DNA of 64,000 nt from Styela clava (lineage: Eukaryota > Chordata > Ascidiacea > Stolidobranchia > Styelidae), in NCBI RefSeq assembly GCF_964204865.1, contig NC_135251.1:11966001-12030000 (forward strand). The letters run 5' to 3'. Positions 1 through 64,000 of this stretch are shown piece after piece. The translations under genes and the position numbers were made by a program. Numbering within the stretch: position 1 is the first letter of the stretch; each line of letters starts with the position of its first letter. Under the pieces are notes generated by a model. That model did no database searches and had not been told where the DNA came from. It was given only the letters and a program-made list of their open reading frames with translations.

Positions 1-23
1 GCTAAGTTTTTGGTTGAATATGA

Positions 24-172
24 GGCGCTCCAGTAGTGTGTGTACCAATATGGAGGTGACTAATTTTGTTCGCCTACTTTTCATCAAGATGTGTAAAGGG
101 ACTGAAACCTATGGGCAGTGGAAATCGAAATAAAATAAGGGCCTAACTTGGTACACATACTACGGGAGTACC
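24..172 (+). mobile_element. MITE family Y copy with near-perfect 8-bp TSD
   Basis: Starts ggcgctccagtagtg and ends ctacgggagtacc. The flanks gaatatga (16-23) and gaatgtga (173-180) match at 7 of 8 bases. The shortest Y copy, lacking part of the middle. Confidence 0.7.
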
Positions 173-1598
173 GAATGTGAAGTATTAGCGAACTTGTACG
201 ATATTTTTCTTTGGATAATTGTGAGAATGTTCCATGTTTATTTTTCTTTAATTTTCAAACCATTCCGTTTTGATATCTCAAGAGTTTTATACACATTTGT
301 TTTTCTGTCTTCAAATCACATGTTTTTATTGCATTTATGTATATTCACATTCATCTTTAAGTAATAGATGTTTCTATACTAGGTATGGAAGATACCTCTT
401 GAATTCCAACTTCGTATGACTTTTAATTTGGATTATTTTAATGCTTCCAATCTGCAGCAGAATCAAAACATCTGCCGATTTCTAATTCATAAAATTCAGG
501 CATTTTTATTAATTTCGTTTTTTTTAATTTTCAAAAGCAAATTTGAAATTTTGTTAAAATGTAGTTTTTTGGAAATATCTGTTCTACCTCCACTCTATTC
601 TGATGGAAATTGACACCTACACACCACAGTGTGTATTCAATTTATCCTAAATTCTGGATGTATCATTGATATTCTGAAATAGCAGACTAAAAAGTCTTTA
701 TGGTGCAGGCTATTAAAATGCCGCCTGGGACCTACATTCATTGATATTGCTAACTTTATCAACCCGACTTCGAGAATTATTTTGAAGCACATGTGAATCT
801 GGAGAATTTTCTACAGTGTTTTATCAGTTATGAGTCGTCATCGATTTTGTTATTTTTTGTGTCAATTTTGTCAAAACTTTTTTTATCCCGCTATTAGCGA
901 TCACATTTCTTTCGCACAAACTAATATAACGAAATACTATTGGGAACAATAAAGATATCATCAATTATCTGACCAGAATCACCAGAAATGTAAAAAGTTA
1001 TTTAACTGTTGCAGGACCACAATATAACTTTGGGTTCCCTGATAAACACAATATAACAAAAGTTGGTTTTTATTTTTGACTTCCTCAGTTTTCCCAAAGC
1101 AATTAAATAAAAGTCACCCGAGTTTGTTGTTTTCTGAACAACCATCAACTTGTTATTTTCCTCTTGTTAATATTACTATCTGTTTCAAAGTTTAAAGCCA
1201 CACAAACACATCCTGTTCAGGCTTATAGCTTCAATTTTTGACTTTAATGGTCCTTGACTCTCCCCCAGACCCCTTTATGTCATACCTTGTCAAGTAGCTC
1301 TCGATCGCTCATTTTGGGCTTAATTGCGCCACTGATCCATTGAATACATGAGAGGCCGTGACCTCGTTCAAAATTAAACTGTATTTTAGTTAAGCTAGAT
1401 AGATGGCTGATTTTTCAATTAAGATTTTGTTTGATGGTTCTTACGCTCTTTAGAAACAATACTTTCTATGTCGAATGACGTAAATGTTCATTTTCCTTGT
1501 GTGTTGAAGCTTCATTTCTATCTACAATGAGCATGATTTTAAAATAAAATGTCATATATACTTTTGCCAGAGAATTGTGTTTTAGTTGCAGCAATGTA
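173..1598. other. AT-rich intergenic stretch, no feature recognised
   Basis: Only short frames in low-complexity AT-rich sequence. I see no splice-bordered coding segment, RNA gene or repeat end. Confidence 0.5.
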
Positions 1599-1606
1599 CA
1601 AGTCGC

Positions 1607-1716
1607 GGACTTCCTGAAGTATGCGCACCAAGATGGCGCACAACCTGAACTCAGGTTGTGTACCAGGTTAGGGTTCAGGTCATGCGACATCTTGGTGCAC
1701 GTACTTCAGGAGTATC
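1607..1716. mobile_element. Palindromic MITE family X, 110 bp, perfect TSD
   Basis: Almost the whole element is an inverted repeat (arm core cctgaagtatgcgcaccaag). The target-site duplication caagtcgc is perfect at 1599-1606 and 1717-1724. Its end sequence is shared with family Y. Confidence 0.85.
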
Positions 1717-1739
1717 CAAGTCGCATTGGCGTAGAAGTT

Positions 1740-2460
1740 GAAGCGTTGGATTACATAGCTTGACATCGAATCGCATGCACACCCACCACCTTACCCAAGG
1801 TGTAATAAATAGGGTAGTCAGTGCCAACCCGGAATGCTGGTCTTCCCAAAAGTAGCATCTCCTCACATATTTAGATGTTAGCGGGCGCTTGTGCATGGTC
1901 TTTTTGGGCTCATTACTCTGCTCGGGTTTTGAAATGCGTGATAGATCATTATGTTCGATATACGTCGCACGTTTTCACGGTTGGCCGTTGTCCCAAGGCG
2001 AGTGCAACACCTTCCTTTCAACTGCAGCGTGCGTCGGTTTGGCCACATTCAAAGTTCTCAAGTTGTTAAGATCAACAGTTTGGTTTGCGCATGCTGCCAA
2101 GTGTTAGGAACTTGCTTTCCAGTGCACTGGTTCTGTGGCAGATGTATATGTACGACGGGATTGCTCGAATCTTCGATGTCGCAGGGTGGAAGGGGTAGTC
2201 GTTGTCCAAGGCAAAATTCGACCTTTTCTATAATGCAATTCATTCATGTAAATGGAGTGCGAGTCTTAAAAGCTTGCTTCGAATAAACTCACTGGAAAAC
2301 GATTTGACCGTTTCTAACAACTGAGAATTCAATTTGCTCCTATTTCGTTTGAAACATGTTATGATTAACAAAGCGGAAGGTAAACCCCTCTTAAAGTCAA
2401 ATCCGATTGCAAATTCCAACCAATCCCAACCATCTGTCATTTTCACTCGGACATTCACGG
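1740..2460. other. GC-richer segment with overlapping open frames, unassigned
   Basis: Base composition is visibly richer in G and C than the flanks. Frames of 60-110 codons are open on both strands (longest 1951-2286 plus). None gives a motif I recognise. It may be a fragment of a mobile element or a decayed coding exon. Confidence 0.35.
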
Positions 2461-2938
2461 GTATCCGTGATAATCCAATATGTTACTCCAAGGCCACCGC
2501 CAAAAATTGATCTTTTTCATTTGACCACGCAGCCAATAAACCGCCCAACAGTGTGGCAAAATTGAACGCAAACCAAAGCATAATCCGGAATTTCAGAGAT
2601 AAAATTGTGTAAAGGAATCATTTGCGATGTATTCAAAAGGGGTATTAGGGAGATATTCAAGTTGCCAAGTGTTATGAAGGAATTTTTGAAGCCGCAATCC
2701 TAAATGTAGAAGAATTTTTAGTTCAATTAGAATCCGCATTTCCCACACAAACTTGTTGCCCTATGACATATGCACATACTCACACTACTCAAGCGACTTC
2801 TTTTTATCCTTCAATAGTTGCGAAAGCAAAAAATACTGTTTTGAACAAAAGGTATTGGGAAATTGAAATATAATTCGAAGAAAACTCTCACCGAACTCAC
2901 GGAAGTAACCACAATAAGTGTTTTGTGGAACAAAAATC

Positions 2939-3048
2939 GGACCTCCTGAAATATGCGCACCAAGATGGTGCACATCCTGAAGTCAGGTTGTGTACAAGGT
3001 CAGGGTTCAGGTTGTGCGACATCTTGGTGCGCATACTTCAGGAGTATC
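2939..3048. mobile_element. Palindromic MITE family X, 110 bp, perfect TSD
   Basis: Same fold-back sequence as 1607-1716. The duplication caaaaatc is perfect at 2931-2938 and 3049-3056. Confidence 0.85.
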
Positions 3049-3412
3049 CAAAAATCACTGCTCTATGTCAAGATTGATGAAATTTAAGTACAGTTTCTAA
3101 CATTGGCAGAGGTTAGTGGGTGGACATTTGTGAAGAGATCATAGAATGGTACGAGATTGTGAACATATCCTACAGAAATAGTGGACTTCTTGCCGTTGCA
3201 GAGTTGGGAGTCGGCTTTGTCTAACATCCAATTTGCTCATCTGAAATAACTAACCGGTTAACTAGTTCTGTGCCCGACCTCAACTGGGAACTAGTATGGC
3301 GGATGTGTATGAAACATCATATTCTGTCGATTCCCGTTCCTTATTATAAAATTGTTCTGTTTTTTTTTCTGTAAACGGCGTGTAAGTCGGTACTTCCAGT
3401 GCGTCCTTTCTC

Positions 3413-3600
3413 GGGTACTCCAGGAGTGTGTTAGGGTTAGGCCATAATTTTATTCCGATTTTGGTTCTATTACGAGTTCAGGAATTGCCTGTGTTAGCCA
3501 AGTCAATATACAACTGCCCATAGGGTTCAGTCCCTCTACAGAACTTGAGGCGAACAAAATTAGTTATCTCCATTTTAGTGCTCACACTCCTGGAGCGCCC
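3413..3600 (-). mobile_element. MITE family Y copy, reverse orientation
   Basis: Reverse complement of the family Y consensus, from ggtactccaggagtg to cactcctggagcgcc. The TSD is not clear (about 5 of 8). Confidence 0.65.
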
Positions 3601-5179
3601 ATTCTTGTAGCCTTTATATGTTAGGTATTACATTTACATCCCAATGATCCCATTGTACCAAACTATGATACAAGAGACAATTGTTTCGAAAGAAAATCAT
3701 TTTGCTTACGTCCTTAAGTTCTGTATATGTAATATGCGTGATACAAAACAACACTTTTGATCAGTCTCAAATGAGTAAAATACGGAGTTCTGAAACCTCC
3801 CACCAAAATTATAGACAAGGGCCAGAATGCCTGTTTGTAAATATTGAGAAAATCATATAGCTGAAATACAAATTACGTTGTCGTGCTTGGCGGCATATTA
3901 ATGCGCACCGGCGACAGACGTAGATACTGTTTATAGATAGTATAACCATACATGATTAACTTATAGTGGACCAGACATACTTCTATTCATAGTCAATTTT
4001 ATTTTTTCCATCCAGTAAAAAAATTACATACGAAATTGAAAAATAAATGAAATTTAACACACATTTTTAGTGAGGAAGGGAAGCCGGTTTTCGAGCAGCG
4101 ACACCCAAATTCTAATTCCAGTAACCTTAAAATTGGATACATTAATAAATACGTTTGGGATTTTTTGCTGATATTGGAGTCGTGTTATATATTGGAATCT
4201 CCGGAGTTGATGTCAAAGTTTTTCTATATTAAATGTAATACTTTTGGGGGAAATAATTGTTGGTTCAGAATTGCGATCTTTTCATCTATGAGACCTATCA
4301 ACAAGCAGTCGGTTCTTAAACACATCAGATATTTTTTCACGCGACTATTTATTGACGTAGAGCTTTGTTTTAACCACGGCTCACTTAAATAAGCGACCTA
4401 AAATAATTTAGCATTTAATTTTTTCACGCGGCTGCACATGATGATGAGCTTTTATCAGTAATCTTTAACCATCTTAAACAACCTAAAATGACGCATTATG
4501 AGCAAACTGTTTTTAAATATAAGCAAAAGCAAAGAAATTTTTATGAAGAGAAACTTTCAAAATTATACCAAATAGTGTGTCGTCTGTCGGCAATTTTTTC
4601 AGTTGATTATATTTTGAACGTTGTTCTTCGTTGTGTTCCGACAGGGCTGAGCTATAATGATTCCTAATTTTTATCGATAATTGCTTTTTGTTTTGACGCG
4701 AATTTCGCGGAGTTTATTGCACCTGTCGTGTTGACATGTTGAGCATGGCTTTTGTATCTCGACTTTGTTCTTGTTTAAATTATGGTAAGGGGTTGGTGGT
4801 GTGGTGTATTTTTCGCTTAATATGCTTTACTGATGTAGCGTATGGGTGGCGTTTGGTATTTTCAGGTAGAACGGTTGTTAGGGTATCGTGGGTCCATAGG
4901 GCCATTATCGTATTTATTGCTTAATTGTTCATAAGTTTTTACATTTCAGTATTATTAACTGCTTTCTTAATTCAGTTACTATTTTTATTCTAACAACGTC
5001 ATCGTAGACGTTTCCTGACAGTTTCTTGTCGATTTAGGCCTCGGAGCGTTACCATATGTAAGTTTATTTTTTATTATTGACTTTCTGATTATGCATTTTC
5101 TTCCCGTCCTTATCTTGTGATTGTTTATTGATTATTTCGTTTTACTTACGGTCAACCGTTTTACAATAAACGTGTATGA
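3601..5179. other. Intergenic, no feature recognised
   Basis: AT-rich with short frames only. The part 4560-5170 is T-rich on the plus strand and has the look of a transposon 3' UTR, but I could not match it to another copy in the window. Confidence 0.4.
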
Positions 5180-5426
5180 CAGGGGTGGTCATATTTTTTT
5201 AGTTTAAGAGCCACATGCAGCAAGTCATATATGTGAGAGCCGCATAATTTTTGAAATTATCAATGTTAGAATATCATTAACAGAAAATATTTAACAGATC
5301 AATAACAAAAAGAAACTATTGTGTGCTTGCAACTACTAGAAAGCCTATGTTGAATAAAGGTGCGGCCCGCGGCTTCATCCAATTACTTGAAAATAACCCT
5401 TCTGTAATGAAGGTTGCACACCCCTG
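5180..5426. mobile_element. hAT-like element relic overlapping the 370-bp repeat
   Basis: Left end caggggtggtcatat resembles the element at 45665 (including agagccacatgc). A matching right end, tgcacacccctg, lies at 5415-5426. No TSD seen. Confidence 0.45.
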
Positions 5427-5584
5427 GTTTAAGGGAAGTTTTGAAAACAACTCACAAATTAAAAAGACTAATTATAATTACTTACTCGACATATTCAACG
5501 GATAATCAGCTACATTTGGATTTGTTTCTGTCGCAACAATTGCAGTAGCTTGGGTCTTCAAACTAAATAAGTGAGTGCTTATAC
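5215..5584 (+). repeat. 370-bp direct repeat, copy 1
   Basis: Identical by eye to 6049-6418 at a constant offset of 834 bp, from atgcagcaagtcatatatg to gtgagtgcttatac. A 60-codon frame inside is duplicated with it but shows no known domain. Perfect identity implies a very recent duplication or an assembly artefact. Confidence 0.85.
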
Positions 5585-6048
5585 GTCAACTGATCATAAT
5601 GGCGCATAATGTTGTATTCCTTCAGAACTGAAATATTTTGTTGGCCAGAAAGACAAATCGCTGAAGTTTGGTTCTTTTCAATAAAGAAATAAAAACGCTG
5701 CCATTCATCTGAAAATGTCTGTTTCCAGTGACTATTTTTCGTTTTGTGACATCTTTAAGTTTTCTTAATATACGGCTGATATCTAAAATACTGCGGTGTG
5801 TAATCCTAATACCCATACGTATACATAAGATATACCGGTATAATTCAATTGTTACGAAATAAACGTGCTTAAACTGTGATAATGATGTAAGAATAGACGG
5901 TATCTAAAACTCAAGAGGTACCACATGAAGTGTTAAACCAGTAGTATATATTTACGGTTAAACCTATATTTACGGTTCAACTATTTCACTCAAGTTCGGC
6001 GGGCCATTTTAAATCGTCTACACTGATCCCTCATCTACACTGATAAAT

Positions 6049-6418
6049 ATGCAGCAAGTCATATATGTGAGAGCCGCATAATTTTTGAAATTATCAATGT
6101 TAGAATATCATTAACAGAAAATATTTAACAGATCAATAACAAAAAGAAACTATTGTGTGCTTGCAACTACTAGAAAGCCTATGTTGAATAAAGGTGCGGC
6201 CCGCGGCTTCATCCAATTACTTGAAAATAACCCTTCTGTAATGAAGGTTGCACACCCCTGGTTTAAGGGAAGTTTTGAAAACAACTCACAAATTAAAAAG
6301 ACTAATTATAATTACTTACTCGACATATTCAACGGATAATCAGCTACATTTGGATTTGTTTCTGTCGCAACAATTGCAGTAGCTTGGGTCTTCAAACTAA
6401 ATAAGTGAGTGCTTATAC
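6049..6418 (+). repeat. 370-bp direct repeat, copy 2
   Basis: Second copy of 5215-5584. The 464 bp between them (5585-6048) are unique within the window. Confidence 0.85.
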
Positions 6419-6708
6419 TTTGTTTTCATTATTGTATTGAACTTTGTTTAGAGCAAGACGCTGCGCAACCGGTATTAATACAGAAAGGGCAGATACAAAT
6501 ACCTGGGTGGAACCGCAGGTCACACCTTTATTTAACACAAACTTTCTACAGAATATTTCTGATATTCAATTATGTTTTTCATGATTCAAGGATGCCTAAT
6601 TGCGTAGGACTTAACTAAATTGCCATCACAGGTTAAAATCTCATATCAACCACATCACTTAAGTGTAATGAATTGTGTAGGCAATGCCGAACCATGAACA
6701 ATCTAGAC

Positions 6709-6997
6709 CAGACATGGACAAAATACGGCCCGCACGCCAAATCCGGCCCATTGGGTAAATCAATCCGGCCCGCCTGATGCTGCCGCAACTAAACTGAAAC
6801 CAAATGTTGATGTTCAAGCTAGAAATAGGTCAAGGAATATGTTGAGATTGCGTTTAGTTTTGGCACGAGGGTTATAGTTTTCACCTTTGCTATATTGTTC
6901 ATAAAATGTAACTTTTTACGTCACACTTACATGGCCCGCATGACTAGGTGGGCGAAATTTTTGGCCCTCTGTTTGAAAACCATGCCCACTTGCCCTG
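6709..6997. mobile_element. hAT-like non-autonomous element
   Basis: Left end cagacatggacaaaatacgg with CGGCCCGC-type subterminal motifs; right end catgcccacttgccctg. TSD atctagac / aaatagac, 6 of 8 matching. Confidence 0.6.
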
Positions 6998-7732
6998 AAA
7001 TAGACTTTCAAACTAGAGCACATCTTTATGAAGCAGTGGCAGCTTGTGCGAGCCTTGTTCGGAGTAACACTCAAAACGAGTATAAACATGTTATGTAAAA
7101 AATATTGTTTTGGCAGATAACCTGTCCACTTATTTTGTTTATTTTTCAGCTTCGAAAAGGACATAGAGAGAATGATTCAACCAAAACCTTGAATGAAATT
7201 GGATAATATCATGGAAATATACCTGTCCAGTTATTATGGTCGTTATCCTGATTGCAAGCTTCGTGGACATGTTCCTCAACCCTCTAGTTACTAGTTACTA
7301 CCCTCGGAAGAAAGACATCGACTCGAAAGACGAATTAACTTATCCGCCATGAGCCGTGTTTATTATCGTATTATTGATACTAAGCTTGATGGCATTCCGT
7401 TATTTGCGGATCTTTTACGTTTCGGAATTTTCGACTCAAAATGGATCTGTGCAAATTCTAACAGGAGAAATAAAAGAGCCGAGCAGAACGATAATCTTAG
7501 TTATGGAATCTGCGACTTCGTTGATTTTAAACTATACGAACAAACTTTGATTTTCTATATTTATTATCCACTAGGTGACATATTTTTTGTGAACTGCCAC
7601 CCCATACCCCGGGCCTCCTACCAAAAGCACTAAAACATGTTGGGTTGGATATATCGTGGAATATTGAAAAAACATAACGATATGTATATGCAGCGAGAAA
7701 ATATTACTATTTTTTTTATGAAAGCTTTAGTA

Positions 7733-8030
7733 CAGTTGTTTTCAACCTTTTTCTTTCGCGGCCCACATTTGTTGCATAACAATTCCGTAGCCCACTAACT
7801 TCCTTATGCAAGCGAAAAAACAAGACTCTTTTTGCAAAAATAAATAATTTCACTTTAATAATAAGAATGAAAAGCAGCAGCAATTGCTACTACAATAAAA
7901 ATTTGAATTTAATGACACAAATGAAACTAAACTTTTCAATAATCATAGTAATTTTAATAGACTTGTGACCCACTTGAAAATGTCTCTATGGCCCAGCAGT
8001 GGGCCATGGCCCTCTCGTTGAGAACCGGTG
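7733..8030. mobile_element. hAT-like non-autonomous element
   Basis: Left end cagttgttttcaacc, right end gttgagaaccggtg, with gcccac motifs inside each end. TSD ctttagta (7725-7732) and ctctagta (8031-8038), 7 of 8 matching. Confidence 0.75.
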
Positions 8031-8902
8031 CTCTAGTATGATAAGCAAATCTGATATGAATCTTTAAAAATCAAAGTTTTTCACAAAATTGATTTTTATT
8101 TGAGCAGCAGTTTCTGAGTTTACAACCTATGACAAAATTCTGTCAAAATTACACCGCTTCCCACAGATTCACCACCTCTGATTTATATACTGTGCTTCTG
8201 TGCCTTGAAATTTTTTTTTCCATCTTCTTGTTCATTTGTTTCGTATACACAATGTTTTGCCTTGTTTGAATTTGTTGTTTATTCTTCTGTGTCTGCTTTC
8301 TGTTGAAGCTTTTTCTTTCCCAGTTCACATTGAAATGTATTGTTTTTGTCTTGTTTTGATTGTTTTAAATGATTTTTTTTCTGTGATTGGCACAAGATGT
8401 TCATGCTAGATTTTACTGATCCAAAAGTCGTTCGAATCTGTTCCAAATCTTTCAAAACTTGATAATCTAGAATTCTTTGCAATCAAAAAATTGTACCTTG
8501 GCCTCTATTTAATTCTTTGGGTTTGATTACAAATGCTAAATTCAGCTTGATTACGCAAAATTTTACTCCAGGGCACAAATTTTTTTTAGGTATTTTTCAA
8601 GCACGAATTCGACTGAAGGATTTCGTTTTTTTAAGGAATATCATATTGCGAAATTATCCAGGGTTCATCTATAATTATCAGGTACTATTACTATGACTCC
8701 GAAATAAAAAACTTTCAATTATAAAAATAATTACAAATTCAAGTTTATAATTCAAAATATACTCATTAGAATTCATTAAAACAATCCAGAATCATTCAGA
8801 AAAACTATTAATTCAGTCAAAATTCTTAAATTTATTTCAGTCAAGATTTAATAAGCTTTTTATTATCAAGTTTTAAATTCATTCTTTCAATAAAAATTCG
8901 TC

Positions 8903-9012
8903 GTTTTGGAAGTATTCGTACCAAGATGACGCACCACCTGAACAACCCCAACCTGGTACATATACTATGTTCAGGTTGTGCGCCATCTTGATACGAATAC
9001 TTCGGGAGCACT
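8903..9012. mobile_element. Palindromic MITE family X, diverged copy
   Basis: Arms ggaagtattcgtaccaagat and its inverted mate near 8974-9010, with the same centre as the copy at 36847. The TSD is not recognisable and the left border is approximate. Confidence 0.65.
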
Positions 9013-9241
9013 GAAAACGCTCACCCACACAAGTATCAATACACACAATTTTTTTGGTAAAACTTATGAAGAGCTTCCTCCAATATAGACAATTTCTCCT
9101 TCCAACCAGAATTATTTATTTTATTGTTACTTTCTATTGAAGCTCTTTTCTGTTTTGCATTGAAATGTAGTGTCTGTTTCATTTTTAAATATTTGTCGTT
9201 TGAATCAGTTTTGTCACAACCCCTAAACCTTAATTTGAAGG

Positions 9242-9455
9242 ACTGGTTCTCATATTTTTTAAGCCACTCCCATTTTTAAAATTTGTCAAGAATTTGTATC
9301 TTGCCCAATCTAAAAAATAACTAGCTAATAATCTGCTACAAATAACAAATAAATACAGATAGGCAACATATAATTTTAATTAGCTTCAAGTCCCCTCAAT
9401 AAATTGTCTCCGCCCTCCTTGTGGGGGCACGCGCCGTCGTTTGCGAACCACTGAT
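9242..9455. mobile_element. hAT-like element relic
   Basis: Left end ctggttctcatattttttaa, right end tttgcgaaccactg. The same family as 31632-32147, sharing aattgtctccgcc near the right end and taactagctaataatctg inside. Confidence 0.55.
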
Positions 9456-9459
9456 CTAA

Positions 9460-11000
9460 ATTGCAATTGGCAAAGCATATAATCAAACCAATTAGCGTCC
9501 TATACACTTAACCTTGCACTTCAATTAGAATTAAAACTATCGCTCCTTTGAATATCTTTATTTTTGAGTAAATACTTGTAGTTGTTAAAAAATCTGTGAC
9601 CTGTGACTGTCTTGACGTCTTGTTTAACCCTATAAGAAGCTATGCTGCATTTTATTGCTTCTAATGATACGTTTCGCTCAAATGAATCACCCATATACAC
9701 AATTTTATTTATAATCATATTATATACATGCTTATATACTGAATTTACCTTTTTGTGTCATAATTATACCAAATGATTGCATATCTCCAGATACGGACCG
9801 TCACCTCACTCTAGTAGGTAGTGCAATTTCCTATGTGGTAATTTTGAAAAGCCCTATACTGGAGTACCGACTTGCCCAGTGCCTCAGTAAGAGCATAGGT
9901 CAATAGAGTTGCCAAAAAATCGAAGCCCTTTCAGATCTGCTCGTTCAGAGACTTCTTTGGGCATAGTTGAAACGAAGCTGAAGAATCCATGTCCAAATTC
10001 GGGTTTTATTTTGCCTATGTATCTACTAGTCTAAAGCATTGCTCAAAAAATCTGTTCAGGTTATTGGCCTTTTTTGGGGCAAAAGCTTAGCTCAACCAAA
10101 ACCTTTATTACGTCCAAATTCTGATTTTTTATTTTTTGATATTGACTTGTTTACAGTCTTGGTTTAAGCCTAGCAAGAGACCCGTGCCAAACATGTGTTA
10201 TTTGGTGCTATGCTATATGCTTTTCGTCCCCAACTTTTGAAATGTGAACAAATATTTGTATCTTTCTGTATCATGCATAATTTTTCGTAGCTTGGAACGT
10301 TTTTTAAACCCATAGAACTCCTGAAGACCCATGTTTTCCGGCCTTCGGTCGAAACCTGCCTGCTCCCCGTTTCGGTCTAGCTTTGCAAAAAGAAATTACA
10401 TGACCCTCGCTTGGAAAAATTCTAGCCCTTGGTTCTATATGCCCAGTCTCTGCTTGTCCAAATTCGTGTTTAGAGAGCGGTGCACACAGCAAGTGAAGCC
10501 ATTTTAATTTGAAGCAATGTTACTCAGTTTTCAACGTTAATACTCAAAAATACACAATACCTCAACTTTACACGGAACGGAGTTCCCTAAAAAATGCAAA
10601 AGTATATTATTTATTTACAGAGAAAATTTGATAAAATATTTGAATTTTTGCTATTTTGTGTGCCTTGTATTTTATTACATTTGAAAAATGTGCTTTCGAG
10701 ATGCTTGTTTGTAAAGGAATTTGTGAATAAATTGAAAATAGGCAAATTTTAAGTGTTTTTGCTCCATTATGACGTCGTCACATCAACGCTAGTTCCGCAG
10801 GAATGCCACTCTCGATGTTTTACACTGATGTTATCATGTTTCAAGCCTCTATATACCCCAATGTAGGGCCCGGAAGCGATAAAAGATTATTCTGTGTGAG
10901 AGGAAAGTGGTTAGATGATCTATCATGTTGAAATATAATTAAAAGATTTCCAACCCAGGAATTATTACTTATCGATTTTAATCAGTAAATATAGGTATGA
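9460..11000. other. Intergenic, no gene recognised
   Basis: Short frames only. A few loosely repeated phrases (gtccaaattcg.. near 9990, 10115 and 10460) suggest old transposon debris. Confidence 0.4.
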
Positions 11001-11158
11001 TAGGTATTTGTCTGTATGTGTGTTTGTCTGTCTGTCTGTTAGATACACGCGATATCTCACGAAAGCGAGATTGAATCTGCTCCAGATTTTGCATATGCAT
11101 TCATCATATTTCAGATTAGAAGCCTATTGGATGAATTATGTCGTATAATTAGCGAGTT
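11001..11158 (+). repeat. Interspersed repeat with a TCTG-rich stretch, copy 1
   Basis: Contains gtctgtctgtctgttagata, atctcacgaaagcgagattg and cagattttgcatatgcat. An inverted copy is at 29404-29594. Confidence 0.7.
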
Positions 11159-11389
11159 ATTAATTAATTAGTGATAGGACACAAGGTGTCACTATGGAGT
11201 AATATCGCTGTTTTGGGATCCCCTAACTTTCGATCGATAAGTCTTCGGTCTCTGACCGATATTCTCGTTTTACAATTAGTAAGTTTAGGCTTTTTACTCC
11301 CAAGTCCGTCCGCCATTATTAGATCAGAACGGGAGTAACTTAGAAACATGTGGCCAAGTTAGAATTTCCTATATATTTATCAATATCCA

Positions 11390-11835
11390 ACTAACAGCCA
11401 ATCATAACGCTTATTTCAAGTCACGTGATCGGCGCAGAACCCCATTTGCCATGTTACAGCCATGCGCAGAAAGACATCTTAACAGGAAGTTCAACTTCCC
11501 TGCCGGAAGTTCCTAATTGCCATGCGCACGAAAATACTCAACTCCCATTGGCTGATTCAACATTTCTCAACCTGCGCAGTAGATTACCAGTCATGTACTT
11601 GCCATGCGCGAGGTTTTTGAAAAAATGACAGTTGCCAGATATTTTTTGAACGGTCTGATTTAGAATCGGGCCGTTCAAAAACGAAATTCTGAAATCTGGC
11701 AACTGTCAAAAACGGTGAATTTCCGCGCATGGCAAGTGCATGTCCGTTTTGGTACTGCGCAGGTCACGTGACTTCAAAATTTTCTGATTGGTTGATTTTC
11801 GTCCAATTGAAATATTCCTTTATTGTATTAGAATT
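11390..11835. mobile_element. Foldback element with nested inverted repeats
   Basis: Central hairpin arms are gacagttgccagat + ttttttgaacgg (11627-11653) and ccgttcaaaaa + atctggcaactgtc (11671-11706). Outward, tacttgccatgcgcg (11595-11609) pairs with cgcgcatggcaagtgca. Further out gtcacgtgatcggcgcag pairs with ctgcgcaggtcacgtgac, and ccaatcata with a tgattggtt segment. It is richer in GC than its surroundings. No protein coding. Confidence 0.65.
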
Positions 11836-12215
11836 TAAGGACCCCGCCCTTGTTACTATGCAGATACTGAGAGAACTGCTAGCGATTGGACTTGGATGAA
11901 TCCTCAGCTTGGTGACATGAGCTATACTCTTTCCCGAGATTGAAACATTGCAATTACTGTATACTTAGTAGGCCATCTAAATTACTTTTGGTGAACTTTG
12001 GCTGCTGAAGAACTAGGCGCTAAACGCTAACTAAAACCGCTGGGCGCTTTGCAAGACAGTTATGCACACAATTTTAATTGAGTTTTCACCACCGAGTTGT
12101 AACCTGCTATGGTACTTAATCTGTTTACACATGCCTCAGGGCTGAAGATAGCTTTGATTTCCATTAAATCACTTCACCCAGGGTGAACAGGGTAGGCCCT
12201 AAAGATTAGGCCTTA

Positions 12216-14012
12216 GTGCATCTAAAAATAGAAGCTTTTTATCTATGAATCAACTTCTTCTTGTAACAAGCTTTTCTCAGAATGAAATCACTTAGAAAAA
12301 CTTTTCCTGAATCTTATAGACTTGAGTCCATTTCTGCTCTTTTATATATCAGAGTGAATACCGTCTTATTTGCGGAGATTTATAAGGCAATGCCATATAC
12401 GTTCTCGAAATGTTCCATAAGGCGCCCCAGGGCTTTGTGAGAGAAACCTAGAGGCTATGCAAACTTTTCATTTACTTATTAAAATATGGAATATTTTTTA
12501 AATACAGAGCAGCAAATACATCAGAGACATTAAATATAGTAATTCAGTTTATTCACAGGGACATTAATCGGTGAATAATGTGTTTTTATTTTATAAATTT
12601 ATTTTGGGGCTCCGGGAATAATAGTCGACCTTCTCACAAGCTCTGTAGCGTCGGAAGTTTGAGAAACCAATGGAATAAAGCAGACAAGACACTGATATTT
12701 TGCATAGGATGAATTTATTGCAATAAATCTTCACACTAAAAAGGAATCATAATAAAATACTGTTACAAAATTTATTTTAAAAATGGAAAATAGCACAATG
12801 TCTAAAAATGGATGTTATATGAAAGTAAATCTATAATAACAGATACAGAGTGGGGTTGAAAGTGGGACTGTAAATGGAGGCCAATTTACAATCTACTATT
12901 GACTACGGGTTAGGAAAAATACAGACTTCCAACTCTAGACTGTAAAAAATGTTGACTTGGATTTTGACAAAAACAAAATTTTGAATCAATTCTTCTACGT
13001 TCTTCCCTAACAGTATAATCCTGGGGTTCCTAAGTCTCGAAGAAAGAAAAGACCTCTATATCAGTGATTCTCAAACGGCGTAGCACCAGAATAAAATAGA
13101 TAAGATGACCAGGATAGAAGCTAATTTAAAATAAAAATAAAAGTGTTGGATTTGATTTTGCCGGCCTACTTTTGCTTTACCATCTGTTAGTTGTTGTATG
13201 TTAGCTAGGTATTTTTGAGGTAGAGTGCGAGACTGGAAAATGCCATAAAGGAAGCGGCCTAAAAGTTTGAGAATCCCTTATCTATATAATCGAGGAAGTC
13301 TAGTTTGCTATTGACAGCTCAAATCTATCCTACCAGCTTTGAACGAAATAACATATAAAAGAGCCGTTCATCGGCAAAAAGTTTCAATTGCACAAATTAT
13401 TAGCTTTCGAAAAAAAAACTAGGAAATGCGATTATTGGATTAAAACAAAATTATTGAGGTAATGATCTTCTAGAACTGGTTGGTTATTAAAACTATAATA
13501 TTGGTGTTAGTCTAATTAGCTTGATAAAATAGAAAATTGGTTTAGGTTTTTTTCTTGTAGCAAATTTGAAAATTTTCCGCCCCAAATTTGGAAATTTACC
13601 ACCAATGCAGGTCAAATCTACCCCAAGTTGAAACACTTGGGTTTGGCCAGGCAGAAACGGAAAGATTCGAGTCTTTCCAAAAAACATCAGTGCTTATCAG
13701 TGGTTGAATAACATAGACTCGCTTAGTGAAAGACACAAAACAGATCATGATGCAAAAATTAAGTGATATGAGAGCCACCAATAAAAACAAGATAGATAGG
13801 GTGTCCATGAAGTCTCAATTTTCTCAAAAGATACCGAACATTGGGTTGGCCCTCACAGATGTATTAAATGAAGTGAAAATATTTGAACAATTACTGATTA
13901 TTAAGAAAAGAACAAACCTGGTTTAAGATATGTTGAGAACGGACTTTATAACCAAATTAGGATTGTAAAAGGACTCATGTCACATGGAAACAAATAATCA
14001 ATAAAATAAAGA
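12216..14012 (+). repeat. 1.8-kb tandem duplication, unit 1
   Basis: Begins gtgcatctaaaaa and ends aataatcaataaaat. Unit 2 follows at once with many substitutions and small indels. Each unit contains a hAT-like end pair (cagtgattctcaaacggc near 13062 and gtttgagaatccc near 13266) and a conserved stretch with ggtcaaatctaccccaagtt. No recognised protein. A short third copy (actttacttattaaaa..agcagcaaatacat) is at about 42905-42970. Confidence 0.8.
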
Positions 14013-14017
14013 TTCTG

Positions 14018-15839
14018 GTGCATCTAAAAATTTAAGCTTTTTATCTATGAATCGACCTCTTCTTGTAACAAGCTTTTCTTAGAGTGAAATCATGTTAAAA
14101 AACTTCTCCTGGAACTTAAAGACTCAAGACCATTTTTATATATCAGAGTGAAAATTATCTTAATTGCGGGGATTTGGAAGACAGTGCCATAAATGCTCTC
14201 AAAATGTTTCATAAGGAACCCCAGGGATTTGTGAGAAACCTAAAGGCTTTGCAAACTTTTCATTTACTTATTAAAATATGGAATATTTTTTAAATACAAA
14301 GCAGCAAATACATCAGAGACATTAAATAAAGAAATTTAGTTTTTTCACAGGGACATTAATCGGTGAATAATGTGTTTTTATTTTATTAATTTATTTTGGA
14401 GCTCCGTAAATAATGGTCAACTTTTACACATGCTCTGTAACACTGAAAGTTTGAGAAACCAATGGAATAAAGCAGACAGAGCACTAATATTTTGCATATG
14501 ATGAATTTATTGCAATAAATCTTCCCATTAAAGATGAATCATAATAAAAAAATGTTACAAAATTTTATTTTAAAAATGGAAAAATGGACGTTATATGAAA
14601 GTAATTCTATAATAACAGATACAGAGTGGGGTTACAAGTGGGACTGTAAATGGGGGCCAATTTACAATCGTGACTACGGGTTAGGAAAAACTTCCAACAC
14701 TAGACTGTAAAAAATGTTGACTTGGATTTTGACAAAAACAAAATTTTGAATCAATTCTTTCACGTTCTTCTCTAACAGTATAATCAGGGGATTCATCAAG
14801 TCTCAACAAAGGAAAAGACCTTTATATCAGTGGTTCTCAAACGGCGTAGCACCAGGATAAAAAAGATAGGATGACCAGGATAGAAGCTAATTTAAAATAA
14901 AATTGTTAGATTTGATTTTGCCCGCATTTTTTGGATATTTACGGGGTGTTTTTGAAATAAAACGTACTTTTGCCTTACTTTTTTGGATATTTACGGTGTG
15001 TTTTTTGAATAAAACATACTTTTGCCTTACCATCTGTTAGCTAGGTATTTTTAAGGTAGAGTGCGAGACTGGAAAATGCTATAAAGGAAGCGGCCTAAAA
15101 GTTTGAGAATCACTTATCTATATAATCGAGGAAGTCTAATTTGCTATTGACAGCTCAAATCCATCTTACCAGGTTTGAACGAAATAACATAAGAGCCGTT
15201 CAAAGGCAAAAAGCTTCAATTGCACAAATTATTAGCTTTCGAAAAAGAACCTAGGAAATGCGATTATTGAATTCAAACAAAATTATCGAAATAATGATCT
15301 AGAACTGGTTGGTAATTAAAACTATAGTATTAGTGTTAGTCGAATTAGCTTGATAAAATAGAAAATTGGTTCAGGTTTTTTTCTTGTAGCAAATTTGAAA
15401 ATTTTCCGCCCCAAATTTGGAAATTTACCACCAATGCAGGTCAAATCTACCCCAAGTTGAAACACTTGGGTTTGGCCAGGCTGAAACGGAAAGATTCGAG
15501 TCTTTCCAAAAAACATCAGTGCTTATCAGTGGTTGAATAACATAGACTCGCTTAGTGAAAGACACAAAACAGATCATGATGCAAAAATTAGGTGATATGG
15601 GAGCCACCAATAAAAACAAGATAGATAGGGTGTCCATAAAGTCTTAAATTTGCTCAAAAGATACCAAATATTGGGTTGGCCCTCACAGATGTATTAAATG
15701 AAGTGAAAATACTTGAACAATTACTGATTAATAAGAAAACAACAAACCTGGTTAAGATATGTTGAGAACGGACTTCATAACCATATTGGTATTGTAAAAG
15801 GACTCATGGCACATGGCAACAAATAATCAATAAAATAGA
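14018..15839 (+). repeat. 1.8-kb tandem duplication, unit 2
   Basis: Diverged head-to-tail copy of 12216-14012. It has a private 60-bp internal duplication near 14930-15015 (ttttttggatatttacgg twice). Confidence 0.8.
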
Positions 15840-17980
15840 TTTAATGTGGCTTCGCTACATATCAGAAACTCAATTACAGCAATAACACAGTTCAATATTT
15901 AAACGATAATTCAGCATTAAAATACCAGTAATGAATACAGATTAGACGAGTAACAATTTAATAATTATGATTAAAAATAACAAAATGGTTAAAATAGTTT
16001 AAAAACTTAAGTTTCATCATAGACTTGACTTTATGTATCACATAAAAATAACGAAGGACTAAATAAAGTTATTGTTTATTCCATACAAACAGTATAGGAC
16101 TAAAATCAAACTTATCAGGTATTCCCAGGTGAGATATAAAAATGATAAAATGGAATAAAAGTTTAATATTTCAGTATGGAGTCGCCTTTTTATACCTTAA
16201 TACCAACACCGGAAAAGAGAGATAACAATTTATTTTCCGAATATATCAAAAATGTATAGATTACAATAAATGGAAAAAACTATCATGAAATATAATCGGG
16301 ATGGGGCGGGAAAGACTACAACTATGTCGACCGAAAAAAAAATATTCAGGAGTCAAATTCAGAAAAAAAGGGCTGCGTATAGATTTTACCCCAATTAATT
16401 ACAACAATTGTTTGATATGTTACACATAACAGTTCCAAAGATACCGTAATATAAAAAGGGGAATTACTCAAGAAGTTAGCTTACACAATATAATCTTTAA
16501 AATAGGGCCTATTTGAATTGAAAAGAAGGAATGACAAAGGTAGATACATATTTCAAAAAGGTTTACGTATTTTAAGTAATTCTCTGATCAGAAATCCAAT
16601 TTTATTTATTTCGGAGCAAAAAAAAAACCTATAGTTATTTAAAATATTTCCTAGTTGTTGAAAACGCAATGAAAACAGCAAGTTTCATAAGCCAAATGTA
16701 GTTGATGAATATATATAGCTGAAACTGAGACAGGGCTATATTTAAACTCATTATTTATCTCATACAAAAAGTGCAGGACTGAAATCAACCTATCAGGCAA
16801 TCCAAGATGAGACACATTTGCATACGACGACTTTTGAAAACTTAAAAACTGGTTGTTGGTCGTGGATTCCGCCATTACGCCAAGAACCTTTTGTAACGAA
16901 TACGAAGTTGTCCGTCGCAGCATGGTCTTGTTGCTTCAATGCTACAAACGGAAACACGCCATCTGCTGGATTTGAATCACAACGACCTGCGATTGAATTT
17001 CCGCGATGTAGGGCGGAGTACAATTACATCTCGATATCGGATTGTTTTTATAATCATTGTGTCTCATCAATTTAATCAAGCTATCCATGTCAACAACTTT
17101 TTTGTGGTCGCGAGCGAATATTTTTGCACAAGGATTTTTGTCGTGTGTGAACCAGTTTCCATATTTAAACTACCATTGCTGTTTGACAAGAATCAGCGAA
17201 TATTTTCCGTAAATATGAAATGAATAAAAAGAACATTTGAGACGTCATTGTATACCATTAACCAGGGAGTCGTTCTAGGACGTCTAAAACAGCGGTTTTT
17301 GACTGTTACTCGAACTCATTACAATCCACAATCATCCATTGGCGATTGTACGTTTCACTGTTGTATTTTGAAAATATTTCGTACCATTGTTTTCCATTTT
17401 TATCGAGACGGTTCGCTGCGATGGTTCTAAGCCAATCGGGGACAGTTCTGGCATGGTGAATTTCCACAAATCAGATTTAGAGTTGCCATTTGTAGTATCC
17501 ATGGTTACCAATCATGTTGCAAGTACGTAGAAATCATCTCCGGAAAATACAGACCCAGGGTAACCAAAAAAGAGTCGAGTCGCAGAAACCCTCTCAAAAT
17601 GTTGCTCCATGTTTGCTCAATTCTCTCGGATGTTATATATCCTTCAGCATATCCTGCTACATAGGCTTGCGACGGGGGCCACGTCTGAAAAATCGTAAAA
17701 ATGAATGTTATTAATAAAAAATTTGGTAATGAAAATGTCAGCGGTTTTCAAACTTTTCGGTGGAGTGGAACCCTGATGGAACATTTCAAAAGATTACAAT
17801 CGACTACTAGACCACCGTACGCCTCCAACCATGGGTTAATAAAAAATTTTACTCTGATAACGTTCAAGATAGATACTCCAGTGAAACACGTTTAAATAAT
17901 AACCTACGTACCATGCCAATACGAGCGTAATGTCTGTTAGCATTCAGAAGTTCTACTTCATCGAGGTGTGGATCAGATTT
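15840..17980. other. Intergenic, probably transposon debris
   Basis: Contains a diverged 60-bp repeat pair at 16081-16140 and 16756-16815 (tcatacaaa..cag..aggactgaaatcaa). The part from 16800 to 17900 has higher GC and several short frames without a motif I recognise. It may belong to the retroelement that follows. Confidence 0.4.
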
Positions 17981-17989
17981 GTTTCTTGT

Positions 17990-18600
17990 ATTCTGCCTCT
18001 TAAGAAGAACAATTTTGAAAGTTGTCAGCCACGTTTGGAACGGCATATCCTGTGGCAGATCTTCTTGCAAAATTAAACAACCGCTCATGTGGTGTTGCAT
18101 TTGTTGCGATGCACAATAGCGATCTGATAGAATGCAAAACATCCTGCCAACATTCAATTGGCAAACTTTTTGACATTAAAGCAAGTTTTATTCCTTTCCG
18201 AATTGTACCATTGCACTTTTCTACTTGACCATTCGCCGACGGATTGTAAGGAGTTGTTCCACTGTGAGAAACACCCTTTTCTTGCAAAAATCTTTTGAAC
18301 TCACAACTCATGAAAGCCGAACCGCGGTCAGTATGTATGTAAGCAGGCATTCCATATGAAGCAAAAATTGGAGTTAAGACTTTTTATGACACTGGTGTCA
18401 TGAAACATCAGGTGTTGGAATAGTGAAGGGAAATCGTGAAAACTCGTCAATTACGCAGAGAAAATTTTTAGGTTTTAGCTCTCTGCATGCACGATAATTC
18501 AAGACAGTTCTCTTAACGTCTTCCATCGAGTAAGGTGAATTACGGACTTTAACAAAATGAGCGAATCTAGATATATCTGGATGGCATAATGCATCATGTT
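17990..18600 (-). pseudogene. LTR-retrotransposon integrase fragment
   Basis: Minus-strand reading gives an HHCC-like zinc segment (ALCHPDISRFAHFVK near 18590-18550, then RACRELKP). It is followed by the catalytic core with VIDEFSRFPFT near 18450, IHTDRGSAFMSCEFKRFL near 18340-18285 and TTPYNPSANGQVEKCNG near 18260-18210. This is a Ty3/Gypsy-type integrase. The frame is broken around 18400, so it cannot make a full protein. The pol region that should lie between gag and integrase is almost wholly deleted. Confidence 0.75.
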
Positions 18601-18729
18601 ATTTAGTGAGGATATTAGTAGTAAGAAGAGCACATTAAATCTTCGATATAGTGTCTGGTGCAACATTGTCTTTGCCTGGTTAATAATTTATATGCGATAT
18701 CGAAAGAGTAACCGAATAGTTCAATTATC

Positions 18730-19430
18730 GAGCTGGGCATTTTGATCGTGGATGTCTACTATAACCGGAGAAAAAGCATTTACTTCTACTATTCATACTG
18801 CATTATCTGACAATGATCCGACATCGAAATTGTTAGATTGTATTGTTGAAGGTTCTGCTCCGATGGAAGTGTTTTCGGTTATAGCATAAGATTGGGAATT
18901 TCAAACGGCAGTTTCTAATGATTTGGCTTGATCAATTATTTCGTCCAGTGTCAATTTCTTATTCTCCAGCAGTCGCTGGCGTATCCAACTGAAATTCAAG
19001 CCACGTACAAAAGAGTCCCGAATATATTCATTCTGGTAGTCTTTAGCAGATACGTTCTAAATCAATCTTTGCTCAATTCTGTCAATGCTCTCAAATATTC
19101 AGCAACTGACTCAACAATTTGTTGGGTTCGCCTGGCCAACACATGACGTGCATATATTTCATTTTTTGGCTGTAAAAAGATCCCTTTCAACGTATCTATG
19201 GCTTCATCATAAGTTGTGATATTTCTAACATGTCTATTCTCGGAGACACATAGTTTATTAATACTCCCAATTTATCCAGTCCTTCAGTGGGTAAAACTTC
19301 CAAGGAATTTTCAAATGTCTTTTGCCAATGAAGCCATTCGCCTTCCGCCTCACAGGTATCGGGAGCTGTATCTAGTTTCTCAGGTTCTAAAACTTTATAT
19401 CCATTGTGGTTGGTTTGTTAAGTTATGTTT
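18730..19430 (-). pseudogene. LTR-retrotransposon gag fragment
   Basis: Minus-strand reading starts near 19430 and shows a gag-like segment (LDTAPDTCEAEGEWLHWQKT, then LPTEGLDKLGVLINYVSP) and later a YARHV-like stretch. Several stops and frameshifts follow. It lies directly upstream of the integrase fragment in the same orientation, so both belong to one decayed element with an internal deletion. I did not find a convincing pair of LTRs. Confidence 0.6.
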
Positions 19431-19439
19431 AATAAATTG

Positions 19440-20343
19440 TTAAGAAAGATAACCGATTCTAGGCTTCATTTAACATAAGAACACCACTACCACAAATTAA
19501 CACTGTAAACAATAAAATAACACACAAACAGTAAAGTATGCAGTACGACAGAGCTAGGGTAATCAAGAGTACATTGTTTATCTAATAATTACACTGTAAA
19601 GAAACACTAACACCACAATATAGGTAAAGAGAGGAAAGTTTAGAAAAGTTGGGAATCACAGACTTATAGTTGAAAATGCGTGTTGTCACATAAGATACCA
19701 TAGCGGTAAGAGGGTTCTAAAGTGGGAAACCGTAGTTTGATTCAGGAATTGGCCAAAGCCTTAAAATTAGTTTGCATGATTTAATTTTTTCGCGTATGAA
19801 TTTTTTCTTCTTCACTGATTACGATAGCTGTTATGGAAAAAAGTTAAACGTAAAATTGTTTTGTTCTGTGACCCCATGAAAAGTGCTCCGCGAACCCCAG
19901 GTGGGAATCCCTGACCTAAAGAAACAATTTGAAGTTTGAAAAAGTGTCCTTTTGTAGTCTGCTAGATCGGTTTCAGTGGACATGTAAACAGGCCTTATGT
20001 ACGAGTATAAATCATATATTTATTTGCATATACAGAATAAATGGAAATACAAAAACATAATACCAGTGCGATATAGAAATATAGGGTGAAGCAAAGAGTG
20101 GCAGAAAGAAAAACTGTACATTCAGTCGAGTGTTCGATTCTCGTTAATCATAGCAAATGTTATTACTATACGAATGAGTAAAACCCCGAACTACATATTC
20201 GACCATCACATGGAAAGCGGTAGCTGCAAATTCGTCTCTTAGTAACCTAGTGCCAAAATCAGATTCTTTTCCATTTAATCATGGTCCCATGTTCGACCTT
20301 TTTTCAACTTGACAATGAATGTAGATGTATTTTTTCAGACAAG
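19440..20343. other. Region 3' of the mutarotase-like gene, no further gene seen
   Basis: Short frames and a diverged hAT-like tail near 19880-19920 (tgctccgcgaaccccaggtg). The 3' UTR of the mutarotase-like gene probably ends near 20250. Confidence 0.4.
20274..20279 (-). terminator. Possible polyadenylation signal ATTAAA of the mutarotase-like gene
   Basis: On the minus strand ATTAAA lies about 65 bp beyond the TGA at 20344. It is a common variant hexamer at a usual distance. Confidence 0.4.
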
Positions 20344-23300
20344 TCACAAAGTATGAGAAAAACTATACCAGGTCGAATGACCGAAAGAATCTCCCGCTTT
20401 TAGATTTACTCGTTGTGGCGCATCAATCTAAAATATAACAAAATTGGTAATCCTGTTTTAGCTGTTACGATAGAATAGATCATTTCATTTGAGGATAAAA
20501 GGGAAATTTTTGTATTATTGCACCACATAGCCAATGTTTTTGTATCAGTTTGAGCCCGTATTGTCTGGACTTTAAAAGTGTAAAGAATTTCGCGTCATAA
20601 AACGGGGATATTCAGACAGTAGATCGTATAGATATACAAACGATTCATGTATAGTTGGTTACAATTCATTTCATGCACACCGATACTCCCTCGAAAATAT
20701 AAATGAAGCTTTAGTGATTTTGATCCGAAGTGGACTTAAAGCTCATACAAACAGAGATACTTTAATACATAAAGTTGCAATCTTTAAACTACCTTCTCTG
20801 AGCATGGAGGATGATTCTGAGGAGTAACGGCAACACATGAATGCCTATTATATTTGACTCCATTTTTCCCTTCCACAAGATCAAAGTCACTGGCGCAATC
20901 AAGCGAAACAAAAGGTTGTGACGTTTCAATGGTAACAATTCTTCCATTTGATACGTGCTTGATTCTGGATGAAAAAAAAAGATTTTAACGCGCCAAAGAC
21001 ATATTTGCTCCGAAAATAGGAACGTTTATTTTTTCGATTTTGTAATTTTGTTTTTGATAAATGAAAATAAACGAAATCACCCCAAAATAAGCCCCATTGG
21101 TACTTTTCGAAAAAAAATTGCCTTATTTTCGGGAAAACACGGATATGTAGATGGACATTTAGAGCCTGTTTTATTCCAAGCATTTATGAGAGATCTATCC
21201 TTTGACATTGTATGGCTCAAATTTCCACTACACCTACCTTGCTACAAGCTTTTTATGTTCGCTTGGTGACAAACAGAAGCTTCTCCCATTTGGTTTCTCT
21301 TGTGTGGGTTGAATTCCTACGATTCGGTCATTACTGAGAAATGTTGGTTTACGTAAATCAAATACAGTGTTTTCGACGGATCTTGTCTCGCCTTTGATAA
21401 ATAAATAAATATTAATAATTAACTGCATGAAACTTGAGACTTATACACTCGAGACTGAAGTTTCGAAAATGAAGTCTATGATATGGAATGAACTTGTTTG
21501 ATTCATAAACGACAAGATATCTGGCCTATTTTATTAATGAGATCTGAAAAACCGAAACTATTAAAACAAAGCCTCATTTGTTTAACGCCGATCCCAATCT
21601 GGTAGTTGGTTTCGCAGCACTAACGATTCTGCGCTTGTCGACTGTTTAAATTTATTATGTGCGAAATAATGATGTTGATGAACTTTAAACCGATTCTCAA
21701 AGAAAAAAAAAATTAATAATCTCTATATCCGACATGGATTAGGAATCAACGAATGGCGTAAACGGCACATGTTTTAAGCTATCTGATTTTTTCTCTGTCG
21801 TTACACCTAGAAACCATATCCTAGCTTATCTTATCAACAGATACAATAACTGAGTACCAAAACTTATCTTACTTATCTTACCGTATGAGTCGATATAGGA
21901 GTTCGAATATAATGTCACCAAATGATGTTTCAAATCGCTCCACAGCGTCTGAAAAAGTCATTGTTTGTAAATAAAAAAGTTTAGATAATTGTTGAACAAC
22001 TGAGAGAACATGGAGTAAGGGCGAATGTCAGATGATACAAGCAAGACACTGTTTACTTCCGACTCAGAAATGGAATTTTTGGATATGTATCGATGATTAA
22101 CTTTGCGGCTCCAATAAATCGAGTAATTTTGCGCAAATAATAACAGTGCAAATCTCATCATAGGCTCATTTACATTTGTTTAAAGTGTGCTCTTGATCAA
22201 TTCTGATAACTTGATATGAAGCGCGATTACAAGAATTCGAAAATAAACCATGTCCGCGAAATGTTCGAATTATTGAAATTAAAAAACGATTCAAACGATA
22301 ATTCTGCTCTTCTTAGTTGCATTTGGCTAGGTTGCCTACATTTACAGATATTCTGACGCGAAGACTACTTACATGTCCCGAAAGATTAAAATATAGTTTG
22401 TTCGTCATGTTGATCGTTGTGTCTCTATCTGTTGTTGCCATGTGTTGAACTTGCAGTTGAGAACCCTGAAGTTTATATTTTACGAACAAGTTCACATTTC
22501 CTTTTTGACCATCTTCATCGTCGCGTCGAACATATCTTCATAAATAAGAAAGTAAACACGCTTGTTATGTTTCAGACCAGAGGTGCGCAACATTCATCAC
22601 AAGAGGGTCAGGTACAAATACCTGAATGAAACCGCGGGGCGCACCGTTATTTAAAATAGGCTTTCTAGTAGTTGCAGGTACAAACTTTGGTTATCGATCG
22701 TATCCCATGCGTTGCTCGCTTCGCACAAACTCAGGTATTGTGTAGGATTTCTAACGCAAAGTAATTGAAATTATTCGCACGTACTAGATTAAACTAAATT
22801 GAATACTCGTTTCGCGGGCCGCGCACCATTCGTATTTGGCCCGCGGGCCGCAGGTCGCGTACCCTTGTTTCAAAATATTGTCAATGATATCATTTTCAAA
22901 ATGGAGAAGCAAATTATCAACCCGGAGAAGAAAATAAAAATATAGCTACCAGTTTGATTAGGAATCATTCAAATGCTCTCACATCGTCTCAAATAAAATA
23001 AAACTCAGGTATTTGTTATTAACACCATGTATGTATTCAATAAACGTTTATTTGATCGTTAAATTACAAAGTGCGCTTTAAAGATTGAAGCGCTTTGTTG
23101 CGGTGTAGCCATGGGCAACATTAGGATGTTAGTTTCTAGCAAATGAGGAAACATTTAAAAACTTACTTGAATGTCACACTCCGTGTCCCATTTGTTTCCG
23201 ATTTCCATATTTTCTGTGTTAAACGAAATTTATTATAACGTGATATGGGTGCAACATCAGATTTTAAAAATAAAGGAAATCGACAGCCAAATCACAAAAT

Positions 23301-24954
23301 GGGTGTCACAATATTTCCAGAAGCGACGTTCTAAATGGTGAACAGCTATAAAAGGAAATTGACACCCAAACAAAAAAAAATGCACAACATTTATAAAATC
23401 AAAACGAAAACCTGAAACAGGGCGGATCTACCGTGCTTTCCCGAAAATAAGACAGGGAATTCTTTTAATTTATTTTTCGAAAAATAACACTAGGGCTTAT
23501 TTTGGGGGGATGTCTTTTATTTACATTCATCAAAAATAAAGTTACAGAGAAGAGAATTTTGGAGATTTTCAAATATACAAAAAATGAGGACCGATATCAA
23601 TTTACTTATAAATAACACATTTTTAAGTAAAAAAAACTGCTAAACATAGATTATTCACGATTAGATACTAGATATATAGATTCACGATTAGATTAATCAT
23701 TTAGGAGAGATTTCTTGCTAACGACTAGTTCAAAAAAAATAAATTCGCGCTATCGACTAGGTCTTATTTTAGACTGATATTATAATCAATTTTAATCTTA
23801 TTTTGGGGGAAACACGGTAGTATGCGACCATGCCCACTCCTCCTAACTTTTAACAGTTGAACGAACCTTACCTTGCCAATGCTGTTATCCGAGGATCGTC
23901 CGTTTTGTTCTGAACATCCATGTTCTACGACGCTTCCTATCTGTTTTGAATGCCTTTCATAACCTGGAACAAGCAAAATGCATTAATTCGACATTTCATT
24001 AGGCTGATTAGCGCTCGGACAGTATTCTAGATGTTAACATATAAAAATAAAATAACAACGACAATATTTAATATAAAAAAGCAAAGAAAAGTCGCAATCG
24101 ACGAATCTCACAGGGCGGTCATATTAAACCTCCAGGCTGACCGTTGTAGGTAGACATAGCATGAATGAAAGAGACTAGCCACAATACAATCACTTTGGTA
24201 CGTAACTATACAAACTATATCTTTATGTTGCGATATGTAGAATAAAAATAACAAACAACGAACGATTGTCATTCAGAAAAAGCCCCATCGATTATATTCG
24301 CCGGTCTTTTTTAACATGCAGGTTGGCCAGTGCGGAAGGAAATACTAATTGAAATATCATAGCTACGAAACCATTAGCTTAGTAAGTGACTACTAGGCCT
24401 AAACAATCTATTTCTTGATGTCGCGATATTCTCGATAGCTTATCTCTAATAGATTGTCAGTAGTTTATATTTACACATGCCGAAAATACATTGTATATAC
24501 AAGATAAGGAAAGATGGAAAAAAAATACATTTCAGTGTGAAGGGAGACGCAATAAACAAGTAATGGTTATCGGGCAGCGTCACCTATGAGGAAGTCCAAC
24601 ATTAAATTATACTGTGAAAAAAAAGTCGAACATAAAATACTAAAAAGGCCGGAAATAACAAACAAAAGCCGGAATAATATTTGCTAGCCCAAATTGGGTC
24701 GGGTTTATTTTAAACGTAACAAGCCAAAATATCTCCCGATTGATTTTCTATTTTTTTTACTCACCATGCACTCCAGAAAAACCGCTTATGACGTCATCCA
24801 TTCGACTAAATTTGTCTAAACATCTTATTCCAACTACTGTGGCTCCGTAATCAGAAACGTCGACTTCTACGGTAGGCGACTTTAAAACATGTAACGTAGC
24901 TCGTTCTCCGTCATTTGTGAAGCCAAAGGGCAAATTGTCAAGCATAATGGGCAT
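20344..24954 (-). CDS. Galactose mutarotase-like protein, catalytic residues lost
   Basis: Eight exons in the same phases as the neighbouring GALM: 24954-24765, 23963-23872, 23213-23167, 22535-22373, 21948-21882, 21391-21238, 20964-20793, 20427-20344. They join to 969 nt, 322 aa, with no stop or frameshift. Homology is clear in exon 1 (DYGATVVGI), exon 3 (KIWKSE), exon 4 (TINMTNKLYFNLSGH), exon 6 (VFDLRKP) and exon 8 (STWYSF). Catalytic positions are not kept. The HGG loop is missing because exon 2 is 63 nt shorter, the second His is Lys156, the Asp of NGYDNN is absent (NGRSF), and the Glu is Thr285 (CVAVTPQNHP). An open frame despite this suggests a non-enzymatic protein, perhaps sugar binding or regulatory; a young pseudogene is the alternative. 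Exons 2 and 5 are the weakest calls. It lies about 5 kb downstream of GALM on the same strand, as expected of a tandem duplicate. Confidence 0.78.
22578..22867. mobile_element. hAT-like element in intron 3 of the mutarotase-like gene
   Basis: Left end cagaggtgcgcaac, right end gtcgcgtacccttg, with ggcccgcgggccg near the right end. TSD tttcagac / tttcaaaa, 6 of 8. A related fragment starts near 6455. It ends 43 bp before exon 4 of the gene. Confidence 0.65.
23429..23820. mobile_element. MITE with TACCGTG..CCCGAAAATAAGAC ends
   Basis: Left taccgtgctttcccgaaaat, right ttttgggggaaacacggta, in inverted orientation, with TA at both borders. This end sequence is a common animal MITE motif. It sits in intron 2 of the mutarotase-like gene, ending 52 bp from the short exon 2. 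Partial copies of the family are at about 20985-21148 (end of intron 6) and 56330-56442. Confidence 0.65.
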
Positions 24955-26457
24955 ATTTTTATATTTGTACTTACTAATGTAAATAATTATGTGTTAATTA
25001 TGAGTATAGCAACAAAATTGCATCTTGAAAGTCTTCGTTCAGAAATATTGGCGGTTTGAAATAAGCACGACATAGAAGAGTTGGTGCCGGTATTTTAGTT
25101 TCAGAGCGTTTCGCTTCAACATAGCCTGCCTACTTTTCTACATCCCAGATGAAGTGAGCTTATTAACTTGGCATTTTCATGTTAATTAATTTTAAATGGG
25201 TTCTTGAAATGGTCTAAAATCCTATCAAAATTTCATTCGAAAGATATGTTTCTGGCTCTGCAAGATATATTTCTCCCTTGTTACCGATACCTTTTCTCCG
25301 CCTGAAATTCTCAAATGTTTTGGTCAAAGGTTTTGTAGAGCTTATTATGGAACGATGTTTGAACTCATGCGATAATATTTACTGCCCAGCCTTGTGCAAA
25401 TAGGTTGTGCCGAGTGTAACGAGTACCAGCCAATAGACATATTCCGAATTGTTTCACAAAATGGAGAAAGGTTCCATTAAAGCTATTGTACAAAGCGCTC
25501 AACCAACGGCGGAATTTTTATTTCATATGATGTAAATTCGAATTTGAATATTAGATATTTCTGAATCCGATTGCTGTATAACTACACACTTTTCTACACA
25601 TAACACAGTTGTCAGCAGACTACTACTTTTGGTGGATTTTCATATTTAATAATTGGGCGTGTAATTGGGACAGCAAAAGTATTTCAATGTTATTGTCGCC
25701 CATCCTCCAACACGATGCAACACCTATCTGTGAATGATGAAACCGAATTAATACTATTTCTATTTGAATATTCTTTGTATGACAATACCCATCTTCAATT
25801 TATAAAACAACAAACTTCTGAGGCCTACGTCAGCCCAACTCGTCGTAAAGAATTTCTAAACTGTTTTTAAATTTTGACACTCGTTCTCTTCACAAGTGAA
25901 TCATGACTGCTCCGACGTCTATATGAGAATGGTAAAGGGGCGAAGGGTCAACTTGTGTACTTGAAAAAGATGATGCGATGCATCCCATTACTGTAGCATG
26001 CAGAAAGGCTGACTAGTGCCTCGTAAGTATACCGACAGAATCAAAACAGTTTGAAAAACATGAAGAAAACTTTAAGCTCGTTATATCAAGATTCGATGCG
26101 ATCAATTTCTACAAACAGCTCACTATAGTGTCCTAATAGCCTACTAAATCAACACTATACGCCGTAATTACTCTTGCTTTAGCGAGATGATTGTAATACA
26201 GCTCTAGTTAATACAGTCGCCTGCAAGACAATAATAAACCCCTTTTCTCTCCATTAAATGCACGAAATATATTGTTTTGACCTCGGGGCGTAGTAAACAA
26301 ATAAACGATTGCAGGGTGACAGTGATTTATGCTTGTGATAAAAGCATATTGATGCGTAACAAATACGAGCTAAAATCAATGGCGTCAAGTTAATCTTCAT
26401 AGACTAACTAATGATGTATCACGAAATCAGTACCTGTTATTGGTGATTAAATACCTC

Positions 26458-29238
26458 GTGACGTTCCTCTTTTGCAGTTTTAACTTGAAATTGCTCTCAC
26501 GATTTATGCTGCATTCGCGATTGCCAAACATTCTAAATTCTAAATCGACAGAGGGTGATGCTATGAACTAACGGTTCTCTTTTACGAAATATAGTTCAGC
26601 ATTTACACCGACTCTCAATTGCATTTCCATTTCTCACTTTTGCAGTATTTACTTGAAATTGCTCCTACTTTTTATACTGCATTCGAGAATGTAGAATAAT
26701 CTAAATTTTGCATTTGCATTAGTTTCCTAAAATATTTTGCCACTAGATCTGTAAGAGTCGTTGCAAATGGTTGGGAACCCTCCTATAAATACAATACGGT
26801 CGACTCGAAATATAAATAAACGATTCTCTGTTAATAACCTCGGACTGGGCAAATTAGAAAAATAATGCCAAAGGCAGGGCATGTACCAGGCAAATGGAAA
26901 ACAAAAATTTCCACGTCACATCGATAATTGTGGAGATATTGAAACAAGTCGAACGAGCCAGTTCATAGAATTTCATGACATCGATTTAATAAGGGAAAAG
27001 GACGCCGAAGACAGGGGTTTTACAAGGAAATGTCTGAACTTAAATTGATATTAACTTATTCATCAATTAACAATGATGTATATATCAATAATAAGTACGG
27101 GCTTTGGGTAATGAATGTAATTGAGTAATGTTCTTCGTGACGTCCCTTTTTGCAGTATTTACTTGAAATTGTTCTTACGACTTTTGCTGCATCGCGATTG
27201 TCAAATAATCTAAATCGACAGCGTATGCTCGTAATGCTCTGAACTGACGGTATACTTTACGAAATATCGTTTCTCAAATAAATTTCCATTTCTCTTTTCT
27301 GTCTTTACTTGAAATTGCTGTTTCTTTTTATACTACATTCGCGATTTTCAAATATTCTAGATTTACATCGAGTGATGCCCCTAAATACGGTTTGTTTTTG
27401 CAAAATATCGTTCAGCATTTATTTACAACGCCTCTCAGTTCCTTTTCTCGTCTATTTGTCATGTCCCACGACGAACAGCATTTGCATTACTTTCCTAAAT
27501 ATATCCTGCTACTAGATGAAGTTCATTCTGTTCAACAGTCGTTGCAAGTGGCGAAGATAAATGAAGCACGTTCGGCGATCGCAAAACGCGAACTTCTATC
27601 CCCCAATTCACTGAAATCTATTATCATATCACTTTTTTTAGATTTGACGCCGTGATATTTTTCCTTTTTTGCTTTCCATATAGTAGGTCGGGGGAAGTCG
27701 GACCCACTAATAAGTTATTTTGAATAACTCTTCAAATAATGTCGCAGCTGCATTCGTTCTACTATTGATTCATGCACCCACCCTCCAGCTATCTTGCCAC
27801 ATTTGCACATTGTTGCCATAGCAACGAATCGGAATTTACGCCCGATTTTCAGCTAAAAAAATATCGGGGTAAGTTAGACACTTTGTGGGAAAGACGGACA
27901 CACACCAAAATTAACTTGATGGTGTCTAGGATTTCGGTCATAAGATTTCGATCAACGCCTAGATGGCCCAGGATTATGTCTCTTAAATTTTTTTTAAACA
28001 GATCACTTTTCTTGCATATCAAAAAGTATGTCCGTCTTACCCCATAAAGAACATAACAGGGCAATTTTCAAAAGAGTTTGAACAGTTTTAGGAAAACTAG
28101 AAATTTAAAATTTAGTTTGCGCTTTTTCAACTGCAATTTTTATATCTTCTTTACACGGACTACCTCTAGAAGTATTTATTTTGTAATTTCTTGGCATAAA
28201 CTTGGGCGTATTTTATACGCATATGGAAAAAATAATTTGACGGGGTAAGATGAAATTTTACGCCGGGCTTAACTTCTAAGAGATCCAATATAAATATGGC
28301 GATGAGTGTGCTTTTGATCTTTGTTGTAAAAGGGTACTTAGTACCAAAAAATAATTATTTATAAGTTTCGATGACGACGGCCCATTGACATTCCCAACAG
28401 ACTATATTGAAAAAAATCCTCCCCCCTCCCCCACTCAAAATCCACCCTACCTCTTAAGTGACCCTGCCAACCCAAAAATGAGTACTGGCAGTCTGCTAAA
28501 GAATTTATTCGATCTAATGCAACTACTTTCAACAAATAAACAAAATAGAACCGAGTTCGCAGACTTTTCCGGCTAAAATTATTCTTCGCCACCATGGGAC
28601 TCTATAATTTGACGTTTTTCTGTCCCAACAGAAACACCCCTTCCCGAAAAAGCACCGCCTTGTAAGTTATCGAGCCTGAAATGTAAAATCTTGGTTCTGT
28701 CGTTGTTCGCATGATGTCGCTCTTTCACGCGATGCGTTTTGAGCGACGAAAAAGCGCGAGGTGTCGCTAGTAGGAGGATTTTATTTTGACTGACCATCAT
28801 ACCCCGGGTGTCCGAACTACCCCGACCTACTATATCATGCCCTGATGTAGTTTTTCTGAATAGAAATTCAAAACGTCGGCAAATTGCATCGTTTTGCTAA
28901 CACTGGTTGTGCTTTATTTATCTTCGGTTGAATATACCTGGTGACAATCATACGCTGATCGTTGCAAGTGGATTGGAACCCTCTTATAAGTACAATACGG
29001 TCGACTCGAATTATCAATAAACGATTCTCTGTTAATAACCTCGGACTGGGCGAATTAGAAAAAATAATGCCAGAGGCAGGGTATGTACCAGGAAAAAAGA
29101 AAACAAAAACGTCTACGTAACATCGATAGTTGTGAAGCTATTGGAACAAGTCGAACAAGCCCGTTCATAGAATTTCTTAATCTCGATTTAATAAGGGGAA
29201 AAGACGCCCAAAGGCAGGTGTTTTACCAGTAAATATAT
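26458..29238 (+). repeat. Duplicated non-coding block upstream of the mutarotase-like gene
   Basis: A short unit (ttttgcagt..acttgaaattgct..atactgcattcg) recurs at about 26470, 26640, 27145 and 27295. A 275-bp segment (ggtcgactcg, cctcggactgggc, catgtaccagg) recurs at 26756-27031 and 28958-29238. The second copy is split by the 1.16-kb TIR transposon and flanking sequence. The string cgttgcaagtgg borders the insertion on both sides (about 27540 and 28962). The spacing resembles old tandem duplication followed by insertion. Confidence 0.6.
27678..28835. mobile_element. TIR transposon, 1.16 kb, non-autonomous
   Basis: Left atatagtaggtcggggg and right ccccgacctactatat are inverted repeats, and similarity runs on for about 30 bp (gtcggaccc / gggtgtccgaac). 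GGGGTAAG-type motifs recur inside near 27866, 28020 and 28236. Only short frames are present. It splits a duplicated block (26458-29238). Confidence 0.65.
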
Positions 29239-29403
29239 ATATGATCGGCAGTCCCCAAAATTTATTTCGATTAATCTTTACATGATTTGTTATATATGGT
29301 AAACATGACATTTTTTAATTAAATATCCTTTGAACCTGTAAATATCCTTGAAAATAAAAAGAGATCTCTGCCCAAATATATGGACACAAAAGCCAAAGCG
29401 ACA

Positions 29404-29594
29404 TTATACGACATAAATCATCGAAAATCCATAGGATTCCGATCCGAGCTATGGTGAATACACATGCAAAATTTGGAGCAGATTCAACCTCGCTTTCGTG
29501 AGATATCGCGTGCATCCAACAGACAGACAAAAAAACAGACAAATACCTATCAACATACTTACCGATTAAAATCGATAAGTAATAATAACATGAT
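29404..29594 (-). repeat. Interspersed repeat, inverted copy of 11001-11158
   Basis: Reads cctcgctttcgtgagatatc and ccaacagacagacaaaaaaa, the reverse complement of the copy near 11 kb. Confidence 0.7.
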
Positions 29595-29997
29595 AACGAA
29601 ACAACCCAGTACCCTACTTCGTATACAATACCACGAGACCGACTAATCTTATATGTCTGCGTATATAGTATTTTGCGCATGTAGGCTACAGTAATGTATT
29701 CGTCCTGCTTTAAAACTCATAACAGACTGTGCATGAAACTGGTTCAAGTTAATTTTTTGAATTAAAATAATAAATTCACTCAACATCAGACACGATTGAC
29801 TAATCGAGACGTGGTGATGTTTTGCCACCTCTGATATCTACAACACTTTGTGTGCACGTAATCATCGTTTTATATAATTGAATCAGCAAAAAATACTGCA
29901 CAAGATAAACTGCAAATTTTAAACAAAATTGTAGTTATGCTTCAGGACCATTAATAAAGGCTTGTTACACTTCTCCACAGACGAAGTAGTCATGTCA

Positions 29998-32900
29998 TCA
30001 CTGTACGGTAGTGAAGGTGTACCAGGTCTTCTGATCATATACTTCTCCTGGTTTCAAAATTGCGTTTGGAAATTTACCGATCTGTGAAGTAAACAAATAT
30101 TCTTTAATGAGAAGTCCTGCTTACACCGCAACGTGATTCGTACTATAATAACAATAAAGTTTGCTTACACAAGTTTACTAACAGTAAACAAAAATACCAT
30201 GACTTGTTTTAAATCCTAATGTTGGATAATTACAGGTTATACCCCAAGGCTATTTCCGACAGAGCTTATAATAATAAAGAATACGGAAGTTACCGTTGAA
30301 TGTAAGTCAAAAAAGCACGAGCACGAAAAATTCTGTCACGAACAGTGTTCTGCTAGAGTTGATAAAAAATTGAAAACTTACTTATTCAATGTAATGATAT
30401 AAGATCAATTTCAACATTTTTTCATTGTAATTTCTGTATTTTGATAATATCTGTATTTTGTATCAGCAAAATCTATTCTGAGTTTAAAAAGTAACCTAGC
30501 ATACACTTTGGCCATGTTATCTTTATATACTGACAACTACGCGCATTAAATACAACTTGTTAAAGTTTCAAGCACACACATAGCTTGCAAGGTTGAAAAA
30601 CTGTATATATATTTATTAACGACCATTACAAGCCTTCTCGTTTGCTTCCTACCTATATTACTCACGTGATTTATAGCATCCGGATAATTTTGCGTTTCCA
30701 AACACAAACAGCTTTGTTTTCCATAAGTTCCTTGGCCGTTTCTTTTAGGTTCATTGCTGAGAAAGTTTGCCGTGTAAAATTGTATCCCTGGTTGGGTGGT
30801 CTCTACCTCCATCACGCGACCACTCGGTCCCTGCTCCACTCTGCAGAAATTACGAAAATTGACAATAAGGCAGCAATTGAAAATTGTGTGCAATAGATAA
30901 AAAATAATTGTGTTATGAAGTTTACACAGAATGGCAAATATATCACATGCATGTTGTGAGGTATCGATAGGAGGTACACACCAATTGCTTACAAGTTTTA
31001 ATGGCTGAAAGCAAAGTTGTTGTTTGTTATTGAGATGCCAAATTAAAAACCAGGACGACGACGGAATCCAGTTGGCTAGAGTTAATAGTACCAGAAAACA
31101 ATTAAAAAGGTACAGCATTCTATCCCATCGGATATAAAGTCTAAAAAGTGACACTCAACTGTAAACTATTCAATAAACCCTCCGCTCTGGCCTAAAAAAC
31201 AAGCCGGCGCCAAGAAGATAATTTTAACTGCAAAAGTCTCTGCATAGGCAAGCATTTTTCAATTTCAGTTAAAAATTACAAACACGAATCACAATCTTGA
31301 GATATTTAATTGCGACTTCAAGAAATACGGAATAACAGTCAAGCATAGTGTAATAGTATTAGTAATACGGTGCATTGACCACAAATATAATATATTAATT
31401 TTAAAACAAAATATTTAATATCTGAACGATGAAATAAATTTGGTTAATTGAGCCAAATTACCTAGCTGCAAGTCTTCGTTCTCCATTCCGTGATAAACAG
31501 AAGTTATTGTCATATCCATTTGGAACTTTATCCAGTCTTTCTTGCGTCATGAGTTCAGGTTTTCGAAGATCAAATATAGTTCCTTCTACATCTTTAATCT
31601 CACCTTGAATAAAGGTATACTATATATAGTGCAGTGGTTCTCAAACTTTTAAAACCGCACCCACTTTTTAGAATTCGTCAAGTCTCGTGCCCAACCTCTA
31701 AAATACCTAGCTAACAATAATCTAGAAATAACAAATAATAAAGCGAAAGTAGATGGTACGTATATATCTGAAACAAGTGAGCTATGCTCAAATATATGGA
31801 CACGTAGCGCCATCCAATGGCAATAATTTTGATGACGTCATAGCGAAAAAAAAAAGTAATAGCCTTCTGGAGAAATTTTTTTTCTTTAACCACTGAAAAT
31901 TTCAAAGCAATTGGTCCAGTATTCGAAGAGAAAAGCGATTTTTTAAAAATGACGGAGACAAATAACAATAACAACAACATAATATTGAAACGATCGTTAT
32001 GTCCACTATACGTGTCCAATGAAGAAATGTAAATATCCAAAATTAGTCGGACAAGATCAAATGTTTTTAATTAGCTTCACACGCGCTCAAAAAATTGTCT
32101 ACGCCAACCTTGTGGAGCGCACCCCACCGTTTGAGTCCGTCCGTCAAATATGCCATTTTGGTGGAGAGTTATGTTAAATTTGACAATTCGCTCAATGTAA
32201 CAAACTTTATCAAGTGTCATAAGCAAAGTTGGATTAAAAAGTAAAAATGACGTGCCGTGCGTGTTTGAATTGTGACACAAAAACACCGTCGGCTTCAATA
32301 GGTATACTACCCGTAAAAATTTTCCATATATGAAAACACATTCTTGGTTGAATTCTAATCAAAATTAAATTCATCTCGCATTTGCCGGAGCAACGTTAAA
32401 AAGCGAACGTAAATTTTGATTAACAGAAGGAGATGAGGTACTTAGTATTTGATATGAATTGCGCGTTCTACGTGCTGATTCTCCCAAAAAAAGTTTAGAT
32501 CGCTGGTTCAAATTCATGGATTTTTACTCTCATTCGGTGGTTTCACCCGCTGTATGAAAATCAGTATTGATAGTGTTTGACTTTTAGTGAATGGCACAAC
32601 AAAATACATTACCGCAAATAATACTATTGATGTTGCCACGAATTGGACCTCCGAAAAATTCTTCCTATACTTTACCATTGTAAAATGTTGATGCTTATTT
32701 ATAAACTGGTTTATATGTTTCAATTCATGATTTTTATTAAAAATTCCAAAACGAGCCAATGTTCACAACCATGCAGCTCAAAAATCCGTCTGAGTTACAA
32801 AAGTGTCAGAGCGGCTGCTATCACGTCTATTGTTACGTCACATTTTGCATCTCGCTGATTATTTAATTTTACGGAAGTAAACAAGGAATAGATGCTCGGG

Positions 32901-35900
32901 GAAACATCAATAGTGTAAATATGACAATATTCTACCTGTTGGAATCGAACTTTCCGTAAATGGAGTCATCTGATCTGCGTTGATCATTACTTTGTGATCG
33001 TAAATTTTGTTCCACTTCTCCTGCGAAAATAGAAAATAATCTTTCACAAAGGTATTGTTCAAATCGAACATAAATTTACATAAGAATAATGATGCGCCTG
33101 AAGTATGCGTACCAAGATGGCGGACACCGGTACGTAGTATGTGTACCAGGTTAGGATAGGACATAATTTTTTCCCAATTTTCTTTATTTTAGTTCAATTA
33201 CGAGTTCGGGGACTAGCCAAGTGACAACCGGGTGTCCGCCATCTTGGTTCACATACTTCATGAGTATCAGAATATGGACAGCGACGTATTACTTTGGAAC
33301 CCTAAGCGCGGAACGACAAAAGCTGGAAGACCTGTCAAGACATCCACAAAGAAAACACTGGTTTATCTTTATCTTGCAGATCTCCCTAATGCTATAGCAT
33401 GGACAATAGAGAGATGTGTAGGGATGTAGTAAATTGCGTCCGGACCACTCGCCCGACATGATGATTATGCACGACAAATGCACCATAGATTGGCATAAAA
33501 GCCAAGACAGAATTTTCATGGTTATTCCGCGGCTAAAAGGGAAATCAAACAAGGCGGTTAAATATTACGTCGAGTGGATAACCGAGGTCAGTTGTCCGAT
33601 CATTTGTGACAATAGTTGGCCATTAATTGAAACGTGACTCCACGACAATGGACTTTGCGACACTTGTTTGGAAAACGAAATCGTCGAACATTTAATATTA
33701 CATTGTCCACGCTATGAAGTCCCAATATCATTTTTAATTAAGCATTACAAAGAACTGAATATAAATATTATCAATTTACTAACAAATTCCACATATATTT
33801 TGTTATAGAACACGTCCTCATAACAAACCGAAGCATTTGAACACCAACCCAACGCGTAATATCATAGTCCTGTTGGACAAAACTAAGTCAGCTATAAGCA
33901 CCATTAAAAAAATAAAAAGGATAATAATTGAAACGTGACAATTAACAATAGATTCCAGGGATGTTTGCCACGATTCGTCGAAATTGGTCACATACAATAC
34001 CAAAATGAAATTTCGCTATTTTGTAAAAGCATTGGCAACCAGAGGTGTATTAAGGCACGTGGGGTATGCCGGAATTTTAGAATCTTCGGAAACATGTGCA
34101 ATGTGTGAAAGAACTTTTTAGGATAGTATTATATAACTATATACAAAGTTAGCAGCCTGGAAATCGGTAATATCCGATACCGTTTTTAATCTGTTTAAGA
34201 TCTGTCCTAAGACTTAGGTTGCCAAAGAAAACGGATTCACTCCATAATTTCACTCACATGGCCAGCAAGATTGAAGTAACTATGATTTGTCATATTAACA
34301 ATCGTAAATTTATCTGTCGTTGCAGTATATTGAAGCAGTAACTCTGATTCGTTCAATTCATATCTTGCAGTTGCATGTACTGTGCCAGGAAAACCTTCCT
34401 CTCCATCTCTGCTCACCAATCTAAATAGGTAAGAAAATGTGGAAATAACTGACAAATGATGACCTCGTAACTCAGTAAAATCAGTGTTTTATTTTTTCAC
34501 CATCATGTAAATACATTTTGTACAAACAATATAAAAAAAAAACGTAAAAGTGGCATTTCACTGATTATCAAGCAGCGACTCCCGTGATTAAAGTTTAACA
34601 GTAATAAGGAGAAAAAAAAAATAGTCAACATTGTATCATTGAAAAAATAGATTTGAAGGTCACACAGCAAGATTATACCTTATTCAACAGTTATTTTACT
34701 CCTTATCTCGGAAAAAGCTTTATATTTATACTTGAACAAACATGCAGACTACACTGTAAAAAAGTGACAGTTTCACAAATTTACATCGGTTCGTTAAAGT
34801 CATTTGCACCAAAATAATTTTTAATTTCTCACTTGAACACTACGGCAGACTTCTGTATTTCTGCTTCCCAGATTTTCTGCGATGAACAAAATACCTTAGC
34901 ATAATCAGTCTTGAATGAAATTATGAATAAAAATAACGGCGCTCCAGAAGTGTGTGTACCAAAATGGAGGTAACTAATTTTGTTTCCCTAATTCACATCA
35001 AGTTGTGTAAAGAGACTGAAACATATATTCACTTGGCTAACACAGACAGTCCCCGAACTCGTAATAGAACTAAAATAAAGAAAATAGGAATAGAATTATG
35101 GCCTGACCCTAACCTGGTACGTATACTACGGGAGTAGCCGAAATTAGCTTGTGCGAAAGATCGATTTACTATCTTTAATCACCTGATGTTCGCACGACCA
35201 GCGAATCAATGCATATACTATATGAAAGGCAACATTGGTAACTATTTGACGCCTGGCAGCCGGACGACATTTAAAAAGATATTATTCCATACTGCCTAGC
35301 AGGAAAAAAAACATGGTGTCCCGAAAATGTCGTGTTCCGCTTGTCCCACTTTGTCATTTTTTGAGACACACAAAAAACATGTAGCTAAAAGGATCAAACG
35401 TATCAGATCATTCTGCGTAATATAAGGACTGAATGCCCGATTAAGACATCAAACTGGGAACAATTTCTAATATATATATATATGGATTGTTAATCTGAAA
35501 ATAATTTTGTTAACAGTGGTTCAACAAACCTTATCAAATCCAACTATTCCGCCATGTAAGCTGTTTGGTGGATTGTTGATTGGTAAACTGTAGTCCGTTC
35601 CATTCAGGGTAAACTTTCCGTTCGCAATTCGATTGCAGACGCGACCAACCGAGCAGCCAAAGTATCTGCTATATTTTTCGTACCCTGTAAAACAATTTTT
35701 CATGAATTTTGTGCTGTGGTTCTTGTATGTGCCTAAATGTTATTATACTCTTCTTTATTTATTTATTTTTGTCATTGTGAATATTCAAAGAACCAGAAAA
35801 ACATTTTAAACTCTCGCGCCCATTTCAATGTCAGAATGTAATAAACTCTAGATTTTTACTGTAACATTTTAGCGAATTAGGACAACATTTCGTTTGCCAC

Positions 35901-36469
35901 GAAAGGTACAGTACTTATTTGTTGTAATATAAGCCCTGGTTTATAATATTTTTATGGAATACCATTATCTGCTGTATTTCGTACCCTGCAAAATAATTTT
36001 TCATGTGATTTGCTAAGTCAAAAGCTAAGCTTTTTCGTGGTTTAGATAAATGTCATTCGACCCTCTCTCTCATTTGCTATTTGCGTGGGTGTGTGTATCC
36101 ATTGAAAAATTCAGGATACAATGAAGTTTCGCGCCTATTTCAATATCATTGCTATTAATTTTTTAGCACTTTACACAAATTGGGCAATTATTTCGAGTTT
36201 ATTACTGATTTGTGGCAAATTACAATATAAGCGTCTGCCTAATACCTAGTATATAATATTTCTACCAGACACTCACCTTGCACATCGTCGTACCCAGTCA
36301 CAACATCATCTACGACTCCATTTTTATCGGCAAATTTAATAGAGGTTATTGTTGCTCCATAATCCGTCAAGCTCAATTCTACTGTAGAAGACTTCAATAT
36401 ATACTTCGTAGCTTTCTTAGATCCATCCAGTGTTATACCAAAATGTGAAGTCGATATTTGTGTAGCCAT
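29998..36469 (-). CDS. GALM: Galactose mutarotase (aldose 1-epimerase)
   Basis: Interconverts the alpha and beta anomers of galactose and glucose, the entry step of the Leloir pathway; the family is cytosolic. Eight exons join in frame: 36469-36277, 35684-35530, 34876-34833, 34420-34258, 33020-32936, 31603-31462, 30840-30666, 30081-29998. That is 1041 nt, 346 aa, close to the usual animal length of about 342. The ATG at 36469 (MATQIS) sits in the context cgccATGG. Family catalytic positions are all present: His108 (NSLHGG), His177 ([10 protein letters not shown]), Asp245 (NGYDNNF) and Glu309 ([10 protein letters not shown]). The exon-5 segment [18 protein letters not shown] and the C-terminal TWYTF are also typical. 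Exon 3 is only 44 nt. Introns hold a MITE, LINE pieces and a hAT-like relic. Stop is TGA at 30000-29998. Confident in the family; splice borders are from sequence only. Confidence 0.92.
31632..32147. mobile_element. hAT-like relic with a nested insertion, in GALM intron 5
   Basis: The left end cagtggttctcaaact and the right part aattgtctacgccaaccttg match the element at 9242-9455. Roughly 31750-32060 is an insertion. Part of it (31775-31990) has an inverted copy at 57328-57537 sharing gctcaaatatatggacac, tgacgtcat and gaaaatttcaaagc. Confidence 0.6.
33094..33268. mobile_element. Composite MITE: family X arms around a family Y centre
   Basis: The outer ends match family X (gaagtatgcgtaccaagatgg and its inverted mate near 33236-33266), but the middle is family Y sequence in reverse orientation (tagttcaattacgagttcgg). 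It lies in GALM intron 4. Confidence 0.6.
33270..33816 (+). mobile_element. LINE C-terminal fragments in a GALM intron
   Basis: Two pieces of non-LTR retrotransposon coding sequence lie in GALM intron 4, antisense to the gene. One (33280-33428) reads [15 protein letters not shown], a typical endonuclease/RT tail motif. The other reads [20 protein letters not shown] near 33650-33712, a CCHC zinc motif (Cys-x2-Cys-x7-His-x4-Cys) found at the C terminus of such elements. Stops break both. Confidence 0.6.
34938..35137 (+). mobile_element. MITE family Y copy in GALM intron 2
   Basis: From ggcgctccagaagtgtgtg to ctacgggagtag. Flanks do not give a clear TSD. It carries the family's open frame (about 60 codons with MEVTNFV and [12 protein letters not shown]). 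Confidence 0.7.
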
Positions 36470-36846
36470 GGCGAAATGGCGTTGCACAATGCTTCACATG
36501 CCGGTAGCGAACTTTCTTTAGTCGCGATATTTGTAATTATTAACCAATATCAGCTATCAAACCATTACCCTTTATATCAGCGACACGCAATTGTTACACT
36601 GCCAGCCCGACCAGACTAGAATTACCGCTTTGGGAATCAACCAGACGTGCCACGTTTATCTTTCCGGCAACGTCGTACCGCAGAACACAAAATGCGCGAC
36701 ATTTTATAAAATTTCTTTCACAAGAAATTTGTCGCCTGTGTCACGCTTCCGCACTAGCAGAATTGATCAACAGCACGATTTATACTATTTATTACTTTGA
36801 GATCATATACCGTATTTGAATCATTATACGAAGACATCGAATCGAG

Positions 36847-36958
36847 GGCGCTTCGGAAGTATTCGTACGAAGATGACGCACAACCTGAACAACCCTAACC
36901 TGGTACAATACTATGTTCAGGTTGTGTGCCATCTTGGTACGAATACTTTGGGAGCACC
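36847..36958. mobile_element. Palindromic MITE family X upstream of GALM, perfect TSD
   Basis: 112 bp with arms ggcgcttcggaagtattcgt and its inverted mate. The duplication gaatcgag is perfect at 36839-36846 and 36959-36966. It lies about 380 bp upstream of the GALM start codon. Confidence 0.85.
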
Positions 36959-37224
36959 GAATCGAGAACCAATTTTGAAGTGAGTTAAAATCAATTATAC
37001 GTAAAGGACATTTGTGTTTTCAATGGTAATAATGCACGTCACTGTGACATAGTTTTTGGATGACGTAGCAAATGGGGGTTGGGACAGAAAAATTCCAAAA
37101 TTGTTGAGCCGCGTCTCGACGTCTGCAAGAAGTACTTGTGATAATAATAATATACTATGCCCACTAGTTCTTCGTGACGAAATTTGCTTATCCCGGGATT
37201 CATTCACGTAACCCAACAATCACG

Positions 37225-38851
37225 AATGTTACGGATAGCGACTTTCGCATCAACCAAAAATAGATTGCAATCGCTTTATTAGAAGAGTTTTTCATAGAGG
37301 TAATCGCGAAAAAATTGATGACTTATTTAAAGAGCATAGGCTACTACGAGTTGTGGATTTAGCTAAATTCGAACTATGTACTATGATGTTCTCTTGTCAC
37401 ATTGGAGATCTTCCGTCCAGCCTGAACAGCCTGTTCCAAGCAAACCCAAATTCAAACAGCAGAAATAAAGATAATTTTTTTATTCCATTTGTCAGTAAAG
37501 TATTTCACAAGAATCAATCGCAGTATGTGGACCAAAAGCTTGGAATTCCCTACCCGATGACATCAAAAATTCAAAATCGAACTCAGAATTTCGTTCCAAA
37601 CTTAAACAATATATATTATCATCATATTAGCAATTTTCTCTGCTTTGAACATGTTACTGTTTGGAGATTATTTTTTTAAGGTCAGTTCAACACTGAAAGG
37701 GAGAGCTGTTGATTATTTGGATTGAATGAACTATCAGGAAACTGTCCTCCTCTTCAGTCACCATAGACCAGCTGACAATTTCAATAACTCCACAGGATAC
37801 TTCACCCGGATTCAATATAGAACAATGGACTGAATTAATAACTAGCACACCATTCTAATTTCATTATCATGCGTAATTAGACAACAACAAAAGCACAGCA
37901 ATTTAGGTTATAGATAGAATGCTCAAATAGTAGGGAGTAGGGACAATGGTTTTTGTTTGAGTAGCATGCTGTTCAATTTATTTCCATTGTTGCTACCTAT
38001 CACCGAATCACACTTTTTCTTCTGCTCATCCCAGGATACCATATAATTTTATTATTTTAATTTACATTGGAAAATCCATGACATGGTAAAATGGCTTCTC
38101 TTTATAACTTATCATTCCCTATCCCACTGTACCTTTATACCTTTCTAATCTTCTGGCTGAAATGCAACCATAATAGGTTTTGTGGAAATGCTTTTTATTA
38201 ATTTTTTTTATTTCTTTTTTTTTGAAACTTCATTGTTTTTGGCTGAATCCAGAATTTCAAAAAAAACCTTATAATAGTGAGTCATTTGATACATACCTTT
38301 TTTATCATATTTCGCCAAAACCTGTAGGGTCACATTTTGGCCAGAACAGCCATAGACCACTTATAACACTGTCGCCCTTGAGTGGTGCATACCATATATG
38401 TACACACCCTTTAAACTTGACCATTCCCGCGTTTTATAGTATGTGGTATCATCACTCAATGGTATTGTACATTCATCTAAATTCTTAATTTTTTTTTTTA
38501 AAAATTTTTTTTATTACTATATTCATATGCATTGTGTTTCATGTTGTGTTGTGTCTCTATTTATAGATGTTGTTTTGTCTAACAAACTCCTTTGTACAAA
38601 CAGTTTTGTACACTCCACCCATATCCCTGTTATCGCATCCACCCACCCTCCTCGCACAACTGCCTGTATAAAGGACCATATTGTACATATTTGATTTACC
38701 CTATTATAATTTATATAAATCAAAGGGGTGTATGCCGCACATCTGTGTTTTAGGCCAATATGGTCTTGTGCATACATCCCGTCTTCAGTATTTATAAGTA
38801 CTTACTCTTTTATATTGCTTTTACGAGACGAATAAACATACATACATACAA
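37225..38851 (+). mobile_element. 3' part of a LINE (CR1/L2-like), ending in a CATA tail
   Basis: The plus strand encodes the C-terminal tail of a non-LTR reverse transcriptase: FKEHRLLRVVDLAKFELCTM near 37340-37395, then after a frame change a WNSLPDDIK motif near 37541-37570. This pattern marks CR1/L2/Jockey-type elements. A long AT-rich 3' UTR follows and ends at about 38836-38851 in aataaa plus catacatacatac, a usual LINE terminus. The 5' half is missing, as in most truncated LINE insertions. Confidence 0.65.
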
Positions 38852-38859
38852 GTCACAAA

Positions 38860-41427
38860 GCGAGTTCAATGACACAATACTAATATCTGAATCGTGAATT
38901 TGCGATGACCTTCACGATTAACGATGAACTTTCGCCCATCAACATATCAATTTCCCATCGGTATTTGGGAGCACTATTATACTTGAATAGGCCCGCTTCG
39001 CCACTCCCACAGACTTCGTTAATTATTTAGATCTCGAATATTAAACTTGACGTACGTATATATATATATATGATAAGTACCGAAGTATGAGAGCCGTACA
39101 GACAGACTTTGAAAATGTCACGCACACACAGACAGCCAAGGACGAAGCAATCCAAATCATCCAATTCATCGGTTGCATGAATCACGAAGCCTTATGAACA
39201 CCGCGCTTCTACAAAAACTTCGGTTATATCAAATCTGCCTGCCAACGAACAATAATCTAAGACCTCGCTATCCGATAGGGATTTCATATTAAGCCTCTGA
39301 GGAAATCCGAAGAGGGAGTTTATCACATGCTGTCTGATTACTAGTGCCAGATAGGAAAAGAGTTCAACAGATTTTATTCCTTCAAGGGTTCATGGGCGCA
39401 AGCTGCAGAAACTACGACTCAAATATACACAAGGATTCCTATCAACCTTATATATATAGTAATTAATTTGTGTCTTACAAAAATTTATAAATCACAGCAT
39501 AAGCAATTGACGGGAAATCGGTAAACCGGCTGGCACAGAAACGAAACGATTCAGGACCGACTATTCAATTCTCATGACGCATTGCCGGAAACGACATCAA
39601 TTCAGTTAACAGAGTTAAGCCTGCTTATTCACTGCGTTGATTTCGAACCCTCACTATCAAAGTTACAATTTTCAAATAACAAATCGATTTTACGGAACTT
39701 CAAATATATTTAAATTCAAACCAAACACCAAATACATGCGATAATACTATCAGCTTTGAAACTTTTTGTGCCAAACAAAATCCAGATAACTATTAATGAA
39801 ACTTGAATGAAAATATTGCTCCAGAAAAGTACAAGATACTGCATGTATATATAACATTGAAGTATGATCTGGAATATATATATAAGTAAACTTGGAACAG
39901 CACATAACAAGCTAGCAATAAATTAAGTACAGTTTGTTTGATTTTCATTCTGCTATTGCTATGGCATGCAGAAGTACAATTTCTTTCCAATAAGCTAAGA
40001 ACAGTAAACATATATATCCAATGTCTGTCAAGAGAATGTACTTTGTGTGGGAGCCAGGATCTAATTGTCGTCACACAGTTGTCCAAATTTCTGCTTAACA
40101 TTACAATCATAAATTGTAAGTGGTAATATACAGAGATGTACCGCCAATATATTGAAAAAGAAACCAAAAACTGCTTGCCCGACCTGATGAAAAATTCAAA
40201 AACATCTATCCCATAAGATTTTAATCAGCTTTGGAGTGTAAAGAATTGTTTTAAATTTTGCGAGTTTGAAAAGGGCATAATCAAAATATGATAGATCGAT
40301 CGAAAATTCAACAAAAAATCAATGTCAGGAATATGGAACATTCAGCAAAAACAAAAAGTATTCAATCGAGTCTGTATTGGTTAAAACTTGGTATCCAAAT
40401 GTACATAAAAGATGGGTGAATGTCATAAAAAACATTCTTCTGATAGGATTTACATATTTATCCCGGGGAGAGGAAAGTAGATAAGACTGCTTAATCATGT
40501 GACGAACCACGGCCTCTCGTCCGGTTATTAGTCCATGTATGGGATTAGTTAGCCAGGTATTTGTTTTCAGATGCATGGCTTGACTTCTATTGGAAATCAT
40601 ATCGAGTTGGCGTTTCATGTAGGCCCAAAGTAGCCCAGTAGCCATTTGAAGTTTTGTTTTTAAATAAATCTTTACTGCTTAGAGCGCTAGTAATCTTTTA
40701 CTTAGAAAATATAATATTATAAGAAAAATGAAATCTGTGTACAGAATAGCATGCTTATAATAAGGTATAAGATTTCCTCAAAATTCAAATTTGAAGTTAA
40801 CATTTGTTTAAGGGAATAAAGTACCACAAATTCATCAGAAACGAGCATCAAAATGACAGAAGCCAGTAACAGTTGTTAAGTTATCAATCACTATTAGATA
40901 ATTACTATTTTACCAGTAGGTACTCATTTGGGAGAGACATTATTTTTTCAACTACAGGTACTATAGAAAAAGGGGAGCTATTTAAAATGACTTGCAAACC
41001 TGCAATCAATTTCAAACTTCACAAAATTTTTTTTATAAGGATCAATGAGTCTGAAAATTGATAAGCTAACTATGTTTTTCCTTACGGTAGACGTAGAACA
41101 TACCAGCACATGGACTTGGCATTGATTAGTACGTGGAGGAGTCGCATAAATCGCGACAAAATAATAAGATGAGGAGAGTATTGATGGTTTTCGCTTTCTT
41201 TCGATGCTCATAGCAATTTAAACTATACAAATATAGTGAAAAGAGAAAAGAAAAGTGCAAAGTCATGAACAATAATAATTAATAATAATAACCATATTAC
41301 ACAGGTATATATACATTATGTCGAATCATAACCTAGAATATATTAGTCGGCTATATTTCCCAACCAAGATTCAATTACGCATGACAATGATCAAAATCAA
41401 GAAATGACTGAAGATTATGTTCTTGTT
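38860..41427. other. Intergenic between LINE and TPRG1L, no gene recognised
   Basis: Holds a TA microsatellite (about 39056-39070), the interspersed repeat at 40441-40585, and the TPRG1L 3' UTR at its right end. Otherwise only short frames. Confidence 0.45.
40441..40585 (+). repeat. Interspersed repeat, single arm of the 52.4-53.2 kb element
   Basis: tgataggatttacatattta through gttagccaggtatttg, closely matching 52353-52500. Confidence 0.7.
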
Positions 41428-44400
41428 TTAAAAGCTAACACCACCACGCTCTCTGGAGAACCCAAGCCTGCTTTGGTTGTGAACGTAAGATGCGAATCCA
41501 GCGTAAGATTCAATAATGATGGGTTGGTTGTCAATGTATTTGATATTCGGGACTTTCTCCAATGCTTGTTTCAAGCCAGAGAGGAATGATTGCACCTGGA
41601 AATATTAAAAAAAAATCTCTCAGTGAAGCGTTCTAATTCTTGTTCGTCAAGGGCCAAGGCAAATGAATCCACTAACACACATTTCAGCACTCCAAAAGTG
41701 TGTTGTGTGCAACAGTATGGAGGTAACAAATTTTGTTTGCCTACTTTACACCAAGTTGTGTAAAGGGACTGAAGCCTACATGGTCAGCGGGTATATTCAC
41801 TTGGCTAACACAGACAGTCCCCGAACTCGTGATAGAACTAAAATAAGGAAAATCGGAATAAAATTATGGCCTAAGCCTAACCTAGTATACATACTACAGG
41901 AGTACACACATTTCTCCGCCAGTGAGGAGTTCCGCCCAAGGGAAAAACTTGCTTTGTATTTGCTGTAGTACTACCGATATTATTTAGTTTTATATCATCA
42001 CTATATGACTTTAATTCATGAACACATAAAATATTAAACTGTACAAAAGAGGGAGTGCGATAACACTACCTAAGGCTCTATTTGAAGATTAAATAATTTA
42101 CTTTTTAATACTTTTCAAGCATAGTGGGGAAGGAATAAGGATTTCCCAAGTAGACGATGGGAGGAATATAACAAAAAAATGGGATTTACTGCACTAACAC
42201 AAATGCAAAGAGAAAAGCAGTAGGTATTTGTTTTTCTACACAATTTATTTATACACCTTATGTTGCATCCAATGTTAGATAAGGAACTACTATGGTTTGC
42301 AAGGATCAGAATCTTTTGGGTTTGAAATTGCCAACCTAGTTAATTACACTCAGGACCTGAGATTTTAACCTGCCATGCCATCATATAGAAGCATAACACG
42401 CTATCCATTATGCCATGGGTTCCCAAAGTGTTCCATACTGAGCCCTAGATGCTCCGTGGGAGTAATCTAGTCCCTAGCGCACTGGTTCTCAACCAGTTGT
42501 CCATGGCCCACTGCTGGGCCACAGAAGGATTTTGAGGTAGGCCACAGGACTATTAATTTATTTATATAACAATAGTTAGCAATTTATTTATTTATTATTA
42601 ATTTATTTAATTTATTTATATATTATATATATTATATATATATATAATTATATATATTATATATAATTAATTTATTTATATAACAATAGTTAACAATTGT
42701 AGCAGCAATCAATGACGATGCTGTTTTCTGCTACTGAGTGGTAATTTCCATTGTAGTTCTAAACGTTATCTGCAGAAACATCTTGATTTTCTTGAAGTTT
42801 TCCCCTTGCAATAAAAAGTTTAATGGGCCACAAGAATTTTTGGGCAACAAAAATGAGCCACGAAGAAAACAAAAGTTGAGAACAGGCCTAGCAGCTCCGC
42901 AAGCTATTTCTTTACTTATTAAAACACAGAATATTTTTTAAATACAAAGCAGCAAATACATACGAGTCATCAAATAAATTAGGTTGAATGTGTTATGCTT
43001 CATTTGAGAACATTAGATTTATACAAAAACAATCCAAGTTGGTGATATGTACAGAACCTGCTCATCAGACTTCCCAACAGATTATTAAAAATATTATTTA
43101 AAATATCTAAACTATGAATTGTTAAAATAACAGTAATGTTTTTTCATCTCCAGCTTAACAATGTCAGCCATCATTAAATAGGATTAGTAACCTCGCAGAC
43201 ACAGTCAATTTCTGAATGCTATCTATACAAAAAATTTTTTTAGAATGCGACCCTTGTTGAATAACTTTACTCAGCCCCAAGGGATAGCAAAGTTGACCAA
43301 AATTAATCTTTTTGCTAAAACTTACGTCATACGCTTCTTTTGTCTCGAGATCTGGTAAGGCCAACACAGGATGAGATGTAAAAGTTGAAAATGGTATGTC
43401 TGTGTTGAGTGGGTTCCATTTCTGATACCACGGTTGGTTATCCATCGTTCCCCATGTTATTCGAACCCCTTTATACAGGCGAGGACTGAATAACAAAAAG
43501 TTTTAGCATTTACAACCAAATTTTGGTGCTCCAGAAGTGTGTGTACCAATATGGAGGTAACTAATTTTGTTCGCCTACTTTACATCAAGTTGTGTAAAGA
43601 GACTGAAACCTATGGGCAGGGGTATATTTACTTGGCTAACACAGACAGTCCCCGAACTCGTAATAGTACTATAATAAGAAAAATCCAAATAAAATTATGG
43701 TCTAACCCTAACCTGGGACACACACTTTGAAAGTACCCAAATTTATATATAAAGTAATTTGCATTCAACATTTTATTGTATCCATTCAGAATTATATTTG
43801 CTGAGCTTTGAATGCATAGCAAAAATTTCGAAGGCAAACACAGTCAATATTGACAATGTAGAAATGGTTCTGCAAATACATGACATATAAATGCGCAGAT
43901 CATTACCATCAAAAGACAACTGTCGCTTCAAACACATGTCAAAGTTGTAAATACTAGAGCCCCAAAATTGGAGGATAACCAAACTGAAACAGGGTACCAT
44001 CATACACAATCAGAAGTTGAAGTGTTATTTTATTATTAAATGAATTTTCTCCATTTTTGTAGATTTAAAAAATCACGACTTCTGTTTTCTGTGTCACCCT
44101 GTAACTAAAAATTCAAAAGCTGAATAAATCTTAAAAAACCACTCTTAATTATTACTTACACAGAAACAGAATTGGGTGGATAATCGAAATTGCCGTTATG
44201 AACTTCTTTCAGCTGTTTCAGCGCAATTCTCTGGATAGAGGCGAGCTTCATCGCCACATAATCATATTTGCAAATTATTATGTTGTTCTCGCAAAGTATA
44301 ACCAGTCGTTCTTTGTCCCGATTCCAAGACGATATTCTGAAAAATAAAAAAGATGCTTTCCGAATATACATTGAGAGTCAAGAGTAAAAGTAATAGAGAT

Positions 44401-47400
44401 GTACTGTAGTACTGTAATCAATTTTCTTTCTGATAGCGATCTGATACCAACAAAAAGGCGCCAATTTTTAAAATTGTTATTATTAATGTTCCGATATGGT
44501 AATATCCCAATAATATGTAATTAACATCGTTCATGAATGTACGGGACAGACAGGAGAAAATATTTGTTTTCGAGCAGTATGTATTCAGTATTCACAGTGA
44601 ATATTGTTTGGACTAGAGCAGGGGTTCCCAAGCTTTTTTCAGGACGACCCCAAACTATATATTTTTCAATAAACTTCTGAAGCTTCTTTCACTGGACTTT
44701 TGAGTTTGGTCATGTGCTGGTGTTAAGTAAAATAAGCTAAAACCAAACAGTGATGTCACAATAAGCATCTACATTTTCTATCTATAGCATAAGCATAGAG
44801 CGATGCCTATGGGTCTGTTTTACAAGGAGCCATGGTAAAAACTGCTAAATTTAACATGGTTTGTCAAATCATATTTGTTTTGTACGTCCATCCTCTACCA
44901 TATCTCAGCGACCCCATGACCTGTTTGCGACTCGACCTACTTATCACTTCGAGCCAATTTGGGGTCGCGACCCCTGGTTTGGGAACCCCTGGACTAGAGG
45001 AACAGATATTCCAGAAAAAGAGATCGTCCAACTTCAAATCAGAATTTGTGATTCAAATGCATAAATGATGTTTTGCTAGATGCACTACTAATAGTTTAAT
45101 AAAATAAGCTACTCAATTTGCTTCGTAAAATGCATTTTAACTTTGTCTGTGTGCAGAATTGCATCTCAGCAAATTGAAGCAGACATTTCGTTGTGCATAG
45201 GTGCCAAGAATTGTGGTATTCCATTAGAAAACCCATAGCGGGCCGGCTACCATACATGATGAACTACGGTACTTATATTTTCATTCATTTAGGAGCAATC
45301 ACTCACCATACTACCGTAAAGATTAATGAGAAGGTAAAAATATAAAACAATAGTTAGATTGGTAGCTTCAAATGAGATATATAATATAACCATGAAAGTC
45401 CATGATCATGCAAAAACAGGCGTTGTATAATTGTATAGTTCTTAAACACGCGTGACATTAATCATGGTGCATGGATATTTGCTGAATAATGAATAAAAGT
45501 TAATCAGGGACATGAGGTGCTGACATCCAAACGGTGACGCAGTATGCGATTATTGATTACAATTGACTATAAGCCGTATGAAATAAGGCATTCATATGAA
45601 TCATATTACGACTACAAACTTTTAATATTAAAATGATACTAAACAGCTTTTTAATAACATAAGACAGGGGTGGGCACAATTTTTTAGTATAAGAGCCGCA
45701 TGCTGCAAGTCAGAACTTTTAAAGAGCCGCAGAATTTGTGAATTTATTAATATTATCGAAATACTATGAACAGAAAAGAAATTCACACAAGAGTCTAATA
45801 ACAATAAATAGATAAACAAGGCAACTCTGTTTTCATCTTCGTATTTTCGTTTTTTTAATTTTGGACACATCGCACAGTAACTTAGCGGCAATCAAGCTGC
45901 AATACCGCCGACGCATCAATAAACATTGACCATTGTGACGAAAGATTTGCTGACTCGACTGACTTAAATTCAACGCTACAGCGATTTTCATACTAAAACA
46001 TAACTTCTTAATAACGACTTTTGATAAATTAAAAGAGTTTACATTAAAGTTTTTCTCTTAGTTAAAATTTGGATAAAAATTTATGTTAGCTAGAAGAGCC
46101 GCACAAAAAGTCTGGTGAGCCGCGGTGTGCCCACCCCTGACATAAGATATACTTTCACAATGGAAAAGGTAAAGCATTATTAGCTTATGCTGTTTCAATT
46201 TTGTTTCGTTTGGACATGTGAGGAGTGAAAAGTAATTGGTTGCTTTAGACCAGTGGTTTCCAACATTTTTGGTGGAGAGGGATCTCATGAAAGGGTCCAG
46301 AGGCTCGGGGAACTACTGTCCACTAGTTTAATTGCCGTATGCGAAAAACATCATTTGAATAATAAAATAAACTGTAAATATATATGAAAGCAAACCTAAT
46401 ACTGGCAAAACAAAACAAGTTTAATTATAGTGGCAAAGGTATTTTATTATATTTAAACGATATACATAGGCAATATTTAATAATGAATGGAAACTTGTGG
46501 AACTGCGGACTGTGCTGGCGAAACCCTGGCGTTCTTCGTAACCCCGGCTGAAAGCCACTGTTCTATAGTATAGAAGCATACAGTTGAATCATGCATAAAT
46601 TTCGGTTTGGTTGGTTACCAGACCTAGTCGAATATGTGAACAGATAGCCAGCTCCATTCTTTTAAAATGTGGAAAATTTCTGTCGGCACTATGTGCCGAA
46701 TAATAGAAATTATGGCAATCAAAACCAAAGAATCACAAGAAAATACCACTTGGAATAAGGGTGGGTTTCATCATTAGTATATATGTATTTGCAATGTGAC
46801 TATTTGTGAAATTGTAAACACAAAAATGATCTTGAAAGTACTGCCAGAAGCAAACTGGAATACTAATGGCATATCTATAAAGTATTACCATGCAAATAAT
46901 GAATTGATTTTCTAATCAATTAGAGTGAAAACCCTTCACCAAACTCAACTGTATAATAGGCTACACAAATTATTGTCATGTGTTACATCATTTGGCGCTC
47001 CAGAAGTGTGCATACCAATATGGAGGTAACTAATTTTGTTCGCCTACTTTACATCAAATTGCATAACGGGACGGTAGCCTATGGGTAGGGGGTATATTTA
47101 CTTGGCTAACACAGACAGTTCTCGAACTCGTAATAGAACAAAAGTAGGGAAAATCAGAATAAAATTATGCCCTGCCCCTAACCCTAACGTGGTACACTCA
47201 CGACGGGAGTACCCATCATTGAACTTGAAATAAACTAACAAAACTAAGTATAATACCCATGCACTATTGATAATAACAATCATACAATGTAAGTATTGAT
47301 AAGCAATTTGGTAATATACAGTTAATTATTTAACATATTTACTCTGTTAGAAGCCATCTTCCAAGGACCAATCCATCAATTTCTTGATTCAACTGTTGGT

Positions 47401-48087
47401 TTTTCACATCTTCCACTGCCATGTCCAGATTATTGCCCTATGGACAAGATAAATGTTTTAGTTAATTATTAAAATAGTAAATGTGGGCTTAGAATAATGA
47501 TGGTTCTTTTATGCATAGTATATTCAAAAACTTATACAATTTGGTCATTTTTTTTGGATTTTTTCTAATTACTCAAGTAACAAGAAATGAAAATTCACTA
47601 ATAATAGAACATTTATGAATCAGGCCTACATTGCTTTTGATTTGTTAACAAGTCTTATGATTAAATCAAAGAAAGTCTCTCACGCAAAATTGAGACATGG
47701 TCATGATTAAGGATGTTGCTAACTTGCTATCACAGAGTTTAATATTTCGAAATTTCAACTCGCAAATAATTTTGATCCTAAATAAGATATGTTACGGTAA
47801 ATAAAAATCATGGTGCATGAAGAGAAAAGCAAAATTTTAGCATAAAATTGGTAAATTTTACATTTGAAACAGTAATTTTCATATCTGAATTTAAAAAATG
47901 TTAATAACTATAATAATGAAAAAGTATGCTGAAGCCAATATACCGGGAGGTAACAACCTACCCTTGTCGCAAAAAATTTGTCTGCAACATGGTGTGTAAC
48001 AATTCCTCCTCCTGGTACGGTTTCTCCATTCGGCATAACAGTCACCAAGTCTGGATTATGTGTGGTATGGTCGACAGGCTCTTGCAT
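41428..48087 (-). CDS. TPRG1L: TPRG1/TPRG1L-like protein with hSac2 domain
   Basis: Family of tumour protein p63-regulated gene 1; vertebrate TPRG1L (Mover) is a synaptic-vesicle-associated protein. Five exons join in frame: 48087-47962, 47437-47343, 44336-44160, 43485-43326, 41595-41428, giving 726 nt, 241 aa (the vertebrate protein is near 270). Landmarks in order: GGGIVTHHVADKFFATR (27-42), IDGLVLGRWLLTE ending at residue 74, SSWNRDKERLVILCE and IICKYDY in exon 3, GVRITWG and KWNPLNTDIPFSTFTSHP in exon 4, and IIIESYAGFASYVHNQSRLG near the C terminus. The ATG at 48087 opens a short unstructured N terminus; no transmembrane segment is seen. Phases are 0, 2, 2 and 0 after exons 1 to 4. Introns carry several MITEs with clean target-site duplications. 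TPRG1 and TPRG1L cannot be told apart here because invertebrates may carry one ancestor of both. Confidence 0.88.
41686..41906 (+). mobile_element. MITE family Y copy, perfect TSD, in TPRG1L last intron
   Basis: From agcactccaaaagtgtg to ctacaggagtaca. The duplication cacatttc is perfect at 41678-41685 and 41907-41914. It carries the family open frame. Confidence 0.85.
42590..42672. repeat. TA-rich low-complexity tract
   Basis: Runs of atatat and attatatat, bordered on both sides by the phrase aatttatttatataacaata, so the tract may mark an old short duplication. Confidence 0.7.
43525..43737 (+). mobile_element. MITE family Y copy in a TPRG1L intron
   Basis: Starts ggtgctccagaagtg and ends gaaagtacc. 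TSD caaatttt (43517-43524) and caaattta (43738-43745), 7 of 8 matching. Carries the family open frame. Confidence 0.8.
44619..44991. mobile_element. hAT-like non-autonomous element, perfect 8-bp TSD
   Basis: Terminal inverted repeat caggggttcccaag / tttgggaacccctg. The duplication gactagag is perfect at 44611-44618 and 44992-44999. 373 bp, no coding capacity, in a TPRG1L intron. The 8-bp TSD and CAGGGG ends are the usual hAT signature. Confidence 0.9.
45665..46139. mobile_element. hAT-like non-autonomous element, perfect 8-bp TSD
   Basis: Terminal inverted repeat caggggtgggcac / gtgcccacccctg, with subterminal agccgca motifs at both ends. The duplication acataaga is perfect at 45657-45664 and 46140-46147. 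475 bp, in a TPRG1L intron. Confidence 0.9.
46251..46560. mobile_element. hAT-like element relic
   Basis: Left end cagtggtttccaac and right end ctgaaagccactg form a terminal inverted repeat. No clear TSD. Confidence 0.55.
46994..47213 (+). mobile_element. MITE family Y copy in a TPRG1L intron
   Basis: Starts ggcgctccagaagtg and ends cgggagtacc. TSD catcattt (46986-46993) and catcattg (47214-47221), 7 of 8 matching. Confidence 0.8.
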
Positions 48088-50723
48088 TTTTGTATTTTAT
48101 CGATCAATTTTAAAAGTAATAATTATGAACCTATACACAAAACAAAAGAGTGACAATTGGACAATCTGGGAGAAAGCAAAAACGAAATTTTATGGACTGA
48201 AAGAGTATCAATCCTGCAATGATAGACATTTATTATAAAATCGACACTTCATTATTTGAATGCAACAATTCTAATTTCTATACATACACCAGGGGGTGCA
48301 GCCAGGATTTTTTACCGGGGGGGGGGGGTCACATTGGCATTAAAAATGCAACAAAGGTACAATGCACGGCTCAAACTGAGAATTGTGTGTCGTTACCGGC
48401 GGAACGCCATTGAATATATTCCAGTATTGCTTGTAACTCGCCTCGCAGAAATTAAAAATTACATTGCATCAAAAAAATCTTCAAACGGGGAGGTTGGGGG
48501 TTATGACCCACGTAACCACCTCCCACTAGCTTCTCCCTGACATACACTACAATCTGTAATAAGCAAGTTCGCACAAATTCAATGAGCATTAGTTAAATAA
48601 AACATTGCACAACAAATCTACTCTTAATGTAATATGAAAATGAATTGCATGGTAGCAAACCCAGTATTACCTTATGAACATATAATTCTGTACTTTCATA
48701 ACAACATTTATCAAAAAAAAAATAATAAAAAACATGAACAGTATTATTATGTTATTCAGTCACAGATAATAACAGCACAGCAAGCATGAAATAGTCCTTA
48801 TGCGAAATAATAGAAACATCAAAATATACTTGAACACCCTTCCGTTTACTATAACACTTGAAGATACTTTGTGTGAACCAAGGCAGAGGAGCCGTAACAT
48901 TATGTTAGAGGTAAAGCTAAGCTTACCATAATTGGCTACCCAAAATTTTAGTGGCTTCAGCTCCTAATTATTTATCACATTTATACTTCTTACTCTTACA
49001 AATAACAATATTTTTAAAATTCAATTTCTAATATTAATTCAAAGTTCCGAGTTGAACTTGAGATTGATTTGCGTTGATATTTTATGGTAGTGATCAAAAC
49101 AAAAAACACCAGTGGGTAGGAAGCTGGAGCCCAGCCCTGACGTGAAAAATTATCTCAGTTCTGTGTGAACCACATTGAATAATTTAGCAGTTAGCAACAA
49201 TCGTTAAACTGCTAGATAAATTCCAGTTACCACCCATACATCTGTTTCAGTAATTCATCAGTCCCGGTTTGTATATTTCTTCCTACTCAGAAAAGACATG
49301 ATGCAATCCATAAAAAGGCCTAACTTCAAAATAGCTAATCCATGCTAGATGCTATATTAAATCTGACCAGGTAATGGATTAGGATTTTCTGTTATGATTA
49401 ACACTGACATTTGAAAATCATTACAACCAGGGCTGGCCAAAAACGAATAGCCTACCATTTGCCTACACAAAGTTCTGGATGAATTTAATTTACATATTCC
49501 CTATTGATCTCTATCATTCCTATTTATATGGATACAAAAGTTCAAATGACAAATAAAAGTGTTTTCACAAAAAAATAGAGATTTAACTTTTATTTTTTAA
49601 TGTTCTCTTTTATTAAAGTGATATTGGTCTGATAATATTCGAATCGTTTTCAATCTCCTTTATGCCAAATCAGATGAACAATAAAATTGAACTAATACAA
49701 AGCAATTATGATGAGCTAGCGGTATATAATCAATACACACCGAACATTTCCTATTCATTAGGACAGAGACATACAATGAATAAAAATCGCACAATCTGGA
49801 ATTCTAGTGAAATATACCCATGAATCTTATATGGTTTTTGTGAAAACGAAAAATTAATCGTAAACAGAGAAAGTGAAACAGAGAAATTGATAATGTGACA
49901 ATCACTCTACAAATTCATGACTTTTTTCAATATCATGAGTTAATCTATAATTCCTATTTATATGATTACATGGGTCAAGTACCAAATAAAAGTGTTTCAA
50001 AAGGTTCCGATAAAAATAGGGTTCCAAAAGACTCAACAGAGAAAACAAAAGTTCAGCAAATCGATGTACATGTACACTTTGTGTCGAATTGCGATAGTAG
50101 TAGTAGTTTTTCTTAAGCACTATGAAGTATGAATAATATGAAACCGTTAGCTAATTGAAAAATTTGATTTGTAGGTTTTTTTTATCAAACACAAATCCAA
50201 AAATAAAGATTTGCTGTTCAATGCAAAGTTGATCGAAGAATGTGTTTGACTTAATTAACAATCAATAACAAAAAAGCACAAGGTAATAAACAACATATTT
50301 CGTATCAGCTATGTACATTAATAAAAATCGAACCCCACTGTAACTACGGTAGTTAAAAAATAATTTACGCCAAGTGACGACTATGAAGCACTATACACCA
50401 TGCAAGACACTGCCTACTTTTAATATCAGATTCTCAGTTGGAGCTAGTTAACCCTAGTGTATGTTATCATTGTATGAAGCAACTCTTATCAATATGTCAA
50501 TATTTTCAATTACTCGACTTCTATTTTCATTTTTTATTTCACATAATGCATAGCTATTATTATTACGTAAATAATTATAAAGTTCTCAGATTTTAATAAA
50601 TGAATGTCCTTTACAATTATTCTATTTTAACATAAAATTCTTCAAAATATTTAAAAAAGTGCGGTCGTTTTTTCCCAGACTTACCGTTATAAATTAATTA
50701 CGATTAAACTGACAATCACAATC
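48088..50723. other. Intergenic between TPRG1L and RNF185-like, no gene recognised
   Basis: Contains a transposon end at 48289-48330 (caggggg tgcagccagg, then a G run of about 12) and a diverged repeat pair at about 49523-49570 and 49951-50000 (ttcctatttatatg, aaataaaagtgttt). No splice-bordered coding segment was found. Confidence 0.4.
50533..50538 (-). terminator. Possible polyadenylation signal AATAAA of the RNF185-like gene
   Basis: AATAAA on the minus strand, about 185 bp beyond the TGA at 50724. Position is plausible; use is not shown. Confidence 0.35.
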
Positions 50724-51284
50724 TCATGCATATAATAACCAGAACATTAATATACAAGCAATTCCAAGGAAGATTCTCGACAGCATTTGTTCATCTTGAT
50801 AATTAGGGTTATCTGGCCTCGGAGGGGGAGGTCGGCCGTCATTTATGTTAAAAAACGTTCCGAAAAGTCCAAAGGGAAAAGCACCAATACCGAATGACAT
50901 CTGAAATCCGCCATCACCAAAATTAAATCCGTGAAATCCATTCCTATTTTCTGGCTCTGGTCTCTGAGCTTGTGGCCTTTTAGGAATCTTATTCCGTGGA
51001 TCTTCCTGCTTGGTGCTACCTCGTCCGTAAAGAGGAATAACTTTGTCTCTATCGATTCCAGCTTTGCATACTGGGCATTCCTGTCGATGTGGTCTTGTTT
51101 CCAACCATTGAAGAAGACATGGCCAACAGAATAAGTGTCCACATAAACTAATGACAGCATCATTAGCTTCATCTAAACATATATTGCATTCAAATTGGCT
51201 GTTTTTATTCGCAGAAGCATTAGATGGTTCACTCGATGAATTTTCTCCATTTACTTCTTCGGATTTTGGTGTAGACTCGGCCAT
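50724..51284 (-). CDS. RNF185: RNF185/RNF5-type RING E3 ubiquitin ligase
   Basis: Single open frame of 186 aa. Ser/Asn/Glu-rich N terminus, then a C3HC4 RING with Cys33, Cys36, Cys48, His50, Cys53, Cys56, Cys70 and Cys73 ([20 protein letters not shown] opens it), then the family signature VIPLYGRG (82-89). Two hydrophobic stretches follow near the C terminus: [15 protein letters not shown] (131-145) and [16 protein letters not shown] (171-186). RNF185 and RNF5 are ER and mitochondrial membrane ligases that act in ER-associated degradation, with the RING in the cytosol. Length (186) lies between vertebrate RNF5 (180) and RNF185 (192), so the symbol may stand for their common ancestor. No intron interrupts the frame, whereas vertebrate orthologues have several; this could be intron loss or a functional retrocopy. 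Confidence 0.93.
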
Positions 51285-51309
51285 TGATATGTAATGTTCA
51301 GAAAGTTCT

Positions 51310-52350
51310 AAGTAATTAGTTTGATTCTGTCGAAAATATTAAGATGATTATGAAATGTCGTAACCTAAGCATTCGTTTTTAATAATATTTGTTCACAGTA
51401 AAAAAAAAGTAAACCTAATCATTTGCAAAAATTTACTCCTAAGTAAAGTCAAGAAAAACGACACTCATATAGATGAAAATACATAAAGTTTTTTGCTCTT
51501 GTCGCTGTGTTTAATCTTTGGCCATTTCGCTCATTTTAATGCGCATAGCCGCATTCTCTTCTCTTGCCTGATTTGAAACGTACACATTTTAGATTAAAAT
51601 GGTGTTGTTAATGGAAGTGGTCATGTTTGCTCACTCAAAGGTAATAAATTAATTGAAACATGCGCGCACATACATACATCTATACATACAGACATACAAT
51701 CACGCAGACAAAATAAAATCAGAAGGGAAAAAAAAAGAAAAACATTAGACCGCCATCGGGTGCGAATGTGGTATTAAACAGTGGAGTACCGGAGTAAGAA
51801 ATTTCAAGACTAAAACTTGGAAAACCGGACAAACAGGATTGAATACAGACTAGCTTGTATATCATTTATACATTGGAGCTGCTTTAAAAAGATTTGCGTT
51901 GATCATTTGTTGACAGCAAGCTCCGGAATGTTGGACTTTGCTAAGACTAAAACATTTACTCCAATTTCTACGTATTCGAACCAATTTTGTAACATACAGA
52001 CATACGAAGCAACGCCCAAAACTAGTTTTCATGTTTGTTGTTTAGCTTTATTTGTTTACAAAAAACAGCAGCTAATCAATTATTTGTTATTATTGGTATT
52101 CACATTTCGGCACAGGCACCGTCACATAACTATTTGTTTTTATATTCTACACAGCTTTCACTCATCAAAATTAGTAAGCTTCGCCCGTGAAATTCATTTT
52201 CTGGTGATCATGTACTTCGTTCATTAATTTATTCTAGTATGATTGTCATGATGTGTAATCATTTTCCTGTTTTGCCCATTTTCCCGACCTTCCAGTTGCC
52301 CTTGTCTGTGTTTTGTTATTTTAATTTGTGTTGTAGACGAAAGATCGAAA
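51310..52350. other. Intergenic, one unassigned open frame
   Basis: An open frame of 136 codons at 51817-52227 on the plus strand has no motif I recognise and ends in a hydrophobic stretch. Its 3' side (52225-52335) resembles a LINE 3' tail also seen at 54330-54480. Probably not a gene. Confidence 0.35.
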
Positions 52351-52352
52351 TA

Positions 52353-53208
52353 AGGATAGGATTCACATATTTATCTCGGGAGAGAGGAAAGGAAACAAGA
52401 CGGCTAATCATATGGCGAACCACGGCAGCACGGCCTCTCGTCCGGTTACCAGTCCAGGTCGGGTATGGGATTAGTTAGCCAGTTATTTTGTTTTCGAAGC
52501 ATGGATTTGATGATGAAGGAAGCCAGGAAGCAGTAAACGACCAGCGGTTACGTGAACCACCCTATGGCGGTGAGGAGTCCAGCAATCCTCTCGCACATGA
52601 TCATCCCCGCATCCGCATGGGATTCAAACCTGCGAACCCACGCAGGGTGCGGTACCGTAAATCAGAGATGTGGTGGCGAGTGTATTCCTAACACTTAGCA
52701 CGATGTGCCACAACGTCGAAGTAAAATTGTACCGCACCGTATATTAAGATACCGGTACCGGTACCGGTATAGACCTACTATTACTGTATTACTTCTGCAC
52801 TTTAGTACCGGTACTTGGAAAAAGAGAAATAGACAAACGAAACAAAACAAAGAAAGAAAATACAAATTGGGTCACACCATATTCCAGTATTCGGCAGGAT
52901 GCCAGTATTCAGGTACCGGTACCGTAATACAGTACGGTGCCGGTACCGGTACAGTACCGGTATTACCGTAATACCTAATCTTGTACCGGTAAGGATTGTC
53001 GTTACCGGTACCATAAATCTGTAAATGCTGACGGCTTCCTCCACCACCAAGTCCATGCTTCCGAAAAACAAACAATACAGTAAAACTAATCCCATACCCG
53101 ACTTGGAATGCTAACCGGACGAGAGGCCGTGGTTCGCCATATGCATAAGCCGTCTTATCGGCTTTCCTCTCCCCCTGGATAAATATGTAAATCCTATCCT
53201 ATCCTGAC
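52353..53208. mobile_element. Long-inverted-repeat element around a GGTACC-rich core
   Basis: Left arm 52353-52530 starts aggataggattcacatattt and holds cacggcctctcgtccggtta. The right arm 53030-53208 is its reverse complement, ending atcctatcctatcc. Single-arm copies occur at 40441-40585 and, inverted, at 60712-60792. Between the arms is a segment with a B-box-like gggattcaaacctgcg and then a KpnI-site-rich repeat. Confidence 0.65.
52740..53015. repeat. Imperfect ACCGGT / GGTACC repeat tract
   Basis: The hexanucleotide ggtacc / accggt recurs many times (for example ataccggtaccggtaccggt at about 52750 and runs at 52913-52960 and 53003-53011), with AT-rich interruptions. Because the motif is its own reverse complement the tract can form cruciform structures. 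Confidence 0.8.
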
Positions 53209-53474
53209 CAAAACCACGCTTGGGATTTGCCAAATATCCAACTGAAATATTATACGAATCATCGACACACAATCTGAACCTTCAATCACAGTTAACAATC
53301 TTACAGATTCTTAGATATGAACAGGATGAAAGCGAGCAGTCGCAGGCATGTGATCAACAACACGTCATAAATTCACAAAAATTGATCACGGTCTGCTCGA
53401 CAAGTAGAATCACATGAAAGACAGTCATCACTGAGTTTTTTGGTCATTATTGGACACGAAATCTAGATAAGATA

Positions 53475-54763
53475 GACTTTTCCCCGGTCCTTCCTTGACC
53501 CCTGAAATATTCTCCCTGTACTTTGGTTGAGCCTGGCTGGATGTTTGTGACCTGTCGGATATTGGATTAAGTTAGGGTTGCCATATTTTCGTGACATCAA
53601 AGCAATGGACCTTTCCCCGAGCATGGACTTCCTTGTTTACTTCGTGACATTGGCCAATCAGCAAGATGCAAAAAGTGACGTAACAATGCCCCCTTTTCGC
53701 ATTCGCTCAGACACTTTTCTCACTCAGACAGATTTTCAAGCGTGATTGTAAACATTACCTCGTTTTCGCGTTTTTGAACTCTATTCGTTAGTTTTCAGTT
53801 GTGTTTTGGGAACTTAAATAAAAATCAGATAATTCAATTCAATTCAATGTTAGTGGAAACAAATGGAATACAAAAATTAGAAACAATCAACATCCTAATT
53901 GATGGACAACGAAATAATAGACTACTTTGGCATTGCTGTACAGGCTACCCAAGATTCCAATTTTACATATTTGCTTTGCAAAGAACTAAGGAAAAAGAGA
54001 TGGACAGGCATTTTCTATGAAACATTGCACCTAGCACACTACAGCACATCACAACGTCGGATTTTATTTACAAAGAGGAAATCAACCAAAAGACATTTCG
54101 ATTTATTTATTACTCATTCTGACACTGCTTTTATCTAACTCACTAGTTCGCACTTGTTTACGCCAATTTAATAAACACAGCCCGAATCATGTCCATTTCG
54201 ACGTAAACAGTTTTAAATTAGAACCTACGCACCTGCATTTTGTTTGTAACACAAGTTAGACGCCCGGACGTTGGAACGATAACACGTTCGTGTTTTTATC
54301 TTTTTTTTGTAATATGTTTGTGAGTGTAATATCATGGGTGAACAGGCACATGTATTTATACGTGTTTTAAACCCTACTCGAGGTTTTGCCTGTTTTCCCG
54401 ATTTCCCATTATTCTGTGTGTTTGTTTTATGTGTTCATTATTTGTTATGTGTATGTTTTTTTGGGGAAATCAAAATAAAGATTATTATTATTATTATTAT
54501 TATTATCACTCTGTCTTTCTAGGAGTTTTAATTTAATTGCAGTAATAAAAATTAGGCTGTGATAGACTAGCCTGAAATTCTTTACCGGTACTTTTAAAAA
54601 ACAGATTGTTGTATGCGATGAATCATAATGATGGTTTGAAACACATACCCCATTTTACAGACGCCAACTCGCAAAAGCACTCTTGAAATAGCCTTGACAA
54701 TTTTGCAATGGTAAAGTATAGGGAGAATTTTCCGAGGGTCAAAGGTCGGGGAAAGGTCCATAG
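53475..54763. mobile_element. TIR transposon, about 1.3 kb
   Basis: Left end ttttccccggtccttccttg and the run aatattctccctgtactttg are matched in reverse at 54717-54763 (agtatagggagaattttccg, ggtcggggaaaggtcc). Inside are a short frame at 53899-54138 (no recognised domain) and a LINE-like 3' tail at 54330-54507. A related piece, inverted, is at about 32820-32915 (tgcatctcgctgatt, ggaagtaaacaagg). Confidence 0.5.
54479..54507 (+). repeat. ATT microsatellite at a LINE-like 3' end
   Basis: aataaag followed by about eight att units, the usual tail of a non-LTR element. Confidence 0.75.
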
Positions 54764-55058
54764 ACATCAATCATGATGGCCATGGGCCGAAATCTGTAAA
54801 GCGCTTAAAAATCGAATTCGTGGTGACCCTCGAGGGGGAACCTAAATTTTGGTGGGTCAAAATGCTAAAAGCCTAATTTACTAAATATAAAAAATTGACA
54901 TCTCCAAAGTGGAGCATTACGTCACAATTAACGATGACGTCAATTGCCCTTTCAACCCATATATACCATATAATATTCTACTTAAACCTGAGATTTGTAC
55001 GTACAATACCTTCTATTTTTTTAGCTTTAAATTTTACATTAGGGGCCTACATTTACAT

Positions 55059-55076
55059 CCCCCCCCCCCCCCCCCC
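55059..55076 (+). repeat. Poly-C run of about 18 bases
   Basis: Uninterrupted cytosines, the longest homopolymer of its kind here; length is likely to be unreliable in assembly. Confidence 0.9.
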
Positions 55077-55124
55077 ACGGCTGTCTTCATTGACTATATT
55101 GTCATCGAAAGTTCATGCGACAAA

Positions 55125-55240
55125 ACGTTGAAGTTATTCAATTATGTAACACGATAAATACATCTGCTACAGATTATTACATTAATAAAATTTGCACAGA
55201 AATATGAATAAGTTACTCGTTAAATCTTGTATCCATTGAT
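55125..55240 (+). repeat. Local repeat D, copy 1
   Basis: gttattcaattatgtaacac through gttaaatcttgtatccattg. Direct copies are at 56945-57085 and 62036-62180, so it lies on both sides of the peptide gene. Confidence 0.7.
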
Positions 55241-55378
55241 TATGTTTGTTAGCTTCATTTAAAATTCGCCTTTCCGGTTCGTCATGAAAGCGCTCCGTTA
55301 AATCTCCCACGTGTCAGAAGCCTAAAATCGACACCGGTATTTTTTTGTTCTTCGTACTTTTTATGTACAGTGGTTATT

Positions 55379-55711
55379 AATATTTCTCTGTTTATACCCG
55401 AGGCCGTAAGAAAACAGTCAAGAACAGTATAATATTCCACGGCTTTCCTTGGCATCCAGTAAGATATGAACCTGATGTGAGCCTACAGGAGGTCACGATA
55501 CCCGCAACAAAAGCACGGGCCGCAGAGATCTTTTCTCGATTACAGTATACCCAGCGGGATTTCGTGCCTGATTCCAAATCAAAGATGTGTTTAGTTTGTT
55601 CCCAAGTTCTTTTCAATACTCACTGCGGACATACGTACTGCAGAAACTTCCTGATGCCTCGTTTGCCTTTTATATTGGAAACGAAACAGAAGCAAAATTC
55701 TCACTCGTGTT
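55379..55711 (+). pseudogene. Unrecognised ORF fragment with RING-like cysteines
   Basis: An open stretch with no ATG at its start reads GRKKTVKNSIIFHGFPWHPV, then ARAAEIFSRLQYTQRDFVPD, then CLVCSQVLFNTHCGHTYCRN. The last part has the Cys-x2-Cys, Cys-x-His-x2-Cys spacing of half a RING finger, but the second half of the zinc site is missing. The nearest look-alikes I know are LONRF/TRAF-type RING proteins, which is weak. It is probably a fragment of a gene or a retrocopy. Confidence 0.35.
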
Positions 55712-55796
55712 AATTGTGTCTGAGTATGATTTGGCATGGACCTGCTTTCTTTATATAAAATGTTTTCTGTGTGCTTTTTTACCCATAGACGAACAG

Positions 55797-55945
55797 TGAG
55801 TGCCCGACGTTGTATTTATTGTGCATATATATGTTATTATTTTATGTTTAATTCATGAAATATTTTGCCAATCCTCGAGTACATTTTAATCAATTTCACC
55901 GGCCCGTCAGGGTGAAAAGATTGGGAACCTGCTCTAGATGAAGTT
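55797..55945 (+). repeat. Local repeat B, copy 1 (hAT-like tail)
   Basis: gtgagtgcccg..ttgtatttattgtgcatatatatg through gtcagggtgaaaagattggg. Copy 2 is at 61248-61395. The gggaacc(act)g end suggests the tail of a hAT-like element. Confidence 0.65.
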
Positions 55946-56597
55946 GGGACAGACTATTTATTACCACAGCTTATGGCGACCCACTTAACTTTAATTTGAT
56001 TTTTTTTATGACATAACACAGCAATGGCTAATCATCGCAAAACTAACGTGTTTCCTCGAAATGAAGACCTAGTCTGAAAATAAGATAATAATTTGAATTT
56101 TCAAAATGATTTTAATTAAACCCTACCCTTAAAATAAATTTAAAATGTGTGGAAGAGGAAAGGTTCATTGGCCCGAGGTAAGATAAAGATCACACCACTG
56201 TTCAAGATTGTGTGATATCACAATTATGATATTTTTCACTTGATTTTTGTATAGGAAATACAAATAAAAACAATAGATGTCGGTTTTTATATGATGTTTA
56301 GTGAAAATCTTGTGATTTTCTACAATTCAAATTTTATTTTTGATAAATGAACACAAAAGAGCTCTTCCAAAAAAAATAGTGTTATTCTTCAAAAAAAAAT
56401 AAATCTAAATCCTGTCTAAATTTCGGGGAAACACGATAAGAAGTGCTGTATAGCGTACAAAACTGCTATGCTTGAAAAAGCCACATGGTCATTCTTTGTC
56501 TAGCAATATTTTGTTACTTTGAGAAGATCGTGAAAAGGAAATTTTCACAGATTAGAATTTTAATTTAATTTCTTTTGTTTTTTAGAAGATTTATTAC

Positions 56598-57085
56598 AAC
56601 AATATGTTGGTACCATCTGGTCCATTCATAAAACATGATAAAGTTTAAAACAACTTAATTATGATTTTACTGTAATAAAACAACTAAATGATATTACTTA
56701 GCTTGAAACATACGTCTGTTATAGAAATACAGTTTATTAAAAAATTTCCCCCAATTTGCTCAGAAATTTTGCAACACCATATTGCGTTTTTTAAATTGAG
56801 TTACTGATATATCTTTGTATAAATAAAACGGGCAATTTATAATAATTTCCGCTTTGATTCATTAGTTATATATTCCATGAAAAATTGAGTCTGGTATCAG
56901 TTAATCTGTTTTATTGCATAATAATTATTGGATAGACCAGGAGCTGCCAATATATTGATGACATGAGTTTTCGTCGAAATATTTCAAGTTATTCAATTAT
57001 GTAACACGATAAATACATCTGCTGCAGATTATTACATTAATAAAATGTGCACATAAATATGAAGTTACTCATTAAATCTTTTTAT
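56598..57085 (+). repeat. Local repeats C and D, left of the peptide gene
   Basis: Part C (about 56598-56935) contains aatttcccccaatttgctca and is present in reverse orientation at 61705-62033. Part D (56945-57085) contains acacgataaatacatctgct and is repeated in direct orientation at 62036-62180 and 55125-55240. Confidence 0.7.
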
Positions 57086-57327
57086 CCATTGAAAATGTTT
57101 GTCAGCTTCTTTGTTTCCCCATAAAGTTCTTAGATTGCAATAGTTTTATCATGCCAATCAGTATAACTTATGTACGATCGTTTCATCAAATGATTTTTAT
57201 GTATATTTTGTATGTAAGTTCGATCAAAGAGTCAAATCTTGTTGTTGTATTCATGTACACGTTAGTGAACGAAACCATCGTTTTGCATTTTATGCTGGCA
57301 CTATTCTTCTTCTAGTTGTTCTTTGTC

Positions 57328-57537
57328 ACAGAAAAAATCGCCTTTCTCTTTGATTACTGGAACCATCGCTTTGAAATTTTCAGTGCTCAAAGATTAAATT
57401 TTTCTCTAGAAGGCTATTACTTTTATTTATTTCAAATATTCCGGTGAGCTATATGGGATTTTTTTTTGTGTGCCATGACGTCATCGACATCTGCCACTAG
57501 GTGGTGTCCATATATTTGAGCACAGCCCTCTTGTTTA
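57328..57537 (-). repeat. Interspersed repeat, inverted copy of 31775-31990
   Basis: Reads gtgtccatatatttgagc and tttgaaattttcagtg, the reverse complement of the segment nested in the hAT relic of GALM intron 5. It lies about 260 bp upstream of the peptide gene start codon. Confidence 0.65.
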
Positions 57538-57720
57538 TTAGATTATTATAAATCGAATATCTAATACTAGCTACAAACCGCGTCCAATTCATGGTAACTA
57601 GTAAAAAGTACTCAATATTTATTTATACGAATGTAATCAGAAAAAATATTTCATGGAATAATACAAACATCTGTAATCATTATTAATGAAACATCTGCTA
57701 ACACACAGGAAAGAGAAAAG

Positions 57721-57727
57721 TATAAAA
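57721..57727 (+). promoter_or_regulatory. Probable TATA box of the peptide gene
   Basis: The string tataaaa lies 79 bp upstream of the ATG at 57800, which would place transcription start near 57750 and give a 5' UTR of about 50 bp. The match and spacing are seen; promoter activity is inferred. Confidence 0.45.
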
Positions 57728-57799
57728 ATGCGAATGTTGTGGACAGCCCACACAGTCGATTTCAGTCTACCAAACAAGACAACTTCAAATCGAAGAAAA

Positions 57800-60418
57800 A
57801 TGTCGGCAAAGATTGCAGTATTTATCATGGCCATGATGGTCTGCAGTTTTGGATTGATCAGGTTAGTTGACATTGATTGCTTCATTGCGCCATCGAATGT
57901 TGTCACTTTTCAAACATTCTAATTTATTTTAATTTTGAATTGAAATGAACCATTAAATCCTACCAATGTCTTTCAACCGGATTTTTTATAATTACTAACT
58001 AATCAATATTCATTCATTTTCCACAGCGCAAAGACTCTCGGGAATCGTAAGTTGATGACTTTTCATTGTCTAACTGTAAATAATTGTGTCGAATAAGTTC
58101 TAAACTTCAACTACAATTTCTTTATTTCGTGCGAAATGTTTCAAAATTGAGTTTAGTTTTCTTTTAGAAACTCTTTAAATTGTTGGAGTTTGATTGAACA
58201 TGTGACTCACTTTGCCTGATACTTTCAATTTTGTAGAAAGTTTTTGGATTCATGTTTCCCAAATTTTTCCGAAAAAGCATCGATCAAAATACAGTTTTTT
58301 TCTCAAACTTTTTAAAATATGAAACACCAAAACTAGCGTAACTCAATATTTTGATATTTGATAGTTTGTCTGATTTTGGTCGGCATGTTATTTAAAACTT
58401 TTTTCTATGCAATGAATACGCGGTATGATTTTTCTACATTTTAATTTGTCTCTATCGCAATACGTGTGTGTGTTGACAAAAATAAATCCTTCATTTTCTC
58501 TTATACCGGTATGTTGGTTGTGATCACGAAAACAGGTCTGGACTCGTGTTCTACACCCTTGAATTACCAAATAACAAAACGCCGATTTTTTCTCCCAGGG
58601 GATGAGAAGTCCGGCATTTTGTGGATGCCAGATCCACCAATTATTTAACCTCATATGTCGTGGGACAACAATGATCGTGAGAGATTTTGGGGTTTGTTCG
58701 TTCCTTTGGGGAAAAAAGCCATCGAGGAAATAGGTAATTCTAAATAGTATCTAATACAAGTGACATTTCAATCAAAATGTTGAAATTTCAGTTCGTTACG
58801 ATATTTTTGTAACATCAACAGGTGATCAGTCTAAGAAGACATTGCGTTCGCCCGATAACGAAGATAATGAGAGATTTTGGGGTTTGTTCGTTCCTTTGGT
58901 GAAAAAAGCTATCGAGGAAATAGGTAATTCTAAATAGTATCTAATACAAGTGACATTTCAATCAAAATGTTGCAATTTCAGTTCTTTACGATATTATTAT
59001 AATAATAACAGGTGATCAGTCTAAGAAGATATTGCGTTCGCCCGGAAATAAAGTTAATGAGAGATTTTGGGGTTTGTTCGTTCCATTGGTAAAAAAAGCT
59101 ATCGAGGAAATAGGTAATTCTGAATAGTATCTAATACAAGTGACATTTCAATCAAAATATTGAAATTTCAGTTCTTTACGATATTTTTGTAACATTAACA
59201 GGTGATCAGTCTAAGAAGACATTGCGTTCGCCCGATAACGAAGATAATGAGAGATTTTGGGGTTTGTTCGTTCCTTTGGTGAAAAAAGCCATCGAGGAAA
59301 TAGGTAATTCTAAATAGTATCTAATACAAGTGACATTTCAATCAAAATATTGAAATTTCAGTTCTTTACGATATTTTTGTAACATTAACAGGTGATCAGT
59401 CTAAGAAGACATTGCGTTCGCCCGATAACGAAGATAATGAGAGATTTTGGGGTTTGTTCGTTCCTTTGGTGAAAAAAGCCATCGAGGAAATAGGTAATTC
59501 TAAATAGTATCTAATACAAGTGACATTTCAATCAAAATATTGAAATTTCAGTTCTTTACGATATTTTTGTAACATTAACAGGTGATCAGTCTAAGAAGAC
59601 ATTGCGTTCGCCTGATAACGAAGATAATGAGAGATTGTGGGGTTTGTTCGTTCCTTTGGTGAAAAAAGCTATCGAGGAAATAGGTAATTCTGAATACTGA
59701 ATAGTATCTAATACAAGTGACATTTCAATCAAAATGTTGAAATTTCAGTTCTTTACGATATTATTATAATAATAACAGGTGATCAGTCTAAGAAGACATT
59801 GCGTTCGCCCGACAATGAAGATAATGAGAGAATGTGGCCTGCTGGCATGTTTAGTTGGGGAGTACTGGGAAACAAGGACACAGGTAATTATAAATAGTAT
59901 CTTAATTTTCTTGGTTGAATAATCAGATTGCATTACTTATGTATGCGGAAAATTTATTTATTTTTCCGAAATGCTTTGCAATTTCTGAATAAATTTTAAA
60001 TAACAGATATGAATTATTCTGAATTTTAAGCTTTGTAACAATTGTTGTGATTGTAACAGGTGACCAATCCGAAGAAGCATCGCGTTCATTTGATGACAAC
60101 GATCACGAAAAGGGTACATATTGGACCTGGTGGATGCGCTGAAAACGTTGATCCTATAGGACAGGTAATTGTAATTATGATTTGTATGATATTGTTTGTT
60201 TGCGATTTTCCGTTTGTCTTTAATATTTAAACATGCATTAGCTTTCGTATCATTTCGACATTTGATATATATATATACCTTAATTGATTATGCTTTGCTA
60301 CCTTGATACTTCACAATGTATAACAGTGTATTTATTAATTTTTTTTCCATGTTTGGATCTTCTTCCTGACAATACAGATGACGACTCGATAGTGACGGAT
60401 TCAGACAACGAATTTTGA
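57800..60418 (+). CDS. Secreted multi-repeat peptide precursor, tandem-exon gene
   Basis: I do not recognise the family. Exon 1 is 57800-57861 and starts at the ATG of a hydrophobic signal peptide (MSAKIAVFIMAMMVCSFGLI). Exon 2 is a 20-nt mini-exon, 58027-58046. Five near-identical 102-nt exons follow at 58822-58923, 59012-59113, 59202-59303, 59392-59493 and 59582-59683. A divergent 105-nt exon is at 59779-59883 and the last exon is 60378-60418 with stop TGA. All repeat exons are phase 1-1 with acag/gtaat borders. The join reads 738 nt, 245 aa. Each repeat encodes a hydrophilic spacer (DQSKKTLRSPDNEDNE) and an amphipathic core (RFWGLFVPLVKKAIEEIG) whose final Gly precedes Asp-Gln. Seen: frame, phases, repeats. 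Inferred: a secreted precursor cut into several short, possibly C-amidated peptides (antimicrobial or signalling). Two further exon-like copies, 58599-58733 and 60060-60164, carry in-frame stops and are left out of this model. Confidence 0.75.
58599..60164 (+). repeat. 190-bp exon-intron tandem array in the peptide gene
   Basis: Eight exon-like copies lie head to tail. Copies 1-5 have exactly 102 bp of exon and 88 bp of intron after them (95 bp after copy 5). Copies 3 and 4 (59202-59391 and 59392-59581) are identical by eye over all 190 bp, intron included, so duplication or conversion is recent. Copy 2 differs in its spacer by amino-acid changes (Asp to Gly, Glu to Lys, Asp to Val), but its core differs only at silent third positions. 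Copy 5 has Leu for Phe in the core. Copy 6 keeps the spacer and has an unrelated core (RMWPAGMFSWGVLGNKDT). Copy 0 (58599-58733) has a longer unrelated 5' part with TAA at 58646. Copy 7 (60060-60164) is the most diverged, with TGA at 60140 and another at 60149. Confidence 0.85.
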
Positions 60419-60454
60419 TTTGAATATTTTTTCTTGCCAAACCTTATTATTCAG

Positions 60455-60460
60455 AATAAA
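60455..60460 (+). terminator. Polyadenylation signal AATAAA of the peptide gene
   Basis: A canonical AATAAA lies 37 bp after the TGA at 60416-60418. The flanking 3' UTR is alignable with the inverted paralogue near 63.6 kb, although the hexamer itself is not preserved there. Confidence 0.6.
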
Positions 60461-60711
60461 AGATTCTAATGCATAAAACGTTTAGTTAAATTGTATCACG
60501 GATAATGAGAAGAAAAGCGTAGAAATAGAATTAACAGTGTCTAAGTTAGTTTGCGCATAAAATTATATGTACGTTTTGTACTGATTAAAACACGCGAGTA
60601 TGACCTGGGAAATCAAAATTTTGAACCAATACCTCACGAGAGTTTTTTTAAATATATAAATCAATGGAGTCTCACGTTCCAACAGATATTATATTTTTTC
60701 TTTGCGCTTGC

Positions 60712-60792
60712 CGTGGTCCGCCATCTGATTAAGCCGTCTTGTCGGCTTCCCTTTCTCCCGAGATAAATATCTAAATCCTTTCCTATCCTGCC
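60712..60792 (-). repeat. Interspersed repeat, truncated inverted arm of the same family
   Basis: cgtggtccgccatctgattaagccgtcttg through cctttcctatcctg, the reverse complement of the 40441-40585 family; about 250 bp downstream of the peptide gene polyadenylation signal. Confidence 0.6.
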
Positions 60793-61247
60793 TCAGAAAC
60801 GACCTTAGCTCCGATATAGCTCCGTTATTTTGTTTATGTGACTTCAATCACTTTGAGTTTGAATCAAATTTTAAATTACTGTGAAATTCTGAATTCAAAT
60901 CATCATTCTTCCAAACTCTTCGCACTACCGGTCAATATTTCTCTGCTGCAATTTCGCCGACTGTTCTTTAAACCCGCAAGAAACTGGCAGAATTCTATCT
61001 TAAAGTCAGCAGTTGGGGAATGATCACTGGTAAACACCAAGAAACCTTTCAATTGTGGCTTTCAACTTTAGTTTACGGACATTGAGTCGAAACCAGTCAA
61101 AACACCAAAACGCTTATGTACTTTGAATTTATATTTCTCGGTTACGCAACCCTTAGCATATCGAGCGTTTCTAATGCTAGTTAGCATGCATATCGTGCCT
61201 AGATCTTCTGCTTTCACGAGCGCCATCGTCAGATTTGTAACTGTTAT

Positions 61248-61395
61248 CCCAATGAGTGCCCGGAATTGCATTTATTGCGCATATATATGTCGTTATTTTA
61301 TGTTTAATTCATTAAATATTTTGCCGGTTCGCGAGTACATTTTATTCAATTTCATCGGCTCGTCAGGGTGAAATGGTTGGGAACCACTGTTCTAG
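61248..61395 (+). repeat. Local repeat B, copy 2
   Basis: Diverged direct copy of 55797-55945, ending ggttgggaaccactgttcta. Confidence 0.65.
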
Positions 61396-61704
61396 AGACA
61401 ACCAATTTGGGGGCGCCTTTTTGAAATTATTTTATGTTTTCCGGATGGCAATCCTGTACTTTAAGCCTTCTACATGCCGAACTTAACCCGTTGTTTGACA
61501 ATATGTAGCAAATCAAGATAAATTATAAGTTTTATTAGCATAAGTAGAATCAGTTGTATGAAATAGAAGCATTCTGTGTATCAAATAATATTATGTCAGA
61601 GAATTGGTACGTCAAATAATTGCCACCATTTCTTTTCGTGAAATAAATATTTTTGACCCAAGTAATTTCCATTGAAAATAAATAAAGTAAAAACTATTTT
61701 TGAT

Positions 61705-62180
61705 CAACGATAAATCTTTATTATGCAATAAAATTTCAGATTAACTGCTACAAAACCCAATATTTCATGAAAGAAATAACTAATGAATCAAATCGGAAAT
61801 TGTTATGAATTGCCAGTTATATTCATACTGAGATATATCAGTGAATCCAAATGATAACCCCAATATGGTGTTGCAAAATTTCTGAGCAAATTGGGGGGAA
61901 ATTTTCCAGTAAACTCTATTCTATAATAAACGTATGTATTAACAGAAAACTAAGTAATATCATTCAGTTGTTTTATTACAGTAAAATCATAATTAAGTTG
62001 TTTCAAACTCTATCATGTTTTATGAAAGAACCAGGTGTTACCAATATATTATTGACATGAGTTTCCGTCGAAATATTTCGAATTGTAATATTACCTGACA
62101 CGATAAATACATCTGCTGCATCATATTACATTAACAAAATTTGCACAAAATATGAAAAAGTTACTTAAATCTTTGTATCC
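61705..62180 (-). repeat. Local repeats C (inverted) and D (direct), right of the peptide gene
   Basis: 61705-62033 is the reverse complement of 56598-56935 (for example tgagcaaattggggggaaat). 62036-62180 repeats 56945-57085 in the same direction. Together with the repeat pair at 55797/61248 they bracket the peptide gene. Confidence 0.7.
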
Positions 62181-62632
62181 ATTGAAAGTTCTTGTTAGCT
62201 TCCTGAAAATCCTGAAAAATGTTTCCACATAACGTTTTCAGATTCAGGTAAATACCCCATGTCAAACTGGATAACTTGTTTAATTTTGTTTAATAACATA
62301 ATTTTTATTAATCTGTTGTCTCTATATTTCAATGAAAGGGCCAATTATCTTGTTATTTTTTCTGTTAGAATATGATAGTTCAAATATTCAGTCTCATTGC
62401 ACTATTAATTTTGTTTGTTTATAACAGCTATTAAAGTATGTTAATAAAGTCTGTCTCCAAACGAACTAACCGAGATAGATGAAATTGCTTGCTTGAATAT
62501 CTTCGACAGCGTAGATAAGGGCGCTTCTTTAAAACATCGGTGGCTGCTTGTACCTGGTCTTGTTCTGAACGGAAGGGGCGAGTGAGCGTCTTATTGAAAA
62601 GTGTCCCTTGCCTGGAAATGAGTACATTTAAC

Positions 62633-62843
62633 AGCGCTCCGAAAATATGTGTACCAATATGAAGGTAAATATTTTTGTTCGCTAATTTTTGTAGTTTTGT
62701 GGGAGGAATCAAGTCTATGGGAAGAGGGGATATTCACCTGGCTGACACAGACAGGCCCCGAACTCGTAATAGAACTAAAATAAGGAGAATCAGAATAAAA
62801 TGATGGTTTAATCCCAACCTGGTACACATACTGCGGAAGTGCA
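62633..62843 (+). mobile_element. MITE family Y copy, perfect TSD
   Basis: Starts agcgctccgaaaatatg and ends gcggaagtgca. The duplication catttaac is perfect at 62625-62632 and 62844-62851. It lies between the peptide gene and its inverted paralogue. Confidence 0.85.
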
Positions 62844-63123
62844 CATTTAACTTATCCGGGCCGCCCAGTCAACTAAACAATCGTGTGGCCATTTTATTTG
62901 CCTCCCATTGCAAGATAAAGGAACAACTCTTACATTGATGAGTTTGTAATGACGTATCTTCAGCAAAATACTAATTTAAATGCTGACATTTGTAGCTGCA
63001 TTTTTAATAAATATTCGTGGCTTTGACCCTGTCTGACATGTGGAGTATTTGTTTTATATCTACACGTTATCTTCCTTACGAATATCTAACAAGTAACGAT
63101 ACGCACAAGCTTTGAATTTTCTT

Positions 63124-63335
63124 GGTACTTCCGTAGTGTGTGTACCGGGTCGGGGTTAGGTCGTAATTTTATTCCGATTTCTATTTTTATTTTAGTTCTA
63201 TTACGAGTTCCTGCACTGTCTGTGTTTTAAAGGGTATATACCCCATGCCCTTAGGTTTCCCTTTACACAACTTGATATAAAGTAGGCGAACAAAATTAGT
63301 TGCCTCCATATTGGTACACACACTTCTGAAGTGCC
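63124..63335 (-). mobile_element. MITE family Y copy, reverse orientation
   Basis: Starts ggtacttccgtagtg and ends cttctgaagtgcc, reverse complement of the family. The TSD attttctt/atttttta matches at 6 of 8. It lies just downstream of the inverted paralogue's last exon. Confidence 0.75.
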
Positions 63336-63622
63336 ATTTTTTACTAGAAGGCTCATATTTCCTCGGCATTGCAACAGAACTGAGCCCTAGACAAAACAGC
63401 GAGCTTGCCACGTATTATCAATACCAATATTTTATAACAATAAAAACAAGCGATCGTTACTCAAATATGTAAACACGAAGACCTAAACTCATTTGCCTAA
63501 GCCCATTTTCCAAAAAATCATAGATTGAACGAAGCTTATCTGTGAGTTAATTCGATTAAAAGATTCATGCAATAAATTCTCTTGTTCTGAATAATAAGTT
63601 TTGACAAGAAAAAATATTCAAA

Positions 63623-63663
63623 TCAAAATTCGTTGTCCGAATCCGTCATTATCGAATCGTCAT
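63623..63663 (-). CDS. Last exon of an inverted paralogue of the peptide gene (partial)
   Basis: Read on the minus strand, an acceptor (ctgtacag when read 5'-3' ends in tacag) is followed by an exon in the same phase as 60378-60418. It encodes the acidic tail DDSIMTDSDNEF and a TGA stop; the plus-strand gene has DDSIVTDSDNEF. Similarity continues into the 3' UTR (63560-63622) and into the upstream intron to about 63800, including the motif aacatgcattagctt. The two genes are tail to tail, about 3.2 kb apart. I found no further exon of this copy before the window ends, so its body must lie beyond 64000. Confidence 0.75.
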
Positions 63664-64000
63664 CTGTACTGTCGGGAAAAAGAGCTAAACTGAAAAAAAA
63701 AATTAATAAATGCACTGCTATACATTGTAAAGTAGCAAATCACGATGAATTAATTTATGAATACATATAAAATGTCGACCTGATACGGAAGCTAATGCAT
63801 GTTTTAATATTAAAACGGATTCAATAAGAAAAATTTGCAAACTAATAAACGCTATCTCTCTCGTACGGAAATTGAGTAAATATTGAACTGTTTTAATTGA
63901 TTTCCGCGGGACCATGAACGTAGTTAGATTTGGTCTGGATTTATTGTTGAAAATAATACCATAAGCTTTTATATTCCAGAAACTTTTTGTTTGCTTTAAA

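Follow-up and report, generated by a model that had tools for sequence, protein, structure and literature searches.

A predicted secreted precursor with tandemly repeated peptide exons in Styela clava and its probable kinship with the clavanin genes

Introduction

The described systems closest to the locus reported here are the clavanins, haemocyte antimicrobials of Styela clava (PF05452), and the peptide genes of pipid frogs. As stated in the portions of the sources available to us, clavanin A carries a C-terminal amide (PMC4904370, PMC10608444), clavanin precursors resemble amphibian prepropeptides (PMC10608444), and clavanin C is the only clavanin with a histidine at position 3, zinc being bound by its His10, His11 and His21 (PMC8424629). 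For the magainin and caerulein genes of Xenopus laevis, the available part of one account describes tandem duplication of peptide exons and proposes unequal crossing-over and dosage (PMC3731216), while the hymenochirins of Hymenochirus contain two to six repeats for which alternative splicing has been suggested, again in the part of the source available (PMC3899252). Tandem peptide exons are known from pipid frogs; in the tunicate lineage they seem unreported in the literature searched.

Here we analyse a 64,000-nucleotide stretch of the S. clava genome (G000:C2:11966001-12030000), referred to as the window; positions given without a contig are those of the window. An earlier note, made from the letters alone, had proposed that this DNA holds a secreted precursor in which one phase 1-1 exon was duplicated in tandem, and both the anatomy of the gene and paralogous arrays elsewhere in the genome back this proposal. 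The gene is intact-looking and is predicted from its sequence to encode a secreted multi-copy peptide precursor, probably of membrane-active host-defence peptides, with opening exons that are probably homologous to those of the clavanin genes.

Results

Anatomy of the window gene

Exon reading and sequence checking gave a complete gene plan on the plus strand, on which all features below lie, between 57.7 and 60.5 kb of the window. A TATA box (TATAAA, 57721..57726) stands 79 nt before the ATG. Of the 16 family and clavanin-type genes examined, 15 likewise have TATAAA at 71–90 nt 5′ of their start codon, the exception being C2:12032308, a degraded neighbour of the window gene. The coding part of exon 1 (57800..57861, 62 nt, ending in phase 2) encodes MSAKIAVFIMAMMVCSFGLI, judged by eye rather than by a predictor to be a signal peptide, and is followed by a mini-exon of 20 nt (58027..58046) that leads from phase 2 to phase 1, encodes (S)AKTLGN(R) and is bordered by CACAG and GTAAGT. 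The export exons that the earlier note had placed upstream of the array were thus located, and its 190-bp unit, a 102-nt exon with an 88-bp intron adding 34 residues in phase 1-1, was recovered by TRF (period 190, 6.0 copies, score 2028) and in the reading of five units, each with 34 codons flanked by ...AACAG and GTAATT.

Core exon 1 (58822..58923) encodes the spacer GDQSKKTLRSPDNEDNER and the core FWGLFVPLVKKAIEEI; core exon 2 (59012..59113) has four changed spacer residues and an unchanged core, core exons 3 (59202..59303) and 4 (59392..59493) are the same, and core exon 5 (59582..59683) has leucine for phenylalanine as the first core residue. Core exon 6 (59779..59883, 105 nt) joins a spacer like that of the 102-nt exons to a second core type, MWPAGMFSWGVLGNKDT. 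Both splice sites and an open frame are present in exon 6 and in each of the five complete 102-nt units. The claim of intact splice borders in every unit fails, by contrast, at the first unit, where the 3′ part of a core exon (58664..58733, matching at 90% over 70 nt) retains its donor and lacks the AACAG acceptor, with a TAA at 58646-58648 in the frame that the core needs; in-frame inclusion is therefore impossible, and this unit was ruled out as an exon. Exon pairs within the array are 0.902–1.0 identical and intron pairs 0.92–1.0, about equally similar, so that the copies are young and the five units carry no signal of selection.

Downstream of the array, an exon-like stretch (60060..60164) encodes a spacer and ...GTYWTWWMR followed by a stop, and four relatives (C2:12035509, C2:16552394, C3:2792421 and C3:10635360) also bear stops; the stretch may serve as an alternative last coding exon, or it may be a relic that splicing passes over. 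A separate last coding exon (60378..60418, phase 1) encodes the acidic DDDSIVTDSDNEF and a stop, has relatives in both neighbouring and distant paralogues, and is followed by a poly(A) signal, read directly in the letters (AATAAA, 60455..60460). Two C-termini are possible for the precursor, ...WWMR with 60060-60164 included and ...DDDSIVTDSDNEF with it skipped. The joined protein reads MSAKIAVFIMAMMVCSFGLISAKTLGNR, then repeats of DQSKKTLRSPDNEDNER-FWGLFVPLVKKAIEEI-G, where the terminal glycine is a codon split over the exon junction (G|GT) and consequently occurs with both core types. Rfam and tRNA scans of the window gave no matches.

The core peptide and its processing signals

The window core has 16 residues, a net charge of 0 and no histidine. 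Its helical moment is 0.50 (shuffle p 0.0108), and the amphipathic core put forward earlier accordingly stands for the 102-nt units (p ~0.01) and falls for the sixth exon, whose MWPAGMFSWGVLGNKDT has no helical moment. AlphaFold2 modelled the core unit as a helix over residues 11–32 of 33 with a mean pLDDT of about 90 over the core, from an input of five very similar sequences and with a pTM of 0.32. Against the usual description of cationic alpha-helical antimicrobials, the window core is amphipathic and lacks a net positive charge; paralogue cores range from -2 to +2. The reading preferred here is hence a membrane-active defence peptide that is not of the usual cationic kind.

Glu-Arg or Glu-Lys precedes the core in nearly all intact paralogue exons listed, the exceptions being KKIFWW in two donor-less copies and KR in one 90-nt copy. 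Behind the core, the genes at 17.6 Mb of contig C3 have Lys-Arg, Glu-Arg or Gln-Arg, with Gly next. Our reading of the window gene shows no dibasic site on either side of its core, so that any cleavage route proposed for it is a conjecture. The context at the end of the window core, IG|DQ, resembles the F-G-DDQQ of clavanin, and by analogy C-terminal amidation is plausible. The glycine may, however, be no more than a splice-junction codon, and the cores of the largest cluster have KR as their last residues ahead of Gly, both of which weaken the case for amidation. Judging from the exon phases, skipping of core exons could yield many precursor lengths.

A family with separately amplified core exons

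A protein-level search of the genome (376.6 Mb, 379 contigs) with the signal peptide recovered 12 family signal exons, of which nine lie on C3 and the other three on C2, close to the window. Besides the five-fold 190-bp array of the window gene, the family includes a 447-bp array on C2 with four 90-nt exons and one 99-nt exon intact, an array of 14 copies on C3 at 2.79 Mb (period 183–184 bp), and, on C3 at 17.6 Mb, periods of ~296 bp in three genes and of 242–244 bp in four sets. The signal exons at 17.6 Mb form three divergent pairs spaced ~20 kb, and one more divergent pair lies on C3 at 10.64 Mb. The core that was multiplied differs from array to array, being FWGLFVPLVKKAIEEI in the window, IWPAFFAWG or LWPASFVWG in the 14-copy array and TWFLWVMG in the 447-bp array. 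The spread of periods (~183, 190, 242, 296 and 447 bp) shows separate amplification of different core exons.

A mechanical test asked whether a candidate core exon has an AG acceptor and a GT donor with a phase-1 frame open between them. It found 58 of 74 candidates intact, C3:10637496 being doubtful among them as its reading enters the next unit. Several of the 16 that failed contain stops, two lack only the acceptor and two at 17.6 Mb lack only the donor. Intact exons measure 90, 96, 99, 102, 105 or 111 nt, lengths that keep the frame in part because the test itself demands multiples of three. Phase, frame and splice sites are conserved in paralogues on another contig, for which reason a minisatellite without a gene was ruled out. 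Between the signal exons of the C3 17.6-Mb group and the rest, mean dN is 0.172 and mean dS 0.695, with dN below dS in 36 of 36 between-group pairs, which share ancestry and are not independent. With exon 1 and the 75 nt upstream of it as the query, the alignments of the five 17.6-Mb matches listed are confined to a span that begins ~5–8 nt ahead of the ATG and stops shortly after the end of exon 1.

An export module common to the clavanin genes

Two clavanin genes were found in the same genome (PF05452, E 2.0e-32 and 5.3e-32), a genome search to E 1 matching C1 and C10 only. Both (L044 and L045) open with a signal exon of 47 nt that ends in phase 2, continue with a mini-exon of 20 nt (TGCAAAATCTCTGGAGGAAA, flanked by CAG and GTGAGT) that encodes AKSLEE, and have a third exon that starts in phase 1 with RKSEEEK and continues with the clavanin core and GDDQQDNGK, so that each encodes ...HVF-G-DDQQ with glycine before aspartate. 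One of the two encodes VFHLLGKIIHHVGNFVYGFSHVF, which fits the description of clavanin C in the available part of PMC8424629.

A regular expression for a phase-2 signal exon followed by a 20-nt phase 2-to-1 mini-exon with an AKSLE-like peptide matched 10 of the 12 family genes and 4/4 clavanin-type genes; it failed in C2:12032308 and C3:10640114, the latter still matching the mini-exon by blastn. Family mini-exons are identical to that of clavanin at 12–15 of 20 positions. Of 53 YAG-N20-GTR stretches on both strands of the window, the mini-exon of the gene itself reaches a score of 12, a single other stretch reaches 11 and the remaining 51 reach at most 9, and among all window 20-mers at least 12 matches to the clavanin mini-exon occur at a rate of 0.0017 and at least 14 at 0.0001. 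Genome-wide, a pattern built from the mini-exons, with one mismatch allowed, matched 19 sites (12 family and 7 clavanin-type, with none in the reversed control), although it was drawn from most of these genes and so demonstrates specificity rather than independent proof. Comparison of the profiles by hhalign paired FGLISAKTLGNRD with LGINAKSLEERK at a probability of 79.9 and an E-value of 1.4e-05 (for a single comparison) over only ~15 columns, at the mini-exon. PF05452 itself matched none of four window-family proteins at E <= 10.

Common descent of the signal exon and mini-exon in the window family and the clavanin genes is likely, and we hold it with good confidence. The loose likeness to ascidian antimicrobial precursors noted at the outset can hence be raised to probable homology with the clavanin genes, on the evidence of the mini-exon that both have, with its 20 nt, its step from phase 2 to phase 1 and its AKSLE peptide. 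The window family resembles a diverged branch of those genes in which exons have multiplied. As the opening exons are apparently common to both, a role in host defence is a likely candidate. Three clavanin-type genes, read fully or partly, carry Tyr-rich or Trp-rich in-exon repeats instead of an antimicrobial core. L047, read over 338 residues, has 22 YDQQDN motifs, L046 has 18 over 397 residues, and L067 holds another array; this indicates that repetitive cargo, too, can be exported by the module.

Tunicates are marked by a cellulose synthase that includes a GH6 part. On C9, one strand carries a GT2 domain (C9:16177301-16177801) and, ~2.1 kb away, a GH6 domain (C9:16179895-16180164), a pair typical of tunicate cellulose synthase. 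Together with the two clavanin genes, this pair marks the genome as that of a tunicate, very probably a Styela and probably S. clava; a COX1 search of the assembly gave no match.

Searches for known families

For the joined window protein, Pfam returned 11 weak names, of which Rab3-GAP_cat_C reached 28.3 bits, over the cut-off of 27. No single stretch passed alone in the ten best names, and only Exportin-T had one that did (E 0.26); read as sums over repeats, these names were rejected as domains. Of the further proteins searched against Pfam, one gave no family and two only names below the cut-off. NCBIfam gave no match, and PDB gave one match of no meaning (E 0.57) and none below E 0.5. Six strings of the family's sequences were absent from open PMC text, a search beyond which lie most subscription papers and GenBank annotation, and no title on clavanin gene structure was among the matches listed in open PMC for 'clavanin' with 'exon'. 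The earlier remark that no named family with such a core was known therefore holds in Pfam, NCBIfam, PDB and the open PMC text searched.

Discussion

Our results suggest how such a gene may work. An export module of two exons, the signal exon and the 20-nt mini-exon, would feed a tandem array of phase 1-1 exons, each supplying an acidic hydrophilic spacer that ends in Glu-Arg or Glu-Lys and then a hydrophobic core. Cleavage is proposed after the spacer Arg or Lys and, behind the core, at Gly/Asp or Lys-Arg; by the precedent of clavanin, where the core follows ...EEEK and ends at Gly-Asp, the window peptide would be FWGLFVPLVKKAIEEI with a free or amidated end. The products would be helical membrane-active peptides of ~16 residues, possibly amidated, which haemocytes or the pharynx would deploy for host defence. 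The exon would be multiplied by unequal crossing-over between repeats, giving many peptides per transcript, and exon skipping may alter their number with the frame preserved.

Several observations count against this explanation, even though it is probably the correct one. The window core is neutral and without His, unlike the cationic or His-rich antimicrobials, and the cores of some paralogues carry a negative charge. Amphipathicity is missing from the second core type, and the Pfam clavanin model finds no match in the family.

The repeats might alternatively build a secreted polyprotein, left uncut or cut to structural pieces, that serves as a matrix protein of haemocyte granules, tunic or mucus. 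Exon arrays lengthen a protein as readily as they multiply a peptide, and the in-exon repeats of the clavanin-type genes L046, L047 and L067 indicate that the same module can carry repetitive cargo; we nevertheless regard this as unlikely, given that a spacer, an Arg or Lys and a hydrophobic helical core are conserved across paralogues in what looks like the plan of a propeptide and its peptide. Neuropeptide precursors usually contain several near-identical copies, acidic spacers and a possible amidation glycine. A multi-copy neuropeptide or hormone precursor, in which the repeated cores are receptor ligands and the copies amplify a signal, would fit the window precursor on all three counts, and would also suit cores that are neutral rather than cationic and the last exons of the C3 17.6-Mb genes, which end in ...RVYFRF and a stop. 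The cores vary strongly among paralogues, however (FWGLFVPLVKKAIEEI, IFWWVPIVKEIVQAV, FPLQWIVPIVKAIKGL and IWPAFFAWGTLGDKDT), as a ligand held by its receptor would not be expected to do, the export module is that of the clavanin genes, and the core of the window gene has no flanking dibasic site, all of which makes this reading a little less probable than a structural protein.

Least probable of all, in our judgement, is a decaying gene or a non-coding, exon-like satellite. Signs of decay are present in the dead first unit, the stop-bearing stretch at 60060-60164 and the degraded neighbour at C2:12032308, and the near-identity of exon and intron copies inside the array would agree with it; the full set of five complete 102-nt units and exon 6 is nonetheless open between both splice sites, the gene retains a TATA box, a poly(A) signal and a constrained signal exon, and other loci hold large intact arrays. 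On balance, a clavanin-related multi-copy precursor of host-defence peptides is favoured.

Taken further, and only tentatively, the family can be pictured as a modular peptide system of Styela, in which one export module is combined with a single antimicrobial core, with in-exon Tyr/Trp-rich repeats or with arrays of symmetric core exons. The different cores, amplified separately at several loci, would be undescribed neutral, Trp-rich membrane peptides whose dose and mixture are set by copy number and possibly by splicing, an independent tunicate parallel to the peptide genes of frog skin. If this is true, the clavanin genes stand at the small, single-core end of a wider and more inventive family of genes, overlooked because its other members have only the opening exons in common with them. 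The arrays (~183–447 bp, up to 14 copies) would then show a peptide arsenal growing by exons in the sister group of the vertebrates, beside the pipid parallel, and would offer testable neutral peptides of a type that charge-based antimicrobial screens skip.

Comparison with known systems

Among ascidian peptides, halocyntin of Halocynthia papillosa, in the part of its description available (PMC4306955), likewise starts with FWG and forms an amphipathic helix, whereas it has 26 residues, against 16 in the window core, and diverges after FWG; kinship was rejected, three shared residues being no evidence of homology. Ci-MAM, Ci-PAP and other LCAMP precursors of Ciona, as far as the available part of PMC7387483 describes them, are also ascidian and secreted, with a conserved signal peptide and an acidic region. 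They are arranged, however, as signal, cationic helix and anionic helix in 50–100 residues, their cores are cationic, and their conserved signals (MDRKIVFAL... or MNKSALL...) are unlike that of the window family.

The clavanin precursor genes are closer, having a phase-2 signal exon, a 20-nt mini-exon encoding (N/S)AKSLE, a phase-1 core exon, an acidic stretch ending in Lys or Arg before the core and Gly-Asp behind it. Their signal exon is 47 nt long and a single core lies in a single terminal exon, whereas the window family has a 62-nt signal exon and tandem phase 1-1 core exons. The clavanin core has 23 residues, with four His in the copy scored, in contrast to the shorter, uncharged and His-free core of the window gene; across the window family, the cores scored have 12–17 residues, are neutral or weakly charged and, except for the C17 fragment, lack His.

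In layout, the nearest counterparts are the pipid frog genes, which also carry near-identical tandem peptide exons in secreted defence precursors, according to the available parts of PMC3731216 and PMC3899252. As described there, the frog genes have vertebrate relatives of the CCK type, and their exons 2 and 3 are duplicated, compared with a single exon here; the likeness drawn is one of layout. Within that scope, the window gene has the pipid type of layout, with tandem peptide exons of symmetric phase set between one signal exon and one end exon.

Window-family paralogues and flanking repeats

Some of the paralogues of the window gene on contig C3 of the same genome form a cluster of three divergent gene pairs (C3:17605300-17650850), spaced ~20 kb apart, together with a fourth minus-strand set (17641462) for which a signal exon was not detected. 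In the array exons of this cluster KR, ER or QR precedes the junction Gly, whose codon is split across the core-exon splice junction, and the last exons read ...RVYFRF-stop. An isolated core-like fragment, HSSFDNKDQGNISWWVHIVREIVRAVKRG, lies on the plus strand of C17 (C17:3137431-3137517); it matches the core of the C3 cluster at 69% and carries a donor-like GTAAAG. The search for the family's signal exons had no hit on that contig.

The window gene is itself flanked by two pairs of inverted repeats (window 56597-56908 with 61737-62054, and 60219-60505 with 63536-63814) of 83-91% likeness. Within the inner pair, the 3' end of the window gene is matched with that of the neighbouring minus-strand gene, which starts at C2:12032308.

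Also on the minus strand of the window are an apparently single-exon open frame of 204 residues with a RING finger (50727-51338; zf-C3HC4, E 1.9e-10), RNF5/RNF185-like by eye, and an integrase core domain fragment (18003-18383; rve, E 1.1e-07, 32.5 bits, just under the cut-off of 32.6) that probably derives from a transposable element.

Clavanin-type genes with repetitive third exons

Two minus-strand clavanin-type genes carry long, repetitive third exons. L047 (C1:22042800-22048800) has the same signal exon and mini-exon as clavanin, followed by a 338-residue reading with 22 YDQQDN motifs, mostly in GKGYYPPTYDQQDN repeats, and in L046 (C10:21153000-21159000) DSAKTWG and YDQQDN recur through 397 residues. 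Further clavanin-type mini-exons were located at C3:16861313 (L056), C1:22073066 (L065) and C13:3398030 (L067). Candidate third exons have YYPHHYDQQDNGKW repeats in L056 and GKGWHYDQQDA repeats in L067, and look like multiplied C-terminal propieces of clavanin; L065 showed only short candidates.
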